Shown: positions 1 through 64,000 of the stretch, in pieces
Position numbering within the stretch: position 1 is the first letter of the stretch
How the letters are laid out: each line of letters opens with the position of its first letter
Assembly (NCBI RefSeq): GCF_000155635.1
Contig: NZ_DS990556.1
Coordinates: 310,001-374,000, forward strand
Source: Cyanobium sp. PCC 7001
Lineage (GTDB): Bacteria > Cyanobacteriota > Cyanobacteriia > PCC-6307 > Cyanobiaceae
Direction: 5' to 3'
Length of the DNA stretch: 64,000 nucleotides
Notes under the pieces: model-generated
What the model was told of the DNA's origin: nothing
The model's input: only the letters and a program-made list of their open reading frames with translations
Databases searched by the model: none
Program-made: the position numbers and the translations under genes

Positions 1-645
1 TACGCCAGCCAGCGGATCCAGGCCCTGACAGGCTGGACCCCCGCGGAGGTGTGCGAACGGCCGGAGCTGCTCGAGGAGGCGATCGCCCCGGCCGACCGCG
101 CCAGGGTCCGGGCCGCCCGCGACCCCCTGCAGAGCCACTGGTCGATCACCTATCCCTTCACCACCCGTGACGGCCGCCAGCTCTGGATGAAGGAGTCGGC
201 CCGGGTGGTCCGCAATGGCGAGGAGCGCTTCGTGGTCGGCACCCTGGCCGACGTCACCGACGTGCACGGCCTGCAGGAACGGGCCGATGAACTCGCGGCG
301 ATCTTTGAATCCGTGTTCCAGAACGCCAGCTTCGGCGTGGCCGTGCTCGACGGGCAACAGCGCGTCGTGATGGCCAATGGGGTGTTCTGCGCTGCCGTGG
401 GCTTCGACCCGGGCTCGATCACGGGGGTGAGCGCGGCGATGCTCTGCCCGCAGGAGGAGCTGGAGGCCCTGATCCGGGAGGCCCGGGAGCGGGGCGATGG
501 CGATGGGGGGCCGCCCTCCGCTCGACCCGTGCTTTCCCTCAGAAACCGTGAGGGAGCGCTCCAGCCTGTGGCGGTGGAGCTGCGCCTGCCCCGGCAATCC
601 CTCGCCAGGGAGTGGATCACGCTGCTGGTGCATCCCCCTGCCTGA
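1..645 (+). CDS. PAS-domain sensor protein, C-terminal part (5' end outside window)
   Basis: The reading frame is open from the first base of the window, so the gene begins upstream. The visible 214 residues hold the end of one PAS fold and its PAC segment (RDGRQLW, then FVVGTLADVTD), then a short linker and a second PAS domain (ESVFQNASFGVAVLD). The protein stops soon after the second PAS with no histidine kinase, GGDEF or EAL module behind it. PAS domains bind ligands or cofactors or mediate protein contacts. Any output domain would have to lie in the unseen N-terminal part. It is followed on the same strand by a sigma factor, so a role in transcriptional signalling is possible but inferred. 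Confidence 0.8.
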   Translation, partial: YASQRIQALTGWTPAEVCERPELLEEAIAPADRARVRAARDPLQSHWSITYPFTTRDGRQLWMKESARVVRNGEERFVVGTLADVTDVHGLQERADELAAIFESVFQNASFGVAVLDGQQRVVMANGVFCAAVGFDPGSITGVSAAMLCPQEELEALIREARERGDGDGGPPSARPVLSLRNREGALQPVAVELRLPRQSLAREWITLLVHPPA

Positions 646-797
646 CGCGGAGACATCCGGCAGCCGGTCGGCAGGGCTGTGCTTTATCGCAAAGGTGCTG
701 CATTGGCGCACAGGTGCAGCGTTCGGGATGGCCCCAGTGGGGGGCCGGAATTATCCCCTTACGGTGAAGCCACGAGAGAGGAAAGCAGGGATCGGCC

Positions 798-1805
798 ATG
801 GTCTACAACCCGGTACAGGATCGATTCCACGCAGCAGCGCCGCAGAGCGAGCAGGAACCGGCACGGCAGGGGGACCAGGACCAGGAGATCGATCCTCCGG
901 ATCCTGTTCCGAAGGCATCGCGCGATGCCCGCCTGGCCCCCGCCCATCCCCGCTTCCGCGGCGGCGATGGCCTCAGTGACTATCTGCGCCTGATCGCGCG
1001 CGTTCCCCTGCTCACGCCCGCCGAGGAGCTGCACCTCGCCGGCACCGTGCAGGAGTGGCTGCAGCATCCGGATCCGCCGCTGTCACTGCGGCGTCGGGGA
1101 ACCAGGGCCCGCAATCGCATGGTCACCGCCAATCTGCGCCTGGTAGTGATGGTGTGCCGGCGCTATCGCGGCCGGATCGGCAATCTTCAGCTCGAGATGC
1201 TGGATCTCTACCAGGCCGGAAACATCGGCCTGATGCGTGCGGTTGAACTGTTCGATCCTTCGCGGGGTTACCGCTTGTCCACCTACGCCTTTTCCTGGAT
1301 TCACCAGGCCGTTCAGCGCTGCATGACGGCCACCGGCAACGGCATTCGCATTCCCACCGCACTGCGCAACATCGCCTACCGCGCCCAGCTGCTGGAAGCC
1401 TGCGCGGAGCAGCCCCTCTCCATCGGCGCCATAGCCGCGCTCCTCGGGGAGAAGGAGCAGCGCCTGCAGACCGCCCTCACCGTGGTGCGCCAATGCAGCA
1501 CCACATCGCTGGACAAGCCCTCAGCAAGCATGGGGGAGGACACAACCCTGATCGAGGTGATCCCGGATCGGCGCGGCAACGTGCCGCACGATGACTACCG
1601 CTGGCTGCATGAGCATCTGGACGCTCTCGATCTGCGCGACCGGCAGGTGCTCCAGCTTCGCTACGGCGACGATGAGTCCCGCTCCTGCTCCAAGACAGCG
1701 CGCGTACTGGGGGTGAGCAAGAGCTGTGTCCAGAGTGTCGAGCGCCGCACCCTGAAGAACCTGCGCCGCCGGTTGGGTCCGGTTCTCGATCCCAGGGGGG
1801 GCTGA
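798..1805 (+). CDS. RNA polymerase sigma-70 family factor (group 2/3, cyanobacterial type)
   Basis: The 335-residue protein carries the sigma-70 blocks in order: a region 1.2-like segment (DYLRLIARVPLLTPAEE), region 2 (NLRLVVMVCRRYRGR, DLYQAGNIGLMRAVELFD, STYAFSWIHQAVQR), region 3, and a region 4 helix-turn-helix near the C-terminus (ARVLGVSKSCVQSVERR). Region 1.1 is absent and the protein is short, which fits a non-essential alternative sigma factor rather than primary RpoD. The first about 50 residues are charged and unlike the family. Its stop lies 3 bases before the start of the KaiB-like/PAS gene, so the two are probably co-translated. The ATG at 798 is the first in-frame start before region 1.2. 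Confidence 0.9.
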   Translation: MVYNPVQDRFHAAAPQSEQEPARQGDQDQEIDPPDPVPKASRDARLAPAHPRFRGGDGLSDYLRLIARVPLLTPAEELHLAGTVQEWLQHPDPPLSLRRRGTRARNRMVTANLRLVVMVCRRYRGRIGNLQLEMLDLYQAGNIGLMRAVELFDPSRGYRLSTYAFSWIHQAVQRCMTATGNGIRIPTALRNIAYRAQLLEACAEQPLSIGAIAALLGEKEQRLQTALTVVRQCSTTSLDKPSASMGEDTTLIEVIPDRRGNVPHDDYRWLHEHLDALDLRDRQVLQLRYGDDESRSCSKTARVLGVSKSCVQSVERRTLKNLRRRLGPVLDPRGG

Positions 1806-1808
1806 GGC

Positions 1809-3050
1809 GTGCCCAGCACCGACTGCGCCCCCGTGCCGGCGACGACGATCCCGGCCCACGACGTCCCCTGGATCTGGACGCTGTTCATCTGCGGCGGCGC
1901 ACCGGCCTCGGCCGCAGCGCTGTGCCGGTTGCGTCACCTCTGCGATCAGGAGGGAAGCACCCGGGTGGAGCTCCGGGTGGTGGATGTGTCCAGCGACCCC
2001 GAGCCGGCCCTCCGGGCCGGCGTGCGCGCCATCCCCAGCCTGGTGGCCGATCCGCTGCCGTCGGCGGCGCCACCGTGTTCGGCGCTCCGCAGCGGCCCGC
2101 CAGGGTGGTTCCGCCGGCGCCTGCGCCAACTCCAGGCGGAGAACGCTGCCTTGCGGGCTCTGGTGGAGGCGATCACCAGTGGAGAGGCGGATGCCCTGGT
2201 GGTGAACGGCGGTGTGTACCTGCGTGAAAGCGGCGACGCCTGCTACCGCCACCTGGTGGAGCAGATGGGTGAGGCGGTCGCCACCCTCTCCTCCACCGGA
2301 GTGGTGCTGTACGCCAACCCGCGTCTTGCCGAGCTGCTTGATCATCCCCGGCAGAGCCTGCTTGGCCGCACTCTGGACGCCTTCCTGCCCCCTGACCAGC
2401 TGAAGATCTTTCAGCGGTTGCGGGCCGCGGGCCCTGGCCGAACCGAGCGGGCTGCCCTGGATCTGGTGGGGAGCGACGGCCGCGGCCTTGCGGTTCTGGC
2501 GACCCTCAGTGGTCTGCGCAGCGCAGGCGCTGCGACCCAGAGCCTGGTGCTCACGACCCTCGCCGCCAGGCCGGCCGCGCCAGTGGCCGCAGAAGGCGAT
2601 GTGCTCACGCTCCTGGCCCGCCGCCATCGCCACACGCACCGCACCCAGCCGCTCAGCCTGCTCCTGTGTGCCCTCTCCGAGGCCCAGCTGCTCCGTTATC
2701 CGCCCGGAACCGCGACCGGTGATCTCCTCTGGCGGGCCTTCACGGAGCGCCTGGCGCAGGCCCTCGGACCTGACGGCCTCGTGGGCAACTTCGCCACAGG
2801 CCAACTGCTCGGCGTGACAGCGGGCGTGGCCCACATCGGCGAGGCCACGGCCCTGGTGGAGCGGGTGCACGCGACGCTCACCCTGCCGTTGGATCTGGGG
2901 GGCGATCCGGTTGTGATCGATCCCTGTGTGGGCATGGCCCTGGAGACACCGGGCAGCCGGCTGGAGGAGCTGCTGCTGCGGGCGGAGCAGGCCCTGGAGC
3001 AGGCCCGGCCCCGCAACACACCACGCAACCTGGCGATTGCGATCCTGTGA
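1809..3050 (+). CDS. KaiB-like domain / PAS / degenerate GGDEF signalling protein
   Basis: Three parts are visible in 413 residues. Residues about 20-80 resemble the thioredoxin-like KaiB fold found in KaiB and at the N-terminus of SasA: a first strand (WTLFICGG), a helix, a strand (ELRVVDVSSDPE) and an IPSLV segment where KaiB has TPTL. A short coiled linker (RLRQLQAENAALRALV) follows, then a PAS domain (MGEAVATLSSTGVVLYANP). The C-terminal about 150 residues follow the GGDEF layout but have GNFATGQLLGV where the GG(D/E)EF loop should be, so cyclase activity is unlikely. GTG start, 3 bases behind the sigma factor stop. KaiC binding or redox/light sensing is an inference from the domains. Confidence 0.75.
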   Translation: MPSTDCAPVPATTIPAHDVPWIWTLFICGGAPASAAALCRLRHLCDQEGSTRVELRVVDVSSDPEPALRAGVRAIPSLVADPLPSAAPPCSALRSGPPGWFRRRLRQLQAENAALRALVEAITSGEADALVVNGGVYLRESGDACYRHLVEQMGEAVATLSSTGVVLYANPRLAELLDHPRQSLLGRTLDAFLPPDQLKIFQRLRAAGPGRTERAALDLVGSDGRGLAVLATLSGLRSAGAATQSLVLTTLAARPAAPVAAEGDVLTLLARRHRHTHRTQPLSLLLCALSEAQLLRYPPGTATGDLLWRAFTERLAQALGPDGLVGNFATGQLLGVTAGVAHIGEATALVERVHATLTLPLDLGGDPVVIDPCVGMALETPGSRLEELLLRAEQALEQARPRNTPRNLAIAIL

Positions 3051-3330
3051 GCGAATCGATGTTGACGGGAAACCCATCTCTGGAGGTGATGACGTGCCTG
3101 GGGTGGGCAGAGATGTGGGCAGCCTCTCCCTGATCCATCCTCGTCATCACGGGGATGACATGAAACAGCCAGCTGCCCTACGACCTGTGAAGGTCTGAGT
3201 TCGATTCTGCGATCACGCAGCTAGACAGTGGATACGCGGCGTCGTCGCCGAGGTACTGGCCCCACCGAATCACCAACCGTTCGACTCCCTTGGTGACGAC
3301 GCATCAATCAAGAAAGACAAGGAGATCGCC
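3051..3330. other. Intergenic stretch, no gene recognised
   Basis: About 280 bases between the KaiB-like gene and the baeRF gene. No RNA gene or conserved reading frame was recognised. The last bases hold a strong ribosome binding site, AAGGAGATC, just before the GTG at 3331. The promoter of the downstream stress genes probably lies here, but no convincing -35/-10 pair was found. Confidence 0.5.
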
Positions 3331-4485
3331 GTGAACAGCTTCAACAAGGACATCACAGCAGGGCTCCTGAGCGACTGCCCTCCTCCTTGCCTCTCGCTCT
3401 ATCAACCCACCCATCGGCACGATCCGGACAACCAGCAGGACCCCATACGTTTCAGGAATCTGGTCAAGGCGCTGGAAGAGTCGTTGCAGAGACGTTTGCC
3501 GCAGGGTGAGATCGAACCCCTGCTGCGGCCCTTTCTGGCGCTCGCCCATGACCTCGATTTCTGGAATCACACCCTCGATGGCCTGGCTGTGCTCGGAGCC
3601 CAGGATCTGTTTCGGGTCTACAAACTCCAGCATCCAGTAGCGGAACTAGCGGTTGTCGCCGACAGTTTTCACCTCAAGCCGCTACTGCAGATCCTTCAGT
3701 CCGCTGACCGCTATCAGGTGCTCGGCCTCAGCCGCACGGAGGTCAGGCTCTTCGAGGGCAGCCGGGACGCCCTGGACGAAATTGATCTGGCCGCGGAGAT
3801 CCCCCGAACCATGACCGAGGCCCTGGGGGCGGACGTGACGGAAGCGCACCACACCGTTGCCTCCTATGGCGGGGTGGGTGCCGGACACGCCCCCATGCAC
3901 CATGGCCATGGTGGAAGAAAGGCCGAGGCGGATCACGATACGGAGCGCTTCTTCAGGGCCGTCGACAGCGCCGTTCTGGAACACCACTCCCGGCCATCGG
4001 GCCTGCCGCTGATCCTGGCGGCCCTGCCGGAGCACCATGCCCTCTTCCACGCAATCAGCCACAACCCCTTCCTGATGCAGGACAGCATCGACATGTTTCC
4101 AGAGGAGAACTCCTCAACGGAGCAGCTGCGGCAACGGGCCTGGGCAGTTCGAGAGCCTCAGGTCCTGCATCACATGGCCGCCCTGATGGAGGAGTTTGGC
4201 AGTGCCTGCTCTTCAGGACAGGGTGACGACACGCTGGGTCCCGTGGCGAAGGCCGTAGTGGATGGGCGAGTGGCTACATTGCTGATTCAGGCCCAACGGA
4301 ACATCCCGGGCCGGCTGAACCCTCAGACGGGCGAGATCGAGTTGGGGCAGTTGGAAGATCCGAACGTCAATGATCTTCTTGACGACCTCGGCAAGACGGC
4401 TCTCCAGATGGGAACAGAAGTGGTGGTACTCCCTGCCGCCAGAATGCCTACCATGACAGGGATTGCTGCCATCTACCGCTACTGA
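3331..4485 (+). CDS. Bacterial archaeo-eukaryotic release factor (baeRF) family protein
   Basis: The 384-residue protein opens with the family-typical CLSLYQPTHR segment followed by QDPIRFRNLVKALEESL. It continues with the eRF1-like middle region (DRYQVLGLSRTEVRLFEG) and the His/Gly-rich loop (HAPMHHGHGG) before ERFFRAVD. These features match the baeRF families, relatives of eRF1/Pelota thought to act on ribosomes under stress; the biochemical role is unproven. The GTG start is supported by a near-consensus AAGGAGA site. It is the first gene of a + strand stress run. Lower confidence applies to the exact baeRF subfamily. Confidence 0.75.
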   Translation: MNSFNKDITAGLLSDCPPPCLSLYQPTHRHDPDNQQDPIRFRNLVKALEESLQRRLPQGEIEPLLRPFLALAHDLDFWNHTLDGLAVLGAQDLFRVYKLQHPVAELAVVADSFHLKPLLQILQSADRYQVLGLSRTEVRLFEGSRDALDEIDLAAEIPRTMTEALGADVTEAHHTVASYGGVGAGHAPMHHGHGGRKAEADHDTERFFRAVDSAVLEHHSRPSGLPLILAALPEHHALFHAISHNPFLMQDSIDMFPEENSSTEQLRQRAWAVREPQVLHHMAALMEEFGSACSSGQGDDTLGPVAKAVVDGRVATLLIQAQRNIPGRLNPQTGEIELGQLEDPNVNDLLDDLGKTALQMGTEVVVLPAARMPTMTGIAAIYRY

Positions 4486-4579
4486 GCGGACGTGGCAGTG
4501 CTGCGAACCGGCCTTGCCTAGGCCACTTGGTTTCTGACCGTAGGTTGCTGAGGATGACGAGTCTGTTGATGAGGCAGGC

Positions 4580-5572
4580 ATGACGTACAGGGACAGCCAG
4601 CAACTACGTCCAAAAGACGTGGAACTGGTCATCGGAGCTTGGGGTGTCAGGAACTACCACACCACGCTGGAGCAACGCGCCATCTCGGGTGCAACCATCA
4701 CCGGTGGATACATCTCCATGGTGGTGGCCGCCACAGTGATGGCAACGGCAGGGCTCCTGCTAAACAGTGCGGCCGTGGTCATCGGGTCGATGTGTGTCGC
4801 TCCGTTCATGGCACCCTCGCGGGCGGTATGCATCGGTGCGCTGTTTCGAAATGGTCGGGTCTTCCTCGGTGGCATCATCAAGCAGTTCTTCGGGCTGCTC
4901 TTGATCGGCGCCTGTGTTTCCGCTGCCATTACATTCTTGTTGCGGAGTTGTCTTTCAGGTATTGACATCACTCCTGAGATTCTGCTGAGGGCGATGCCAT
5001 CGGCAAGGGACGTGGTTCTGAGCACGCTGATTGCAGTGTCGGCCGGTGCGGCGGCCTCCCTGGCGTTGATTTCCCAGCCGAACATCGTGGAGCATCCCTG
5101 GGGGCAAGCCATCGATGCGGTGATCGGCGTGCAGGTGGCGATCTCGCTCATTCCACCCGCAGCCGTGATTGGCATCGGATGGGCCCTCGGACAGCCAGAG
5201 CACAGCTGGAACGCATTCTCTCTGCTGCTGCTGAATGTCGCAGCTCTGGATCTGGTCGGCAGCGTCTCCATCCTTGCCATCAGCGGTGTACGACGCCGGC
5301 ACCTGGAGCTCGAGAAGAGCATTCGCGGCATCGTGGCGGGATTGCTCAAAGCCGTAACCAATTTCATTGCCCTTGGCAGCTGCGTGGATGTCACCCTTCT
5401 GGGTGAATACGAAGCTGTTGTGGATGTCCGACTGCGGTGCCGCCTCGGCGGTGAGATCCCAGATATTCTCGCCGATCAGATTGGTACAGAGATCATGGCG
5501 AGTACGTCTTGCCACGTTGATGTCGCCGTGGAGATCATCTCCATGCTCTCCTATTCGTCCATCAGTGACTGA
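4580..5572 (+). CDS. DUF389 family multi-pass membrane protein
   Basis: The 330-residue protein matches the DUF389 (TIGR00341-like) pattern: a short soluble N-terminus, then hydrophobic helices including TGGYISMVVAATVMATAGLL, SAAVVIGSMCVAPFMAP and further segments to about residue 240, and a soluble C-terminal domain of about 80 residues ending in ISMLSYSSISD. The family is widespread in bacteria and has no established function; it is often found with stress genes, as here. ATG start at 4580, 94 bases after the baeRF stop. Confidence 0.8.
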   Translation: MTYRDSQQLRPKDVELVIGAWGVRNYHTTLEQRAISGATITGGYISMVVAATVMATAGLLLNSAAVVIGSMCVAPFMAPSRAVCIGALFRNGRVFLGGIIKQFFGLLLIGACVSAAITFLLRSCLSGIDITPEILLRAMPSARDVVLSTLIAVSAGAAASLALISQPNIVEHPWGQAIDAVIGVQVAISLIPPAAVIGIGWALGQPEHSWNAFSLLLLNVAALDLVGSVSILAISGVRRRHLELEKSIRGIVAGLLKAVTNFIALGSCVDVTLLGEYEAVVDVRLRCRLGGEIPDILADQIGTEIMASTSCHVDVAVEIISMLSYSSISD

Positions 5573-5866
5573 AAGAGAATCGTCCCGCAACGCGGGTGCC
5601 GCTCGCGCAGCACGTCGTTGCTCCTGCGGTAGGCCGGTCCAGTGAAAGGGGATGGGCCAAGGAGTGGACTTCGCTGAACTGGTCTCGACCGAGAGGTGAG
5701 GCTTTCCATGGAGAAGGGCTTCAACACTCGTCATACTGCTGAACTCCCAGGCTGCAACACGTGGCAATGGATCACTCGACTGAATCATCCGTCCTTATCC
5801 CATTGGTTGAATTCGGCCCGGACCGACCTGGCTAAGCTTAAAGGGAAGGAACGGGACACGCCATCG
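5573..5866. other. Leader region of the CsbD gene
   Basis: About 290 bases with no separate gene recognised. An in-frame extension of the CsbD reading frame reaches back to ATG codons at 5696 and 5708, but the encoded residues resemble nothing and would bury the signal-like segment. The hairpin at 5584-5596 is the only clear structure. Confidence 0.45.
5584..5596 (+). terminator. Small hairpin after the DUF389 gene
   Basis: Perfect 5-base stem CCCGC/GCGGG with a 3-base loop, 12 bases after the DUF389 stop. No T-run follows, so it may be a weak terminator, an RNA-stabilising hairpin or chance in GC-rich DNA. Confidence 0.3.
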
Positions 5867-5902
5867 ATGAATCTACGGATGAATCTACGGATGAATCTAC
5901 GT
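5867..5902 (+). repeat. Tandem 12-base repeat, three copies, over the CsbD start codon
   Basis: ATGAATCTACGG occurs twice exactly and a third time with one change (final G to T). The period is four codons, so each copy adds Met-Asn-Leu-Arg and another possible start codon. Confidence 0.95.
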
Positions 5903-6241
5903 TGGAAGGATCTTGTTGCCTCGCTGATGGCTTCTGCGGTGTTGATGATCACGATCATTCTCCCCCTGAGCGGTGTTGCGATGGCTGCAACTGGACAGCC
6001 TCAACCCATTGCATTCTTAACGATGTCAAACAAATTCGACGCTGCAGCCAAAGACGCAGAGGGCAAGCTGGAGTCGGCCTATGGTGAACTCACGGGTGAT
6101 CCTGGCCACCAGATCAAGGGCAAGGCCAAGCAGGTTCAGGCTTCGGCCATGAATGTGGCTGGCAATCTCAAGGATGGCGCTGCATCTGCGGCCAGGGGAG
6201 TGCGCGATACTGCGGGAAAGGTGGCCGATGATCTGAGCTGA
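5867..6241 (+). CDS. CsbD family stress protein with N-terminal membrane/export segment
   Basis: From the ATG at 5867 the protein has 124 residues. The C-terminal half is a CsbD domain (KFDAAAKDAEGKLESAYGE, GDPGHQIKGKAKQVQ), a small helical family induced by general stress. Unlike the classical 60-70 residue cytosolic CsbD, a hydrophobic segment (ASLMASAVLMITIILPLSG, followed by VAMAA) precedes it, suggesting export or membrane anchoring; cyanobacterial CsbD proteins often have this layout. The first residues are three copies of MNLR/MNLRW encoded by a 12-base tandem repeat, so three in-frame ATGs (5867, 5879, 5891) compete. An AAGGGAAGGAA stretch lies about 15 bases upstream of the first. 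A hairpin follows the stop. Confidence 0.75.
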   Translation: MNLRMNLRMNLRWKDLVASLMASAVLMITIILPLSGVAMAATGQPQPIAFLTMSNKFDAAAKDAEGKLESAYGELTGDPGHQIKGKAKQVQASAMNVAGNLKDGAASAARGVRDTAGKVADDLS

Positions 6242-6247
6242 GTCTTC

Positions 6248-6277
6248 GGGATGCCGCACCAGAAGCGACGGCATCCC
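6248..6277 (+). terminator. Hairpin after the CsbD gene
   Basis: Perfect 9-base stem GGGATGCCG/CGGCATCCC with a 12-base loop, starting 6 bases after the CsbD stop. There is no T-run, so it may act as a terminator or mRNA end-stabiliser. Confidence 0.5.
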
Positions 6278-6353
6278 CTGACAGATCAGAAAAGACAGTT
6301 CCAGGCCTGAGTATAGCTTCTATCCCCATAATCCATCCTCACTGGAGAGAGCG

Positions 6354-6500
6354 ATGCTGGAGTTGATTGTCGTTGTTCTGGTTGTTCTCTGGCTCCTAGG
6401 GTTTCTCACAAACTTTACCCTCGGAGGCTTGATTCATGTCCTGCTGGTCATTGCCGTAATCGCCATTCTGCTGCGTCTGATTCGAGGGCGTGGCCTCTGA
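6354..6500 (+). CDS. DUF5670 / lmo0937-type mini membrane protein
   Basis: This 48-residue protein reads MLELIVVVLVVLWLLGF, a short turn (LTNFTLGGLIH), then VLLVIAVIAILLRLIRGRG. The two hydrophobic helices joined by a TLGG turn and ending in basic residues are the hallmark of the lmo0937 family (DUF5670), small stress-associated inner membrane proteins of unknown function. A GGAGAGA site 4 bases before the ATG supports translation. It sits between the CsbD and DUF302 genes, both stress-linked. Its 3' end overlaps a possible GTG start of the next reading frame. Confidence 0.8.
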   Translation: MLELIVVVLVVLWLLGFLTNFTLGGLIHVLLVIAVIAILLRLIRGRGL

Positions 6501-6522
6501 ACCCCTGAAGTGGCCCGATCCC

Positions 6523-6927
6523 ATGGATCAATTCTTCATTCTGGAGACAGCGAAATCATTCGACGAGGCCAGTGCCGACATGCATGCTGCCGTGGCAGCC
6601 CATGGCTTTGGTGTGTTGTCCTTGCTTGACCTCGGAGAAAGTCTGCGCAGCAAGGGCATCACCTTTGTTGAGGAGTGCCGGGTGATGGAGGTGTGCAACC
6701 CGCAACAGGCAGCCAGGGTGCTGAGAAGCGACATGAAGCTGACCATGGCCCTGCCTTGCCGGATCGCCGTGTACACCCAAGCTGGCCAGACCAGCATCGG
6801 CATGATCCGCCCCGCAGCCATGCTGAGCAGCCTGTCCTCCGATCCCGAACTGATGGAGGTGGCGCGAGAGGTGGAAGCCTCTGCTATTGGCATCATCCAG
6901 GAGGCCGCTTCGCGGCGCGGGCGCTGA
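6523..6927 (+). CDS. DUF302 family protein
   Basis: From the ATG at 6523 the protein has 134 residues and shows the DUF302 pattern: an N-terminal strand and helix (AKSFDEASADMHAAVAAHGF), then GVLSLLDLGESLRSKG, the central CNPQQAARVL segment and LPCRIAVYTQAGQTSIG. The DUF302 fold is known from structures but its biochemical role is not; members are often near stress, sulfur or metal genes. An upstream GTG at 6490 would overlap the mini membrane gene and adds unconserved residues, so 6523 is preferred. Confidence 0.8.
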   Translation: MDQFFILETAKSFDEASADMHAAVAAHGFGVLSLLDLGESLRSKGITFVEECRVMEVCNPQQAARVLRSDMKLTMALPCRIAVYTQAGQTSIGMIRPAAMLSSLSSDPELMEVAREVEASAIGIIQEAASRRGR

Positions 6928-6979
6928 GGTTCACGGCCTGCTAAGACAAGACCTCTCAGGACAATCAGGCATCAGGACA

Positions 6980-9475
6980 ATGGGTCCCACACGTCAGAAC
7001 CATGGTCCCAGTGGGAAATGGGAGACGCTGGATACAGAGCAGCTGCTGCACGCACTGAAGTCATCCCCAGCTGGCCTGAGCCAGACAGAGGCTCTGCACC
7101 GTCTGAGAGAGTACGGCAGCAATGAGATCAAAGAAAGAAAGACCAATCAGATCCTGAAGTTTCTGACCTATTTCTGGGGTCCGATTCCATGGATGATTGA
7201 GTTCGCTGTGGTGCTTTCGGCACTCGCCAGGCACTGGCCAGATCTTGTCATCATCCTCGTGCTGCTGCTGGCCAACGGGGTGATCGGCTTCTGGGAAGAA
7301 CACCAGGCAGGCAATGCCATTGCGGCGCTCCAGGCCAAACTGGCCTTGAAGGCCCAGGTGAAGCGGGATCAACAGTGGACAACTCTGGAATCGCGGGAAT
7401 TGGTGCCTGGCGATGTCGTCCATCTGCGCCTCGGCGACATTGTGCCGGCGGATGCCCGCTTGTTGGCTGGTGAGCCACTGCAGGTGGATCAGTCGGCGCT
7501 AACGGGTGAATCGTTGCCCACCACACGTTCCAGTGGCGATGTCGTGTTTTCAGGATCCATCATTCGCCAGGGGGAGATCGACGCGTTGGTCTTTGCCACA
7601 GGTGGATCCACCTACTTCGGCAAGACGGCGGAACTTGTGCAATCTGCCCACAGCGTGAGCCATTTTCAACAAGCCGTGTTGAAGATCGGGAACTATCTGA
7701 TCCTGCTCGCGCTGATTCTGGTCACCGTGATCATGGCCGTGGCGCTGTTCCGCGGAGATCCCCTGCTCACAACCCTTCAGTTCGCCTTGGTGTTGACTGT
7801 GGCGGCGATTCCCGTGGCCATGCCCACCGTCCTTTCCGTGACCATGGCGGTGGGGGCACGTCTGCTCACGAAGAGGGGAGCCATTGTGACCCGCTTGGCG
7901 GCCATTGAGGAGCTGGCTGGGGTCGATGTGCTGTGTTCGGACAAGACCGGCACACTGACCCAGAACACGCTCACCCTGGGGGCACCCTTCAGTGTGGATC
8001 GCTCCGGCGACGGCCCAGGTTCAAACCTGGTGACGTTGTACGCCGCACTGGCATCACGTTCGGATAACAAGGACCCGATCGACCGGGCGGTGCTGGGCGG
8101 CCTGGGCGAGGGCCAGAGCCTGGATGGCTACCAGGTGGTTCACTTTCAGCCCTTTGATCCGGTGCACAAGCGCACCGAGGCCACCATCCGGCGCGGAGAC
8201 GGCGGGGACTTCAAGGTCACCAAAGGGGCCCCTCAGGTGATCCTGGCCTTGTCTTGCAACCGCGCCGAGGTCTCGGCTTCCGTCGAGCACGCCATCCATG
8301 GGTTTGCAGCACGCGGATACCGGTCTTTGGGGGTGGCTCGCACGGATGCGGAAGGCCACTGGCAGTTTCTGGGGGTCTTGCCCCTGTTCGATCCCCCTCG
8401 CCGGGAAGCCCGGGCGACCATCGCCACCGCCCACGAGATGGGCGTGATGGTCAAGATGATCACCGGTGACCAATTGCCTATCGCCCAGGAAACGGCGGAG
8501 AAGCTGGGGCTGGGCTCCCTGATCCTCGATGCCAACGGGTTTGGAGCCACCCAGACCGCTCAAAAGGGGTTGTTGGCGAAGTCGATCGAACAGGCGGATG
8601 GATTCGCGCAGGTGTTTCCGGAGCACAAGTTTCAGATCGTGCAGGTTCTCCAGCAGCACGGCCACATCGTTGGCATGACGGGAGACGGGGTCAACGATGC
8701 TCCCGCCCTGAAGCAGGCCGACTGCGGCATTGCCGTTTCGGATGCCACGGATGCGGCCAGAAGTGCCGCTTCGATAGTGCTGATGAGCCCAGGCTTATCC
8801 GTGATCATCGATGCGATCAAGGCAAGCCGCAAGATCTTCCAGAGAATGACCAGTTATGCAATTTACCGCATCGCCGAAACACTGCGCGTTCTTCTGTTCA
8901 TGACGGCCTCGATCCTGGCGTTTAACTTTTACCCTGTAACCGCCGTCATGATCGTGATGCTTGCCTTGCTCAATGATGGCGCCATACTCTCTATTGCGTA
9001 CGATAACGTCCATTACAGCAATACCCCAGAAAGATGGAATATGCGCATTGTGCTTGGGGTCGCCACTGCATTGGGCGTGGTTGGCGTCGCGTCAGCCTTT
9101 GGACTGTTCTTTCTTGGCGAGCGTATCTACAATCTCGATCGTTCTCATCTCCAGACGCTGATGTACCTGAAGCTTTCTGTGGCAGGGCATCTGACGATCT
9201 TCCTGACGCGGACTCGTGGTCCATTCTGGTCTATCCGTCCATCAAGGGTCCTGCTGCTGGCAGTGTGCGGAACCCAGTTGCTCGCCACGCTGATTGCGGT
9301 GTATGGATGGTTCATGGCTCCGCTGGGATGGAGTTGGGCCCTGGCGGTATGGGGCTATGCCCTGGTCTGGTTCGTGGTCAATGACCGCCTCAAGTTGGTG
9401 GTCTACCGGTTTCTGAACTCAGAACCACAGGCTGATGGGGCGGCGCGACTCCGGCAGGCCAGCATCATTGGCTGA
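6980..9475 (+). CDS. Plasma-membrane-type H+ (P3A) P-type ATPase
   Basis: The 831-residue protein has the P-type ATPase order: N-terminal cytosolic segment, two transmembrane helices (residues about 65-105), actuator domain with TGES at about 175, two more helices with AAIPVAMPTVLSVTMAVGAR, phosphorylation site DKTGT at about 321, the nucleotide-binding domain, hinge motif TGDGVNDAPALKQAD, and about six C-terminal helices. The length, GSNEIKE start and PVAMP motif match proton-efflux type IIIA ATPases of plants, fungi and some bacteria. It would use ATP to extrude protons and energise the membrane or control pH. The ATG at 6980 is preferred over 6887, which overlaps the DUF302 gene. No plant-type C-terminal autoinhibitory tail is evident. 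Confidence 0.9.
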   Translation: MGPTRQNHGPSGKWETLDTEQLLHALKSSPAGLSQTEALHRLREYGSNEIKERKTNQILKFLTYFWGPIPWMIEFAVVLSALARHWPDLVIILVLLLANGVIGFWEEHQAGNAIAALQAKLALKAQVKRDQQWTTLESRELVPGDVVHLRLGDIVPADARLLAGEPLQVDQSALTGESLPTTRSSGDVVFSGSIIRQGEIDALVFATGGSTYFGKTAELVQSAHSVSHFQQAVLKIGNYLILLALILVTVIMAVALFRGDPLLTTLQFALVLTVAAIPVAMPTVLSVTMAVGARLLTKRGAIVTRLAAIEELAGVDVLCSDKTGTLTQNTLTLGAPFSVDRSGDGPGSNLVTLYAALASRSDNKDPIDRAVLGGLGEGQSLDGYQVVHFQPFDPVHKRTEATIRRGDGGDFKVTKGAPQVILALSCNRAEVSASVEHAIHGFAARGYRSLGVARTDAEGHWQFLGVLPLFDPPRREARATIATAHEMGVMVKMITGDQLPIAQETAEKLGLGSLILDANGFGATQTAQKGLLAKSIEQADGFAQVFPEHKFQIVQVLQQHGHIVGMTGDGVNDAPALKQADCGIAVSDATDAARSAASIVLMSPGLSVIIDAIKASRKIFQRMTSYAIYRIAETLRVLLFMTASILAFNFYPVTAVMIVMLALLNDGAILSIAYDNVHYSNTPERWNMRIVLGVATALGVVGVASAFGLFFLGERIYNLDRSHLQTLMYLKLSVAGHLTIFLTRTRGPFWSIRPSRVLLLAVCGTQLLATLIAVYGWFMAPLGWSWALAVWGYALVWFVVNDRLKLVVYRFLNSEPQADGAARLRQASIIG

Positions 9476-9590
9476 TGGATTCCTCATGGCTATGTCTTAA
9501 ATGGCTCCAACTTCTGCGTGCCCGAGGAGCAGCCTGAACAGAGTCAATGGATCAAGTGGTTTTACTTCACCTTTGCGGCATCCCAAGGCC

Positions 9591-10523
9591 ATGGACGAGC
9601 AATTCTCTGAACAGCATGCACCATCCAATCCATTCCCGATCCCAGATCTTGGTCGTCTGGTGAGGCCCTTGGTTGTTCCCCCTGGCAAGACCATCTCCCT
9701 TGCCAGTGACTTCGACCCTGGTTACAAGGCCCATTATCTGGAAAAGGATGATGCCGATCGCGATCTGCAGGAGGCTATCCGTGCCTTGGCTATCTACCAG
9801 GGCATGCTCTATGCCCAGGACACCCATGCCTTGCTGATTATTCTTCAGGCCATGGATGCCGCTGGCAAAGACAGCACAATCAGGCATGTACTGTCTGGAA
9901 TCAATCCGCAAGGTTGTCGTGTTTACAGTTTCAAGGCTCCTTCCATCGAAGAACTGGACCATGGTTTCCTCTGGCGCTGTTCAAATGTGCTGCCGCGACG
10001 AGGAAATATCTGCGTCTTCAACCGCTCCTACTATGAAGATGTTCTCATCACACGAGTCCATCCCGAGTTGATGGGCTCACGCCAGCTTCCCAAAGCGTTG
10101 ATTGATGAGGAGATATGGTATCGCCGCTTCAGGGAAATCAACGCATTCGAAGACTACCTCGTCAACAATGGTACCGTCGTGCTCAAGTTCTTCTTGAATG
10201 TGTCCAAGAGTGAGCAGAAGGACCGTCTGCTGGAGAGGGTTGGCCGACCCGAGAAGAACTGGAAATATTCTGTCAAGGATGTCATCGAGCGCAGCTACTG
10301 GAACGACTATATGGCTGCCTATGAAGCCATGTTCAACCACACGAGCACAGCCATTGCTCCTTGGTACATTATCCCAGCCGATCATAAATGGTTTACACGG
10401 CTTGCCGTGGCTGCCGTAATCTATACGAAGCTAAAGGAGATGAACCTCTCATATCCCAGCCTGAGTGCACAGCAGGAGGCCGAACTCCTCAATGCCCGAT
10501 CGATGCTCGAGCAGCAGGATTAG
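9591..10523 (+). CDS. ppk2: Polyphosphate kinase 2 (PPK2) family phosphotransferase
   Basis: The 310-residue protein holds the PPK2 core: Walker A DAAGKDST at about residue 89, the lid/acceptor region GCRVYSFKAPS, Walker B RGNICVFNRSYYEDVL, and ERVGRPEKNWKYSVKD. The family transfers phosphate between polyphosphate and nucleoside mono- or diphosphates. The short one-domain form with GKDST fits enzymes that phosphorylate AMP/ADP or GDP using polyphosphate, but the class cannot be fixed by eye. Its position next to an ATP-driven proton pump suggests a polyphosphate-backed energy reserve. ATG at 9591 chosen because the upstream 30 codons are unlike the family. Confidence 0.9.
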   Translation: MDEQFSEQHAPSNPFPIPDLGRLVRPLVVPPGKTISLASDFDPGYKAHYLEKDDADRDLQEAIRALAIYQGMLYAQDTHALLIILQAMDAAGKDSTIRHVLSGINPQGCRVYSFKAPSIEELDHGFLWRCSNVLPRRGNICVFNRSYYEDVLITRVHPELMGSRQLPKALIDEEIWYRRFREINAFEDYLVNNGTVVLKFFLNVSKSEQKDRLLERVGRPEKNWKYSVKDVIERSYWNDYMAAYEAMFNHTSTAIAPWYIIPADHKWFTRLAVAAVIYTKLKEMNLSYPSLSAQQEAELLNARSMLEQQD

Positions 10524-10561
10524 ATCATTGCTGCCCCAGGCTATACCCTGTTGTATGGACA

Positions 10562-11284
10562 ATGACGAACCACTTGCTGGTTGTCCTGGTGCTCCTCCTG
10601 GATCTGGTGGTGCTCGGTCTGCTGCTTCCCTCGCTGCTGATCCGCTTCCTGCTGGCGCCGCTCCACCCGCAGGTGCTGTTCTGTGGCCGCGGGCCCAGCA
10701 AACGGCTGGCCCTGACCCTCGACGACGGCCCCAGCGGCCCCGGTTCCGAGGCCCTGCTGGAGCTGCTGGAGGAACTGCAGGTGCCTGCCACCTTCTTCCT
10801 GATCGGGTCCCATCTGGAGCGGGATCCGGCCTTCCCCCTCCGGGCGCTGCAGCAGGGGCATGAGCTCGGCAACCATCTCTGGCGTGATGAACCCTCTGCC
10901 GCTCTGGAGGAGTCCAGCTTTCACCGGCAGCTCCGGAACACCGAGCGACGCGTGGAGCGAGCCGCCTTCCCCGAGCCGGTGACCTGGCGCTGGTGCCGGC
11001 CAGGGCAGGGCTGGTTCCACCGGCGGATGCTGGCGTGGCTGGCAGGACGCCACTATCGGCTGGTGCTGGGCTCGATCTTCCCGTGGGACACCCTGAAGCC
11101 GCCGCTGTGGTTCGTGCGCTGGTTCGTGCGCTGCAACGCCCACCCCGGCGGCATCCTGGTGCTGCATGACACCCCGGCTCTGAACGCCCGCACCTGCCGC
11201 ACGCTGCAGCGGATCGTGCCTGACCTGCGCCGGCGCGGCTACACGTTCGTGCCGCTGGCGGAGCTGCTCGATCCGGGCTCCTGA
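10562..11284 (+). CDS. Polysaccharide deacetylase (NodB-like) with altered metal motif
   Basis: The 240-residue protein starts with a membrane anchor (HLLVVLVLLLDLVVLGLLLP), followed by a NodB homology domain: TLDDGPSGPGSEALLELL, VPATFFLIGSHLE, GHELGNHLWRDEPS and a late LVLHDTPAL motif. The family removes acetyl groups from peptidoglycan, chitin-like glycans or related amides using a metal held by Asp-His-His. Here the usual HxxxH reads HLWRD, so the second metal His is replaced by Asp. The enzyme may be of a variant subfamily or inactive. The 3' end overlaps the convergent hydrolase gene by 46 bases. Confidence 0.75.
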   Translation: MTNHLLVVLVLLLDLVVLGLLLPSLLIRFLLAPLHPQVLFCGRGPSKRLALTLDDGPSGPGSEALLELLEELQVPATFFLIGSHLERDPAFPLRALQQGHELGNHLWRDEPSAALEESSFHRQLRNTERRVERAAFPEPVTWRWCRPGQGWFHRRMLAWLAGRHYRLVLGSIFPWDTLKPPLWFVRWFVRCNAHPGGILVLHDTPALNARTCRTLQRIVPDLRRRGYTFVPLAELLDPGS

Positions 11285-11961
11285 AGGGCCGCCCACCACT
11301 GCTCCACCACCTCCGGGCTGCCATACCAACGCGGCCCGAAGGCACCGCCATGGGCCACGCCGGGAAGCACCAGCGGGGTGGAGCCCTCCAGCAGGGCGGA
11401 GGCCACCGGCACCAGGCCGTCGCCCCGGTCGTGGGGATCACCCGTGCTGTTGCGGTAGGCCGTGGGGGCCAGGCGTTGGGCCATCGGTGTGGCCTCGGCC
11501 AGCTCCAGATCGCCCGCCACCGACAGGTAGCGCACCTGATCGGCGAAGGGACAGCCCGGCAGGCGCCGCTGCACCATCTGGCGCAGCACGGTGGCCTTGA
11601 GGGCCGTATGGGGGCTGCCCAGCATCACCAGCGCGCTGGCCAGGGCCTTGCCGTCGTAGCGCCGGCCCTGGAAGGGGGCGTCATCCAGAAACAGCCGCAG
11701 CATGATGCCGCCGGAGCTGTGGCCGATCAGCGTCACCGTGCCGGTGGGCGACTGTCGGGCCAGCTCACGGGCGGCGACGGCGACGCGATCGAGGATCCGC
11801 GCCCAGGCAAAGGCGAACACGGTGAGCAGCCATTCCGGTTTGCCCACGGGCACCAGTCGCACCGGCTGGCCGCTCAGCTGTTCCAGCCGCTCCCGCATCG
11901 GCGCGTAGGCCTCGGGGCTGATCAGGAAGCCGCCCAGGATCAGGATCGGTTGGGTGGGCAT
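11239..11961 (-). CDS. Alpha/beta hydrolase (lipase-like)
   Basis: The 240-residue protein has an alpha/beta-hydrolase opening (ILILGGFLISPEAY), the nucleophile elbow GHSSGG at about residues 99-104 with Ser as nucleophile, a possible acid in GDGLVPVASAL and a C-terminal His in VLPGVAHGGAFG. This is the layout of lipase- and PGAP1-like esterases common in cyanobacteria. No signal peptide is visible, so it is probably cytosolic or peripheral. The substrate is unknown. Confidence 0.75.
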   Translation of the reverse strand: MPTQPILILGGFLISPEAYAPMRERLEQLSGQPVRLVPVGKPEWLLTVFAFAWARILDRVAVAARELARQSPTGTVTLIGHSSGGIMLRLFLDDAPFQGRRYDGKALASALVMLGSPHTALKATVLRQMVQRRLPGCPFADQVRYLSVAGDLELAEATPMAQRLAPTAYRNSTGDPHDRGDGLVPVASALLEGSTPLVLPGVAHGGAFGPRWYGSPEVVEQWWAALQEPGSSSSASGTNV

Positions 11962-11990
11962 GGGCCGGTGTGTGCTGCTGATCGGGTTGG

Positions 11991-12380
11991 CTACATCCTT
12001 GATCCGGCCCGCCAGAACGACCAGGCGCTGCTCACGGCGACCGCAAGACAGGGGAACAGCAGCACGAGATCATCGAGGCCCACCGGGGTGGACGACAGGC
12101 TCACCACCACCAGACAACTCGCAAGGGCCAGCAGGGCCAGGCACAGGGCGCCCGGCTGCTGCAGCCGGGGAACGCAACCCATCACCACCAGGCCGAGCCA
12201 CAGCAGCGGAAGCAGGTAGATCCCCCAGAGGAGAACACCGTTGAGGTGGTTCAGGGCCGTCTCGAGGACGGCGAACAGCCCCTTGGATCGGGCGATGTCC
12301 CCGATGACCAGGAACCACAGCGCCAGGGCCGCATAGGGCAGCACCAGGATCGACCCGAGCACATGCAGTACAACCCTCAT
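11991..12380 (-). CDS. Small four-helix membrane protein, function unknown
   Basis: The 129-residue protein is almost wholly hydrophobic, with about four helices (VLGSILVLPYAALALWFLVI; LLWGIYLLPLLWLGLVVMGC; ALCLALLALASCLVVVSLS; LVLLFPCLAVAVSSAWSFW). No family was recognised. It lies 29 bases upstream of the hydrolase on the same strand, so the pair may be co-transcribed. A soluble function is unlikely. Confidence 0.6.
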   Translation of the reverse strand: MRVVLHVLGSILVLPYAALALWFLVIGDIARSKGLFAVLETALNHLNGVLLWGIYLLPLLWLGLVVMGCVPRLQQPGALCLALLALASCLVVVSLSSTPVGLDDLVLLFPCLAVAVSSAWSFWRAGSRM

Positions 12381-12517
12381 GGCCAGGGTCGGCCATCCAA
12401 TCGGGTCAGGTCAGGGCAGCTGCCAATCATCCCGGCGAAAGGGGAAGCGGCCGAGCCGGATCGTCAGCCGGTGGCGTGGGAGTCCATGGCGTGGCCGTCA
12501 TCGGCTGAAGGAAACCA

Positions 12518-13459
12518 TCACCGCCAGTCATCCAGAACAAACAGATCGGGGCGGTTGTACCCAGGGTCGTTGGGCCGGTGCATCACGACACCGGGCATTT
12601 CTGTACGGAAACCTCGGGCGACCATGCGCCCAAGAGCCGCTTCATGGCTGGTGTTCACCCCAGCCAGCAGACGCGACGCCTGCTGGGACGCCCCATGACG
12701 CTCACATTGATCGAGCAGCATCTCGAACTGCTCGGCCGTGCGGGGCCCCGGGCGGACGCCGCCGAATTTCACGTAGCAAGCCCCACTGCCGGCCTCACTG
12801 CCGGGCCCACAATGGCAGACCGCAAAGGCCGCCAGGCCTGCCTCATCCCACAGCAAGACCGTATCTCCCAATGCCTGGGAATGAACGGCTTCGATCTCTC
12901 GGGAGAGGTCCAGGCCCGGGTAGAGGGCATCCGTGAGCGCTGAACAGGCTTCAAGACACTCCAGGCGCTGCTCAGGGGTGAGCTGGGAGTAGGTGGATCC
13001 GGACACGCTGGTGACCTCCATCTGAATGGGTTTCGCCATCAGGTAGGTCAGAAAGCGTGGGTAGAACCCGAACTTGCCATACAGCGCATGGTGCTTGGGG
13101 CTGTTGGCGAAGGTGAACAATCCGGCCTGTTGGATCCCCCAGGCGTCAAACAGATCCAGCACGGGCTCGATCAGGCGCTGGGCAATGCCTTGATTCCAGC
13201 AGTCAGGGTGAACGGAAAGAGGCCCGAAGGTGCCGACACTCCCCCAACGACAGGCAATGTTGGATCCGACCAACGTTCCATCCAGCTCAGCGGCAAAGGC
13301 CGCTGTCGGGTCGAGCCTCCATCGGGGTTGCACGTAGTTCGCATCGCCGCCGAAGTTGCTCGGCTCTGGCAATCCAAGGAAGGTGCCAAAGGCGAGCCTG
13401 AAGAGATCTTCCGCCGCGGACAGCTCCTGCTCTTGGAGAAGTCGGATGGAGAGGCTCAC
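12518..13459 (-). CDS. GNAT family N-acetyltransferase
   Basis: From the GTG at 13459 the protein has 313 residues. The N-terminal half is a GNAT domain (SIRLLQEQELSAAEDLF, LVGSNIACRW, then the acetyl-CoA loop HPDCWNQGIAQRL and FGFYPRF). The second half is a further, weaker GNAT-like or unique domain, as in two-domain GNAT proteins. The reading frame extends back to a TTG at 13531, but those 24 residues show no resemblance to the fold. The substrate is unknown. Directly upstream on the same strand lies the frameshifted P-loop gene. Confidence 0.7.
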   Translation of the reverse strand: MSLSIRLLQEQELSAAEDLFRLAFGTFLGLPEPSNFGGDANYVQPRWRLDPTAAFAAELDGTLVGSNIACRWGSVGTFGPLSVHPDCWNQGIAQRLIEPVLDLFDAWGIQQAGLFTFANSPKHHALYGKFGFYPRFLTYLMAKPIQMEVTSVSGSTYSQLTPEQRLECLEACSALTDALYPGLDLSREIEAVHSQALGDTVLLWDEAGLAAFAVCHCGPGSEAGSGACYVKFGGVRPGPRTAEQFEMLLDQCERHGASQQASRLLAGVNTSHEAALGRMVARGFRTEMPGVVMHRPNDPGYNRPDLFVLDDWR

Positions 13460-13544
13460 GAGCCGTGCGCTGCCGTCGTTGGATGGGCGATCGTAGCGAT
13501 ACCAGCCCTGGTCCCAATCACGGCACCGCAATCATCACAAAGGG

Positions 13545-14071
13545 TCACCCATTCCCTGAATTCCAGCTCCCTTGCCCTGGCTGGAGCAGCTTGTCGTAAT
13601 ACTCCGGACGGGTGAGTTCGCGCTTCCATCCTGGAAAGGCCTCGAACAGCGCCCGGTGCTGCCCGAGGCCGTATTCGTCCTCGCGCGTGGGATAGGAGCG
13701 CACCCAGGCGATCATGTTCTCCAGGTTCTGCTGCTGCTCTTCCGGCGTGTGAACTTCTCGGGCTCAAAGGGCCGGCTCCGGCAATGGGCCGCGCACACCT
13801 CCACGCCGGGATTGAGAAAGATCATTTCCTCGGCCTGTTTCAGCACCGGCGCGAGGATGTCGGCGTACCAACCCTCGAGGATCCAGTGCTCGTGGGCGGC
13901 GATGAACCGCCGCACCGCTGCCACGCTGTCGGCCAGTGGGCGCCGCTGAGGGCTGCCCGGCTCGAAGGCCACGGCATCGAGGGAGAGACGCTCCGCCGGA
14001 TGGCGCGCCTGCAGCTGCCGGGCGAGGCTGCTCTTGCCGGCCCCGGCGTTGCCCAGAAGAACGAGGCGCAT
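13545..14071 (-). pseudogene. P-loop NTPase (adenylate-kinase-like), frameshifted
   Basis: From the ATG at 14071 the frame encodes a small P-loop kinase-like protein: GNAGAGKSS at residues 7-15, HEHWILEGWYAD, CRSRPFEPEKF. Normal members continue with a (T)PEEQ helix and a YPTREDEY-like segment. Here that continuation is present but in another frame, starting TPEEQQQNLENMIAWVRSY and ending at the stop at 13545. The break is at about 13749, where TTC is followed by two extra bases (or one base is missing) before ACGCCGGAA. Without repair the first frame ends after a short false tail at 13712. A sequencing error is possible, but nearby gene debris makes true decay plausible. Confidence 0.7.
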
Positions 14072-14143
14072 TCGAACAGCTTCCTGGGGGTGCCCAGAGA
14101 TACCAAGGCGCTGCCCGACGTCTCACGGTGCATGGGGCGGTGA

Positions 14144-14326
14144 CGCCAGGCTGAGAAGCCGTTCGATCAGCTATTCGGCCGCCCCGGGCGGATCGACGGG
14201 CTGGAGTGGTTCCTGGACCATGTGACAGGCACGGGAACCGTCTGGTTGGCGCGGCGGATCGCTATCGCCCGCCACTTGCGCCAGCGCTTCGGCAGCGGCA
14301 CCACAGCTCCAGCCGGCACTCCCTGA
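14144..14326 (+). pseudogene. C-terminal remnant of a polysaccharide deacetylase / PuuE-type protein
   Basis: This frame has no start codon of its own and encodes about 60 residues: FDQLFGRPGRIDGLEWFLDH followed by VTGTGTVWLARRIAIARHL. That matches the tail of PuuE-type allantoinase and related deacetylases (R-x3-I-x4-FLxH, VWxARRxxIARHW). Everything N-terminal, including the catalytic domain, is missing. It lies between the broken P-loop gene and an unrelated - strand gene. Confidence 0.55.
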
Positions 14327-14359
14327 GAGCGGCCCCCAATGGCCACCGCCGGGATCCGG

Positions 14360-15343
14360 TCAACCCAGAGCACTCACCTCGAGCAGCCAGATGGCGATCT
14401 CCACGCTCTGGTCGATGCGGGTGAGTGGCGAAGCGTCCGCCAGCCAGGTGCCCTCGGCGTTCTGGCCTTGGAGCAGGTGGCGCACGATCGCCTCGCTCAG
14501 CGCCCGTGGTGCGGCCTCGCCTGTGGCGGAGGCCAGTTCGGCGCAGCCCCAGGCCACCTTGTGGGCGAAGGGTTCGGGCACCATGCGCGGGGCGCAGGCT
14601 GCGGCGAAGCCGCCGTAGCCCCTGGCCGTGGCGAGGGGCGCCGCCTCCCCGGTGGCCTGATGCAGGCGGCAGAGGAACGCGATCGGATAGCCGAGGAAGA
14701 ACCAGGCCTGCCCCGGCTCCCCCGCCTCCACGCAATGCAGCGGGGCGACCTCTGGCGGGAACTCGGTCAGCAGCTGTTCCTCAGCGCTCATCTGCAGGTA
14801 CAGCCGGCTCGTGGGGGCGGGCTGCATGTCGAGGAAGCGCTGCAGAGCCCGGGCCGTTCCCCGGGCACGCTCCAGGTCAGCGAAGTACAGCGAGGCCAGG
14901 CCGAGATGGGCACAGGTGAGGAGTTCCAGCACGGCCTCCTGACCATCGCCGCGGGGCTGGAGGGTGAAGCCGGCCGGCGCATCACTCCAGAAGCGCTGCA
15001 GGAAACTCCAGGCCGGCAAGCTCAGATCGAAGCGTCCGATCTTGTGGGCCGCCATCGCGATCCAGCCGCTCATGTAGGCCGGATAGCCGGCCAGCACCGG
15101 ATCGGCGGTGCGCAGGGCGGGGCGGCTGAGGAAGTCGCCGCTGGGCTGCTGAAAGCGGGCCGCGATCCGGTCAAGCAGCTGCCTCGCCTCGCGGGGGCGG
15201 CCGGCCAGTTGCAGCAGATAGGGCGCCTTGTAGTGGGCCGCCAGGTCGTGGCCGAGCCCTTCCGGGGAGTTCAGCCGGGCCGCGATCCACTCAACCGTGT
15301 GCTCTGCCGCCTTGCGGCATGCGTCCTGGAGTTCCGCCTGCAT
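14360..15343 (-). CDS. Alpha-helical toroid-like protein, function unknown
   Basis: The 327-residue protein is made of repeating helical pairs, with aromatic and Gly residues at helix ends (GYPAYMSGWIAMAAHKIGR, LYFADLERARGTARALQRF, WFFLGYPIAFLCRLHQATGE, HKVAWGCAELASATGE, QSVEIAIWLLEVSAL). This layout is that of alpha/alpha-toroid proteins (terpene cyclase, prenyltransferase or epimerase-type barrels). No QW motif, DxDD motif or clear catalytic set was found, so no reaction is proposed. No signal peptide. The 5' end is 85 bases from the divergent secreted-protein gene. Confidence 0.6.
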   Translation of the reverse strand: MQAELQDACRKAAEHTVEWIAARLNSPEGLGHDLAAHYKAPYLLQLAGRPREARQLLDRIAARFQQPSGDFLSRPALRTADPVLAGYPAYMSGWIAMAAHKIGRFDLSLPAWSFLQRFWSDAPAGFTLQPRGDGQEAVLELLTCAHLGLASLYFADLERARGTARALQRFLDMQPAPTSRLYLQMSAEEQLLTEFPPEVAPLHCVEAGEPGQAWFFLGYPIAFLCRLHQATGEAAPLATARGYGGFAAACAPRMVPEPFAHKVAWGCAELASATGEAAPRALSEAIVRHLLQGQNAEGTWLADASPLTRIDQSVEIAIWLLEVSALG

Positions 15344-15428
15344 GCCGTTCCGCTTCCGCTTCCGCTCCTACCCTGCCGAGCCCTGCGCAAGCCGCCACTA
15401 CCCTGTGGGGGAGATGGGAGGTGGATTG

Positions 15429-16256
15429 ATGCCCTCCGTTCCAGCTGGCCTGCGCACCCCGGTCTGGCTGGCTCTGCTGGCTTCCACCGCCCTGCTGCTG
15501 CCGCTGCCGGGCCGGGCCGCCCCGAAGAAGGCCTCCTGCCCGCCCCCGGCGGCGGGGCGCCATGTGGTTCTGGAGAGGGGCTGGCGGGGCCAGGGCGCGG
15601 ATCAGCAGCCACTGGCCCGGCTGCGGCAGGAGCACTGGACGGTCGACGGCCGGATCGAGGGCACGGTGTTCGAGCGCCGCGGCCAGGCGTTCCGGCAGTT
15701 CCGCACCACGGGCACGGTGCGGCCGATCGGCCCCTGCCGGGTGCGGCTGGAGCGCACCACGCCCGAGGCCGGCCCCGGCTCCCGGTATGAGGCCGAGGCC
15801 GTCCTGGATGCCGCGGGGCGGCCCCGCTACAGCCTGAGCCAGGCGGCCGGCAGCACCCTCACCGGGATCTGGCGCCACCAGGGTGATGCAGCCTGCACAG
15901 ACTCCACACTGACGGGAACGGTCCTCAGCCAGCAACAGGGTCTCAGCTGGGATGGAGCCTGGCGGCCCAATGCCGTGGTGCAGCGCGAAACCTGGACGGA
16001 AGGCGCCGTGCAAGGTGTCGCCCTGAGCAGCTATGCGGGAGAGATCGAGGCGGCCTCCTACAGCGGCACGATCGAGGTGAACGCCGACTGTCTCGCCACC
16101 GTGGTGCAGCGCGACAGCCAGGGCGTTCCCTACAACTACCGGGCCATCGTGATGGCCGATGGCAGCGGCTATCTCTACCTCCAGGAGGATCCGAACGACC
16201 TCACCATCGGCTGGCTGGAGCGGGACGCCGGAACAGATCCAGGGCCAGGGTGGTGA
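15429..16256 (+). CDS. Secreted protein of unknown function
   Basis: The 275-residue protein has an N-terminal signal peptide (RTPVWLALLASTALLLPLPG, likely cleaved after GRAA). The mature part is rich in beta-strand patterns, with Thr- and Gly-rich segments and a few Cys residues that could pair. No family was recognised. The ATG at 15429 is preferred because GGGAGGTGG lies 5 bases upstream. The last 56 bases overlap the convergent FAD monooxygenase-like gene. Confidence 0.6.
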   Translation: MPSVPAGLRTPVWLALLASTALLLPLPGRAAPKKASCPPPAAGRHVVLERGWRGQGADQQPLARLRQEHWTVDGRIEGTVFERRGQAFRQFRTTGTVRPIGPCRVRLERTTPEAGPGSRYEAEAVLDAAGRPRYSLSQAAGSTLTGIWRHQGDAACTDSTLTGTVLSQQQGLSWDGAWRPNAVVQRETWTEGAVQGVALSSYAGEIEAASYSGTIEVNADCLATVVQRDSQGVPYNYRAIVMADGSGYLYLQEDPNDLTIGWLERDAGTDPGPGW

Positions 16257-17079
16257 GCGCAGCGGTGCCCATCTCGATCACGGCCTCGTAATCCGGCCCC
16301 CACTGCGGGCTGTGCAGCGACGGCAGCGACGCACCGCTTGCGCGGTGCTTCTGCCATGACTCGGCGGGAACCCCCCCGACCCAGAAGATCAGACTCGCGA
16401 TGGAGGGATCACTGAGGCGATAGCGGCCGAAGTCTCCTCCGGCCATCACCGGATCCACGGCAAGAAGCCTGTCTTTGCCGACCCGGGACACCATCAGCTT
16501 CCGGAAGGGCTGCTCCGGCAGGGCCGTGAGGATCAGCGGCGAAGCCTCCAGATAAGCCGCGTTGACCTCGTAGGAGTGGGGCCAGCCCTGCACCGCGGCA
16601 TTGAACACGGCCCAGGAGCGTGGGATGGCCTGGCCCTCGAAGCCGATGCCGCTCAGCTCGCGGGCGGTGCTGTGCAGGCCGTCGCAGCCCACAAGCCAGC
16701 GGGCCTCCACGCTGTGCTCCAGCTCGCCGCAGGCCAGCGTGGCGCGCACACCGCCGCCATGGAGCTCGCTGCCCAGCAGCCGGCAGGAGCGCTGCACGCG
16801 GCCGCTATGGCGCTCGAGAAGGCCCGTGAGGATGGCTTCCGTCACCTCCTCCGAGAGGCCGAGATTGAAGCCATAGCGGCTGCCGTTGCCGGCCAGGTCC
16901 ACCTCCCCCAGCCGGCGGCCGTCGGCATGGATCACCGTGGCGCGGTCCCAGTGCAGCGCCTCGGCGCGGGCGTCGATCAGCAGGGTGGGCACCCCGCGCC
17001 GTAGCAGCTCCGCCGCCAGCAGCAGCCCCGTGGGGCCGGCGCCCACCACGAGCACGGCGGTCTGGCGGGGCAGCGGCAT
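16201..17079 (-). CDS. FAD-dependent monooxygenase-like protein, shortened and probably decayed
   Basis: The N-terminus is a clear FAD-binding Rossmann motif (VLVVGAGPTGLLLAAELLRR) followed by LIDARAEALHWDRATVIHA, and GCDGLHSTAREL lies mid-protein, as in aromatic hydroxylases. After RATVIHA the sequence jumps to DGRRLGEVDLAG, skipping about 25 residues usual in the family. The second FAD motif GDAAH, expected near residue 290, is absent: the 292-residue frame ends in unrelated sequence overlapping the convergent gene. Family members have 380-550 residues. It is therefore probably inactive, although a divergent subfamily cannot be excluded. ATG at 17079; upstream in-frame residues overlap the next gene. 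Confidence 0.6.
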   Translation of the reverse strand: MPLPRQTAVLVVGAGPTGLLLAAELLRRGVPTLLIDARAEALHWDRATVIHADGRRLGEVDLAGNGSRYGFNLGLSEEVTEAILTGLLERHSGRVQRSCRLLGSELHGGGVRATLACGELEHSVEARWLVGCDGLHSTARELSGIGFEGQAIPRSWAVFNAAVQGWPHSYEVNAAYLEASPLILTALPEQPFRKLMVSRVGKDRLLAVDPVMAGGDFGRYRLSDPSIASLIFWVGGVPAESWQKHRASGASLPSLHSPQWGPDYEAVIEMGTAALTTLALDLFRRPAPASRW

Positions 17080-17111
17080 CGACACGGTGCGGAGCAGGCG
17101 GGGGAGTGAGA

Positions 17112-17795
17112 TCAGGCCAGCCCGGGAGGCAGGCTCAGGGATGTGCGCAGCACCTCGAACACCTCGGCGTGGCTGCCGGCGAAGCTCATCACGCCGCGGT
17201 AGCGGGCCAGGCCGAGAAAGGCTTCGTCGTAGTGGGTGGGTTCGATCTGCGACCGGTGGCAGCGGAGGGCGTCCAGCTTCCGTTCCACGGTGGTGCTGAT
17301 GTCCACCGCCAGCTGAGGGGTGCTGAGTGGATGCCACACCTCGTAGCCGAGGATTGTGGCCGGCTGATGCGGTGTTCCTCGGGCCTCCTGATACCAGGGC
17401 CCGGCGGCGCCGGCCAAGGCGGCCATCACCAGCTCGTGCACCACGCGGTGGTCGGGGAAGGCGTCGCTGCTGGCGTGCACGAACAGGATCTCGGGACGCA
17501 CCTCGCGAATCAGATCGATCACGGCGATCTTCTGCTCCCGGGAATACTGCGAGAGACCATCGGGGGCCCGCAGGAACTCCACCCGCGCCGCACCCAGCAC
17601 CTCGGCAGCCCGCTGCGCTTCCTGCTCCCGGGTGGCCGCCAGCGTGGCCCGATCGATCGAGCTGCTACCGGCCTCCCCGGAGGTGACGCACACATGCACG
17701 GCCCGCCAGCCCTGCTGGATCAGCTTGCGCACGGTGCCGCCGCAGCCGATCTCGATGTCATCGGGGTGGGCGCCGAAGGCGAGGAGGGTGGTCAT
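17112..17795 (-). CDS. PIG-L (LmbE-like) family deacetylase
   Basis: The 227-residue protein starts with the hallmark zinc motif AHPDDIEIGCGG at residues 8-19, with DAFPDHR in the middle (metal-binding HxxH-type region) and the family length. PIG-L/LmbE enzymes deacetylate N-acetylglucosamine conjugates, for example in mycothiol, bacillithiol or glycolipid pathways. No further genes of such a pathway are adjacent, so the substrate is unknown. The upstream neighbour on the same strand is the gluconolactonase-like gene, 16 bases away, suggesting co-transcription with a sugar-related enzyme. Confidence 0.85.
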   Translation of the reverse strand: MTTLLAFGAHPDDIEIGCGGTVRKLIQQGWRAVHVCVTSGEAGSSSIDRATLAATREQEAQRAAEVLGAARVEFLRAPDGLSQYSREQKIAVIDLIREVRPEILFVHASSDAFPDHRVVHELVMAALAGAAGPWYQEARGTPHQPATILGYEVWHPLSTPQLAVDISTTVERKLDALRCHRSQIEPTHYDEAFLGLARYRGVMSFAGSHAEVFEVLRTSLSLPPGLA

Positions 17796-17811
17796 GCTGC
17801 AGATCAGGGTC

Positions 17812-18774
17812 CTAGGGAAACGGCAGGCCCTGGGCCTCCACGTACAGCGCATAGACCGACTGCCCGGCGGTGATGAACAGCCGGTTGCGCCGGCGCCCGC
17901 CGAAGCAGAGGTTGGAGGCCACCTCCGGCAGGTGGATCCGCCCGATCAGTTCCCCCCCGGCAGAGAACACGGCCACGCCATCGAGGCTGGGATCGGCCCA
18001 GCCCGAACTGGCCCACACGTTGCCGTCCAGATCGCAGGTGAGGCCATCGGCCATGGCCGGCCCCATGTCGCAGAACACCCGCCCATCGGCCAGCCGCGAC
18101 CCGTCGATCACGTCGTACACGAGGATCCGGCGCGGGTGGCCCGGCTTGTGGGAGGCGCCTGTATCAGTGATGTAGAGCTGTAGGAAATCGGGCGAGAAGC
18201 AGAGCCCGTTGGGCTTCTCGATGTCATCGGCCACCACGCTCGCCTCGCCGGTGTCCGGATCGAGGCGATACACGTTGGCGGGCAGCTCGAACGGCGCCCG
18301 CCCGCCCTCGTAGTTCACGAGGATTCCATAGCCCGGATCGCTGAACCAGATGTGGTCGGCGGGGTGCACCACCACATCGTTGGGGGCGTTCAGCCGCCGG
18401 CCCTGGAAGTGATCGATCAGCACGGTGAGCGAGCCGTCGTGTTCAGTGCGGGTCAGCCGCCGGCTGGCGTGCTCGCAGCTGATCAGGCGGCCCTGGCGGT
18501 CACGGCTGTGGCCGTTGGCGTAGTCCGACGGGCTGCGGAAGACACTCACGCTCTCCGTGTCTTCGCACCACCGCAGGATCCGGTTGTTGGGGATGTCGCT
18601 CCAGAGCAGGTAGCGCCCATCGCCGAACCACACCGGCCCCTCCGTCCAGCGGGCGCCGGTGTGGATCCGCTCCACGGCGGCATTGGGGAGCACATACTTC
18701 TGGAAGGCCGGCGCGATCACCTCGATGGCCGGGTCCGGGTAGTGCACCGGGCCACCCTGCCAGTCTCTGTGCAT
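17812..18774 (-). CDS. SMP-30 / gluconolactonase family protein
   Basis: The 320-residue protein has the six-bladed propeller pattern of the SMP-30/gluconolactonase family: RWTEGPVWFGDGRYLLWSDI with the metal Glu, SPSDYANGHSRDRQGRLI, LNAPNDVVVHPADHIWFSDP, EKPNGLCFSPDFLQLYITDT and MADGLTCDLDGNVWASS. Members hydrolyse sugar lactones such as gluconolactone using a divalent metal. No signal peptide is seen. The start is uncertain because a 12-base tandem repeat gives ATGs at 18774, 18786 and 18798; the frame also continues to 18822. 18774 is nearest to the conserved domain. Confidence 0.85.
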   Translation of the reverse strand: MHRDWQGGPVHYPDPAIEVIAPAFQKYVLPNAAVERIHTGARWTEGPVWFGDGRYLLWSDIPNNRILRWCEDTESVSVFRSPSDYANGHSRDRQGRLISCEHASRRLTRTEHDGSLTVLIDHFQGRRLNAPNDVVVHPADHIWFSDPGYGILVNYEGGRAPFELPANVYRLDPDTGEASVVADDIEKPNGLCFSPDFLQLYITDTGASHKPGHPRRILVYDVIDGSRLADGRVFCDMGPAMADGLTCDLDGNVWASSGWADPSLDGVAVFSAGGELIGRIHLPEVASNLCFGGRRRNRLFITAGQSVYALYVEAQGLPFP

Positions 18775-18807
18775 CGCTGCCGCCATCGCTGCCACCATCG
18801 CTGCCCT
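18772..18807. repeat. Tandem 12-base repeat, three imperfect copies, over a start region
   Basis: CATCGCTGCC followed by GC, AC and CT gives three 12-base units. On the - strand each carries an in-frame ATG, so the SMP-30 gene has three equally spaced candidate starts, encoding a Met-Ala-Ala-like repeat. Confidence 0.9.
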
Positions 18808-18938
18808 GGAGACCCTCGGCATGGATGCAGCCCGGGGCGCTCCCCTTTTGTTGTAGCCACGGCTCGAAGAACGCCACCTTCCCTCCTCCCCTCGCCGTCA
18901 GCGCTGCAAAGCTGGCCGCTGAACACTGATCCGGGCCC

Positions 18939-19614
18939 ATGGCCGCCGATTCCTACGTTCTCGGCACCCATGCCCAGGAGAGGGAGCGCCTGCGGCGGCA
19001 GCATGAGCTCTGGCGTCCGTCGGCATGATCCGCATGGCATCGCGCCGGACTGAAGGATGTGGGTGGCGGGTGCTCGACCTGGGGGCAGGCCCGGTCGGCG
19101 CTTCGTGGCCCTTGTTCGTGGCCCTTAGATACGTGCATTTGGAGACCTTTGGGCTACATCCCCACGGCCAAGCCATCGCCCGCTTCGCCGAGGCCGCCAT
19201 GGCCAGCTTCCGCGCAGCAGGGGGGACCCGAACGTGAACCGGCGGCTGCAGGCCCTGCTGGCCGAGCGGGGCTTCCGGATCGATGCGCTTCAGCCGCTGC
19301 CGGTGCTTGGCCGCGCCGATGATCCGTGGGCCCGAGGGTTGGCATGCGGATCTCCCGAATGGGTGGCTCGGCGCCTCACGCTCGCCTTGCTGCGCGGCGA
19401 TCGGCAGCAGGCCCTGCCGTTGCTCCTTCCGGGAGCCGATCCCGCCATGGTGTTCGTCGGGGCTGCTGGTCAGCCTGAGCCTTCGGGCCACCTGCTTGCC
19501 CTGGCCCTGGAGATGCCGTTGGTGAGGCTTGCACAACGGGAAGCCGCAGCCCTCCCGGATGGCCAGGTGGCGTGGGCCAGCACCGACCCGGATCACCTCC
19601 TGCTGCTTCGCTGA
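18939..19614 (+). pseudogene. SAM-dependent methyltransferase, broken in three frames
   Basis: Three pieces of one class I methyltransferase lie in order but in different frames. Piece 1 (18939-19028) starts MAADSYVLGT and has ERERLRRQHELWRP, the usual start of this family. Piece 2 (within 19025-19237) has the SAM motif WRVLDLGAGP and then jumps to RYVHLETFGLHPHGQAIARF, with the catalytic core between them missing. Piece 3 (19234-19614) starts NRRLQALLAERGFRIDALQP with LPVLGRADDPWAR, the normal C-terminal region, and continues in less typical sequence. Both frame changes and the core deletion make function impossible as a methyltransferase. Confidence 0.7.
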
Positions 19615-19665
19615 TCGGCGTGACCAGCGCCGGCTCAGCACCCCAGACCCGCCGAGGCGGCGACA

Positions 19666-20703
19666 ATGGCAGTCACCTTGACAGCTGAAGGCCCGAACGT
19701 GGAACGCCGATCCCTGATTCAGCTCAACGGCGTGCCGCTGCTCTCCGACGGCGGGCTGGAAACCACCCTGGTGTTCCACCAGGGGATTGAGCTGCCGGGG
19801 TTCGCGGCGTTCGATCTGCTGCGGCGGGAGCGGGGCGCCCAGCTGCTGACTGACTACTTCCGCAGCTACCTCGCCCTGGGCCGGGAGGCGGGCACGGGCT
19901 TTGTGATGGAAACCCCCACCTGGCGGGCCAATCCGGCCTGGGGACCGGAGCTGGGCTACAGCAGCGAGGAGCTGGAGGCGGCGAACCGGCAGGCGGTGGC
20001 CCTGCTGATGGAGCTGCGGGAGGAGGAGGAACGGACCGCTCGCAGCGACGACCGGCCCGACCCCGTGATTCAGATCAGCGGCTGCATCGGCCCCCGCGGC
20101 GACGGTTACGTGCCCGACCAGAAGCTGAGCGCTGAGGAGGCCGAGGTCTTCCACAGCTGGCAGATCGGAGTGCTGAGCCGGAGCGGCGTGGATCTGGTCA
20201 CGGCGTTCACCCTGAGTGCGGTGCCGGAGGCGGTGGGCATCGTGCGTGCCGCCCGGGCGGAAGCCGTGCCGGTGGTGATCTCCTTCACGGTGGAAACCGA
20301 CGGGCGTCTGCCCAGCGGCCAGCCCCTAAGCGAGGCGATCGAGCGGGTGGATGCCGAAACGGATGGCGCTGCGGCCTATTTCATGGTGAACTGCGCCCAT
20401 CCCAGCCACGTGGCGGCGGTGCTGGAGCAGGGCGGCCCCTGGCGGGAGCGGATCGTGGGGCTGCGCGCCAACGCCTCCCGCAGGAGTCATGCGGAACTGG
20501 ATGCGGCCGAGAGCCTCGATGAGGGCGATCCTGACGACCTGGCACGGCTGTACCGGGAGCTGAGCCCGCTGCTGCCCAACCTGGCGGTGCTGGGCGGCTG
20601 CTGCGGCACCGACCTTCGCCATGTGCAAGCCATTGCCCGGGCCACCCTGCCCCTGCTGTGGGAGGGCCTCAATCCGAGCCTGGACACCAGGATCAGCCGT
20701 TGA
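19666..20703 (+). CDS. Homocysteine S-methyltransferase family protein
   Basis: The 345-residue protein has the barrel start LLSDGGLETTLVFHQGIELP and the zinc ligands of the family: NCAHP, followed late by GGCCGTDLRHVQAI. The family transfers methyl groups from S-methylmethionine or similar donors to homocysteine, giving methionine. The single-domain size fits MmuM-type enzymes rather than MetH. No mmuP-like permease is adjacent. It follows the methyltransferase debris by about 50 bases with its own ATG; an alternative start at ATG/GTG just downstream cannot be excluded. Confidence 0.85.
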   Translation: MAVTLTAEGPNVERRSLIQLNGVPLLSDGGLETTLVFHQGIELPGFAAFDLLRRERGAQLLTDYFRSYLALGREAGTGFVMETPTWRANPAWGPELGYSSEELEAANRQAVALLMELREEEERTARSDDRPDPVIQISGCIGPRGDGYVPDQKLSAEEAEVFHSWQIGVLSRSGVDLVTAFTLSAVPEAVGIVRAARAEAVPVVISFTVETDGRLPSGQPLSEAIERVDAETDGAAAYFMVNCAHPSHVAAVLEQGGPWRERIVGLRANASRRSHAELDAAESLDEGDPDDLARLYRELSPLLPNLAVLGGCCGTDLRHVQAIARATLPLLWEGLNPSLDTRISR

Positions 20704-20829
20704 ACAGCCAGCCCTGGAAGCGGAGGGTGAAGAAGGGCATCACCACGTCGGTGAGCAGCAGCACCGTGACGTCCGCACTGAAAATGAAGTGGAAGTTGCG
20801 ATTCCGGTTGAGCACCTTGTTCGGTGATT
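20695..20829 (-). pseudogene. Possible C-terminal remnant of a membrane protein
   Basis: On the - strand a frame without its own start encodes NRNFHFIFSADVTVLLLTDV followed by VMPFFTLRFQGWLFNG and a stop that overlaps the stop of the homocysteine methyltransferase. It looks like the end of a membrane protein cut off where the AT-richer acetyltransferase block begins. No family was recognised and it could be chance. Confidence 0.25.
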
Positions 20830-20834
20830 GGCAT

Positions 20835-21302
20835 TTAGCTGGAAAAGGGCAAGTCAAAATGCAGCACATCCTCTCGAGTGCCTAGTTTCGAATAGAGTGC
20901 CACTGCTGCCTTGTCAGAATAATCGGCTTGAACAAATGTGACCCAAGCTCCTAAAGATTGAGCAATAGATTGAAGTCTGCGTATCAGGCCGGTTGCTATG
21001 CCCTTTCTGCGATGATTAGCTGAAACTGCTAAATCATAAAGATAGACTTCACTTCGCTGCTGCTCAAACTTCTTGAGCTCGTAAGCTACGAGTCCGCCAA
21101 TAACTTCAGAGTCTAATCGAGCCACCAAAGCAATAAATGAACGATCGGAAAGCAGGGACTTTAGATATTCATCATCTGGCCTGCTTGAAGTATAAGTTTT
21201 GATCTCATCAAACTCCCGTCCAAATAGATCGTTCAGCTTGTGCAGCAGATCGGCTTGTTTGACGTTTAAATGAATGATCTCGTGTTCCATCTGAAGACGC
21301 AT
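20835..21302 (-). CDS. AAC(3)-I-like aminoglycoside N-acetyltransferase (GNAT)
   Basis: The 155-residue protein closely follows AAC(3)-I enzymes: LNDLFGREFDEIKTYTSSRP, FIALVARLDSEVIGGLVAYE, YLYDLAVSANHRRKGIATGL with the acetyl-CoA loop, WVTFVQADYSDKAAVALY and TREDVLHFDLPF. AAC(3)-I acetylates the 3-amino group of gentamicin-type aminoglycosides; chromosomal homologues may have other substrates. The ATG at 21302 has GGAAGGATTG just upstream. The gene is visibly richer in A and T than its neighbours, with AAA/TTA-type codons rare elsewhere in the window, which points to recent transfer. No integron attC-type site was recognised. Confidence 0.85.
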   Translation of the reverse strand: MRLQMEHEIIHLNVKQADLLHKLNDLFGREFDEIKTYTSSRPDDEYLKSLLSDRSFIALVARLDSEVIGGLVAYELKKFEQQRSEVYLYDLAVSANHRRKGIATGLIRRLQSIAQSLGAWVTFVQADYSDKAAVALYSKLGTREDVLHFDLPFSS

Positions 21303-21580
21303 TTTCAATCCTTCCGCCTCACTAGCTATAGGGCGGACTCGGTAACCACCCCCGACGCCCATTCGCTGTCTGCATCAATCCCGATCCAATCCTTGAGCTG
21401 GTCTAGGCAATCAAGTGCCCTACTGGCATTGAGGCTCACCCTAGCCACAGCCCCCGGGTTCTTCCGCGGGTCCGCCAACCACCTGTGTCTGTGGCTACCA
21501 GATGGGCAAGTGGCCACTGGCGTGGCCGGCGGTGCCGGCGTGGTCACACTGAGGCAAGAGTTCACCCGCTGCCTCTGGCC
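21303..21580. other. Intergenic stretch, no gene recognised
   Basis: About 280 bases between the divergent acetyltransferase and SIMPL-domain genes. The AT-richer composition ends within the first 60 bases. A 79-residue - strand frame (21326-21565) shows no family likeness. No tRNA or attachment site could be supported. Confidence 0.4.
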
Positions 21581-22330
21581 ATGGGCCGTTTCTCTCCCCT
21601 CGTGACCACCCTGCGCCGTACACCGCCGCTGGTGTTTGCCATGGCCGTGCTGGCCACGGGGCTGGTGCTGTCCACCTCCATGCTGGTGAAGGGCATTCGC
21701 CGCGGCAACGACACCATCACCGTGACCGGTGCCAGCACCGAGCGCATCACCAGTGACTACGCCGACTGGACGGTGGAGGTGGCCGAGAGCGCTCCATCGC
21801 TGCAGGCCTCCTATCAGCAGTTGCAGCCCCAGGTGGAGCGCACCCTCGCTTTCCTGGGCCAGCAGGGCATCGCCGACGACGCCGTCAGCCGCCAGCCGAT
21901 CAAGTCCGAACGCTCAGAAGTGCGTGACTCCCGCACGGGGGAACTGCAGTCCGTCACTTACACCACCCGCCAGCCGATCCGCATCAGCACGCCCGATGTG
22001 GCCAAGGTGGCCGCCGTGGCCCAGCAGATCGGTCAGCTGGTGGGCGAAGGTGTGCCGCTCACCATCAATGATCCGGCTTACACCTACACCAAGCTCTCCG
22101 AGAAGCGGGTGGACATGCTCGCCAAGGCCACCCGCGATGCCCGCGAGCGGGCGCGGGAGATCGCCCGTCAGGCCGGCTCCCGCATCGGCGTGATCACCCA
22201 GGCCGACACTGGCTCCTTCCAGATCACCGTGCCCAACTCCACCGAGATGAGCAGTTACGGCTCCTATGACACCACCACCATCGAGAAGGACATCACCGCC
22301 GTGATGGGCGTGACCTTCCGGGTGGAGTAA
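21581..22330 (+). CDS. SIMPL domain (DUF541) membrane-anchored protein
   Basis: The 249-residue protein has a hydrophobic N-terminal anchor (PPLVFAMAVLATGLVLSTSM) followed by the SIMPL/DUF541 domain: ITVTGASTERITSDYADWTV, PQVERTLAFLGQQGI, YTTRQPIRIS and KATRDARERAREIARQAG. SIMPL proteins are secreted or periplasmic, form oligomeric channel-like or scaffold structures in some bacteria, and have no agreed function. The ATG at 21581 is the first start before the anchor. It is convergent with the DevBCA-type exporter, separated by a 12-base tandem repeat. Confidence 0.8.
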   Translation: MGRFSPLVTTLRRTPPLVFAMAVLATGLVLSTSMLVKGIRRGNDTITVTGASTERITSDYADWTVEVAESAPSLQASYQQLQPQVERTLAFLGQQGIADDAVSRQPIKSERSEVRDSRTGELQSVTYTTRQPIRISTPDVAKVAAVAQQIGQLVGEGVPLTINDPAYTYTKLSEKRVDMLAKATRDARERAREIARQAGSRIGVITQADTGSFQITVPNSTEMSSYGSYDTTTIEKDITAVMGVTFRVE

Positions 22331-22349
22331 CACCTCACGCGGGAGTCCC

Positions 22350-22385
22350 GCCGAACGGTCTGCCGAACGTTCTGCCGAACGGTCT
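22350..22385. repeat. Tandem 12-base repeat, three copies, between convergent genes
   Basis: GCCGAACGGTCT, GCCGAACGTTCT, GCCGAACGGTCT in direct tandem, filling the gap between the SIMPL gene and the stop of the ABC ATPase. Copies 1 and 3 are identical; copy 2 differs by one base. Confidence 0.95.
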
Positions 22386-23057
22386 TCAGTGCAGGCGTCC
22401 GTCCTCCAGCTCCAGGGTGCGATCGGCGATGTCGAGGATGCGGCTGTCGTGGGTCACCAGCAGGATCGTGCAGCCCTTCTCCCGCGCCAGGCGCTGCATC
22501 AGCGTCACCACCTCGCGGCCGGAGCGGCTGTCGAGCGCGGCGGTGGGTTCATCAGCCAGCAGCAGCGGGGGCTCCCCCACCAGGGCCCGTGCCACCGCCA
22601 CCCGCTGCTTCTGCCCCACCGAAAGCCGGGCGGGCTTCACGTCCAGGTGATCGCCCAGCCCCACGCTCTCCAGGATGGAACGGGAGCGGCGGTCCATCTC
22701 AGCCGCGCTCAGGCTGCCGCGCAGCTCCAGGGCCATGCGCACGTTCTGGCTGGCGGTGAGGCTGCGGTGCAGATTGTGCGACTGGAAGATGTAGCCGTGC
22801 TCGCGCCGAGCCAGGGTGAGCTCCAGCGCACTGGCACCCACCAGCTGCCGGCCCAGCACGAGCAGCGAGCCGCCCTGGGCAGCCCGCAGCCCGCCGATCA
22901 GGGTGAGCAGGGTGGTTTTGCCCGATCCGGACGGGCCGGTGAGCAGCACGATCTCCCCCGCCGCCACCTCCAGGCGCACCTCGAACAGCACCTGGCGCCG
23001 CACCGCCCCCCGACCGAAGTGATGGTTGAGCCCCTCAATCGCAATCGCGTTGGCCAT
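22386..23057 (-). CDS. devA: DevA-type ABC transporter ATP-binding protein
   Basis: The 223-residue ATPase has Walker A GPSGSGKTT, Q-loop FQSHNLHRSLT, a signature motif written LSVGQKQRVAVARAL (usually LSGGQ), Walker B LLLADEPTAALD and the switch His in VTHDSRILD. It resembles DevA, the ATPase of DevBCA exporters that assemble with TolC. In heterocystous cyanobacteria DevBCA exports envelope glycolipids; unicellular relatives use similar systems for other lipophilic or toxic substrates. It is the third gene of the devB-devC-devA order, 14 bases after the permease. Confidence 0.85.
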   Translation of the reverse strand: MANAIAIEGLNHHFGRGAVRRQVLFEVRLEVAAGEIVLLTGPSGSGKTTLLTLIGGLRAAQGGSLLVLGRQLVGASALELTLARREHGYIFQSHNLHRSLTASQNVRMALELRGSLSAAEMDRRSRSILESVGLGDHLDVKPARLSVGQKQRVAVARALVGEPPLLLADEPTAALDSRSGREVVTLMQRLAREKGCTILLVTHDSRILDIADRTLELEDGRLH

Positions 23058-23071
23058 GGTGCTGCCCCCGC

Positions 23072-24220
23072 TCAGAACAGCTCGGCCGGATCGGCCGCCT
23101 GCAGCCGTCGGGTGGCGATCGCCCCCGAGGCCAGACACATCGCCAAGGTGAGCACGAACACCACCACGGCCCGCTGCAGCGTCATCGCGATCGGCAGGGT
23201 GGTGGCCTTCGCCGCCACCGCATAGAGCCACAGCGGCATCAGGGCCCCGGGGATGAAGCCCAGCGCCGCCAGGATCAGGGCCTGCTCCACCACCACCAGC
23301 AGCAGGTAGCGGTTGCGGAAGCCCATCGCCTTGAAGGTGGCGTATTCCTGCAGATGGGCATTCACATCGGTGGAGAGCACCTGATACACGAGCACCACGC
23401 CCACCACGAAGGCCATGGCCGTGCCCAGGCCGAAGATGAAGCCCACCGGGCTGGCCATCCGCCAGTAGTTCTCCTCGAATTGCACGAAGTCGGCATCGGT
23501 GAGCACCTGCACGTCGCCCGGCAGGTGGCGGCGCAGGGCCTCCACCACCGCTTCGGCGGCCACACCCGGCGCCAGCGTGATCAGGCCCACGCTCACGCTG
23601 CCGGCACTCACCTTGGGGAACAGGCGCAGAAAGGTCTGGTCGCTCGCCATCAAGGTGGCGTCAGCCCCGAAGGAGGCCCCCAGCCGGAACAGCCCGCCCA
23701 CGGTGATCGTGCGCCGCTCGATCTCGGTGGTCACCCGTTCGCCCCGATCGATCCGGGCGATCGCTTCCCTGTACTGGCCCCTGGCTCCCCGATCGAACAG
23801 CACTGTGTCGGGCAGCTTGAGCAGATCGGCCTGGGCGCGCACCTCCGGCAGGCGCAGCACATCGGCATCCGGGTCGAAGCCCAGCACCTGCACCGTGGCG
23901 GTGCGCAGCGTCTGGGGATTGCGCCAGGTCACCGTGCGGATGTACAGCCCCTGGGCGTCGGCCACGCCGGGCACATCCAGGGCCTGCAGCAGCCGGCGGC
24001 GCGGAAAGGTGGAGAGGTTCTGCAGGTTCAGGGCCCGGGGGCTGATCAGCACCACATCGGCCTGGAAGGAGCGGTCCAGGCGGGTGTTGCTGTCGTACAG
24101 GGCCGCCTGGAAGCCCAGCTGCATGAACATCAGCAGGTCGGCGAAGGCGATGCCGGCCAGGGCCACCAGGAAGCGGCCGCGGTCGTGGCGGAGCTGCAGC
24201 CAGCCGAGCGGCGTTCTCAT
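23072..24220 (-). CDS. devC: DevC-type ABC transporter permease
   Basis: The 382-residue protein has an N-terminal helix (FLVALAGIAFADLLMFMQLG), a large periplasmic domain, and three C-terminal helices (GFIFGLGTAMAFVVGVVLVY; LLLVVVEQALILAALGFIPG; AVVVFVLTLAMCLASGAIA) with the LQEYATFKAMGF coupling segment. This is the MacB/FtsX-type topology of DevC. It overlaps the upstream membrane-fusion gene by four bases (ATGA), so the three exporter parts are translationally coupled. Confidence 0.9.
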   Translation of the reverse strand: MRTPLGWLQLRHDRGRFLVALAGIAFADLLMFMQLGFQAALYDSNTRLDRSFQADVVLISPRALNLQNLSTFPRRRLLQALDVPGVADAQGLYIRTVTWRNPQTLRTATVQVLGFDPDADVLRLPEVRAQADLLKLPDTVLFDRGARGQYREAIARIDRGERVTTEIERRTITVGGLFRLGASFGADATLMASDQTFLRLFPKVSAGSVSVGLITLAPGVAAEAVVEALRRHLPGDVQVLTDADFVQFEENYWRMASPVGFIFGLGTAMAFVVGVVLVYQVLSTDVNAHLQEYATFKAMGFRNRYLLLVVVEQALILAALGFIPGALMPLWLYAVAAKATTLPIAMTLQRAVVVFVLTLAMCLASGAIATRRLQAADPAELF

Positions 24221-25317
24221 GGCCCGATCACCACCCGCACCTGCAGGTTGGTGAAGCGGGCCGCCACCTGGTTGCTCTCGGGCGTGAGCGGTGCCCGCAC
24301 CTCCACCACCCGGTTGTCGGTGTTGGCGCTGGGGTCGGTGTTGATCACGGTCTGGCGCAGCACGATGGCGCCGATCTGCCCCACCCGGCCCTCCAGGGGC
24401 TGCTCCAGGGCCGGGCTGGTGATCCGCACCGGCTGGCCCGGCTTCACCCGGGGCAGATCGCTCTCGTACACCTCCGCCACCACCTGCATACGGCCCACCT
24501 GGCCGAGCTGCAGGATCCCCTGGGCGCCGGGGGCCTCGCCGGCACGGGCGAACACCTGCAGCACCGTGCCGGCGATCGGGGCGCGGATCAGGTTGTCGTC
24601 GCGGCTGGCGACGGCCCGCCCCAGGTTGGCCTCGGCCGCTTCGAGGCTGCGCTGGGCCGCCTCCACATCCAGGTCCACCCCGCCGGCACCTGCAGTGCTG
24701 CGGGCCTGCTGCCGGGCCAGCAGGGCCCGGGCCTCCTGCAGCGCCGCGGTCACCGTGTCGAGCGTGAGCTGGCGGTTGTCCCGGTCTTCCGCCGACACGG
24801 CGCCGCTGGCGTAGAGGCTCTGGTAGCGCCGTGCCTCGGTGGCTGCCGTTCGTTGCTGGGCCTCGAGCGAGCGCACCTTGGCCAGCTGGCTCGCCTCGCC
24901 GCTGCCGGCATCGGCGCGGGCGATGGCCAGCCGTGAGCGGGCCAGGTTCACCTCGGCGCGGGCGGCGTTCACGGCCGCGTCCAGCTGGGGCTGGTTGTCG
25001 AGCACCGCCAGCAGCTGGCCCGCTTGCACGGAATCTCCGCGATCCACCAGCAGCTTCAGCAGGGTGGGCTGGCTAGGCCCGGTGGTGGGCGCCGCGATCG
25101 TGCGCAGCTCGCTGATCGGCTCCAGCCGGCCCAGGGCGGTGACGGTGCGGATCGGCTGCTGTACCTCCGGCGCCGCTTCTGGCGGCGGAGAGACCAAGCG
25201 CTCCAGCACAGCGCGGGCCGCCACGGCTGCCAGGGCCACCGCCACGGCGCCGCCGCCCACCAGCAGCCAGGTGCGGGAATGCCGTGGTGGCAGCAGCGGC
25301 AACTGCGGGAACGCCAT
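24217..25317 (-). CDS. devB: DevB-type membrane fusion protein (HlyD family)
   Basis: The 366-residue protein has an N-terminal anchor (TWLLVGGGAVAVALAAVAAR), a lipoyl-like half (TVTALGRLEPISE), a long alpha-hairpin (residues about 110-230), the second lipoyl half (APIAGTVLQVFARAGEAP) and a beta-barrel (VVAEVYESDLPRVKPGQP). This is the DevB/HlyD adaptor bridging the inner membrane permease to a TolC-type channel. ATG at 25317 has GGAGGGCGAAGG directly upstream; the frame extends further but without likeness. No TolC gene lies in the window. Confidence 0.9.
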   Translation of the reverse strand: MAFPQLPLLPPRHSRTWLLVGGGAVAVALAAVAARAVLERLVSPPPEAAPEVQQPIRTVTALGRLEPISELRTIAAPTTGPSQPTLLKLLVDRGDSVQAGQLLAVLDNQPQLDAAVNAARAEVNLARSRLAIARADAGSGEASQLAKVRSLEAQQRTAATEARRYQSLYASGAVSAEDRDNRQLTLDTVTAALQEARALLARQQARSTAGAGGVDLDVEAAQRSLEAAEANLGRAVASRDDNLIRAPIAGTVLQVFARAGEAPGAQGILQLGQVGRMQVVAEVYESDLPRVKPGQPVRITSPALEQPLEGRVGQIGAIVLRQTVINTDPSANTDNRVVEVRAPLTPESNQVAARFTNLQVRVVIGP

Positions 25318-25460
25318 CCTTCGCCCTCCCTCACATCTCGACCCTACGGCGATGGACCTGCGCCGTCCGAGTGCCATGCTCCGAGCGCCATGCAGTTGAC
25401 AGCCCCTTACCCCGCAATCAGCATGACGTTGCCAAGGGGTGTTCTGAAGTTTTCTCCCCA

Positions 25461-25484
25461 GATGCAAGCCAATTGCGTTGCATC
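25461..25484. promoter_or_regulatory. Near-palindrome between divergent devB and dehydrogenase genes
   Basis: Half-sites GATGCAA and TTGCATC flank a central CAATTG-like core; 20 of 24 positions are symmetric. It lies in the 282-base gap from which both the exporter operon (-) and the biosynthesis-like cluster (+) start, about 116 bases before the dehydrogenase ATG. A dimeric regulator could bind here; no regulator gene is adjacent and no -35/-10 pair was convincing. Confidence 0.4.
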
Positions 25485-25599
25485 AATCCCCATCGATCAG
25501 CGCCAGTGATTCGGCTGTGTTGCCTCTTTGCACCTGCTTGAGCAACACGGCGGCTTTGATCAACACAGGCCTGCAGGCTGGATTCTCCCCTCACACTTC

Positions 25600-26721
25600 A
25601 TGATCGCGGAATCCACTACAGCCAGCCTGGTGCTTCGTGCGACAGAGGCCTTTCCCTCCAACGGTTCCCGTCAGGCCAACCTGAGATACAAGCATCCTCA
25701 CATCACCATCGAGGATCGCGGCCTCCGGCCACTGCGGCCGGATCATGTGCGACTGCAGATGCTGCGCGTGGGGGTGTGCGGTACCGATCTGCACATGACC
25801 CAGAGGGATGAGCAGGGATTCCTGCGCTGCTCCGCTCCAGCCCACATTCCTGCCGAAGGACGCGTGCTCGGCCATGAAGGCATCGGCAGAGTGATCGGCG
25901 TCGGCGCCGATGTGGGTGCCTTTCGGGTCGGCGACATTCTCGCCCCGGAATCCGTGTTGAGCTGCAGTGTGTGCCGCTCCTGCCGATCCGGATGCTTTAA
26001 CCAGTGCCAGAAAGCCGTGTTGCTGGGAATGGAGCAGGATGGGTTGTTCAGCACCATTGCTGATGTTCCGGCGCGCTCCACGGTGAACATCAGCGAGCTC
26101 GGTCAGACTGACCAGGGACTTCAGATGGCTGCCTGTCTCGAGCCGGCGGGGGTTGCGCTCCTCTGCGGCATGAACACTCGCATCACCCCGGGTGACAAGG
26201 TTCTGATCTTCGGCGCCGGTCCGATCGGGCTGCTTTGCGCCATCGTCGCCAGGCAGGTGTATGGCGCCTCCTCCGTCGCCATGGTGGAACCGTCGCCATA
26301 CCGGCGCCAGTTCGCAGGCCGGTGGGCCGATCAGGCAGCCAGCTCCGCTGATGAGCTCACCACGCCTGCCCATGGCTGGGACGTTGTGATCGAGGCCTCG
26401 GGAGACCTGTCCAACATCAACAGGGTGTTCCGGCAGATCGCGGCCTGCGGGCGGGTTGCGCTGCTGGGTCGGGGAGGACAACCACTCACGATTGATGCCG
26501 TTGATCACATGATCACCAATGCCATCAGTGTGATGGGCCTGCGAGGCCATCTCGGTGGCGTGTACGAACGGTTGATCGAGCTGTGCTTGTCGGGTCACTT
26601 GCCTCTGGATTCCATCATCACCACCACCTTGGAGGGCTTGGACAAGTTGCAAATTGTGCTTTCCCAGCCCGATGTGGTTGCAAGCACGGATTGCAAGATC
26701 GTGGTGAAGCTTGCTGATTAG
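25600..26721 (+). CDS. Zinc-dependent MDR-type dehydrogenase
   Basis: The 373-residue protein is a medium-chain dehydrogenase: catalytic zinc site in GVCGTDLH and GHEGIGRVIG, structural zinc Cys cluster CSVCRSCRSGCFNQC, and cofactor motif VLIFGAGPIGLLCAIVARQ. It resembles the sorbitol/threonine/glucose dehydrogenase branch, which oxidises polyols, sugars or amino-alcohols with NAD(P). It opens the + strand cluster with a radical SAM enzyme, sugar-type transporter, SDR and ThDP enzyme, so its substrate is probably a sugar or polyol intermediate. ATG at 25600 is the first with domain support; the frame reaches back to 25528. Confidence 0.85.
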   Translation: MIAESTTASLVLRATEAFPSNGSRQANLRYKHPHITIEDRGLRPLRPDHVRLQMLRVGVCGTDLHMTQRDEQGFLRCSAPAHIPAEGRVLGHEGIGRVIGVGADVGAFRVGDILAPESVLSCSVCRSCRSGCFNQCQKAVLLGMEQDGLFSTIADVPARSTVNISELGQTDQGLQMAACLEPAGVALLCGMNTRITPGDKVLIFGAGPIGLLCAIVARQVYGASSVAMVEPSPYRRQFAGRWADQAASSADELTTPAHGWDVVIEASGDLSNINRVFRQIAACGRVALLGRGGQPLTIDAVDHMITNAISVMGLRGHLGGVYERLIELCLSGHLPLDSIITTTLEGLDKLQIVLSQPDVVASTDCKIVVKLAD

Positions 26722-26785
26722 TTCCTGTGATCACTCTTCCTGCACTCACTGCTCTTCTTCCCGCTTGCCTGTCCGCCCGCCTGAA

Positions 26786-27985
26786 ATGACTTCTCCCGTC
26801 ATGTTTCCTCCCGATGGTGATCACTTTCTGAAGATCCGCGTCTCCGTGCGCATGCTGAAATGCAACTTCAGCTGCCAGTACTGCGTTGCAGCCGCAGGAC
26901 AGAGTCAGGTGAGCGGTGTTGATTACAGCACTGGGGCCAAACGCAATGTGTGGGGAACGGACGTTGGTAGGGAGATGGCGCGGAAGTCCATCACCTGGGC
27001 TGCATCACTGCCATTCAAAGTCGGCCTTCGCTATGACGTGCATGGTGAGCCCTTCCTCAATGCGGACGTTATCGAGGACCTGGTTTGGCTCACCCAGCAG
27101 TCCAATATCCACTTTGTGGAAGTACAGACCAATGCGTCCCTGCTCAGGAAGCAGCTTCCGAGCCTTGTCCATCGGCTTGTGCCTGAGAAGCTGAAGTTGT
27201 TCTGCACGTTTCATCACACCGAAATCAGCCTGGACGACTTCCTGGAGAATGTTCTCTTCGCTTCCGGTTTGGGGTTTGGTGTGGTGGTGAACACCCTGCT
27301 CTCAGCTGACAATGTCGATCTGATTCATGACGCCTTGGATCGCTGCTCCCAAGCGGCCATCCCCACCTCCGCTGATCTGAAGTTCCCAGGATTTGATGTC
27401 CCCGCCACGCAGGAGATGAGTGCTCGCGTGGACGTGGACAAGCGGGCCCGCCATTTCCTCAGCTGCGACCCCATCGATGCGGTGCTGGAAGGCGATGCCG
27501 GTCCGGCCATCCTCAGAACGGTGGCAGACAGTGGGCCCCTGGGCCGGGAACTGAGGTTCCTTGCCGCACTGCTGGTGGGGCTCTATGGCGGCACGGGACG
27601 GCTCTGCTCAGCTGGCCACGACTATCTGATCGTGGACAACTGGGGCGATGTCTACCCCTGCACCAGCTATGCCGACATCCAGAAGGGTCGGCTTGGATCG
27701 GTGCTGGATCCTGGCTTTGTCCCCCCCCTGCGGCAGGAAACCTATGCACCCTGTCAGTACGCCGAAACCTGCCATCAGAAGGAGGAGTATGGAAATCTCC
27801 AGATCCTGCGGGAGCATCGTGATCTGCTGATCACCAGCCTCAACTGCCTCTGCGCGGGGCAGGGAGACATGGATGCGCAGTCGCTGTTCAACAGCCGCAT
27901 GGCGCTGATCGAGATGGCGCGCCACAACCTCCAGACCGGCACGATCGGCAGGCCGGCACCCACACCTGCTGCCTCGATGCGCTGA
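26786..27985 (+). CDS. Radical SAM protein with SPASM-like C-terminal domain
   Basis: The 399-residue protein has the radical SAM cluster motif CNFSCQYC (C26, C30, C33), KVGLRYDVHGEPFLN in the position of the GGEP motif, and VEVQTNASLL. The C-terminal third carries extra Cys in SPASM/Twitch order: LCSAGHDYLIVDNWGDVYPC, then CQYAETCHQKEEYGN and CLCAG, probably binding one or two further Fe-S clusters. Such enzymes modify peptides, sugars or amino-alcohols. No precursor peptide was found nearby, and the sugar-type neighbours favour a small-molecule substrate. ATG at 26786, 64 bases after the dehydrogenase. Confidence 0.85.
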   Translation: MTSPVMFPPDGDHFLKIRVSVRMLKCNFSCQYCVAAAGQSQVSGVDYSTGAKRNVWGTDVGREMARKSITWAASLPFKVGLRYDVHGEPFLNADVIEDLVWLTQQSNIHFVEVQTNASLLRKQLPSLVHRLVPEKLKLFCTFHHTEISLDDFLENVLFASGLGFGVVVNTLLSADNVDLIHDALDRCSQAAIPTSADLKFPGFDVPATQEMSARVDVDKRARHFLSCDPIDAVLEGDAGPAILRTVADSGPLGRELRFLAALLVGLYGGTGRLCSAGHDYLIVDNWGDVYPCTSYADIQKGRLGSVLDPGFVPPLRQETYAPCQYAETCHQKEEYGNLQILREHRDLLITSLNCLCAGQGDMDAQSLFNSRMALIEMARHNLQTGTIGRPAPTPAASMR

Positions 27986-28008
27986 ACCCGATCGACTCCT
28001 CCCCTCCC

Positions 28009-30732
28009 ATGCCCATGCCCAGGCGGCCCTCACCCACGTGGTGGACTTCCGCCAGGCTGTGGCTGCTGGCCTGGGTGGCCTCTCTCGGCGGCCTGTTGTT
28101 CGGCTACAACGCCACAACCCTGGGCCTGGTGGCCACCACCGCCGCTGACGACTGGTCGCTCGACCTCACATCGCAGTATGCACTCAGTGGCGCCTTCTTC
28201 CTTGGGGCGATCCTGGGCGGCATGCTCATGGGCCGCTTCAGCGATGTGCTCAGCCGCAAGGATGTGATCACAGCGGCAGCAGCTTGCTACGCCTTTTTCG
28301 GCTTCGCCTGCGCGATTTCCGGGCGTTTTGAAGAGCTGCTTCTGGCGCGCTTTCTGCTGGGATCGATCGTGGGTGTCACGTCGCTGGCGATCCCCCTCTA
28401 CATCGCCGAGATCTCGCGGCCCCGCAACCGGGGTGCCCTGGTGTCCCTCAATCAGCTGAGCATCACCCTGGGCATCCTGCTGGCCTTCGGTTTTGAGAAC
28501 GGCTGGCTGACCACTCCCACCCTCTCTCAGCTCTACACGGTGAGTGGAATCCTGGCGGTGATCGTGAGCCTTGGTGCGATCCTCCTGCCGGAATCGCCCG
28601 CCTGGCTGGTGAAGCAGGGGGATGGTGAGCAGGCGGCCGACGTGCTCGCCAACGTGCTGGGAATGAACGCCTCCAGCGAGATCGCCGAGATCAACGCCGG
28701 GCTTGCCGACACTGATCGCCACGGACTCGTTCAGTTGCTGCAGCCATCGAACCGGCGCCTTCTCGGCATCGGCGTTCTCCTGTTCAGCGTGCAGCAGCTG
28801 AGTGGAATCAACTTCATTCTGCAGAAGGCAGGTGACGGCTCCCTGTTCGGCGCCACACCACCGGGTTGGAATCTGGTGATCGCCATCGGCATCGTGAACC
28901 TCCTCGGCACGGTGGTGTTCATCGCGCTCGTGGACCGGATCGGGCGCAGACCCCTGCTGCTCGGGGGGATGGCTGCCCTGGCCCTCTGCCTCATGGGCCT
29001 CATCGCCGAGGCCGGTGGAACCCTGGCACCCGATGCGGTCAGGCCCGTGCTGATGATCGGCTACGTCTTCTGCTTTGCCATCAGCCTGGGGCCCATCCCC
29101 TGGCTGTTTGTGGCGGAGATCTACCCCCTGGCGATCCGCGGGATCTCGATGAGCATCCCGATCACCGTGAACTGGGTGCTCAACGCCTTCATGGTGTTCG
29201 CCGCACTGTCGGTTCGCTCATCGTCCGACACGCTCACGGTGTACTGGATTTCCCTGGCAGCCACGGTGGCGGGGATCCCCCTGTGCTGGCGCCTGGTGCC
29301 CGAAACCAGGCGGCTGCGGTTCTCCCAGATCCGGCGCTTGTGGCACAGGCTGGGTACCAGCGATGAGGGTTATGAGATTGCCGCCACCCTGGCCACCAGT
29401 GTGGTGACCATCGGGGGGATCTTCTTCGGCTACAACCTCACGGTGATTGCGGGCGCTCTGTTGCAGATTCGGAGTGTCTTCTCCCTGACCCCACTCACCA
29501 GCGGGCTCGTGGTGAGTTCAGTGCTGGTGGGAGCGATCCTCGGTTCGTACCTGGGTGGTCATCTGGCGGCGGTGTTCGGCAGGCGATCGATTCTGCTCTC
29601 CACCACCGTGCTGCTGATTGTGGGTTCAGCTGTTTCGGGCCTGTCCGAGTCCGTGCCGATCCTGGTGCTGGGCCGATTGGTCACCGGGGTTGCCACTGGT
29701 GTCACCGCCAGCATCGTGCCGCTCTACATCTCCGAAATCTCTCCAGCCGCCATTCGCGGCCGGCTCAACGGGATTCAGCATCTGGCGGTCTGTATCGGCG
29801 TGCTGGCTGCCTATGGCGCCAACACGGCCCTGATGCCCAACCCGGAAGGATGGCGAGCCATGCTCTACCTGGGTTCCGTACCGGCCCTGATGATGGGGAT
29901 CGGCACGCTGTTTCTGCCTGAATCGCCCCGCTGGTTGCTGTCCAAGTCCCGCTTCAGCACCGCCAGGCTCATGCTCGCCAGGCTTTGCGTCGCCGATCCC
30001 GACCGGGAGATTGCGCGCATCACCACCGCGGCTCAGCAACCAACGGGTCAGGTCAAAGCAATGGGGCTGTTCTCCAGCACGGTGCGACCGCCGCTGCTGA
30101 TCGGTCTGGCCTTGGTGTTCTTCCAGGAATGCACGGGAATCATCATTGTCACCTATTACAGCCCCACGATCTTTCAGGCCTGCGGTGTGCAGGATCCCAC
30201 CACTGCCAGCCTGCTCACCACCATCGGGGTGGGTGTGTTCGGGCTGCTGATGACCCTGCTCTCCTTCCTGGTGGTGGATCGGATCGGCCGCCGCAAGCTC
30301 TTCCTGCTGGGCATTCTGGGGATACTGGCCAGTTCCCTGGGATTTGCCTTCATCTTCAGTGGACCGGCAATTGTTTCTGCCTCCGCTAGATATCTTGTGC
30401 TGGCCTGTTTCATTCTGTTTGTCACCTCGTTCTCGCTCAGCATTGGCGCCGTGTGCGGCATGGTGATTTCCGAGATCTATCCCCAGGCTGTGAGAGATCG
30501 CGCCATCGGTTTCGTGATCGCGTTCCAGCTGCTCTGCGGCATGGTGGCCTCCTTCGTGTTCCCCACGCTGGTTGAGGCGGTTGGGCTGGCCACGGTGTTC
30601 TCCATCAATGCCGCGATCACGGCCCTGGGCATCCCCTTCTGGTATGCGTTCATGCCCGAAACCCGGGGCAAGAGCCTCGAGGAGATCGAACGCCACTGGC
30701 TCGCGGGCAAGCGACCCTCAGCCCTTCGATGA
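28009..30732 (+). CDS. Fusion of two complete sugar-porter MFS transporters (907 residues)
   Basis: One uninterrupted frame holds two full MFS sugar-porter units. Unit 1 (about 15-430): GGLLFGYNATTLG, GRFSDVLSRKD, PLYIAEISRPRNRG, LPESPAWLV, QQLSGINFIL, VDRIGRRPLLLGG, VPETRR. Unit 2 (about 445-900): GGIFFGYNLTVIAG, GGHLAAVFGRRS, PLYISEISPAAIRGRLN, LPESPRWLL, QECTGIIIVTYY, VDRIGRRKLF, PETRGKSLEEIERHW. Each would give 12 helices, so about 24 in all. Usual members have 450-500 residues. The two halves differ from each other, so this is not a recent tandem copy. It overlaps the SDR gene by four bases. Direction and substrate are unknown; a sugar or glycoside is likely. Confidence 0.9.
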   Translation: MPMPRRPSPTWWTSARLWLLAWVASLGGLLFGYNATTLGLVATTAADDWSLDLTSQYALSGAFFLGAILGGMLMGRFSDVLSRKDVITAAAACYAFFGFACAISGRFEELLLARFLLGSIVGVTSLAIPLYIAEISRPRNRGALVSLNQLSITLGILLAFGFENGWLTTPTLSQLYTVSGILAVIVSLGAILLPESPAWLVKQGDGEQAADVLANVLGMNASSEIAEINAGLADTDRHGLVQLLQPSNRRLLGIGVLLFSVQQLSGINFILQKAGDGSLFGATPPGWNLVIAIGIVNLLGTVVFIALVDRIGRRPLLLGGMAALALCLMGLIAEAGGTLAPDAVRPVLMIGYVFCFAISLGPIPWLFVAEIYPLAIRGISMSIPITVNWVLNAFMVFAALSVRSSSDTLTVYWISLAATVAGIPLCWRLVPETRRLRFSQIRRLWHRLGTSDEGYEIAATLATSVVTIGGIFFGYNLTVIAGALLQIRSVFSLTPLTSGLVVSSVLVGAILGSYLGGHLAAVFGRRSILLSTTVLLIVGSAVSGLSESVPILVLGRLVTGVATGVTASIVPLYISEISPAAIRGRLNGIQHLAVCIGVLAAYGANTALMPNPEGWRAMLYLGSVPALMMGIGTLFLPESPRWLLSKSRFSTARLMLARLCVADPDREIARITTAAQQPTGQVKAMGLFSSTVRPPLLIGLALVFFQECTGIIIVTYYSPTIFQACGVQDPTTASLLTTIGVGVFGLLMTLLSFLVVDRIGRRKLFLLGILGILASSLGFAFIFSGPAIVSASARYLVLACFILFVTSFSLSIGAVCGMVISEIYPQAVRDRAIGFVIAFQLLCGMVASFVFPTLVEAVGLATVFSINAAITALGIPFWYAFMPETRGKSLEEIERHWLAGKRPSALR

Positions 30733-31496
30733 CCCAGCCGCACTCCGCCGTGTTGCACCGCAAGGTGGCCCTCGTCACCGGCGCTTCCCGGGGCATCGGA
30801 GCGGCTGTGGCCAAGCAGCTCGGTGAAGCAGGCGCCGCCGTGATCGTGAACTATGCCAGCAACAGAGGCGGGGCGGATGCCGTGGTGCGCTCCATCGAGG
30901 CCCGAGGGGGCAGGGCCGTGGCGATCCAGGCCGATGTGGGGGATGCGGCTGGCGTCGAACGGCTCTTCCGTGAAGCCGACGACGCCTTCGGCGGCCGGTT
31001 GGATGTTCTGGTCAACAACGCCGGTATCTACGTCACCACCCCCCTGCAGGAGGTGACGCCAGCCCACTTCGATCACAGTTTCCGCATCAACGTTCTGGGC
31101 GCGATCCTCTGCTGCCAGGCTGCCTGCAGCCGCTTCCCATCCGATGGCGGCAGCATCGTGAACATCAGCAGCCTGGCCGCCACCAAGGGTGCCGCGGGCA
31201 GCGTGGTCTACAGCGCCACCAAAGGGGCCATCGACGCCTTGACCCGCACCCTGTCCGAAGAGCTGGCCCCCAGGAACATCCGGGTCAATGCCATCAACCC
31301 AGGCCTGGTGATCACGGAGGGAACCCGGGCCGCCGGGTTTGTCACCGAGCAGCTGGAGCAGGAGTGGAAGGCGAAGGCAGCGCTCGGTCGTGTGGCCACG
31401 CCGGAGGACATCGCCCCGGTGGTGCTGTTTCTGGCGTCGTCGGCGAGCCGCTGGCTCACCGGGGAAACCATCCACCCCACCGGCGGAGTGCGCTAA
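30729..31496 (+). CDS. Short-chain dehydrogenase/reductase (classical, FabG-like)
   Basis: The 255-residue protein has the classical SDR elements: cofactor loop TGASRGIGAAVAKQ, NNAG at about 96-99, active-site Ser in VNISSLA, catalytic Tyr161 and Lys165 in VYSATKGA, and INPGLVITEG. The acidic/neutral residues after the second strand (NYASNRGG) favour NADP(H). It probably reduces a keto group or oxidises an alcohol in the same pathway as its neighbours. The ATG overlaps the stop of the double transporter (ATGA), and the ThDP enzyme starts 36 bases downstream. Confidence 0.9.
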   Translation: MTQPHSAVLHRKVALVTGASRGIGAAVAKQLGEAGAAVIVNYASNRGGADAVVRSIEARGGRAVAIQADVGDAAGVERLFREADDAFGGRLDVLVNNAGIYVTTPLQEVTPAHFDHSFRINVLGAILCCQAACSRFPSDGGSIVNISSLAATKGAAGSVVYSATKGAIDALTRTLSEELAPRNIRVNAINPGLVITEGTRAAGFVTEQLEQEWKAKAALGRVATPEDIAPVVLFLASSASRWLTGETIHPTGGVR

Positions 31497-31531
31497 ATGG
31501 CCTCGCCCCCATTCAACCCACGCTTCCCATC

Positions 31532-33259
31532 ATGAAGGGATCGGATCTGCTGGCCAGGTATCTCGAACACCGGGGCATCACCCATGTGTTCGAACTGATC
31601 GGCGGCACGATCACCTACCTGCTGGATTCTCTCCATCTCCACACCTCGATCCACATCATCAGCATGCACCACGAGCAGGGTGCTGGCTTTGCGGCCGAGG
31701 GCTTCGCCCGGCACACCGGTCTGCCTGGCATCGCCATGGCCACCAGCGGTCCCGGCGCCACCAACCTGCTCACCGCCATCGGCAGCTGTTACTTCGACTC
31801 CACTCCCGCGCTGTTCATCACCGGCCAGATCAACCGGGACGAACGCAAAGGTGACCTTCCGGTCCGGCAGCTCGGATTCCAGGAAACCGACATCGTGGCC
31901 ATGGCACGACCGATCACCAAGGCTGCGATTCTGGTGGACGATCCTTCCGACCTGCCGCAGGTTCTTGAGCACGCCTTTGATCTGGCCCTGCGTGGCCGGC
32001 CCGGACCGGTGCTCCTGGATCTGCCGATGGAGGTGCAGGTGGCGGACCTTCCCGAGCCCGCCTGGTGCTCCGGTTCCGCTTCCGGCTCGACCACGTCCGG
32101 TGGCGAGGCGGACTCCACCCCCGAGGCTGAGGCCTTCCTTGAGACTGCGCTGGCCGATCTGGCCCACGCCGAGCGCCCCTTGATCCTGGCTGGCGGCGGC
32201 ATCCGGGTGTCGGGCGCGATCGAGCCATTCCGCCGCTTCGTGGCCGCGCTCGATGTGCCTGTGGTGCATTCCCTCATGGGCGTGGATGTGCTCCCCTCTG
32301 ACGATCCCAACAGGATTGGTCTGATCGGTCTGTATGGCAATCGCTGGGCCAACATCGCTCTGTGTGACAGTGATTGTCTGCTGGTTCTGGGTAGCCGTCT
32401 GGATAGCCGTCAGACCGGCAATGACACCACCCTCTTCCGTGGCCGGCGGGTCCTGCATCATGTGGACTGCGATGACGCCGAGCTCAACAACAGGGTGAAG
32501 CAGTGCAGCACCCTCCGAATGGATCTCGGCGCCTTTCTGCGCTGTGGTCTGCGTTCTCCCTTTCTCCCACTGGACTGCGGCGCCTGGCGTGACCACCTGG
32601 TGAGCTGCCGCCGTCAATGGCCGGATTCAGGGGAGGTGGGCACCGTGAGCGGGATCAATCCCAACAGCCTCATGCACCACCTTTCGGCGGCGTGCCCTGA
32701 TGCCGCGGCCTTCGTGGCGGATGTGGGCCAGCATCAGATGTGGGCGGCCCAGTCGCTGCAACTGAGGGAGCACCAGCGCTTCCTCACCTCGGGTGGCATG
32801 GGGGCGATGGGTTTTGCGCTTCCTGCCGCCATCGGTGCCTGTCTCGCTGCAGGCCGGCATCCGGTGGTGGTGATTGCTGGCGACGGTGGATTTCAGATCA
32901 ACCTTCAGGAGCTGCAGACGATCAGGCGCAATCGCCTGCCGATCAAGATGGTGGTGATCAACAACCAGTGTCATGGCATGGTGCGCCAGATCCAGGATGT
33001 GGCCTTCAACGCCCGCTATCAGTCCACGATCTGGGGTTACGACGCCCCTTCCTTCACGGCGGTTGCCTCGGCCTATGGCCTGCCCTCAGCCTTGGTGGCG
33101 GAGGAGGCCCAACTGCCGCAGGCCCTGGCGGCGATGATGACGGATCCCGATTCCGCTTTTCTTCTGGAAGTGGTGATCGATCCGGCGATCAACGCCTACC
33201 CCAAGGCGATCGCCGGCAGACCGCTGTCCGAGATGGAGCCCCTCGAGAAGCCTCACTGA
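31532..33259 (+). CDS. Thiamine-diphosphate enzyme, acetolactate-synthase-like
   Basis: The 575-residue protein has the three ThDP-enzyme domains: PYR domain with catalytic Glu48 in HHEQGAGFAAEGFAR and ATSGPGATNLLTAIG, central domain, and PP domain with the ThDP motif GDGGFQINLQELQ ending in INNQCHG. The LPVRQLGFQETDIV segment is typical of acetolactate-synthase-like enzymes found in polysaccharide and branched-sugar loci (YerE-like), rather than of anabolic IlvB. Such enzymes form C-C bonds by adding a two-carbon unit from pyruvate to a ketone or aldehyde. No small regulatory subunit is adjacent. Tail-to-tail overlap of 7 bases with the carboxylic acid reductase. Confidence 0.85.
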   Translation: MKGSDLLARYLEHRGITHVFELIGGTITYLLDSLHLHTSIHIISMHHEQGAGFAAEGFARHTGLPGIAMATSGPGATNLLTAIGSCYFDSTPALFITGQINRDERKGDLPVRQLGFQETDIVAMARPITKAAILVDDPSDLPQVLEHAFDLALRGRPGPVLLDLPMEVQVADLPEPAWCSGSASGSTTSGGEADSTPEAEAFLETALADLAHAERPLILAGGGIRVSGAIEPFRRFVAALDVPVVHSLMGVDVLPSDDPNRIGLIGLYGNRWANIALCDSDCLLVLGSRLDSRQTGNDTTLFRGRRVLHHVDCDDAELNNRVKQCSTLRMDLGAFLRCGLRSPFLPLDCGAWRDHLVSCRRQWPDSGEVGTVSGINPNSLMHHLSAACPDAAAFVADVGQHQMWAAQSLQLREHQRFLTSGGMGAMGFALPAAIGACLAAGRHPVVVIAGDGGFQINLQELQTIRRNRLPIKMVVINNQCHGMVRQIQDVAFNARYQSTIWGYDAPSFTAVASAYGLPSALVAEEAQLPQALAAMMTDPDSAFLLEVVIDPAINAYPKAIAGRPLSEMEPLEKPH

Positions 33260-36200
33260 TCCACGGGTCCTGGAGGCTCGATCAGCCCCCACCGAGCCAG
33301 ATCATCCACGATCTTGCGCCTGTAGGCCCTACTGAAGTCCGGTTGCAGGCTGGTGATCTCCTCCGGGCAGGAGCTGCTGCCCGCCTGCATTTCACCGCTG
33401 CTCTGCGTTGTCTGGCCTGCTGATCCTGCATAGGCTTCCGCCACATCCAGCAGGGAACGGGCCCGTTGCTCGGCTGGCAGGCGACGCAGGCGGGTTGTGA
33501 TCGCGTCGAGCCAGAGGTCATAGCCCTCCACCCGTCGCAGCCTGATTCCTTTGGCGGCGATGTCCTGGAGGATGGCATCCAGGGGAACACCGCTGCCACT
33601 GTCAGCGTTGAGGTTGAGCACATGAAATCCCTCCGTGCGCGCTTCCCCGAGGGCAAGGATGGTCTGCGCCAACTGGTCGACGGGGAGGCCCTGCACCGAG
33701 AACCCCGATCGTCCACTGTTCTGCGACTCCTCCCCAAAGCACCCGGGGGCGATCCCGGTCACCAGGATGCTGTACAGCAGTCTTGAAAGCAGATCGTCCG
33801 GGTTCATCTCCCCGGCCAGCACACGATCGGGAAGAATGAGGCTGGGCCGAATCACCCGTACGGGCACACCGGTGCAGTCATGGGTGGAGCGCAGCAGTTG
33901 CTCGCAAGCCCACTTGCTGGCGAAGTAGCCCCGGGCGTAGCCGCCCTCCACCGGGATGCTCCCTCCCGGCCGCCGGGGCAGGGAAGCCACCCCGATGCTG
34001 GAGATGAAGTCCACCGATTTCAGCCGCGTCGTGATCGCCAGGTGAATGATCTCCGCGGTGCCGATCACATTGGGCCGGTAGAGGTGGCGATAGGGCAGCC
34101 GGTGATTCACTTCCGCTGCGCAGTGACAGATCGCGTCCACCTCAGTGGCGAGCCGCTCCTGGCAACCCGGTTCAAGCCCCAGGCCGGGCTCTCCGATGTC
34201 CGCCGGAATCACCTCCAGATGCCTTCCCGCCAGCTCGCGGAAGCGTGCCACCTGCTCGGGTTCCAGATGGGAGAAGCGGTTCCTCAGTCGCTCCCAGGCG
34301 GAATGGCTGTTCGAGGGGCGCACCAGACAGATCAGCCTGCCCCCCTGGCCAGCCAGCCGTTGCAGCCACTCCAGGCACAAGCGCCCCCCCAGAAAACCGG
34401 TGGCACCGGTGAGCAGAACCGTAGGGGGCCCGCCTGTGGGCCTGGCCACCTCGGCTGAGGGTGTACCGATGGGAATCCCGATCAGGTTCTCCAGCCTGTA
34501 GTGGTCCGGCTTCAGCCACCCCTCGGCCGGAATGGCGGCGAGGGGACTGCCAACCCGCTGGTGCGGGGCCTGCTGGATGGAGGCGGTGTGGATCCTCCGC
34601 GCCCACGCTTCCACCGTGCCGCCCGGCCCGAGAATCTGGCTCCCTTCCAGCCCCACCCCGAACTGCTTCTTGATCTCCATCGCCAGCTGCACAGCGGCCA
34701 GGGAGTCGCCCCCCAGCTCGCGGAAACTCGTCTGCCGATCGGCAGCCCCACACACCACACCCAGCGTGCTGCTCAGCAGCGCCAACAGGGTGGTTTCCAC
34801 ATCCACCGCGCCAGCTGACGCTCTGATGGCCTCGAGCTCAGTGCCTCGGGTGGCCTCATGGCTGGCATACAGGCTCTCCAGCCGGCTGCGGTAGCGCGCG
34901 CGGATGGCCGGGCGGATCGGCTTACCCAAGGACGACAGCAGACCGTTCTGCTGGGAGAAGGGTTCCTCCGCCAGGATCAGGTCTCGAGGGATCTCGAAGC
35001 CGCGCAGCTCCCGTTGGTTTGCCAAGGTGAGAATCTCCTCGCGCACCCGTGCCTTTAACTCGGCCTCACTGGCCTGCCGTGACCCGGGCGGTGCAAGGGT
35101 GTTGCGATCAGGTACCACGACTGCCAGCAGATAGGCCCTTGTGCTGTCGCCGTGGAGGTGAATCTGCTGCACGCAACCACAACCTTCCTGGAAAAGCTGT
35201 TCCAGCCTGCCCACAGCGACATATTCACCCTGCGCCAGCTTGATGACATTCTTTCGCCGGTCGATGATGGCGATTTGATCGGGGGCCCGCTCTTCAACGA
35301 TGTCACCGGTGCAATAGAAGCCATCGTCGTCGAACAGCTCTGCAGTGGCCTCTGGATTTCTGAAATAGCCTGAGATACCGAAGCGGGTCTTCACGCAGAG
35401 TTCTCCGCGCGGAAAGGGCCGATCATTCACTGAATACCCTGCCTCGGGCACATCGCGAAGGCGATACGCGAGAATGTTGTTGCGGTTCAGCAGTCCATTC
35501 ATCGCCAGCCCGCCACTGGCTGTTTCCGTGCTGCTGTAGCCTTCGCTCACAGGCACCCCAAGGAGGCACTCCAGGGATGCCTTCAAGCGTGGCGTGATCG
35601 GAGCCGAGGCCACCACAATGGATTGCAGTCTGCCTCCGAGGATCTCGTTGCCTGAATACTCCGGCGCAGTAGTCAGGTGGTGTTCGATCACTTCGCAGAG
35701 GCGGGGAAACAGCACCAGGCCTGTGGGCCGTGCCAGTCTGATGTCTTCAATCACGGTCGAAAGGTCAGGCCTGAGCGTGAAGTAGGCGGTGCCGCCCGCG
35801 CCCAATGCCGTGATCATCGAGTCTCGTCCCATCATGTGGTGGAAGGGTGCCAGAACCACGGTCACTTTTGGATAGGGACCGGAAACATGGCGCCAGGTGT
35901 TGATCAGTGCACGGGATGAGATGCAGGCTCCCTTGGGTGTGCCTGTGCTGCCGGATGTGTGAATCAGAAGTGCCAGGTCATCTTGATCCTGCGCCTGGAT
36001 CGGCAGGAAGCTGAACTCTGCGTCTCTCCCAACGTCAATCAGATCCTGCAGTGTCTGAACGACAACGTCTGACCCCTTCTCGTTGAGTGCCCGGATGCCG
36101 CTCTCCAGTGCGGCGCGCTCGCAGTCGACGGCAGGGTCAAGGTCAAAGACGATCACAGTTCGGATCGACGTCGATCGGGCGATCAGGTCGACACAGCCAG

Positions 36201-36858
36201 AGAACTCACTGATCGATACCGCCAGAGTGACGGGCTGGACTGTGCCGAGGATGGCGTCATCGTCCTCGCTGGAATGGTTCGGTGACAGGGGCACCGGCAC
36301 GCCCTTGGTGTAGGCCAGTGCCAGATCAAGAACGGCGTAATCGATGCTGGCAAATCCCACCAGCACCACGAAGGCTCCCGCTTGCACCGGGCTATCGGGA
36401 TGAAGGCGCCAGGCCATGGTGAGGGCATGAACCCGTTCCTGCAGGGTTCGGTAGCTGATCGAGCGGAAGGCCTGCTCGTGGACACGCACCGTTTGACCTG
36501 TGCTCGGGTCCGGCCGCACCAGGTAGGAACGCTCCGCCAGAGCAGGGCGCTCGGCGTAGCCGCTCAGAATGGCATCGATGATCTGTTCGTAGCGCAGGTG
36601 AGCCTGCAGGGCCCGTGCTGTGACCGAAGCATCAGGCCACCCCTCGGAAACGTTGCCGGAACTCTGGTCCGCGGAAGACTCATTCACAGGGCGGGCACTG
36701 TCTGATGCGGACAGATTGTTCGGGGTGCAAAACTCACCGGAAGGTTGGAGACCATCGCGAACGGGGGACTGCTCGTTTGGGTCCATCACCGCCCACCCCA
36801 TGGGATCGTAAGGGCTGCCCCCAGCGCTGTCATCGCCCGGGCGGTGCCCGGTGATCAC
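33253..36858 (-). CDS. car: Carboxylic acid reductase-like enzyme (A-T-R domains)
   Basis: The 1201-residue protein has three modules. The adenylation domain (about 95-650) shows HTSGSTGTPKG at 300-310, GYSSTETASGG, YCTGDIVE and IIDRRKNVIKLAQGEYV. The carrier domain (about 690-760) has GGDSL with the phosphopantetheine Ser at 719. The reductase domain (about 810-1170) has LLTGATGFLGGRL, SSIGVA and the catalytic pair in YFASKWACEQLL (Y978, K982). Family enzymes activate an acid with ATP, tether it as a thioester and release an aldehyde with NADPH. GTG start overlaps the stop of the glycosyltransferase (GTGA). The first about 90 residues are extra; ATGs within them could be the true start. Confidence 0.9.
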   Translation of the reverse strand: MITGHRPGDDSAGGSPYDPMGWAVMDPNEQSPVRDGLQPSGEFCTPNNLSASDSARPVNESSADQSSGNVSEGWPDASVTARALQAHLRYEQIIDAILSGYAERPALAERSYLVRPDPSTGQTVRVHEQAFRSISYRTLQERVHALTMAWRLHPDSPVQAGAFVVLVGFASIDYAVLDLALAYTKGVPVPLSPNHSSEDDDAILGTVQPVTLAVSISEFSGCVDLIARSTSIRTVIVFDLDPAVDCERAALESGIRALNEKGSDVVVQTLQDLIDVGRDAEFSFLPIQAQDQDDLALLIHTSGSTGTPKGACISSRALINTWRHVSGPYPKVTVVLAPFHHMMGRDSMITALGAGGTAYFTLRPDLSTVIEDIRLARPTGLVLFPRLCEVIEHHLTTAPEYSGNEILGGRLQSIVVASAPITPRLKASLECLLGVPVSEGYSSTETASGGLAMNGLLNRNNILAYRLRDVPEAGYSVNDRPFPRGELCVKTRFGISGYFRNPEATAELFDDDGFYCTGDIVEERAPDQIAIIDRRKNVIKLAQGEYVAVGRLEQLFQEGCGCVQQIHLHGDSTRAYLLAVVVPDRNTLAPPGSRQASEAELKARVREEILTLANQRELRGFEIPRDLILAEEPFSQQNGLLSSLGKPIRPAIRARYRSRLESLYASHEATRGTELEAIRASAGAVDVETTLLALLSSTLGVVCGAADRQTSFRELGGDSLAAVQLAMEIKKQFGVGLEGSQILGPGGTVEAWARRIHTASIQQAPHQRVGSPLAAIPAEGWLKPDHYRLENLIGIPIGTPSAEVARPTGGPPTVLLTGATGFLGGRLCLEWLQRLAGQGGRLICLVRPSNSHSAWERLRNRFSHLEPEQVARFRELAGRHLEVIPADIGEPGLGLEPGCQERLATEVDAICHCAAEVNHRLPYRHLYRPNVIGTAEIIHLAITTRLKSVDFISSIGVASLPRRPGGSIPVEGGYARGYFASKWACEQLLRSTHDCTGVPVRVIRPSLILPDRVLAGEMNPDDLLSRLLYSILVTGIAPGCFGEESQNSGRSGFSVQGLPVDQLAQTILALGEARTEGFHVLNLNADSGSGVPLDAILQDIAAKGIRLRRVEGYDLWLDAITTRLRRLPAEQRARSLLDVAEAYAGSAGQTTQSSGEMQAGSSSCPEEITSLQPDFSRAYRRKIVDDLARWGLIEPPGPVDQ

Positions 36859-38207
36859 ATCGCAGGCATGGCAGGGCCAGTGGCCATCGACTCGATGAAC
36901 TCCACAGCGTCATCAATGCCTTCTCCTGATTGAATCGATGCTTTCATCTGCTTGAGGCATTCCTTCATGGTTTGATCCTGGAGAGCCTTGGCAATCAACT
37001 GGCTGAGGTGAGCAGAATCGAGGTGTCTGATCTCCGCCCTCACGGCAATGCCATGGAATGCGGCCCGGGCTGCATTGCCGGGTTGATCCCTGGCGCATGG
37101 AACGATCACCATGGGAACCTGATTGTGTATGCATTCCATGATTGAATTGAGACCGCCATGCGTCACCATCACGGCAGTGTGTCTCAGCAATGAAAGCTGC
37201 GCCACCCATGGCAGGATCAACAGATTCTCTGTGCTGGTGAAGTGCTCAATCAAGTCAGCATCGCTGATGTGAACCACGAAGAACCACTCGGGGTGGTGTC
37301 GGCTGGCTAGCGCTGCAGCTGTAAAGAATCTTCTGGCACCGTTGTAAGACCTTGCACTCGTTCCGAGCGAGCAGAACACAATGGTTTTGTGACGAGGATC
37401 AAACGGAAGATCGGGCTCCTGTCTGTCAAGGTCGATGAAGTCACCGTAGTAATGTCTGTGCGCCGGCAGCTTTCCTGGGAACTGAAAGGCTTTGGGGCAG
37501 AGCACGATTTCAGGCAAGATCAGATGGGGGCCAATCTCATCCAGGACATAGTCCCTGTTGTGCTTGCACTGTCGACCGGAATGCCGGGCAACCCAGTGGA
37601 ACGTTGCTGTGAGGTGGTGCATGCGGAGCGGAGCCCGGTAGGAGCCCAGCAGAACCGATGCCCACCGTTTGGTGACGACATGCTTCAGGTGCATCCACAC
37701 CCAGGCCATGGAGATCAACCGTGCAGACCATGGTCCCCTCGCCGGCGGCATGGCAGTGATGGCAGGTGGAATTTGCGAATTGAAGGACGTAAAGAGGGAT
37801 GTGGACATCTGAATTGTCGGAATCTGCATGGACAGCGCCCGTAACGCGACCGACCAGAGAAATGCATCACACAACACAAGATCGGGATGGCCTGAAGCCA
37901 TGCGCTGATCCAGGGTTCCATCCACGAGCATCTGGGTGTAGCGGCGAAACGCCATCTCATTTCTCCACCGTTGTGACCACCACCTCGTCTTGACCGTCCT
38001 GTCCGGCTGGGACTGAGCACCTTCGCCTCCAGGTGTGGGTTCAGGGGGAAAGGGGATGAAGGCAAAGCCCTGCTCCTGCACCAGACTGCTCACGTTGGGA
38101 TTGCCGAGATAGGTCACTGCGTGACCGCGTGCCATCAGAGCTTTGGCGAGGCGAAACGTGCCCATGTGGTGCCCTGATTCCCCGTGCATGCACACCAGGA
38201 TCCTCAT
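36855..38207 (-). CDS. UGT/MGT-type glycosyltransferase
   Basis: The 450-residue protein has a GT-B fold pattern: acceptor side MRILVCMHGESGHHMGTFRL with AKALMARGHAVTYLGNP, and a donor side with IVFCSLGTSARS, ILPWVAQLSLLRHTAVMVTH, GGLNSIMECIHNQVPMVIVP and DQPGNAARAA. The HGG...NS...E...P...DQ..NA series is the bacterial version of the UGT signature that binds a nucleotide sugar. Members glycosylate small molecules, lipids or carotenoids. ATG at 38207 has GGGGAGGTGC directly upstream. Its stop overlaps the reductase start, so it likely glycosylates the product of that enzyme or of the whole locus. Confidence 0.85.
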   Translation of the reverse strand: MRILVCMHGESGHHMGTFRLAKALMARGHAVTYLGNPNVSSLVQEQGFAFIPFPPEPTPGGEGAQSQPDRTVKTRWWSQRWRNEMAFRRYTQMLVDGTLDQRMASGHPDLVLCDAFLWSVALRALSMQIPTIQMSTSLFTSFNSQIPPAITAMPPARGPWSARLISMAWVWMHLKHVVTKRWASVLLGSYRAPLRMHHLTATFHWVARHSGRQCKHNRDYVLDEIGPHLILPEIVLCPKAFQFPGKLPAHRHYYGDFIDLDRQEPDLPFDPRHKTIVFCSLGTSARSYNGARRFFTAAALASRHHPEWFFVVHISDADLIEHFTSTENLLILPWVAQLSLLRHTAVMVTHGGLNSIMECIHNQVPMVIVPCARDQPGNAARAAFHGIAVRAEIRHLDSAHLSQLIAKALQDQTMKECLKQMKASIQSGEGIDDAVEFIESMATGPAMPAM

Positions 38208-38387
38208 GCACCTCCCCGATTGCTCATGATCCAAACGAGGCAGCGACAACCGTCTTGGCCTCACGGACTTTCGTTGTACAGGCCTGGTCCGTCGGTTCTT
38301 CCACGGCCTGCTCACCGTGCTGTTCAGCGCTCAGTTCACCCGCCTGTTCAGGCCAGGAACTGATCAGGTGCCTCGTCCATTTCGGCT

Positions 38388-38756
38388 TCATTCGACGCTC
38401 CGCTGCGGGAAGGACAGATCCAGCACCAGGCAGCCTTCCTCGGTGCGGAACGGTCCATGCACCTCGCCCGGCGGGCGGCTGGCGTAGTGCCCGGTTTCCA
38501 GCCACATCCCGAAGGCTTCATCCCAGAGGTGGCCGCTCAGAATCAGGATCTCTTCGGGATGGTCATGCACCGTGGCCCCGAAGAGCTGGGTGTCGGCCCC
38601 GGGATGGAAGCGGGTGAGGCGGCTGATTTCGCCGGTCACCGGGTCATGGCTGAGGATCAGCTGCTCCACCTGCCCGTCGAGGCCGTCCAGCCATTGCCAG
38701 CGGTGCTGATGTGCTGGGGTCAGCGGATTCCAGTAGGTGCAGGTCGTCTTGCTCAC
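38388..38756 (-). CDS. Cupin-domain protein (ChrR-like)
   Basis: The 122-residue protein is a single small cupin: RFHPGADTQLFGATVHDHPE supplies the first motif with two His and a Glu, ILILSGHLWDE the turn, and PPGEVHGPFRTEEGCLVLDL the second motif with a His. The pattern matches ChrR-type cupins that bind zinc and occur as anti-sigma factors or stand-alone proteins. Its start overlaps the stop of the upstream hydrolase (ATGA). Function unknown. Confidence 0.8.
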   Translation of the reverse strand: MSKTTCTYWNPLTPAHQHRWQWLDGLDGQVEQLILSHDPVTGEISRLTRFHPGADTQLFGATVHDHPEEILILSGHLWDEAFGMWLETGHYASRPPGEVHGPFRTEEGCLVLDLSFPQRSVE

Positions 38757-39373
38757 GCAGAAATCCCCAGGTGCCGATCGATCAGTGGAGCGATCGTGGC
38801 GGGCTTCTCCTGCACCAGATCATGGCTGCCGCCGGCCAGCACCACCAGATGGGAGGCGGGGAGCAACGCAGCCAGGCGCTCGCCCACGGCCACTGGGCTG
38901 ATGGGATCGGCATCGCCCCAGAGCAGCAGGGCGGGGATCTCCACCGCGGGGAGCTGGGCGGACAGGTCCACGGCCGCGTTGTCGAACCAGGGCGGAAGCC
39001 TGGGATGGGCGCTGCGGAACGCCGGGCGCCAGTCGGCGGCGCTGTGTTCGGCCATCGGCAGCCCGCCGGAGGTGACGGCCAGCACCAGATGGGTGATCCG
39101 CTCGGGGCGCAGCAGCGCCGCCTGCAACGCCAGCACGCCGCCCATCGATTGGGCGACCACGGCGGTGGGACGGTCCAGACGGTTCAGCACCAGCCCCAGC
39201 AGATCCTCGAACCCCTGGACTGCCGGATCCGGCGGGGTTTCCCCGAATCCGGGCCAGCCCAGGTGCAGCCGATCGGCCCTGTGGCGGAGCCGATCCGCCA
39301 CGGGTTGCCAGACGGCGGTGCAGCCGGAGGCGCCAGGAAGAAACAGCAGCTGGGCAGGTGCCTTCATCACCAT
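38753..39373 (-). CDS. Alpha/beta hydrolase
   Basis: The 206-residue protein has an oxyanion-type opening (LLFLPGASGCTAVWQPVA), the nucleophile elbow VVAQSMGGVLALQAAL with Ser, the acid in LLWGDADPISP and the His in GGSHDLVQEKPATIAP, so the full triad is present. The nucleophile motif is QSMGG instead of GxSxG, as in some peroxidase- or lipase-like members. It is translationally coupled to the cupin gene. ATG at 39373 (or 39367) precedes the first conserved strand. Confidence 0.8.
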   Translation of the reverse strand: MVMKAPAQLLFLPGASGCTAVWQPVADRLRHRADRLHLGWPGFGETPPDPAVQGFEDLLGLVLNRLDRPTAVVAQSMGGVLALQAALLRPERITHLVLAVTSGGLPMAEHSAADWRPAFRSAHPRLPPWFDNAAVDLSAQLPAVEIPALLLWGDADPISPVAVGERLAALLPASHLVVLAGGSHDLVQEKPATIAPLIDRHLGISA

Positions 39374-39471
39374 GGCGGCGGAGGCGGCGGCATCAGCGCC
39401 CTTCGCAGGGCTGCACAGCACGGAGGAACATCACCGTGTCAGGGCCGCCCGTCCCGGCGGGCTGGCGCTGC

Positions 39472-39984
39472 TCAACGGCAGCCCTGCACGGAGATCCGGT
39501 AGCTGAAGCCGGTGGAGCCGGGCTCCTTGGCGGTGCCCACCTTGATGTTCACCTGGCTGACCCGCTTGCCTTGCACCGCCTTGAACGGACCGAACATCTT
39601 GCCGGTGCCCAGGGCGGGCTTCATGGTTTCCTGCACGATGCGCAGGTTGCTGCCATCGGTGAACTTCAGGTAGGCCTCGATCGGATAGCTGCCCTGGTCG
39701 GTGGAATCGGCCGTGAAGAAGAGCTTGTAGCTGCTGTAGCTGCGGTCCACGGCAAAGTCGGTGTTCCAGTTGGTGCGTCCGATCGTGGAGCCGATCGGCC
39801 CCTTGGGACGCTGCACCCGCTTCTTGACGATTGGGCCGCTGCCGCCGATCGGCTGCAGGAAGGTGCAGGGCCCGGCTGAGGCGGCCTGGGGAGCCAGCAG
39901 TGCCGCGCAGGTGAAGCTGCCTGCCAGGAATCCGGCCAGGTGTCGCGCCCGGTTCAGGGCCAGGGATGGAGAACGCATGACCAT
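39472..39984 (-). CDS. Secreted protein of unknown function
   Basis: The 170-residue protein has a signal peptide (HLAGFLAGSFTCAALLAPQA, likely cut after ASA). The mature part has two Cys near its ends (GPCTFLQP and VQGCR) that may form a disulfide, and beta-strand-like stretches (YSSYKLFFTADS, YPIEAYLKFTDGSNLRIVQ). No family recognised. Alternative starts at ATG 39984 and 39978 differ by two residues. Confidence 0.6.
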   Translation of the reverse strand: MVMRSPSLALNRARHLAGFLAGSFTCAALLAPQAASAGPCTFLQPIGGSGPIVKKRVQRPKGPIGSTIGRTNWNTDFAVDRSYSSYKLFFTADSTDQGSYPIEAYLKFTDGSNLRIVQETMKPALGTGKMFGPFKAVQGKRVSQVNIKVGTAKEPGSTGFSYRISVQGCR

Positions 39985-40006
39985 GGCAACAGGGCAAACG
40001 ACCCCT

Positions 40007-40978
40007 TCATCGTGAACACAACCTGTTGGGTGCCACCTCGGCGTCACCGACTGAAAGGACACTGGCCGAGGCCTGGGAGGGCACACGTCGAACCGCCAGA
40101 AGCACTCCCACCAACACCAGGGCCGTGCCCGTGAGCACCGGCAGGCCCAGGGGTTCCCCCAGCAGGGCCGCGGCACTGAGCACCGACACCACCAGGGTGA
40201 GGGAGCCCACCACCGCCACCGTGGCCACGCTGAAGCGGCGGTAGCTCAGCCGCAGGCTCCACTCGCTGCCGAGAACGATGGTCAGGGCATAGAGGCCGAT
40301 CACCCCGGCCACCCACCAGAGCTGTAGGTGCGTGAAGTGCTCCGGCCCGAACAGCACCAGGCCGGTGGCCAGAAACACCAGGGCGGCCAGCAGTGACGGC
40401 AGACCGGTGGTGAGGCCGATGCCGAGGCCCTCCCGCCCGAGCCGCCGGGCCGTGACGGCGCTGCAGGAAAAGCCGGCCACGCCCAGGGCGCCCCAGCCGA
40501 GGCCAGCTAGCCGGTGCATCCCCATCGGCCCGCCGCTGCTATGGGAGGCCAGCACCAGGCCCAGGCCGATCACGGCAGTGGTGAGCCAGAAGCGCCTGGG
40601 CAGGGTTTCCCCCAGCCAGAGGGCTGACAACAGCGCCGAGGCCGGCAGCACCAGGCTGAACACCAGCGTCTTCTCGATCACGGCCATGCTTTCGATCGCC
40701 ATGTAGCTGCCCAGGGGGCCGGCCAGGCTGCCGGCCAGCATGTCCAAGCCCAGCAGCTGCCACTGGCTGCGCCCCAGCCGGGGCAGCTGCCGACGCAGGT
40801 TTCGGCGGTCGGCCACCACCAGGCTCAGCCCCACCACCAGCAGGGCGAAGAAGAACAGGTTGCAGGCACTGATCGGGTTGAGCCCATCCACGGGATGGCG
40901 GGCGCCGTGCAGCTGCAGGCCCCGCACCACCGTGCTCTCCAGACCCTTCAGCACCACGTAGGCCAGCAGCGCCCCCAT
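40007..40978 (-). CDS. DMT/EamA-family membrane transporter
   Basis: The 323-residue protein has about ten hydrophobic helices arranged as two EamA-like halves, including NLFFFALLVVGLSLVVA, LAGSLAGPLGSYMAIESMAV, LPASALLSALWLGETLPRRF and, at the end, GSLTLVVSVLSAAALLGEPL. The GE(T/P)L ends of helices 4 and 9 are typical of drug/metabolite transporters. The substrate is unknown. The reading frame extends far upstream to 41563 opposite the HPP gene, but that part is unlike any protein; the ATG at 40978 begins the first helix. Confidence 0.8.
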   Translation of the reverse strand: MGALLAYVVLKGLESTVVRGLQLHGARHPVDGLNPISACNLFFFALLVVGLSLVVADRRNLRRQLPRLGRSQWQLLGLDMLAGSLAGPLGSYMAIESMAVIEKTLVFSLVLPASALLSALWLGETLPRRFWLTTAVIGLGLVLASHSSGGPMGMHRLAGLGWGALGVAGFSCSAVTARRLGREGLGIGLTTGLPSLLAALVFLATGLVLFGPEHFTHLQLWWVAGVIGLYALTIVLGSEWSLRLSYRRFSVATVAVVGSLTLVVSVLSAAALLGEPLGLPVLTGTALVLVGVLLAVRRVPSQASASVLSVGDAEVAPNRLCSR

Positions 40979-41053
40979 GCCCTCCCAGCTCCGCCTGATG
41001 CCGTCACCCCAGCTTCTCGCCCCCAAATGGTGGCCATTGATACAGTTGGCGCC

Positions 41054-41572
41054 ATGGTGGTGCGGCGGCTGCGACTGCAACGGGAGCGGGGGCGTGCCTT
41101 CCAGCCCCGCTTCGCCAGCGATGAGATCGTGTCGGCCTGGCTGGGTGCCGCGCTGGCCATCAGCGCCCTGGGGCTGATCGGCGCCTGGAGCCATTACCCC
41201 CTGGTGGTGGCGCCCTTCGGTGCCTCCGCCGTGCTGCTGTTCGGGGCTCCCGCCAGTCCCCTGGCGCAGCCCCGCAACATCGTGCTCGGCAACACCCTGG
41301 GGGCCCTGGTGAGCACCCTCTGTGTGCTCGCCCTCGGGCAGCAGCCCTGGGTGATGGGTGTGGCCGTGGGACTCACCATCGGCCTGGGTCAGGGGCTGCG
41401 CTGCCTGCACCCTCCGGCCGGCGCCGTGGCCCTGCTCGGTGTGCTGCTCGATGCCAGGCCCGCCTACGTGCTCAGTCCGATCCTTTCCGGCTCGGTGCTG
41501 CTCGTGCTGATCGCCGTGCTGTTCCACCGGCTGCGGCCCGCCGCCGTGCCCTACCCCCATCACTGGCTGTGA
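41054..41572 (+). CDS. HPP family membrane protein
   Basis: The 172-residue protein has four helices and the family hallmarks: WLGAALAISALGLIGAWSH, PFGASAVLLFGAP, SPLAQPRNIVLGN and the eponymous HPPAGAVALL. HPP proteins are small integral membrane proteins; some cyanobacterial members take part in nitrite transport. An ATG at 41027 would add nine residues; neither start has a good ribosome binding site. The 3' end overlaps the convergent membrane protein gene by 101 bases. Confidence 0.8.
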   Translation: MVVRRLRLQRERGRAFQPRFASDEIVSAWLGAALAISALGLIGAWSHYPLVVAPFGASAVLLFGAPASPLAQPRNIVLGNTLGALVSTLCVLALGQQPWVMGVAVGLTIGLGQGLRCLHPPAGAVALLGVLLDARPAYVLSPILSGSVLLVLIAVLFHRLRPAAVPYPHHWL

Positions 41573-41936
41573 GGGTGGGGGCCGCCAGCATCACCAGCAG
41601 GCCGAAGCCCAGCAGGCCTCCCCGCCGCGGGTCGTAGTCGGCCAGCAGCCTTTCGGCCCCAGCGCCCAGCGCCAGGCCCAGGCCCAGCTCGAACACCAGG
41701 GTCATGGCGACCCAGGCTGCGCCCACCAGCAGCCGCTGGCGCCTGGAGAGGGCCCCGAGCCACCACCGGTTCAGCCAGGCGATGGCGAGCACCACCAGGG
41801 ATCCGCTCACCACGCCCAGCTGCCGCGCCGGTCTGTCGCCCAGCACGGGGCTCAGCGCCGCCTCCCGCAGGATCCCCTGCAACGACTCCAGCAGCATCAT
41901 CAGCAGCCAGAGCAGGCAGGTCCGGCCCCAGCTCAT
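41472..41936 (-). CDS. Membrane protein of unknown function
   Basis: The 154-residue protein has about four hydrophobic segments (TCLLWLLMMLLESLQGILRE; VVSGSLVVLAIAWLN; LLVGAAWVAMTLVFELGLGL; LLGFGLLVMLAAP) and an Arg/Ala-rich tail that lies wholly opposite the HPP gene. Its ATG overlaps the stop of the exonuclease gene (ATGA), so it is read from the same transcript. No family recognised. The low-complexity tail suggests the gene has run past an older stop. Confidence 0.55.
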   Translation of the reverse strand: MSWGRTCLLWLLMMLLESLQGILREAALSPVLGDRPARQLGVVSGSLVVLAIAWLNRWWLGALSRRQRLLVGAAWVAMTLVFELGLGLALGAGAERLLADYDPRRGGLLGFGLLVMLAAPTLTASDGGRARRRAAAGGTARRSARAAPSRKGSD

Positions 41937-42979
41937 GGTCCTGCGGGTGATCCTGCCGGCTCCATCTCCTCCTGGCCCCGTTCGGCCTGGAAGCGCCCGT
42001 CCAGCGGCTCGGCGGCGATGCTCTCCACCTCCCGCAGGTAGCGGGCCAGTCCGTCGCTGTTGCCGTGGGTCACGTACACCTGCCGGGCGCCGCTCTCCCG
42101 CACGGTGCGCACCAGCCCCTCCCAGTCGGCGTGGTCGCTCATCACGAAGCCGCGCTCGTAGCCACGCCGGCGCCGGGCGCCGCGCACCGCCATCCAGCCG
42201 CTGACAAAGGCCGTCTGGGGCAGCCGGAAGCGCTTCATCCACACGGAGCGGTGGGCCGACGGCGGCGCGATCACCAGCCGCCCGGCCAGGGATTCGCCTT
42301 TCGCCACCGCGCTCACCGGCCGGGTGGGGGGCATGGCCACCCCCGCGTCGCGGTAGGCGGGCATCAGGGCCTCCACGGCCCCGTGCAGCAGCACCTCATC
42401 GGACACGCCGATGGCGTGCAGCTCCGCCAGCAGCCGCTGGGCCTTGCCGAAGGCGTAGGCGAACAGCAGGGAGGGCCGCTCGGGCGCGGCCTGCCACCAG
42501 CTCCGGATCTGGCGGGCCACGTCGGCGCCGCTCTGCCAGCGGTAGATGGGCAGGCCGAAGGTGGCCTCGGTGATGAACACGTCGGCCCGCACGGGCGTGA
42601 AGGGGGTGCAGCTGGGGTCGGCGCAGCGCTTGTAGTCGCCGCTCACCAGCCAGCTCTCGCCGCCGGCCTCCAGCCTGATCTGGGCGGAACCCAGCACATG
42701 GCCGGCGCTGTGAAACGACACCCTGGCCCCGCCGAGGCGCAGGGTCTGGTCGTACTCCACCGGCAGCAGCGTGATGCCGCTGCCGAGGCGCTGGCGCAGG
42801 ATCGTCTCACTGGCGCCGATCGCCCAGTACTCGCCGCAGCCCGGCCGGGCATGGTCGGCATGGGCGTGGGTGATCAGGGCCCGGGGCACCGGCCGCCAGG
42901 GATCGATCCAGGCGTCCGCCGCCGGGCAGTGCAGCCCCTGGGGGGTGAGCCGCAGCAGACCGTCGGGGGGCAGGGGCAT
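41933..42979 (-). CDS. Ligase-associated DNA exonuclease (metallo-beta-lactamase fold)
   Basis: The 348-residue protein has the metallo-beta-lactamase/beta-CASP pattern: ITHAHADHARPG (zinc ligands), SAGHVLGSAQIRLE, VSGDYKRCADPSCTPF with the metal Asp, FAYAFGKAQRLL, and FVMSDHADWEGLVRTV with late His ligands. It fits TIGR04122-type nucleases, usually encoded next to an ATP-dependent DNA ligase and a helicase in end-joining-like repair sets. Neither partner is adjacent here. The N-terminus (GLLRLTPQGLHCPAADAWID) is typical. Confidence 0.85.
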   Translation of the reverse strand: MPLPPDGLLRLTPQGLHCPAADAWIDPWRPVPRALITHAHADHARPGCGEYWAIGASETILRQRLGSGITLLPVEYDQTLRLGGARVSFHSAGHVLGSAQIRLEAGGESWLVSGDYKRCADPSCTPFTPVRADVFITEATFGLPIYRWQSGADVARQIRSWWQAAPERPSLLFAYAFGKAQRLLAELHAIGVSDEVLLHGAVEALMPAYRDAGVAMPPTRPVSAVAKGESLAGRLVIAPPSAHRSVWMKRFRLPQTAFVSGWMAVRGARRRRGYERGFVMSDHADWEGLVRTVRESGARQVYVTHGNSDGLARYLREVESIAAEPLDGRFQAERGQEEMEPAGSPAGP

Positions 42980-42983
42980 CGGG

Positions 42984-43007
42984 CCGGATCAGCCGCCGGA
43001 TCAGCCG
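42984..43007. repeat. Tandem 12-base repeat, two copies
   Basis: CCGGATCAGCCG occurs twice in exact tandem in the 32-base gap between the metallothionein stop and the exonuclease start. Confidence 0.95.
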
Positions 43008-43011
43008 CGGC

Positions 43012-43185
43012 TCAGGAGCCGCACTGGCAACCGCAGCCCGCGCCTGAAGCCGCGTGACAGGGCTCGTGGTTGGGGTGCCCGCTGGCGCAGGCCTCACAGC
43101 AGTAGGAGAGGTTGTTGCGCACCACGGCGGTGTCCGGCGACACCAGGCAACTGCAGCGCGGGCAGGCACAGGTCGTAGGGGCCAT
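43012..43185 (-). CDS. smtA: SmtA-type bacterial metallothionein
   Basis: This 57-residue protein has 11 Cys and 4 His. It reads MAPTTCACPRCSCLVSPDTA, then NNLSYCCEACASGHPNHEPC and GCGCQCGS at the end. The Cys spacing (CxCxxCxC, then YCCEACASGH, then CxCxC) matches cyanobacterial SmtA, which binds zinc and cadmium in a four-metal cluster with His help. The central YC-EACA-GH zinc-finger-like segment is especially diagnostic. In model cyanobacteria smtA is controlled by the repressor SmtB; no smtB gene or typical SmtB operator was seen here. Divergent from the aldolase gene, 135 bases apart. Confidence 0.92.
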   Translation of the reverse strand: MAPTTCACPRCSCLVSPDTAVVRNNLSYCCEACASGHPNHEPCHAASGAGCGCQCGS

Positions 43186-43247
43186 CACGGCACTCCGGGA
43201 ACGACCTCTGCTCTAGCACGGCTGGAGCCGGCCTGCCGACTGCGGCG

Positions 43248-43276
43248 TTGACAGCGCCCCCAGCTCCGCCTAGCCA
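43248..43276 (+). promoter_or_regulatory. Possible promoter of the aldolase gene
   Basis: A perfect -35 TTGACA (43248-43253) is followed after exactly 17 bases by TAGCCA (43271-43276), a weak -10. It sits 45 bases before the aldolase ATG on the + strand. Confidence 0.4.
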
Positions 43277-43320
43277 GAGGATGGAGCCAAGCGGTTCCGC
43301 CGTTCTCCGCGCCAGGTCCC

Positions 43321-44403
43321 ATGAGCCTCGACAGCTTCCGCGACGACCTGGCCGCCACCGCCTGCGCCCTGGCCGCCGAGGGCAAGGGACTGCTGGCCGC
43401 CGATGAATCCACCGGCACCGTGGGCAAGCGCTTTGCCGCCATCGGTGTGGAGAACACCGAGGAGAACCGCCGCGCCTACCGCAGCCTGCTGGCCAGCACG
43501 CCGGACCTGGAGGACCACATCAGCGGCGTGATCCTCTACGAGGAAACCCTGTTCCAGGACAGCGTGGATGCCACCGGCCAGCCCGGGCCCCCGATCATCA
43601 GCCTGTTCCAGGACAAGGGCATCGTGCCCGGCATCAAGGTGGACCAGGGGGTGGAAGCCCTGCCCGGCGGCCTGCCCGGCGAGGGCTGGTGCACCGGCCT
43701 CAAGGGCCTGCAGGAACGGGCCGCCCGCTACTACGCCCGCGGCGCCCGCTTCGCCAAGTGGCGTGCCGTGCTGCGGATCTCGCCGGAGGGATCCCCCTCG
43801 GAACTGTGCGTGCGGGAGAACGCCTGGGGTCTGGCCCGCTATGCCCGCACGGTGCAGGAGGAGGGGCTGGTGCCGATCGTGGAACCCGAGATCCTGATGG
43901 ATGGCGACCACGACATCGAGACCACCGCGGCGGTGCAGGAGTGGGTGCTGCGCCTGGTGTACGAGGCCCTGGCCCACAACGGCGTGTTCCTGGAAGGGAG
44001 CCTGCTCAAGCCCTCCATGACCCTGCCCGGCATGGGCTGCGCCAGTGCACCCAGCCCCGATCAGGTGGCGGAGTTCACCCTGCGCACCCTGGAGCGCACG
44101 GTGCCGGTGAGCGTGCCGTCCATCCTGTTCCTCTCCGGCGGGCTGAGCGAGGAGGAGGCCAGCCTGTATCTCAACGGCATCAACCGGGCGATCTCGCCGG
44201 CCCCCTGGCATCTGGGCTTCTCCTACGGCCGGGCGTTGCAGCAGTCGTGTCTGAAGCACTGGGCCGGCCAAGATGTGGCGGCGGGCCAGCAGGCGCTGAT
44301 GGCCCGGGCGCGGGCGAATGGCCAGGCCGCCCAGGGCTTCTACGTGGCCGGATCGGAGCCCTCCGACGGGGCGCCGCTGTTCGAGGCCAACTACACCTAC
44401 TGA
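43321..44403 (+). CDS. fda: Class I fructose-bisphosphate aldolase
   Basis: The 360-residue protein follows class I aldolases: GKGLLAADESTGTVGKRFAA, ENRRAYRSLL, ISLFQDKGIVPGIKVDQG, RFAKWRAVLRI, EPEILMDGDHDIE, LLKPSMTLPG with the Schiff-base Lys, and FLSGGLSEEEASLYL. It cleaves fructose-1,6-bisphosphate to triose phosphates (and sedoheptulose bisphosphate in the reverse direction), serving glycolysis, gluconeogenesis or the Calvin cycle. Cyanobacteria usually also have a class II aldolase as the main form. ATG at 43321 opens the conserved N-terminal helix. Confidence 0.95.
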   Translation: MSLDSFRDDLAATACALAAEGKGLLAADESTGTVGKRFAAIGVENTEENRRAYRSLLASTPDLEDHISGVILYEETLFQDSVDATGQPGPPIISLFQDKGIVPGIKVDQGVEALPGGLPGEGWCTGLKGLQERAARYYARGARFAKWRAVLRISPEGSPSELCVRENAWGLARYARTVQEEGLVPIVEPEILMDGDHDIETTAAVQEWVLRLVYEALAHNGVFLEGSLLKPSMTLPGMGCASAPSPDQVAEFTLRTLERTVPVSVPSILFLSGGLSEEEASLYLNGINRAISPAPWHLGFSYGRALQQSCLKHWAGQDVAAGQQALMARARANGQAAQGFYVAGSEPSDGAPLFEANYTY

Positions 44404-44443
44404 CTGTCGTCCGCTACCGAACCTCCGGTGGGGGGCCCTCGGT

Positions 44444-45055
44444 TCAGCCGGCGGCCTGGAAGAACGTGCGCAGGTTGGTGAGCACGAACTGCAGCCCCAT
44501 GGCGATCAGGATCAGCCCGAGGAATCGGCTGACCAGGGAGGAATTGCTCCGGGTGGAGGCCCCGGGCCGCAGCACCATCACCGCCATCACCACCGCGGTG
44601 ATCGCCAGGGCGATCAGCACCGCCAGGCTGGTGGGGAGCAGCCCCTGATCCGGACCGTGCATCACGGAAAGGGCCAGCACGGTGGAGATGGTGCCGGGGC
44701 TGGCGGCGAACAGCACGATCGGATCCAGGGAGGCGTTCTCCGGGCTGCCGCTCTCCTGCCCCGTGGCTGCTGCAGGGGCAGGGGAGGGCGCGAACATGCC
44801 GTACCCGATCGAGGTGATCACCACACCCCCAACGATCTGGAAGACATCCAGCGATATACCCAGCCGCTTCAGCAGCTGGGGGCCGATCGCTGCGCTCACC
44901 AGCAGGATCAGGCCTGTGCGCAGCACCACGTTGCCGATCAGCAGCAGGCGCCTGCGGTGGGGAACGCCCGGGGTGCGCTCCAGCAGCATCACCGCGCAGA
45001 TCACGGGATTGATCAACGCCAGCAGCGTGATCACGGAACGGTTGAGGTCTTCCAT
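44444..45055 (-). CDS. MarC family integral membrane protein
   Basis: The 203-residue protein has about six helices and family features: LALINPVICAVMLLERTPG near the N-terminus, LGISLDVFQIVGGVVITSIG, and a PLAxP-like DPIVLFAASPGTISTVLAL, followed by FLGLILIAMGLQFVLTNL. MarC/YhgN proteins are inner membrane proteins without an agreed substrate. It is convergent with the aldolase gene, with 40 bases between the stops. Confidence 0.85.
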   Translation of the reverse strand: MEDLNRSVITLLALINPVICAVMLLERTPGVPHRRRLLLIGNVVLRTGLILLVSAAIGPQLLKRLGISLDVFQIVGGVVITSIGYGMFAPSPAPAAATGQESGSPENASLDPIVLFAASPGTISTVLALSVMHGPDQGLLPTSLAVLIALAITAVVMAVMVLRPGASTRSNSSLVSRFLGLILIAMGLQFVLTNLRTFFQAAG

Positions 45056-45138
45056 CAGGCCGGAACCCGTGAGGGTGAGAGATCGGGGTGGTCAGGCCGG
45101 AGCAGCCTGCTCAGCTGGCGATGTTCAGCAGGGGATGT

Positions 45139-46191
45139 TCAGCGGGGAAAGAGGAACTGGAACTGGGCCCTGAGGGTCCAGTCGCCGGCCGCATCGGGTT
45201 TGACCACGTTCCAGTAGGCCTGCAGCGTGGCATTCACCTTCTGTTTGCCGATGGCGAACACCCGGCCGATGCCGCCGCCGATGGGCACGGTCCAGCGCTC
45301 CTCGCCATCGGGGGCGTTCCAGTTGGCGGTGATGATCGGCGACGACACCAGATACCAGCCCTTGGGCAGGTTGTAGTTCACAAAGGGCTGCACCAGGAAC
45401 TGGCTCACCGACCGCCGGTCATCATCCCCGGCGAACGACCACACGTTGTTGCCCACGGCGCCGTACACCAGGCGGTCGGTGGTCACCACCACCACCGCGG
45501 CCGGGCCCGCGCTCCACTTTCCCTGCCCCAGCACATCGTCGGTGGCCGAGGGAATCACGAAGGTGGGGCCCACGCCCCAGGTGATGCGCCCCTTGGACAC
45601 CGGCACGAAGTAGAACTGCGGGTTGATGTCGCCCAGCCCGAAGGCGCTGTTCGTACCGGTGGCCGACGCAGGCTGATTGACCACCGGAATGATGGTGCGG
45701 GTGACCAGCAGCAGCTCCTCGCTGAGGGGAACCGGAATCACCGGCTGGATGTTGAGCACGTTCGGCGTGCCATCTCCCGACGGACCGGCCCCGAAGTTGG
45801 TGTTGTTCTGGAACGGCACACTGATCAGGTTGGCGATCGGGTTCTGCGCCTCCCTGGCCAGCGCCGCGGCGTCGGCCTCACCCTCGGCCGGAGATTCGGC
45901 CCCGGTCTCAGCCTCGGCCGGAGAACCATCGCTCAGGTCGGGCGGGGCTTCTTCGCTCTCCGGCGCTGCCTGGGCCACCATCGTGGCGGTGTGTGCGGCC
46001 GGATCGGCTGTCCCCTGCTGGCCGGGCTTCAGCGGTGGCTGAGCGAGCGTCAGCGGTTCGCGCCAGGCTGCCGGCAGATCCGATGGCCCTGGATCCTTCG
46101 AGCGGCTGGCAGGATCGGCCCGGACCTGCGGGGCGGACGCGAGGGTCGCGGACGTGAGGGTGAGGGCCAGCAGCAGGCGGGTGCGCTTCAT
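45139..46191 (-). CDS. Outer-membrane-type beta-barrel protein, function unknown
   Basis: The 350-residue protein has a signal peptide (LLLALTLTSATLASAPQVRA), then an acidic low-complexity linker (residues about 70-110, rich in Ala, Glu, Pro), then an antiparallel strand-rich domain. The segment ANLISVPFQNNTNFGAGP, NVLNIQPVIPVPLSEELLLV and FGLGDINPQFYFVP are typical of neuromedin-U-like or transporter-like barrel proteins in cyanobacteria. It ends in an aromatic (FLFPR) strand, as expected for outer membrane insertion. Function unknown. Confidence 0.75.
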   Translation of the reverse strand: MKRTRLLLALTLTSATLASAPQVRADPASRSKDPGPSDLPAAWREPLTLAQPPLKPGQQGTADPAAHTATMVAQAAPESEEAPPDLSDGSPAEAETGAESPAEGEADAAALAREAQNPIANLISVPFQNNTNFGAGPSGDGTPNVLNIQPVIPVPLSEELLLVTRTIIPVVNQPASATGTNSAFGLGDINPQFYFVPVSKGRITWGVGPTFVIPSATDDVLGQGKWSAGPAAVVVVTTDRLVYGAVGNNVWSFAGDDDRRSVSQFLVQPFVNYNLPKGWYLVSSPIITANWNAPDGEERWTVPIGGGIGRVFAIGKQKVNATLQAYWNVVKPDAAGDWTLRAQFQFLFPR

Positions 46192-46255
46192 CGCGGCGGA
46201 CTCAGGTCTGCGTAGTGTGCCGAATGGGGCCAGAGGCTCCTTCCTCGGCCTGGTC

Positions 46256-47254
46256 TCAGCGGCTCATGGCCAGCATCGTCTGGATGGGCGCGAGGGCTCG
46301 CTGCCGCAGTTCCTCGTCCATTTCGATCGCCGGCGCCATGGTGTGCAGGCACTGCCACAGCTTCTCCAGGGTGTTGAGCCGCATGTAGGGGCAGGCGTTG
46401 CAGCTGCAGCCGTCCGCGCCCGGCACTTCATGGAACACCTTGGCCGGCACCCGCTGGCGCATCTGGTGCAGGATCCCCGGCTCGGTGAGCACGATGAAGG
46501 CCGGCGCCGCACTCTCCGCCGCCCGGGCCAGCAGCTTGCTGGTGGAGCCGATGAAATCGGCCAGATCGAGCAGATGCTGCTGGCACTCCGGGTGGGCCAG
46601 CACTTCGGCTTCGGGATGCTCCAGCTTGAGCTGCAGCAGGGCCTGCTCGCTGAAGGTCTCGTGCACCTGGCAGCTGCCCGGCCAGAGGGTGAGCTCGCGG
46701 CCGCTCTGGTTCTGCACCCAGCGGCCCAGGTTCTGATCCGGCGCGAACAGGATCGGCCGGTCGGCCGGCAGTTGTTGCACCAGGTCCACCGCGTTGCTGC
46801 TGGTGCAGATCAGGTCGCTCTGGGCCTTCACCGCCGCCGAGCAGTTGATGTAGCTCACCACGATGTGGTCGGGGTGCTCGGCCCGGAAGGCCGCGAAGCG
46901 ATCGGCCGGGCAGGCATCAGCCAGGGAACACCCGGCCTCCAGGTCCGGCAGGAGCACGGTCTTGGCGGGATTGAGGATCTTGGCCGTCTCCGCCATGAAG
47001 TGCACGCCGCAGAACACGATCACATCGGCATCGGTGCTGGCGGCCTTGCGGGCCAGCTCGAGCGAGTCGCCGATGAAATCGGCGATGTCCTGGATCGCGT
47101 CGTCCTGGTAGTAGTGGGCCAGGATCACGGCGTTGCGCTCGCGGCGCAGGGCATCGATCGCCGCCGGCAGCTGGGAGGGCGGTGGCGGTGCTGTTCCCCA
47201 GGTGCTGTGCTCGGGAGCACGGGCCTGGGTGGTCTGGGCGGCTGCGAAAACCAA
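46256..47254 (-). CDS. nadA: Quinolinate synthase NadA
   Basis: The protein matches NadA throughout: [83 protein letters not shown], and [20 protein letters not shown]. The three cluster Cys expected for the 4Fe-4S centre are in CGVHFM, CTSSN and CNACPYM. It condenses iminoaspartate with dihydroxyacetone phosphate to quinolinate in NAD synthesis. No ATG precedes the domain; the TTG at 47254 is the best start, giving 332 residues. The frame continues upstream opposite the phosphoesterase gene without likeness. Confidence 0.92.
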
Positions 47255-47299
47255 CCGGGAACCCCAACGGGCAGGATGATTCAGCCTAGGTAGTGGTGG

Positions 47300-48205
47300 A
47301 TGGGTCTTCTGCGCCTGGCCGTGGTGGGAGATCCGCATGGTGCCTGGGATGGCAGCGACCATCGCCTGCTCGAGCGGCTCCGCCCCGACGCCGTGCTTGT
47401 CGTGGGTGACCTCAGCGACGGCACGCCCCAGGTGCCGGCCCTGCTGCGCCAGTTGCCACTGCCGGTGGCCTGCATCCTGGGCAACCATGACGCCGGCCGC
47501 GACGCGTCCGGCCGCACCCTGCAGCGCCAGCTCACCAGCCTGGGGGACCTCCACTGCGGCTGGGCGCTGCGGGAGCTGCGGCCGCCGGGTGTGGCGGTGG
47601 TGGGCGCCCGCCCGGGAACGGCCGGCGGGGGCTTCCATCTCTCCAAGGCGGTGCTGGCCGTCTTCGGTCCCCTCACCCTGCAGGACTCCGCCGATCGGAT
47701 CACGGCCGCGGCCCTGGCCGCCGATCCGCAGCTGCCGCTGGTGCTGCTGGCCCACTCCGGCCCCTCCGGCCTGGGCAGCGGCGCGGCCGACCCCTGCGGC
47801 CGGGACTGGAAGAGCCCCGCCTGTGACTGGGGCGATCAGGATCTGGCCCTGGCCATCCGCCAGATCCGCCAGCGGCGCGCCGTTCCTCTGGTGGTGTTCG
47901 GCCACATGCACCATGCCCTGCGGCGCGGGCAGGGGGACCGGCGCAGCGTGGCCGTGGATCGCCGCGGCACCGTCTATCTCAACGCCGCCTTCGTGCCCCG
48001 CCATGGCCGCGACCTGGGGGGGCAGGAGCTGCGCCACTTCACCTGGGTGGAGCTGGAGGCAGCGCCGGAGGGGGCTGTGCTGCGGGCCAGCCACCGCTGG
48101 TATGGCCTCGACGGACAGCTTCACTATGAGGAGGTGGTGCACCAGGCGGCCCCCTCCCCGGCAGGCACCGCTCCGCTGGCCTCCGGCCGGGTCGAACCGT
48201 GCTGA
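47300..48205 (+). CDS. Metallophosphoesterase (cyanobacterial/plant TIGR04168 type)
   Basis: The 301-residue protein has the calcineurin-like motifs: [10 protein letters not shown] (with Pro for the usual Ile), [30 protein letters not shown] and [11 protein letters not shown]. The two-metal ligands are therefore all present. This version, with the W(K)[15 protein letters not shown] insert, is found in cyanobacteria and chloroplasts. The substrate is unknown. The 3' end overlaps the glycosyltransferase gene start by 7 bases, so the two are probably co-translated. The gene is divergent from nadA. Confidence 0.85.
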
Positions 48206-49275
48206 TCCACGCCTGCGTCAGTGCCCACGGCTTCGGCCATGGCTCCCGCACCGCCGCCGTGCTCACGGCCCTGCATGAGCGCTTTCCCCACTGGCGGCTG
48301 GTGCTCTCCACCGCCCTGCCGCCTGCCTTCCTCGCCACCGCCCTGGGGCCGGTGCCTTTTGAGATCCGTCCCTGCAGCTGGGATGTGGGCATGCTGCAGG
48401 CCGATGCCCTGGGGTCGGATCCGGACGCCACCCTCGAGGCGCTCGAGCAGCTGGAACGCCGGCTGCCGCAGCAGATCGCCCGGGAGGCCGCCTGGCTCCG
48501 GGCCCAGGAGCAGCCCCTGCTGCTGCTGGGCGATGTGCCGCCGGCGGCCGCCCTGCTGGCCGAGCAGGTGGGTGCTCCTCTGATCTGGCTGGCCAGCTTC
48601 GGCTGGGAGGCGATCTACCGGCCCCTCGGCGGGGCCTTCACGGCCTGGGCCGAGCGCTGCGAGCAGCTCTACCGCCGCGGCGACCTGCTGCTGCAGTGTC
48701 CGCTGGCCCTGCCGATGGCGTGGGGGCTGCCGACGCGGCCTCTCGGGCTCACCGCCGGCGAACCACGGCTGGATGCGGGGGAGCTGGCCCGCCAGCTGGC
48801 GCTCCCCGCCGACCGGCAACGCTGCGTGCTGCTCAGCTTCGGGGGGCTGGGGCTGCGGCTCGACCCCGGCCTGCTGTCCCTCTGGCCGGACTGGACCTTC
48901 CTGGGCCACGATCCGGCCCTGGCGAGCGCGGCCAACGGCCGGGTGCTGCCGGCGGATCTGCGCCCGCTGGAGGTGATGCGGCTGTGCGGCCGCCTGATCA
49001 CCAAGCCCGGTTACAGCAGCTTCTGCGAGGCGATGGGTCAGAACGTGGGCATCCATGCGGTGCACCGTGTCGGCTTCGCCGAAGCGCCTGTGCTGGAGCA
49101 GGCGCTGCAGCGCCATGGCCACCACCGGCTGCTGAGCCAGCGCGACCTGCAGGCCGGCCGCTGGCAGCTGGATCAGCCGCTGCACCGCCCGACCCACGGC
49201 CCCCTGCCGCCGGATGGAACGAGGGCTGCCGCCGCTGCCATCGCCGCCTTCGCGGCGGAGCGGGGCCTGGTCTGA
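48199..49275 (+). CDS. Glycosyltransferase-like protein (GT-B, arabinokinase N-terminal type)
   Basis: The 358-residue protein begins [20 protein letters not shown], the G-H-G-S-R-T motif of GT28/UGT-like proteins and of the N-terminal domain of L-arabinokinases. Later [22 protein letters not shown] and a donor-site-like [13 protein letters not shown] followed by a His/Glu-rich end complete a GT-B fold. GTG start at 48199, overlapping the phosphoesterase gene by 7 bases. The sugar and acceptor are unknown. A 16-base tandem duplication covers its stop codon. Confidence 0.75.
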
Positions 49276-49298
49276 GGAGTGACTGGTCTGAGGAGTGA
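49267..49298 (+). repeat. Tandem 16-base repeat, two copies, over a stop codon
   Basis: CTGGTCTGAGGAGTGA occurs twice in exact tandem. The first copy carries the last codons and the TGA stop of the glycosyltransferase gene; the second lies just behind it. Confidence 0.95.
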
Positions 49299-49397
49299 TC
49301 AGCAGCTCCAATCGTTGTGGCGAGGCCCATCGGCGTTGCTGTTGTTCAAAAGGCATTTTTCTGGCCCTGACAGTGATTTGACCCCTCGGGGTCGCCA

Positions 49398-50396
49398 TTG
49401 ACACCAGTGGACGCCTGTGCGATTGGCACTAACAGCAACTGTGTTGAGCTGTTTGATCGCCAAATTGCTGCGCGACCTGTTGTTTTGCTTCCGGTTTTGT
49501 CCTTCGTCAAAACAACGAACGCGTTCTTCGCTGCTTCCGTCGCTTCGCTCACGGCATCGGCCTCAGCCCTGGCGCCGGCCCAGCCCGCGATGGCGGCCCT
49601 CGGTCCTCCCACCCTCGGCACAGTGGGCGGCAGTGCCGGCCGGGTGCTCACCACCATCCCGGTGCCCCCTCCCGTTCACCGCTCCCATGGCGCGTCGGCC
49701 GTGCCCGCCGCCGCCCGGCCCCTGCCCCAGCCCCACTCCGTGGCCCTCTCGGTGCCCCTGCCGCCCCCGGGGCCGCGGGTCTACGCCATCACCCCCGAGC
49801 GGCGCGCCCTGCTCAACACCATCCGCTACGCCGAGGGCACCTGGGCCGGTGGTGCCGACGTGGGCTATCGGATCATGTTCGGCGGCGGGCTGATGCCCTC
49901 CCTGGATCGCCACCCCAACCGGGTGGTGCGCACCGCCCGCTATGCCAGCGCCGCCGCCGGTGCCTACCAGTTCATGCCTCCCACCTGGGCGATGGTGTCC
50001 CGCGCTCTCGGCTTCCGGCTGCAGGGTCCTGACGCCTTCGGTCCCCAGGTGCAGGACCAGGCCGCCCTCTACCTGGTGCAGCGCCGCGGTGCTCTTCATC
50101 TGGCCGACCAGGGCCAGTTCACCCCCTACCTGGCCCACCGCCTCGCCCCGGAATGGGCCTCCTTCCCCACCCTGGCCGGCCGCAGCTTCTACGGCCAGCC
50201 CGTGAAGCGCTACCAGGAGCTGCGCCAGTTCTACGAGCAGAACCTGGCCTACCTCCGCCAGCGCCAGCAGCGGGTGCTGGACGACCTGGCCGCCGCCGAA
50301 CCGCCGAAGCCGGTGAAGCCCGCCTGCCTGCCGTCCGATTCGCTCCGTTGCCAGCTCGAGGCCCTCGACACCCTCGGGCCCCGCTCGGCCAGCTGA
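49398..50396 (+). CDS. Lysozyme-like muramidase, GH104 type, exported
   Basis: The 332-residue frame starts at TTG 49398 and has a hydrophobic segment (VVLLPVLSFVKTTNAFFAAS) and a Pro/Ala-rich stretch before the catalytic domain at about residue 125. The domain shows RRALLNTIRYAEGTW with the catalytic Glu, YRIMFGGGLMPSLDRHPN, ASAAAGAYQFMPPTWAM and the later helices of lambda-R-like glycosidases. Such enzymes cut peptidoglycan glycan strands. Phage origin is possible, but no phage genes surround it and cyanobacteria carry chromosomal copies. The start is uncertain because no ATG precedes the export segment. Confidence 0.8.
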   Translation: MTPVDACAIGTNSNCVELFDRQIAARPVVLLPVLSFVKTTNAFFAASVASLTASASALAPAQPAMAALGPPTLGTVGGSAGRVLTTIPVPPPVHRSHGASAVPAAARPLPQPHSVALSVPLPPPGPRVYAITPERRALLNTIRYAEGTWAGGADVGYRIMFGGGLMPSLDRHPNRVVRTARYASAAAGAYQFMPPTWAMVSRALGFRLQGPDAFGPQVQDQAALYLVQRRGALHLADQGQFTPYLAHRLAPEWASFPTLAGRSFYGQPVKRYQELRQFYEQNLAYLRQRQQRVLDDLAAAEPPKPVKPACLPSDSLRCQLEALDTLGPRSAS

Positions 50397-50451
50397 TCGC
50401 CCGACCCCCTCGAACGCGACAAGCCGAACCAGCGGCTCGGGTGCAGCGGCT

Positions 50452-51273
50452 TCAGCTCTCGTCGGGCTTGATGCGGCTGCGCCCCACCGTGTTCTGGGCG
50501 ATCAGGTAGGCCGCTGCAATGGCACCGGAGAACCCCAGGCCGTTGCGCAGCAGAGGCAGCAGATCGTCGGTGCGGGTCACGATCGGGGCCACGCCGAACA
50601 CGCCGAACAGGATCACCCACAGCGGTGAGAGCAGCAGCACCCACGCCCACTCCACCGTGCGGCCCTCCTGGCGGGGGTAGGCGGCGAAGCCCACGATCAG
50701 GCCGCCCAGGATCGAGGTGGCGAGGGTGAGCACCCACTGCTCGTTGGGCAGACCCGGCACCACCTGGCAGCCGCCCCGCTCCAGGCAGGTCTCCACCGCG
50801 GCCAGGGCATCCACGATGGCGCCGTCCTCGCCGTGGTCGCGCACGTAGTACTGGTTGCCGAAGCGGGTCTGCAGCTCCACCCAGTAGGTGCGGGGCATCA
50901 GGGCGAACAGCGCGTCGCCCACGTTGAAGTTCAGCAGGTTGCCGCCGCGGGGGTCGGCCACCAGCAGCAGGCTGCGCTCATCCAGATTCCAGAACTCCTT
51001 CACCGCCAGTCCCGGCGTGCGTTCGTACTGGGTGAGCACGCGCAGCTTCCAGCCCGTCTCCGCCTCGAAGCGGGTGAGGTGCTCCTCCAGCTCGGCCCGC
51101 TGGCCGTCGGTGAGGGCCCGGGCCAGATCGATCACGGGGGTGGGGTGGTCCGGCAGCAGCTCCGGGTTGTCGTAGGCGTGGGCAGGGCCCGCCCACCCAC
51201 CGATCAGGGCGCAGAAGAGCAGCGTCAGCGCCGCCAGTGTGGTTGCCGCCCGCTTGGCCAGACTCCTTCCCAT
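50452..51273 (-). CDS. psb32: Psb32-like photosystem II repair protein (TPM domain)
   Basis: The 273-residue protein has a signal peptide (TTLAALTLLFCALIGGWAGP, cut after AHA), a TPM/TLP18.3 domain starting TPVIDLARALTDGQRAELEE with EAETGWKLRVLTQYERTPG and VADPRGGNLLNFNVGD, and two or three C-terminal helices (LATSILGGLIVGFAAYP; WVLLLSPLWVILFGVFGVAP; GFSGAIAAAYLIA). This layout matches cyanobacterial Psb32, the relative of plant TLP18.3, which protects and repairs photosystem II after light damage. Divergent from the methyltransferase gene, about 40 bases apart. Confidence 0.8.
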   Translation of the reverse strand: MGRSLAKRAATTLAALTLLFCALIGGWAGPAHAYDNPELLPDHPTPVIDLARALTDGQRAELEEHLTRFEAETGWKLRVLTQYERTPGLAVKEFWNLDERSLLLVADPRGGNLLNFNVGDALFALMPRTYWVELQTRFGNQYYVRDHGEDGAIVDALAAVETCLERGGCQVVPGLPNEQWVLTLATSILGGLIVGFAAYPRQEGRTVEWAWVLLLSPLWVILFGVFGVAPIVTRTDDLLPLLRNGLGFSGAIAAAYLIAQNTVGRSRIKPDES

Positions 51274-51311
51274 GCACCGTGCTCCGTGACAATGCATTCT
51301 CCCCGAGCTTG

Positions 51312-52529
51312 GTGCCGGTCGTGAGCGGCACGCCGCCGGCCTGCCCGGACTGGCTGGTGCAGCGGCTGCGGGAGCGCGGCGGTGCGGTGCCCTTCCAGCG
51401 CTACATGGACTGGGCGCTGCACGATCCCCACCACGGCGCCTATGGCGCCGGCCGCCTGCGGATCGGACGCGACGGCGACTTCGTCACCTCCCCCTCCCTG
51501 GGCCCCGACTTCGCGGCCCTGCTGGCGCCCCAGCTGGCCGACTGGCTGGCCGCCCTGGGCACAGGAGCGCTGGCCCTGGTGGAGGCGGGTCCAGGCGAGG
51601 GGTCCCTGGCCCTGGCGCTGGCCGAGGCCCTGCAGCGCCACTGGCCCGAGCTTGCCGGCCGCACCACCCTGTGGCTGGTGGAGCCGAACACCGGCATGGC
51701 GGAGCGGCAGCGACGGCGGCTGCAGGGGTCGCCCCTGCCCTGCCGCTGGACGTCCTGGCAGGAGCTCGCCGCCGCTCCGGTGCGGGGCGTGGTGCTGGCC
51801 CACGAGGTGCTGGATGCCCTGGCGGTGGAGCGGATCGTGTGGGACGGGGCGCTCTGGCGCCGCCAGCAGGTGCGGCTCGTGGAGGCCGGTCCCACCGGGG
51901 CGTGGTTGCGGCTCGAGCCCGGCGAACCCCTGGAGCCTGAGGCCCTGGCCCAACTCGCCGCCCTCGGGCTGGAGCCGCCCGGCGACCAGCGGCCGCCCGG
52001 TTGGTGCAGCGAGCTCCACCCCGGATCCGGCCCCTGGCTGCAGGCCTGCGCCGCGGCCCTGGCCGACGGACCGCTGCTGGTGATCGACTACGCCCTGGAG
52101 GCCTGGCGTTACTACGCCCCCCAGCGCTCCGCCGGCACCCTGCTGGCCTACCGGGGCCAGCGGGCCAGCCCGGACCCGTTGCTGGAACCCGGAGCCTGGG
52201 ATCTCACCGCCCATCTCTGCATCGACACCCTGCAGCACCAGGCCCGTGCGGCCGGCTGGCAGGTGCTCGGGCAGTGCCGCCAGGGGGAGGCCCTGCTGGC
52301 CCTGGGTCTGGCCGAACGGCTGCACGGTCTGCAGCAGGCCCCTGAGGCCGGCGAGGCCTCAGGGCTGGCGGAGCTGCTGGAGCGCCGGGAGGGGCTGCTC
52401 CGTCTGGTGGATCCCCACACCCTGGGGGATTTCCGCTGGCTGGCCTTCAGCCGCGGTGCCATGGCCACCCCCCGCTTTCTCCTGCCCCCCGATCCCGGGT
52501 CCTGGGCCACCCGCCAAACCCCGGCGTGA
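51312..52529 (+). CDS. MidA/NDUFAF7-type SAM-dependent methyltransferase
   Basis: The about 405-residue protein has the family motifs: RYMDWALHDPHHGAYGAGRL, GDFVTSPSLGPDFAALLAPQ, LVEAGPGEGSLALAL (SAM-binding), GVVLAHEVLDALAVERIVW and LVIDYALEAWRYY. NDUFAF7 methylates an Arg of a complex I subunit in mitochondria; bacterial targets are unknown. It is tempting that the next genes are complex-I-related Mrp antiporter subunits, 25 bases downstream, but a link is only inferred. No ATG opens the domain; TTG 51309, GTG 51312 and GTG 51321 are all possible starts. Confidence 0.85.
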   Translation: MPVVSGTPPACPDWLVQRLRERGGAVPFQRYMDWALHDPHHGAYGAGRLRIGRDGDFVTSPSLGPDFAALLAPQLADWLAALGTGALALVEAGPGEGSLALALAEALQRHWPELAGRTTLWLVEPNTGMAERQRRRLQGSPLPCRWTSWQELAAAPVRGVVLAHEVLDALAVERIVWDGALWRRQQVRLVEAGPTGAWLRLEPGEPLEPEALAQLAALGLEPPGDQRPPGWCSELHPGSGPWLQACAAALADGPLLVIDYALEAWRYYAPQRSAGTLLAYRGQRASPDPLLEPGAWDLTAHLCIDTLQHQARAAGWQVLGQCRQGEALLALGLAERLHGLQQAPEAGEASGLAELLERREGLLRLVDPHTLGDFRWLAFSRGAMATPRFLLPPDPGSWATRQTPA

Positions 52530-52554
52530 TGCGGCTACTGTCAGCGCGCCGCGC

Positions 52555-52980
52555 GTGGGCTCACCCCTGATCGACACCTTCCGACTGCTGGAAGCCCTGG
52601 TGCTGGGGGCCCTGCTGGCGGGGTTGCTCGGGTTGATCGGCCGCCAGAACCTCTTCCTCAAGGCCCTGGCCATGGACGTGATGGGCACCGCCGCGGTGGC
52701 CCTGTTCGTGCTGGTGGCCGCCCGCAGCGGACTGCGCACTCCTGTGGTGGCGGATCCGGACGCGCTGCGCACCCTTGGCTCCTGGGCGGATCCGATTCCC
52801 CAGGCCGTGATTCTCACTGCGATCGTGATCGGCCTCTCGATCCAGGCCGTGCTGCTGGTGGTGATCACCAGACTCTCGGCCGTGGACCCGCTCCTGGAGG
52901 CGGCCAGCTTCGAGCAGCTGCAGGCCGGCCGGCCCACCCCGAACCCGGCGGGCGCCGCCCCCGGCACCGGAGCGCCATGA
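52555..52980 (+). CDS. mrpC: Mrp antiporter subunit C (NuoK-like)
   Basis: The 141-residue protein has three helices: EALVLGALLAGLLGLIGRQN, LAMDVMGTAAVALFVLVAA and, after DPIPQAVILTAIVIGLSIQA, the last one into VLLVVITRL. The DPIPQAVILTAIVIG segment is the NuoK/MrpC signature. It would be part of a multi-subunit Na+/H+ (or K+/H+) antiporter in the membrane. GTG start at 52555. Overlaps subunit D by four bases (ATGA). Confidence 0.85.
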   Translation: MGSPLIDTFRLLEALVLGALLAGLLGLIGRQNLFLKALAMDVMGTAAVALFVLVAARSGLRTPVVADPDALRTLGSWADPIPQAVILTAIVIGLSIQAVLLVVITRLSAVDPLLEAASFEQLQAGRPTPNPAGAAPGTGAP

Positions 52981-54530
52981 GCCTGCTGATCGCCTGGCTG
53001 CTGTTCCCGTTCCTCGGAGCCTTCCTCTCGGCCCTGCTGCCCTCCACGGGCCGCTGGCTGGCCCTGGTCTGCGCCCTGCTCACCACGGCCGTGGGGGTGC
53101 TCCTGTTCAACGGCACCTGTCCCTGGTTCCTCCAGCTCACCGGCCCCCTGGGGGTGCTGCTGCAGGCCGATGCCCTGGCGGCACCGTTCCTGCTGCTCAA
53201 CGGGCTCGTGGTGCTGGCCGTGCTGCTCGACACCTGGAGCCGGAAGCCGCCCGGCCCCTTTCTGCTGCTGCTGATGGTGCTGCTGGGCGGGCTCAATTCA
53301 GCCTTCCTGGCGGTGGATCTGGTGAGCCTCTACGTCGCCCTCGAGGTGGTGGGGGTCACGGCGTTTCTGCTGATCCTGCAGAAACGGGAACCCCAGCAGC
53401 TCTGGATCGCCCTGCGCTACCTGCTGGTGGGCAACACGGTGATGACCCTCTATCTCGTGGGGGCCGCGCTGCTCTATCTGCAGACCGGCAGCTTCCGCCT
53501 GATGGCCCTTGGCGCCCCGGGACTCGATCCCCGCAGCCTGGCCGTGGTGGTGGCCCTGCTGCTGGTGGGTCTGCTCACCAAGTCGGGGGTGTTCCTCTCC
53601 GGGCTGTGGCTGCCCCGCACCCACGCCGAGGCCCCTGCCGAAGTGTCGGCCCTGCTGTCCGGGGTGGTGGTGGCCGGCGGGCTCTGCCCCCTGCTGCGGC
53701 TGGCCCTGCAGTTGCCCCAGCTGCAGCCCCTGCTGGCGGCGATCGGCCTGGCCAGCGCCCTGCTGGCCCTGATCTACGCCCTGGCGGACACCGATCTCAA
53801 ACGGGTGCTGGCCTGGAGCACCCTGGGCCAGGCCGGCCTGGTGCTGCTCAGCCCCGCCAGCGGCGCCATGTACGCCCTGGCCCATGGCCTGGCCAAGGCC
53901 TGCCTGTTCCTGCTGGCGGGTCGCCTCGGCAGCAGGGATCTCACCACCTGGCGGCTCCAGCCCCTGCCGTCGGCCCTCGGCGTGCCCTGGCTGCTGGCCT
54001 CCCTCTCGATCGCCGGTGCGCCGTTCCTGCTCGGCTTCTGGACCAAGGCCCAGCTCTCCGCCGGCGTCGAGCGCTCCGGAGCCGCAGGAGCGCTGCCCGA
54101 TGGGCTGCTGCTGGCCATGGTGGGCACCGCGGTGGTGTACGCCCGGCTCTGCTGGCGGCCGATCCGCTGGCAGCCTGGGGGCCTGCCCGTGGGTCCCTGG
54201 CTGCTGGCGGGCCTGTTGCTGCTCGGTGGACTGGCCCTTGGCCCCCTGCCGCCCCTGGAAACCACCACCAAGGCCGTGGGGGTTCTGGCCATCGGGCTCG
54301 GGCTGTTCAGCGGCCTCACCCTGATCACTCTCGCCCGGCAGCGCCGCCGCCAGCCCGGCAGCGCCACCCCCGCCCCGGCCCCCGCCCCCGAACTGGTTCC
54401 CTGGCCTGCGCCCCTGCCCCTCGGGCTGCCCGACATCGAGCGCCTTCAGGAGCTGCTGGGTGGTGTGGCCGTGGTGGGAGCTGCCCTGGTGGGCCTGCTG
54501 ATGCCCCAGGAGGTGCTGTGGCCCGGATGA
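52977..54530 (+). CDS. mrpD: Mrp antiporter subunit D (NuoN/ND2-like proton-conducting)
   Basis: The 517-residue protein has about 14 helices and the proton-channel family pattern: FLAVDLVSLYVALEVVGVTA with the conserved Glu, LVGLLTKSGVFLSGLWLPRT with Lys, HAEAPAEVSALLSGVVV with the usual PS(A/E)VSALL motif, and LKRVLAWSTLGQAGLVLLSP. These carry the charged residues that move protons in complex I and Mrp complexes. It is shorter than MrpA. It is the only large antiporter-like subunit in this operon. Overlaps its neighbours by four bases on both sides. Confidence 0.9.
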   Translation: MSLLIAWLLFPFLGAFLSALLPSTGRWLALVCALLTTAVGVLLFNGTCPWFLQLTGPLGVLLQADALAAPFLLLNGLVVLAVLLDTWSRKPPGPFLLLLMVLLGGLNSAFLAVDLVSLYVALEVVGVTAFLLILQKREPQQLWIALRYLLVGNTVMTLYLVGAALLYLQTGSFRLMALGAPGLDPRSLAVVVALLLVGLLTKSGVFLSGLWLPRTHAEAPAEVSALLSGVVVAGGLCPLLRLALQLPQLQPLLAAIGLASALLALIYALADTDLKRVLAWSTLGQAGLVLLSPASGAMYALAHGLAKACLFLLAGRLGSRDLTTWRLQPLPSALGVPWLLASLSIAGAPFLLGFWTKAQLSAGVERSGAAGALPDGLLLAMVGTAVVYARLCWRPIRWQPGGLPVGPWLLAGLLLLGGLALGPLPPLETTTKAVGVLAIGLGLFSGLTLITLARQRRRQPGSATPAPAPAPELVPWPAPLPLGLPDIERLQELLGGVAVVGAALVGLLMPQEVLWPG

Positions 54531-54946
54531 TCACCATCGCCCTGCGCCTGCTGATCTGGTGTCTGCTCAGCGCCGATCTCGGTACCACGAACGTGGCCAT
54601 CGGCCTCGCCGTGGCCCTGGCCCTGCCCCAGGCGCGCCACAGCCGCCATCTGCCGCTGCGCCAGTTGTTCCGGTTGCTGCTGGCCTGCCTGGTGGCCATC
54701 CCGGTGGCCTACGCGGAGGCGGTGCGCCTGCTGCTGCGGGGTCCGCGCCTGGAGGGCCGCCAGGAGGCGTCGCCGGTCACGGCCCGCGGTTCGGCGCTGC
54801 TCACCTTCCTGGAGGTGTTCCGCATCACCCTCACCCCGCTCACGATCGCCCTCGGGGTGGAGCGGGGGGGCCGTGCCTACCGGATCCACCGCATGGGCCG
54901 GCCCCTCCCTCCGGGCGAGGGTGCCAGCGGCACCGAGTTGCCCTGA
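54527..54946 (+). CDS. mrpE: Mrp antiporter subunit E
   Basis: The 139-residue protein has two or three N-terminal helices (ITIALRLLIWCLLSADLGTT, NVAIGLAVALALP, FRLLLACLVAIPVAYAEAVR) and a soluble tail with TFLEVFRITLTPLTIALGVE, as in MrpE/MnhE. The subunit is needed for assembly of the antiporter in other bacteria. ATG at 54527 overlaps the stop of subunit D; a GTG nine bases upstream is also possible. The stop lies within a 14-base tandem duplication. Confidence 0.85.
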   Translation: MITIALRLLIWCLLSADLGTTNVAIGLAVALALPQARHSRHLPLRQLFRLLLACLVAIPVAYAEAVRLLLRGPRLEGRQEASPVTARGSALLTFLEVFRITLTPLTIALGVERGGRAYRIHRMGRPLPPGEGASGTELP

Positions 54947-54966
54947 TGGAGGTGCCCTGATGGAGG
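54939..54966 (+). repeat. Tandem 14-base repeat between mrpE and mrpF
   Basis: TGCCCTGATGGAGG occurs twice in exact tandem. The first copy holds the mrpE stop; the second supplies a GGAGG ribosome binding site ahead of the mrpF ATG at 54974. Confidence 0.95.
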
Positions 54967-54973
54967 TGCTCCC

Positions 54974-55222
54974 ATGGCGGTGATCCTGCTCGGCATGGTG
55001 CTCGCCCTGCTGCTGCCGATCCTGGTGGCCTGCCGCTCGGCCGATGTGTGGCACCGGCTGGCGGCCTTCGCCAGCGTGTCCACCAAGGTGGCGATTCTCA
55101 TGCTTGCCGTCTCGGTGGTGCGGGACGACTGGATGCTCGGCATCGTCGGGGTGATTGTGCTCAGCGTGGGCAATGCGGCCGTGATGCTGCTGGCCAACCT
55201 GCTGCGGGGGGTGGATCGATGA
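54974..55222 (+). CDS. mrpF: Mrp antiporter subunit F
   Basis: The 82-residue protein has three helices: VILLGMVLALLLPILVACRS, VSTKVAILMLAVSVVRDDWM and LGIVGVIVLSVGNAAVMLLA. The size, helix spacing and RSADVWHRLAA turn fit MrpF/MnhF. The family small subunit contributes to ion movement and also to bile-salt or sodium efflux in some bacteria. GGAGG lies 7 bases before the start. Confidence 0.85.
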   Translation: MAVILLGMVLALLLPILVACRSADVWHRLAAFASVSTKVAILMLAVSVVRDDWMLGIVGVIVLSVGNAAVMLLANLLRGVDR

Positions 55223-55253
55223 AGGCTGCACACAGCAACGGGAGGCCGCTGCC

Positions 55254-55580
55254 ATGAGCGAGGGAACGAGCCTCACCCTGCACCTGAGCACCCTGCTGCT
55301 GCTGGCCGGGCTGGTGCTGTGGTTCGGCGGCACCTGGCCGCTGCTGGGCCGTGGCAGCTTCCTGCGCAAGCTCCACTACCTGGGCATCGCCGACACCCTC
55401 GGCTCGGCCCTGATGGTGGTGGGCCTGCTGCTGCGCTTCAAACCCGAGTGGCCGCTGCTGCTGCTCGCGCTGCTGTCGCTGGTGGTGTGGAACACGATCT
55501 TCGGCTACGTGCTGGCCAGCTGCTCCCAGCCGTTGCCGCCCGCCTCCCCCCCCGCAGTGCGGGAGGAGCACCAGCCATGA
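55254..55580 (+). CDS. mrpG: Mrp antiporter subunit G
   Basis: The 108-residue protein has three helices (STLLLLAGLVLWFGGTWPLL; YLGIADTLGSALMVVGLLLR; WPLLLLALLSLVVWNTIFGY). The RGSFLRKLHYLGIADTLGSA stretch corresponds to the DxxxRLHxxxxxDTLG signature of MrpG/MnhG. It has a short Pro-rich tail. The stop overlaps the next ATG (ATGA). Confidence 0.85.
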   Translation: MSEGTSLTLHLSTLLLLAGLVLWFGGTWPLLGRGSFLRKLHYLGIADTLGSALMVVGLLLRFKPEWPLLLLALLSLVVWNTIFGYVLASCSQPLPPASPPAVREEHQP

Positions 55581-56143
55581 CCGCACCAGCCATCACCCTC
55601 AGCGGCGATGCCGCCCTGCTGATCCCGCTCACGGCGCTGCTGCCGCTCACGGCGATCCTCCTGGTCACCCAGCCCAACCCCTATCAGACGCTGGTGATGC
55701 GGGGAATCCTGGGGGCGGTGGCGGCCCTGATCTACGCCCTGCTGGGAGCCGCCGACGTGGCCCTCACCGAAGCCCTGGTGGGCACCTTGCTCTCCACCAC
55801 CCTCTATGCGGTGGCGCTGCGCTCCTCCATGGTGCTGCGGCTGGCCCTGCCGGGCGGCACCATGCCGCCCCAGCTGGTGCAGCGGCGGCTGCGGAGCTGG
55901 CTGGAGCCCCTCCACCTGCGGCTGGAACTGCTCAGCGAGCCGGCCCCGGGGGATTCGGGCCTCCATGGTCTGCTGCTGCAGGGCGCGAACCTGGAGCACT
56001 TCGAGCTGCAGCTGCATCGGCCCCAGCTCCACGAGCGGCTGTCGGCCCTGCCCGGTGCCGCCGACTGGCGGGCCGATGGACACAGCCTCGTGCTGCTGCC
56101 CCCGCCAGCCCCCCAGCCCCCCTCCCAGGACGCGGCCCCATGA
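55577..56143 (+). CDS. DUF4040 / MbhD-like subunit (short MrpA C-terminal equivalent)
   Basis: The 188-residue protein has about three N-terminal helices: LIPLTALLPLTAILLVTQPN, QTLVMRGILGAVAALIYALL and GAADVALTEALVGTLLSTTL with YAVAL. The LGAADVALTEALVG motif is that of the DUF4040/MbhD domain, which in standard Mrp complexes is fused to the C-terminus of the large subunit MrpA. Here it stands alone with a soluble, Leu/Pro-rich tail of about 85 residues. Cyanobacterial operons are known to carry such split forms. ATGA overlaps on both sides. Confidence 0.8.
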   Translation: MTAPAITLSGDAALLIPLTALLPLTAILLVTQPNPYQTLVMRGILGAVAALIYALLGAADVALTEALVGTLLSTTLYAVALRSSMVLRLALPGGTMPPQLVQRRLRSWLEPLHLRLELLSEPAPGDSGLHGLLLQGANLEHFELQLHRPQLHERLSALPGAADWRADGHSLVLLPPPAPQPPSQDAAP

Positions 56144-56802
56144 GCTGGATCTACGCCCTGGCGGCAGTGCTCCTCTGCCTGGCGCCCCTGCTGCTGAGCC
56201 TGCCGGAGCCACCTCCCCTCGATCGCGTGCTCGAGCTGCTGCTGCAGAGCGGTGACGTGCCGAACCTGGTGTCCACCGTGATCCTCAAGACCCGCCTCTA
56301 CGACACGGTGGCCGAGGTGGTGGTGTTCACGCTGGCCTCGATCGGGGTGCGCTGGATCTTCAGTGGTGAGCCCAGCCAGCGACGCATCCGGGGCCTCCAG
56401 GATGCGCCTTCGGTGGTGCTCTGTCAGCTGGGCTCCACCGTGTGTGCCCTGGTGGCGGTGGAACTGGCCCTGCGCGGCCATCTCTCGCCGGGGGGCGGCT
56501 TCGCGGCCGGCGTGGCCGGCGGCACGGCCATCGGCCTGTTGCTGATCAGCGGTTCGGTGCGCCTCGCCGACCGGCTCTACCAGCGCTACCGCGCTGACCT
56601 GTGGGAGAAGGCCGCGGTGGTGGCCTTCCTGGTGGTGGCCCTGCTCAGCCTCGAGGGGTTCACGCCCTGGGGACCCGGAACCTTCGGCGCCATCGACAGC
56701 GGAGGCTGGATACCCCTGCTCAATGTGCTGGTGGCCGTGAAGGTCACCCTGGGCTCCTGGGCCATGGTGCAGCTGCTGGTGCGCTACCGCGGCCTGCTCT
56801 AG
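56140..56802 (+). CDS. mrpB: Mrp antiporter subunit B, with MbhE-like N-terminus
   Basis: The 220-residue protein begins with a short helix (WIYALAAVLLCLAPLLLSLP), then DVPNLVSTVILKTRLYDTVA with EVVVFTLASIGV, the MbhE-like segment that in other systems ends MrpA. The rest is MnhB: SVVLCQLGSTVCALVAVELA, LRGHLSPGGGFAAGVAGGTA, and LNVLVAVKVTLGSWAMVQLL. It closes the operon. The last four bases overlap the stop of a convergent gene. Confidence 0.85.
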   Translation: MSWIYALAAVLLCLAPLLLSLPEPPPLDRVLELLLQSGDVPNLVSTVILKTRLYDTVAEVVVFTLASIGVRWIFSGEPSQRRIRGLQDAPSVVLCQLGSTVCALVAVELALRGHLSPGGGFAAGVAGGTAIGLLLISGSVRLADRLYQRYRADLWEKAAVVAFLVVALLSLEGFTPWGPGTFGAIDSGGWIPLLNVLVAVKVTLGSWAMVQLLVRYRGLL

Positions 56803-57467
56803 GCGTTGGCCGCCAGCCAGCCGTCCAGGCTCTGGCTGGGCTGCTCGGCCTTGCTGGTGATCTCGATGATCCGGCCCACGGCGGCCGGGGTTTCGAGCGC
56901 GTCCAGGCAGACGCGGGCCACGAGCCGCCGCGGGATGCTGTCGCTCTCCTGCTGGTCGGGCCCGCTGAACACGAGGCCCTCGGCGTCGAGCTGCTCCTCC
57001 CGTTCGCTCAGGCCGCCGGGGCGGACGACCGTCCAGTCGAGGCCGCTCTGCTCCAGCCAGCGCTCACCCAGCCGTTTCCACACCAGGATCAGGCCGAACA
57101 GGTTGAGCGGGTGCAGCCAGCGGCCGGCGCACAGGGAACTCACCAGCACCACCCGCCTGAGCCCCACCGCGTCGCAGGCCCTGATCTGGTCGCGCACGCC
57201 GAAGGCATCCACCTGGAGGGGGCCGGTGAGATCCACAGACGGTCTGGCGCCGGTGGCGATCACCAGGGCCTCGCAGCCGCGCAGGGCGTTCTGAAGCTCG
57301 GCGGTCTGGCCCAGCTGCAGCCGTACCACCTCCGCTCCCTCCAGTCCCGCGGGCAGCTCGGAGGTGGGCCGCACCAGGGCCTTGACCCGGTGGCCCCGAG
57401 CCAGGGCCTCCTGCACCACCCGCCAGCCGGTCTTTCCGGAGGCTCCGCTCACTGCGATCGTGGCCAT
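56799..57467 (-). CDS. NAD(P)-binding protein, atypical SDR
   Basis: The 222-residue protein opens with TIAVSGASGKTGWRVVQEAL, the nucleotide-binding loop of atypical (extended-like) SDRs, followed by GHRVKALVRPTSELP, EALVIATGARP, LRRVVLVSSLCAGRW, and DWTVVRPGGLSEREE. The usual YxxxK is not obvious (FGLILVWKRLGE at that place), as in NmrA/HSCARG-type or complex I assembly-like proteins. Such proteins often act as redox sensors or on quinones and tetrapyrroles. Substrate unknown. Overlaps mrpB tail-to-tail by 4 bases. Confidence 0.8.
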   Translation of the reverse strand: MATIAVSGASGKTGWRVVQEALARGHRVKALVRPTSELPAGLEGAEVVRLQLGQTAELQNALRGCEALVIATGARPSVDLTGPLQVDAFGVRDQIRACDAVGLRRVVLVSSLCAGRWLHPLNLFGLILVWKRLGERWLEQSGLDWTVVRPGGLSEREEQLDAEGLVFSGPDQQESDSIPRRLVARVCLDALETPAAVGRIIEITSKAEQPSQSLDGWLAANA

Positions 57468-57578
57468 GGCGGCACCGGCTCACTCAGGAGATCCGACCCT
57501 AGAAACCGGCACGCCCCCTCTGCCGCCCTGCCTAGCGTCGGCGCTCACGTGACCGTTCACCCCGCCTCCCGAGCTGCC

Positions 57579-58973
57579 ATGGGCTGGAACAACCAGTGGT
57601 ACGCGGTGGCCTATCTGGACGACCTGGACCGCCGCCGCCCCACTCCCTTCACCCTGCTGGAGCAGGACCTGGTGCTCTGGTGGGATGCTGCCGCCGACAC
57701 CTGGCGCGCCTTCGAGGATGTGTGTCCCCATCGGCTGGTGCCCCTGAGCGAAGGCCGGCTGAATGGCCGAGGCGAGCTGGAGTGTCCTTACCACGGCTGG
57801 AGTTTCGACGGCAGTGGCCGCTGCACCGCCATCCCCCAGGCCGACCCCGACCAGGCTGCGGTGGCCTGCAGCAGTGCCCGCTCCCGCTGCACGGCCCTGC
57901 CCACCGCCACGGGCCAGGGGCTGCTGTTCGTGTTCGCCGGTGAGCCGGAACGGGCTCCCGACGTGCCCCTTCCCCTGGTGCCCGTGCTGGAGGAGCCGGA
58001 CTGGCTGGTGCAGGACACCTTCAGGGACCTGCCCATGGATGCCCTCACCCTGCTCGAGAACGTGCTCGACGTGAGCCACGTGCCGTTCACCCATCACCGC
58101 ACGGTGGGGCGCCGGGAGAACGCGGCTCCCGTGGAGGCCACCATCACCGCGGAGGGACCGGATGGCTTCACGGCCGAATGGCTGGAGGGACCGCGTCGGG
58201 GCCGGCTCGGCAGCCAGTTCACCACCTTCGCCGCGCCGTGCCTGATGTGGCACGACCTCACCGCCAAGGGTTTCGCCCGCATTCTCACGGTGGTGTACGC
58301 CACGCCGATCCGGCCGGGCGAGTGCCGTCTGTTCGCCCGCTTTCCGTTCCAGTTCCGCTCGGTGCTGCCGCGGTTGCTGCTGCGTTTCCGCCCCCGCTGG
58401 CTCCAGCACCTCGCCAACCACACCGTGCTGGAGGACGACCAGGTGTTTCTGCACTGGCAGGAGCGCGCCCTGGCGCGGCGGGGAGGCAGCGCCGCCTTCA
58501 GCCAGGCCTGTTTCCTGCCCACCGGCTCGGATGTCTACGTCAAGGCCCTGCATGCCTGGGTGGACAGCCACGGCGGCGAGCCCTTTCCGGGCCGCCCCCT
58601 GCCCGAGCGGCTCGACCGGGATCGACTCATGGACCGCGACCATGCCCACACCCGCCACTGCCACGCCTGCTCGACGGCCCAGCGGCGCCTGAGGATGCTG
58701 GGGCCCTGGCTGCAGCTTGCCATCGCCGTGGCGCTCCTGGCGCTGGCGGCCCTGTGGGGGGACGGCACCTGGCTGCTGCGGCTCGCTCTGGCGGGGCTGG
58801 CCCTGGGAGCCTGGCTGGTCCTGCTGCAGTGCGGGCGCTGGGAGCGGGCCTTCAGCCGTGGGGAGGGTGCGCCGCCTCGCAATGCTCCGGAGCCGGCAGG
58901 GAAGGCTCCCCCAGCAGGCCGTGGCGCTCCTGCTGATCCGCGCAGCGGGCTCGCACCAGATCCCGTGCCGTGA
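57579..58973 (+). CDS. Rieske non-haem iron oxygenase, PaO/Tic55-like
   Basis: The 464-residue protein has a Rieske 2Fe-2S site in DVCPHRLVPLSEG and ELECPYHGWSFDG (CxH and CxxH), and the mononuclear iron site ENVLDVSHVPFTHH with its Asp and His ligands. The C-terminal part has the redox pair CHAC in RHCHACSTAQRRL, a mark of the pheophorbide a oxygenase/Tic55/translocon group, followed by two helices (LQLAIAVALLALAALWG; LRLALAGLALGAWLVLL). Family enzymes act on chlorophyll breakdown products or related cyclic compounds at membranes; the bacterial substrate is unknown. The final 122 bases, a Pro/Ala-rich tail, overlap the antisense Nif11 gene. Confidence 0.85.
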   Translation: MGWNNQWYAVAYLDDLDRRRPTPFTLLEQDLVLWWDAAADTWRAFEDVCPHRLVPLSEGRLNGRGELECPYHGWSFDGSGRCTAIPQADPDQAAVACSSARSRCTALPTATGQGLLFVFAGEPERAPDVPLPLVPVLEEPDWLVQDTFRDLPMDALTLLENVLDVSHVPFTHHRTVGRRENAAPVEATITAEGPDGFTAEWLEGPRRGRLGSQFTTFAAPCLMWHDLTAKGFARILTVVYATPIRPGECRLFARFPFQFRSVLPRLLLRFRPRWLQHLANHTVLEDDQVFLHWQERALARRGGSAAFSQACFLPTGSDVYVKALHAWVDSHGGEPFPGRPLPERLDRDRLMDRDHAHTRHCHACSTAQRRLRMLGPWLQLAIAVALLALAALWGDGTWLLRLALAGLALGAWLVLLQCGRWERAFSRGEGAPPRNAPEPAGKAPPAGRGAPADPRSGLAPDPVP

Positions 58974-59100
58974 TCCGGAAGCCCAGGCGCCGGGCCGCCA
59001 GCACCAGCTCCTGTTCGCTGCGGCAGTGCTTGAGGGCGCGTCTGAGGGCCGGATCGGCCTCGGCACTGTCCACAAACCGTTCCAGTTCGCTCCAGCTCAT
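58852..59100 (-). CDS. Nif11 family small protein
   Basis: The 82-residue protein starts MSWSELERFVDSAEADPALR and continues RALKHCRSEQELVLAARRLG and FRITARDLVRA, the Nif11 domain also used as leader part in some lanthipeptide precursors. Here the domain is followed by a 30-residue His/Pro-rich tail with no GG cleavage motif and few Cys, Ser or Thr, so it is unlikely to be a prochlorosin-type precursor. Stand-alone Nif11 proteins are common in Synechococcus and Cyanobium and have no known function. Its last 122 bases are antisense to the Rieske gene. Confidence 0.8.
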   Translation of the reverse strand: MSWSELERFVDSAEADPALRRALKHCRSEQELVLAARRLGFRITARDLVRARCADQQERHGLLGEPSLPAPEHCEAAHPPHG

Positions 59101-59289
59101 CGCATTCGCGCCCGTCTGTGGCTGCCGCTGAGGGTTCTCCCACCATGACCTCGGGGCGACAGCCCGGCAAGGTTCCGCCCGTTACCGAGCGCCCGCGGGG
59201 AAGGCACTGATCAGCCCTGCTGATTGCCCCCATCGCTGGCTTGGCAACCGCCCGGGTTCTGCCTAGGAGAGGACTACGGGGGACCACGC

Positions 59290-59643
59290 ATGACGCAGCC
59301 ACCAGAGGGGTCCGGGCCCCACGGTTCGGCCGACGACCAGCCGATCACCCCGCATGCGGCCCCGATCCTCGATGCCGATGGCCAGCTCACCTACGTGGGG
59401 GATGATGGCCGCCGCTACGTGGTGGGCCTGCCGCCCGAAGCGGATGAGGAGAGCGTGGAGCGGGTGATGGCGACCCTACGCAGGGGCGGCACCCTGTTTC
59501 AGCAGATCGAGCAGCTCTGCCACCGCTGGATCGGCCAGGTGAGCGGCTCCGAGCTGGAGCCCAGGGCGGCGCTGGTGCTGCTGCTCACCACGCTGGAAAC
59601 CGCCCTTGAAGACCACTACCCCGAAAGCGCTTCCGATCCCTGA
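59290..59643 (+). CDS. Conserved small protein of unknown function
   Basis: The 117-residue protein has a disordered N-terminus, a strand-rich middle (ADGQLTYVGDDGRRYVVGLP) and a helical C-terminus ([40 protein letters not shown]). No family recognised, though the acidic, helical end resembles small cyanobacterial proteins. The DUF429 gene overlaps it by 38 bases in another frame, suggesting a shared transcript. Confidence 0.6.
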   Translation: MTQPPEGSGPHGSADDQPITPHAAPILDADGQLTYVGDDGRRYVVGLPPEADEESVERVMATLRRGGTLFQQIEQLCHRWIGQVSGSELEPRAALVLLLTTLETALEDHYPESASDP

Positions 59644-60343
59644 GCTATCGCTGCAGGGGGTGGATGGCTGCCGGGGCGGCTGGCTGGTGATCACCGCCCC
59701 AGCCCTGCCCTGCTCCGCGGCGGAGCTGCAGTGGCAGCTGCTGGAGAACCTGCAGTCGGCGCTGTCCACCCCAGCCCAACCCCTCACCGCCGTGGACATG
59801 CCGGTGGGTCTGGCCGAGGCCGGGCCCCGCCGCTGCGATCAGGAGGCCCGCAGGCTGCTGGGCCCCCGCCGCAGCAGTGTGTTCCCCGCTCCGGTGCGGC
59901 CCTGTCTGGCCGCGTCCACCTACGTGGAGGCCTGTGCCCTCAGCGCGGCGGCCTCGGGTCGGCGGCTCAGCCAGCAGGCCTACCACCTGCTGCCGCGCAT
60001 CCGCCAGCTCGATGCCCTGCTCCAGGCGAACCGGGACCTCTGGCCGCGGGTGTGGGAGGTGCACCCGGAGCTGGCCTTCCGGCAGTGGAACGGGGGGGTG
60101 CCGATGGCGGCCGCCAAGAAGACGGCGGCGGGAGCCAGGCAGCGCGGCAGCCTGGTGGAAAGCTGGCTGCCGGGGGCAGTGGAGGCGATCCGGGCCTCCC
60201 TGCGCCGCAGCCTGGTGGCCGATGACGACATCCTCGATGCGCTCGCCTGTCTGTGGAGCGCCGCCAGGCTCCGCAGCGGCGAGGCCCTCACGCTGGGCGG
60301 GGATCCGGATCCGACGGGTCTGCCGATGCGGATCTCGGCCTGA
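59606..60343 (+). CDS. DUF429 family protein (RNase H-like nuclease fold)
   Basis: The 245-residue protein starts with [12 protein letters not shown], the first strand of the DUF429 fold with its Asp, and then [20 protein letters not shown] with a second acidic strand, [36 protein letters not shown] and [17 protein letters not shown] with late Asp residues. The predicted RNase H-like active site is therefore present. The function is unknown. TTG start overlaps the previous gene. The 3' end overlaps aroB (convergent) by 56 bases. Confidence 0.8.
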
Positions 60344-61499
60344 GGCCGGCGATCGCGCCCAGGATGGTCCCGGCGCTCACGTCGTCGCGGATCTGCACCA
60401 CTCCAATCGCCGTGGGCAGCACGAAGCGCAGCTGCCCCTCCCGTACCTTCTTGTCCCCCTGCAGACAGGCCAGCACGGCCGCCTCATCCAGGCTGGGCCA
60501 GGTGTGCGGCAGCCCGGCGGCCGCGATCAGGGCCAGCTGGCGCTGCTGGTCGTCCCGGCTCCAGAGCCCCATGGCCACGGCGATCTCGCCGGCGGCCGCC
60601 ATGCCGATGGCCACGGCCTCCCCGTGCAGCACGGTGCCGTAGCCGCAGAGGGTTTCCACCACATGGCCGAGGGTGTGGCCGTAGTTGAGGATCGCCCGCA
60701 GGCCCCCTTCGCGCTCATCGGCGGCCACCACCCGCGCCTTGGCCGCGGCGGAGCGCTCCAGCAGGCTCTGCAGCAGTTTCGGACCCACCGCCTGCTGGCT
60801 GGCCAGCCCCGCCCCGGGCTGCCGCGACGCCGCGGCCTCCAGATCCGCGAACAGCACCGCGTCCCCGATCACGCCGTACTTGATCACCTCGGCCATGCCG
60901 GCGCGGAACTCCCGCTCCGGCAGGGTGGCCAGGGTGGCGGGGTCCACCAGCACCAGCCGCGGCTGGTGAAAGGCACCGATCAGGTTCTTGCCGCCGGGAT
61001 GGTTCACACCGGTCTTGCCGCCGATCGCCGCATCCACCATCGCCAGCAGGGTGGTGGGCACCTGCACCACCGCGATGCCCCGCAGCCAGGTGGCGGCCGC
61101 GAAGCCGGCCATGTCCCCCACCACGCCGCCGCCGAGGGCCACGATCAGCGAGCCGCGCTCCAGCTTCTGCCGGAAGGCCGCCTCGTGGATCAGCGCCACG
61201 GTGGCGGGCGTTTTCTGGTCTTCCCCCGCCTCGATCACCAGCCGCTCGGCCAGCAGCCCAGCGCACCGCAGGCTGGCCAGTGCGGCGGCGCCGTAGTGGG
61301 TGTCCACGTCGGGGTTGGTCACCACCAGCACCTTGGTGCCGGCCTTGAACCCCAGGGCCACCACCTGTTCGCCGAGCTGGGCCAGGCTCCCCTCACCGAT
61401 CACCACCGGGTAGGGGTTGGCGCTCAGGTCCACCCGGATGGTGCGGGGGCTGCACGCGCTGCCTGCAGTGCTGCCTGGGGCGGTGGTGGCGGCGGACAT
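60288..61499 (-). CDS. aroB: 3-Dehydroquinate synthase AroB
   Basis: The 403-residue protein matches Aro[104 protein letters not shown], and [15 protein letters not shown] with zinc His. It converts DAHP to 3-dehydroquinate in the shikimate pathway using NAD and a divalent metal. An N-terminal extension of about 20 residues ([10 protein letters not shown]) is not needed for the fold; a later start is possible. Tail-to-tail overlap with DUF429. Confidence 0.95.
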
Positions 61500-61556
61500 G
61501 GGTCATGGAGGGCGGCTTGATGAGGCTAGGGTCCGGCTCCGGCCCGAGCCCCAGTC

Positions 61557-62366
61557 ATGCAATCGCCACTCCGCTCCGCCAATGCACCGGAGGGGCCCGG
61601 AGCCGGCCTCAGCCTGATCCTGGCGGTGGGTCTGGCCCTGGTGATCCTGTTGAGCCAGACCCTGTTCATCGTGCCGGCCGGCAGCGTGGCGGTGGTCACC
61701 ACCCTGGGGCGGGTCACGGGGATGCCCCGCACGCCCGGCGCCAACTTCAAGGCCCCGCTGGTGCAGGCCACGTCCCTCTTCGATGTGCGCACCCAGGTGC
61801 GGCCCGAGCAGTTCTCCACCCTCACCAAGGATCTGCAGGTGATCCAGGCCACCGCCACGGTGAAGTACGCCGTGAAGCCCGGTGAGGCCGGCCGCATCTT
61901 CGAGACGATCGCCACCGACGACCAGCAGATCTACCCGCGGGTGATCCAGCCGTCGCTGCTGAAAGCGCTCAAGTCGGTGTTCTCCCAGTACGAGCTGGTG
62001 ACCATCGCCACCGAGTGGAACTCAATCTCCGAGCTGGTGCAGGAGAAGGTGGCCGAGGAGCTGCGCAAGTTCGACTACGTGACCGTGCAGAGCCTGGATC
62101 TCACCGGCCTGCAGATCGCCGAGGAATACCGGGCCGCGATCGAGCAGAAGCAGATCGCCGAGCAGCAGCTGCTCAGGGCCCAGACCGAGGTGCGCATCGC
62201 CGAGCAGGAGGCCAAGCGCTACCAGACCCTGAATTCCAGCCTCGACGACCAGGTGCTCTACAAGCTCTTCCTCGACAAGTGGGATGGCCAGACGTCGGTG
62301 GTGCCGGCTCTGCCTGGGGTGGCGGGATCGGGCGCGCCCCCGGTGATCGTGAACGGGCGCCGCTGA
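61557..62366 (+). CDS. Prohibitin-like SPFH/band 7 membrane protein
   Basis: The 269-residue protein has an N-terminal anchor (LSLILAVGLALVILLSQTLF) and the SPFH domain: IVPAGSVAVVTTLGRVTG, VRTQVRPEQFSTLTKDLQVI and TATVKYAVKPGEAGRIF. A coiled stretch follows (EYRAAIEQKQIAEQQLLRAQ, TEVRIAEQEAKRYQTL). It resembles prohibitin homologues (Phb1-type) of cyanobacteria, which form large membrane rings and may control membrane proteases or lipid domains. Divergent from aroB. Confidence 0.9.
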   Translation: MQSPLRSANAPEGPGAGLSLILAVGLALVILLSQTLFIVPAGSVAVVTTLGRVTGMPRTPGANFKAPLVQATSLFDVRTQVRPEQFSTLTKDLQVIQATATVKYAVKPGEAGRIFETIATDDQQIYPRVIQPSLLKALKSVFSQYELVTIATEWNSISELVQEKVAEELRKFDYVTVQSLDLTGLQIAEEYRAAIEQKQIAEQQLLRAQTEVRIAEQEAKRYQTLNSSLDDQVLYKLFLDKWDGQTSVVPALPGVAGSGAPPVIVNGRR

Positions 62367-62369
62367 GGC

Positions 62370-62642
62370 TCAGGGGAGCAGGTCAGCCGCGATTCGGCCC
62401 GCCTGAGGCGGGGCAGGCAGCAGCGGGCTGGGGTCCATGGCCACCAGCCCCTGCCGCTGCCGTTGGCGCAGCTCCAGGTGCAGATGGGGCGCGCTGGCGT
62501 TGCCGCTCTGGCCCACCATGCCCAGGGCCCGGCCAGCGCCTCCACGGGTTCGTGCTCCTGGAGCTGGGATCGCCGTGGGCGCCATGGCGGGCACGAGCCA
62601 AGGGCAGCCGGGTTGTACCGCTTCCCAGCAACGGATGCCCAC
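62370..62642 (-). pseudogene. M23 peptidase C-terminal remnant, frameshifted
   Basis: The - strand encodes RALGMVGQSGNASAPHLHLE, exactly the last active-site part of an M23 (LytM-type) endopeptidase with its HLH. Just upstream the expected segment (LQEHEPVEA) lies in another frame, and beyond it the sequence (GHPLLGSGTTRLPLARARHG) is no longer aligned with the fold. The front zinc ligands (HxxxD) are missing. It is therefore a dead fragment of a cell-wall peptidase gene, not a short gene. Confidence 0.6.
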
Positions 62643-62671
62643 GCCTAGCTTCGCCTGGTTGCGGCCACCCG

Positions 62672-62919
62672 ATGAACCAGACCGTCAAAGGCATCACCTA
62701 CGTGAGCGTGTGGGTGCTGCTCTGGGGCACGGCCGCCTCGATTGCCGATTTCGTGCTGCTGGAGCGGGGCGCCTACGAGGCCGGCAGCGGCGGTCAGGCG
62801 ATCACCTTCGTGTCCTATGGCATCGCCGCCGCCGTGCTGGGCCTTCGGCTTTCGGGGCGCTTCCTCGGTTCCCAGCCCAACACTCAGCCGGAGGATCAGC
62901 CCAATGATCAGCCCAACGA

Positions 62920-62923
<4 letters not shown>
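62672..62923 (+). CDS. Small two-helix membrane protein, cyanobacterial
   Basis: The 83-residue protein has two helices (TYVSVWVLLWGTAASIADFV; AITFVSYGIAAAVLGLRL) with LLERGAYEAGSGGQ between, and a hydrophilic tail of repeated QP(N/E)(T/D) units. No family recognised, though the layout is like small conserved membrane proteins of cyanobacteria. ATG at 62672. The stop overlaps the RecQ stop by four bases. Confidence 0.6.
62894..62917 (+). repeat. Tandem 12-base repeat encoding a DQPN tail
   Basis: GATCAGCCCAAT and GATCAGCCCAAC in tandem, in frame, encoding Asp-Gln-Pro-Asn twice at the protein end. A looser unit (CAGCCCAACACT) lies just ahead. Confidence 0.9.

Positions 62924-64000
<1,077 letters not shown>

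Follow-up and report, generated by a model that had tools for sequence, protein, structure and literature searches.

Why does a gene for a protein that joins a KaiB-like domain to PAS and GGDEF domains lie directly behind a sigma factor gene in Cyanobium sp. PCC 7001, and does this protein carry the state of the circadian clock to that sigma factor? Both genes lie in the window, by which we mean the whole stretch of 64,000 nucleotides that was analysed (G000:C1:310001-374000, G000 being the 2.83 Mb source genome), and an earlier note had read the second as a new type of output protein, possibly passing clock or light state to transcription. Our analysis confirmed the observation of a sigma gene followed by a gene for a KaiB-like/PAS/degenerate-GGDEF protein, and partly supported the interpretation. 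The two open reading frames (798–1805 and 1809–3050) are indeed separated by 3 bp, and the domains follow one another in the order described, KaiB-like/PAS/GGDEF, all three above Pfam cut-offs. The PAS protein said to precede the pair does contain PAS domains, but the window takes in just its C-terminal part: it is a CheB/CheR/PAS hybrid of 1128 aa, encoded by a gene that starts 2.7 kb beyond the window edge. The locus is laid out as follows:

1..645 (+): 3' end of the CheB/CheR/PAS hybrid gene, with CheB_methylest, CheR and PAS domains
693..717 (+): direct repeat AGGTGC-N13-AGGTGC, a candidate cis element upstream of the sigma gene, from genome comparison
798..1805 (+): divergent group-2-type sigma-70 factor, 335 aa, ATG start, with regions 1.2, 2 and 4
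1809..3050 (+): KaiB-half/linker/PAS/degenerate GGDEF protein, 413 aa, GTG start, from open reading frame, Pfam and model
1869..2054 (+): KaiB-like half-domain, residues 21–82, beta1-alpha1-beta2-alpha2, without the fold-switch C-terminal half
2106..2210 (+): linker helix, residues 100–134, common to PAS proteins encoded behind kaiC2-kaiB
2229..2558 (+): PAS domain, residues 141–250
2592..3047 (+): degenerate GGDEF domain, residues 262–413, motif ATGQL

By domain content the 335-residue protein belongs to group 2, with sigma regions 1.2, 2 and 4 each exceeding its Pfam cut-off, and it is a divergent member, scoring 170 bits against the cyanobacterial RpoD/SigA subfamily model (NCBIfam TIGR02997), below the cut-off of 384.5. 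Its best paralogue in its own genome is 37% identical, and the copy in G099 is 79% identical. In six genomes of two genera (G000, G099, G155 and G180 in one, G023 and G069 in the other), a sigma gene of this kind is directly followed by a homologue of the second gene, so that the co-occurrence in relatives on which the earlier note had staked its proposal is borne out. The gap between the sigma stop and the partner start is 3 nt in five genomes and 4 nt in one, and none of the six partner genes has a broken reading frame. At each of the five loci with enough sequence to tell, a long CheB/CheR/PAS-type gene lies ahead of the sigma gene, with domains scanned in the window copy only; the similar gene in G099, G155, G180 and G023 encodes ~1000–1150 aa.

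The direct repeat AGGTGC-N13-AGGTGC lies upstream of all six PAS-linked sigma genes, its first half reading AAGTGC in G155 and G180, and was absent from the 20 sigma relatives that have no such partner, for some of which the upstream sequence was short. Neither G000 nor G099 contains another perfect copy of the repeat. With one mismatch allowed, 20 copies were counted in G000 against 11 for a control pattern, which is not far above the control, and a regulon could therefore not be called from the repeat. Sigma relatives without a PAS partner are common in the family, including close ones in G035, G150, G157, G182 and G189, so the partner is not obligatory for the sigma factor. The PAS-linked sigma genes do not form one clade in the sigma tree, with a single clade not being rejected (p-AU 0.11). 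We consider it likely that the partner is functionally linked to the sigma factor. In open-licence literature, no protein with a KaiB domain was found to be paired with a sigma gene, searches of such papers for KaiB with sigma or GGDEF gave no lead, and neither did a scan of viral contigs. To our knowledge, no KaiB-domain partner gene lies beside the clock-coupled sigma genes of Synechococcus elongatus.

The second gene most resembles the output member of another Kai system. In the linker-PAS family, 20 of the 33 public-genome loci have a KaiC gene and KaiB immediately upstream, spanning cyanobacteria, Actinomycetota, Pseudomonadota, Myxococcota and Verrucomicrobiota, and linker-PAS adjoins kaiB in 8/8 matches from other cyanobacterial families. 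The KaiC partner that was examined falls into the R. sphaeroides type (E 1e-169, versus about 1e-101 to 1e-98 for canonical-type KaiCs), a type named KaiC2 (PMC11372060). The six sigma-linked linker-PAS proteins form one clade (100/98) nested inside the cyanobacterial KaiC2-linked group, and homology to the KaiC2-linked relatives runs through additional PAS domains up to the GGDEF domain. The KaiB half likewise joins KaiC2-linked KaiBs (100/98, and 100/99 for the larger group), rather than KaiB1 or SasA. An origin of the second gene in a KaiC2-KaiB-PAS triad is highly probable. The resemblance to KaiB and SasA claimed earlier thus divides: kinship with KaiB stands, and kinship with SasA was rejected by the tree, the HisKA/HATPase kinase domain also being absent. 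What is shared with SasA is an N-terminal domain like KaiB, carried by a protein that may feed a transcription output.

The window genome itself holds no kaiC2, either in the same operon or elsewhere. KaiC2 is absent from G000, G099, G155 and G180, where the only strong match is the canonical KaiC, 38% identical. G023 and G069 keep an orphan kaiC2-kaiB pair elsewhere in the genome (L188:3368-5544 and L189:10101-12274, respectively), and in neither case was a linker-PAS output gene detected next to it; for this reason the triad was probably split. The simplest story would place this split in an ancestor where the output gene settled behind the sigma gene, Cyanobium losing KaiC2 later; the KaiB half may either have persisted and become fused or have been acquired anew.

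The parent arrangement is known, from kaiC-kaiB followed by histidine kinase or GGDEF/EAL genes (PMC3164672) and from the kaiC-B-PAS/HK operons of R. palustris and R. sphaeroides (PMC4794148), which share with the window the linker-PAS family, the KaiB lineage and the kinds of output domain. Unlike KaiC2-KaiB-PAS operons, the window genome lacks KaiC2, its KaiB is halved and fused, a sigma factor gene lies upstream and the GGDEF domain is dead. Of the new output-protein type once proposed, what is new is the relocation of a KaiC2-KaiB output protein to a sigma factor.

Two further arrangements were seen among KaiC2-type loci. At L037:8691-10541, a KaiC2-type gene is immediately followed by one for a 617-aa protein that joins a complete KaiB to PAS-PAS-HD-GYP, an independent or intermediate case of KaiB-output fusion. 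Two kaiB genes precede the PAS output gene in KaiC2-type operons of several phyla (L132, L133, L135, L136, L143, L147 and L168-L175).

In the C-terminal part of the window protein, Pfam places PAS at residues 146–241 and GGDEF at 271–402, both above cut-offs, and the full model contains a confident PAS domain and a confident GGDEF fold that match PAS-GGDEF structures. As had been noted, the GGDEF domain is without its signature loop, which reads ATGQL, and the metal-binding stretch is CALSEAQ where an intact relative has CDLDHFK; the GG(D/E)EF motif and metal-binding Asp residues that mark a diguanylate cyclase are missing. Sequence comparison shows this loss of catalytic residues, and it is graded across relatives, with GGDEL in KaiC2-linked proteins, GGDQL in G023 and G069, NVDQL in G155 and G180, GEGKF in G099 and ATGQL in the window. 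PAS content varies as well: G180 has extra PAS material, G099 has two PAS domains and the window has one. No LOV-type signature was seen by eye in the window PAS domain, and the suggestion that it reports light state finds no footing there.

The N-terminal domain matches KaiB (PF07689) at residues 25–79 with E 7.6e-8 and 32.4 bits (cut-off 27), and its G099 homologue does so with 33.9 bits. The match covers profile positions 2–56 of 82; positions 57–82 are unmatched, and the motif PPPxRRIIGDL...RVLxGLDL, common to the other KaiBs aligned apart from SasA, is absent. AlphaFold2 gave beta-alpha-beta-alpha at residues 21–69, a low-confidence stretch at about 76–96 that includes very low confidence at 77–90, and a helix at 100–123. 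Among solved structures, the N-terminal model matched KaiBs best, as the earlier note had anticipated, with R. sphaeroides KaiB (8fwj, PMC10076222) in first place, but none of the matches reached E 0.05. No matching structure was found for the low-confidence stretch; the alignments behind the two structure models were shallow (27 and 19 sequences), so that low model confidence is not proof of disorder.

The halving of KaiB is not a sequencing or frameshift artefact, since the independent single-contig genome G099 shares the truncation. The KaiB-bearing sigma-linked form occurs only in G000 and G099 among 400 family genomes, and a third KaiB match only in the same two among 13 genus genomes; the source genome's own canonical KaiB and SasA are separate genes, with canonical kaiBC present. 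KaiB is absent from the other four sigma-linked homologues. Apparent KaiB-region matches in G155 and G180 ran across a stop codon: the sequence in question is the tail of the sigma gene, and the partner proteins start at the linker.

Between the window and G099, the KaiB halves are 77% identical, with dN 0.13 and dS 0.86 (dN/dS about 0.15). The same pair gave dN 0.13 and dS 0.95 for the sigma core, dN 0.23 and dS 0.85 for PAS, dN 0.31 and dS 1.13 for GGDEF, and dN 0.39 and dS 1.28 for the linker. In this one sequence pair, the KaiB half is the most constrained part of the protein, close to the sigma core. These values bear on the possibility that the second gene is a product of decay, an output protein that has lost KaiC2, enzyme activity and domains and merely persists behind the sigma gene, its KaiB half having little or no role. 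Just such a graded loss of PAS domains, KaiB and the GGDEF motif is visible over the six copies. However, every copy has kept its frame, and the junction and cis element have been preserved. Between the window and G099, each folded domain also has a dN/dS far under 1, the smallest value being that of the KaiB half, which makes decay an unlikely account.

Whether the KaiB half could serve as a direct clock output, docking canonical KaiC and passing circadian state to the sigma factor, was the central suggestion of the earlier note. A KaiB kinship above the Pfam cut-off, a genome with canonical kaiBC and SasA, and the strong purifying selection on the KaiB half all speak for it. In KaiB, however, the C-terminal half switches fold and makes most of the contacts with the CI domain of KaiC (PMC6378743), and this is the half that the window protein lacks, sharing with KaiB only the beta-alpha-beta-alpha N-terminal half and ending in a stretch of very low model confidence; binding of KaiC by the known fold-switch mode is therefore unlikely. 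The half also traces to KaiC2-linked KaiBs; their KaiC is only 38% identical to the canonical one and is absent from this genome, and 4/6 sigma-linked homologues have no KaiB at all. A KaiC-binding surface is thus disfavoured, and we regard the direct-output reading as very unlikely. Just as improbable is that the degenerate GGDEF domain is a c-di-GMP or GTP receptor whose sigma gene is co-expressed without being its direct partner, an idea that the confidently modelled fold and the role of degenerate-GGDEF proteins as interaction modules in E. coli (PMC5635695) would favour, but against which stands the loss of the signature loop together with the metal-binding residues.

We place slightly better than an even chance on the remaining reading, in which the output arm of a KaiBC2 system has been re-employed as a coupled regulator of the sigma factor. 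The second gene would have begun as the output gene of a KaiC2-KaiB-PAS/GGDEF operon and, in an ancestor within the Cyanobium/Synechococcus group, would have come to lie directly behind the divergent group-2-type sigma gene, an origin and a linkage that trees and synteny support. As comparison shows, KaiC2 is now missing from the Cyanobium lineage, two species carry the N-terminal half of KaiB fused to the output protein, and the GGDEF domain has been stripped of its catalytic residues. The protein would be made in step with the sigma factor through translational coupling, its PAS domain would read a cellular signal, and the dead GGDEF domain and KaiB half would serve as docking sites for proteins, at which the sigma factor or some other partner is held or let go. 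The arrangement suggests that the output arm of a timer has been rewired to control transcription directly, with the arm of the KaiC2 timer now presumably acting on transcription initiation itself. Direct control of the sigma factor by its partner could equally well prove true or false, and we are evenly divided on the KaiB half as a docking module that does not use the known KaiC surface. An extended version seems distinctly improbable, namely that the ancestral KaiC2-KaiB timer, possibly still present in G023 and G069, acts on transcription initiation via a dedicated sigma factor with the displaced output protein as partner, and that the Cyanobium KaiB half hears the canonical clock by something other than the fold-switch contact.

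Regulation of this kind has precedents in part. In the E. coli PdeR-DgcM-MlrA trigger-enzyme switch, GGDEF-family proteins act on a transcription factor by direct contact (PMC5635695), whereas in the window the partner is a sigma factor and such contact is our inference. In Synechococcus elongatus, sigma factors such as sigC work downstream of or together with the Kai clock (PMC5199125). For KaiB-KaiC timers outside the canonical clock, other output routes to gene expression must exist, since the SasA homologues found beyond cyanobacteria have no KaiB-like domain (PMC5520375). Here, gene order binds an output arm to a single sigma factor and a single cis element, in small genomes, and the stages of loss (KaiC2 present, KaiC2 absent, KaiB halved, KaiB missing) make up a natural series for studying the wiring of timer output to transcription and what a lone KaiB half can do.

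On the 3' side of the pair, the genes at window positions 3331-9475 look like a stress set by sequence. We take them to encode a DUF389-like membrane protein, a CsbD-like protein, a DUF302-like protein and a P-type ATPase, and what is presumably a CsbD-like gene follows the PAS-GGDEF gene in G180 as well.
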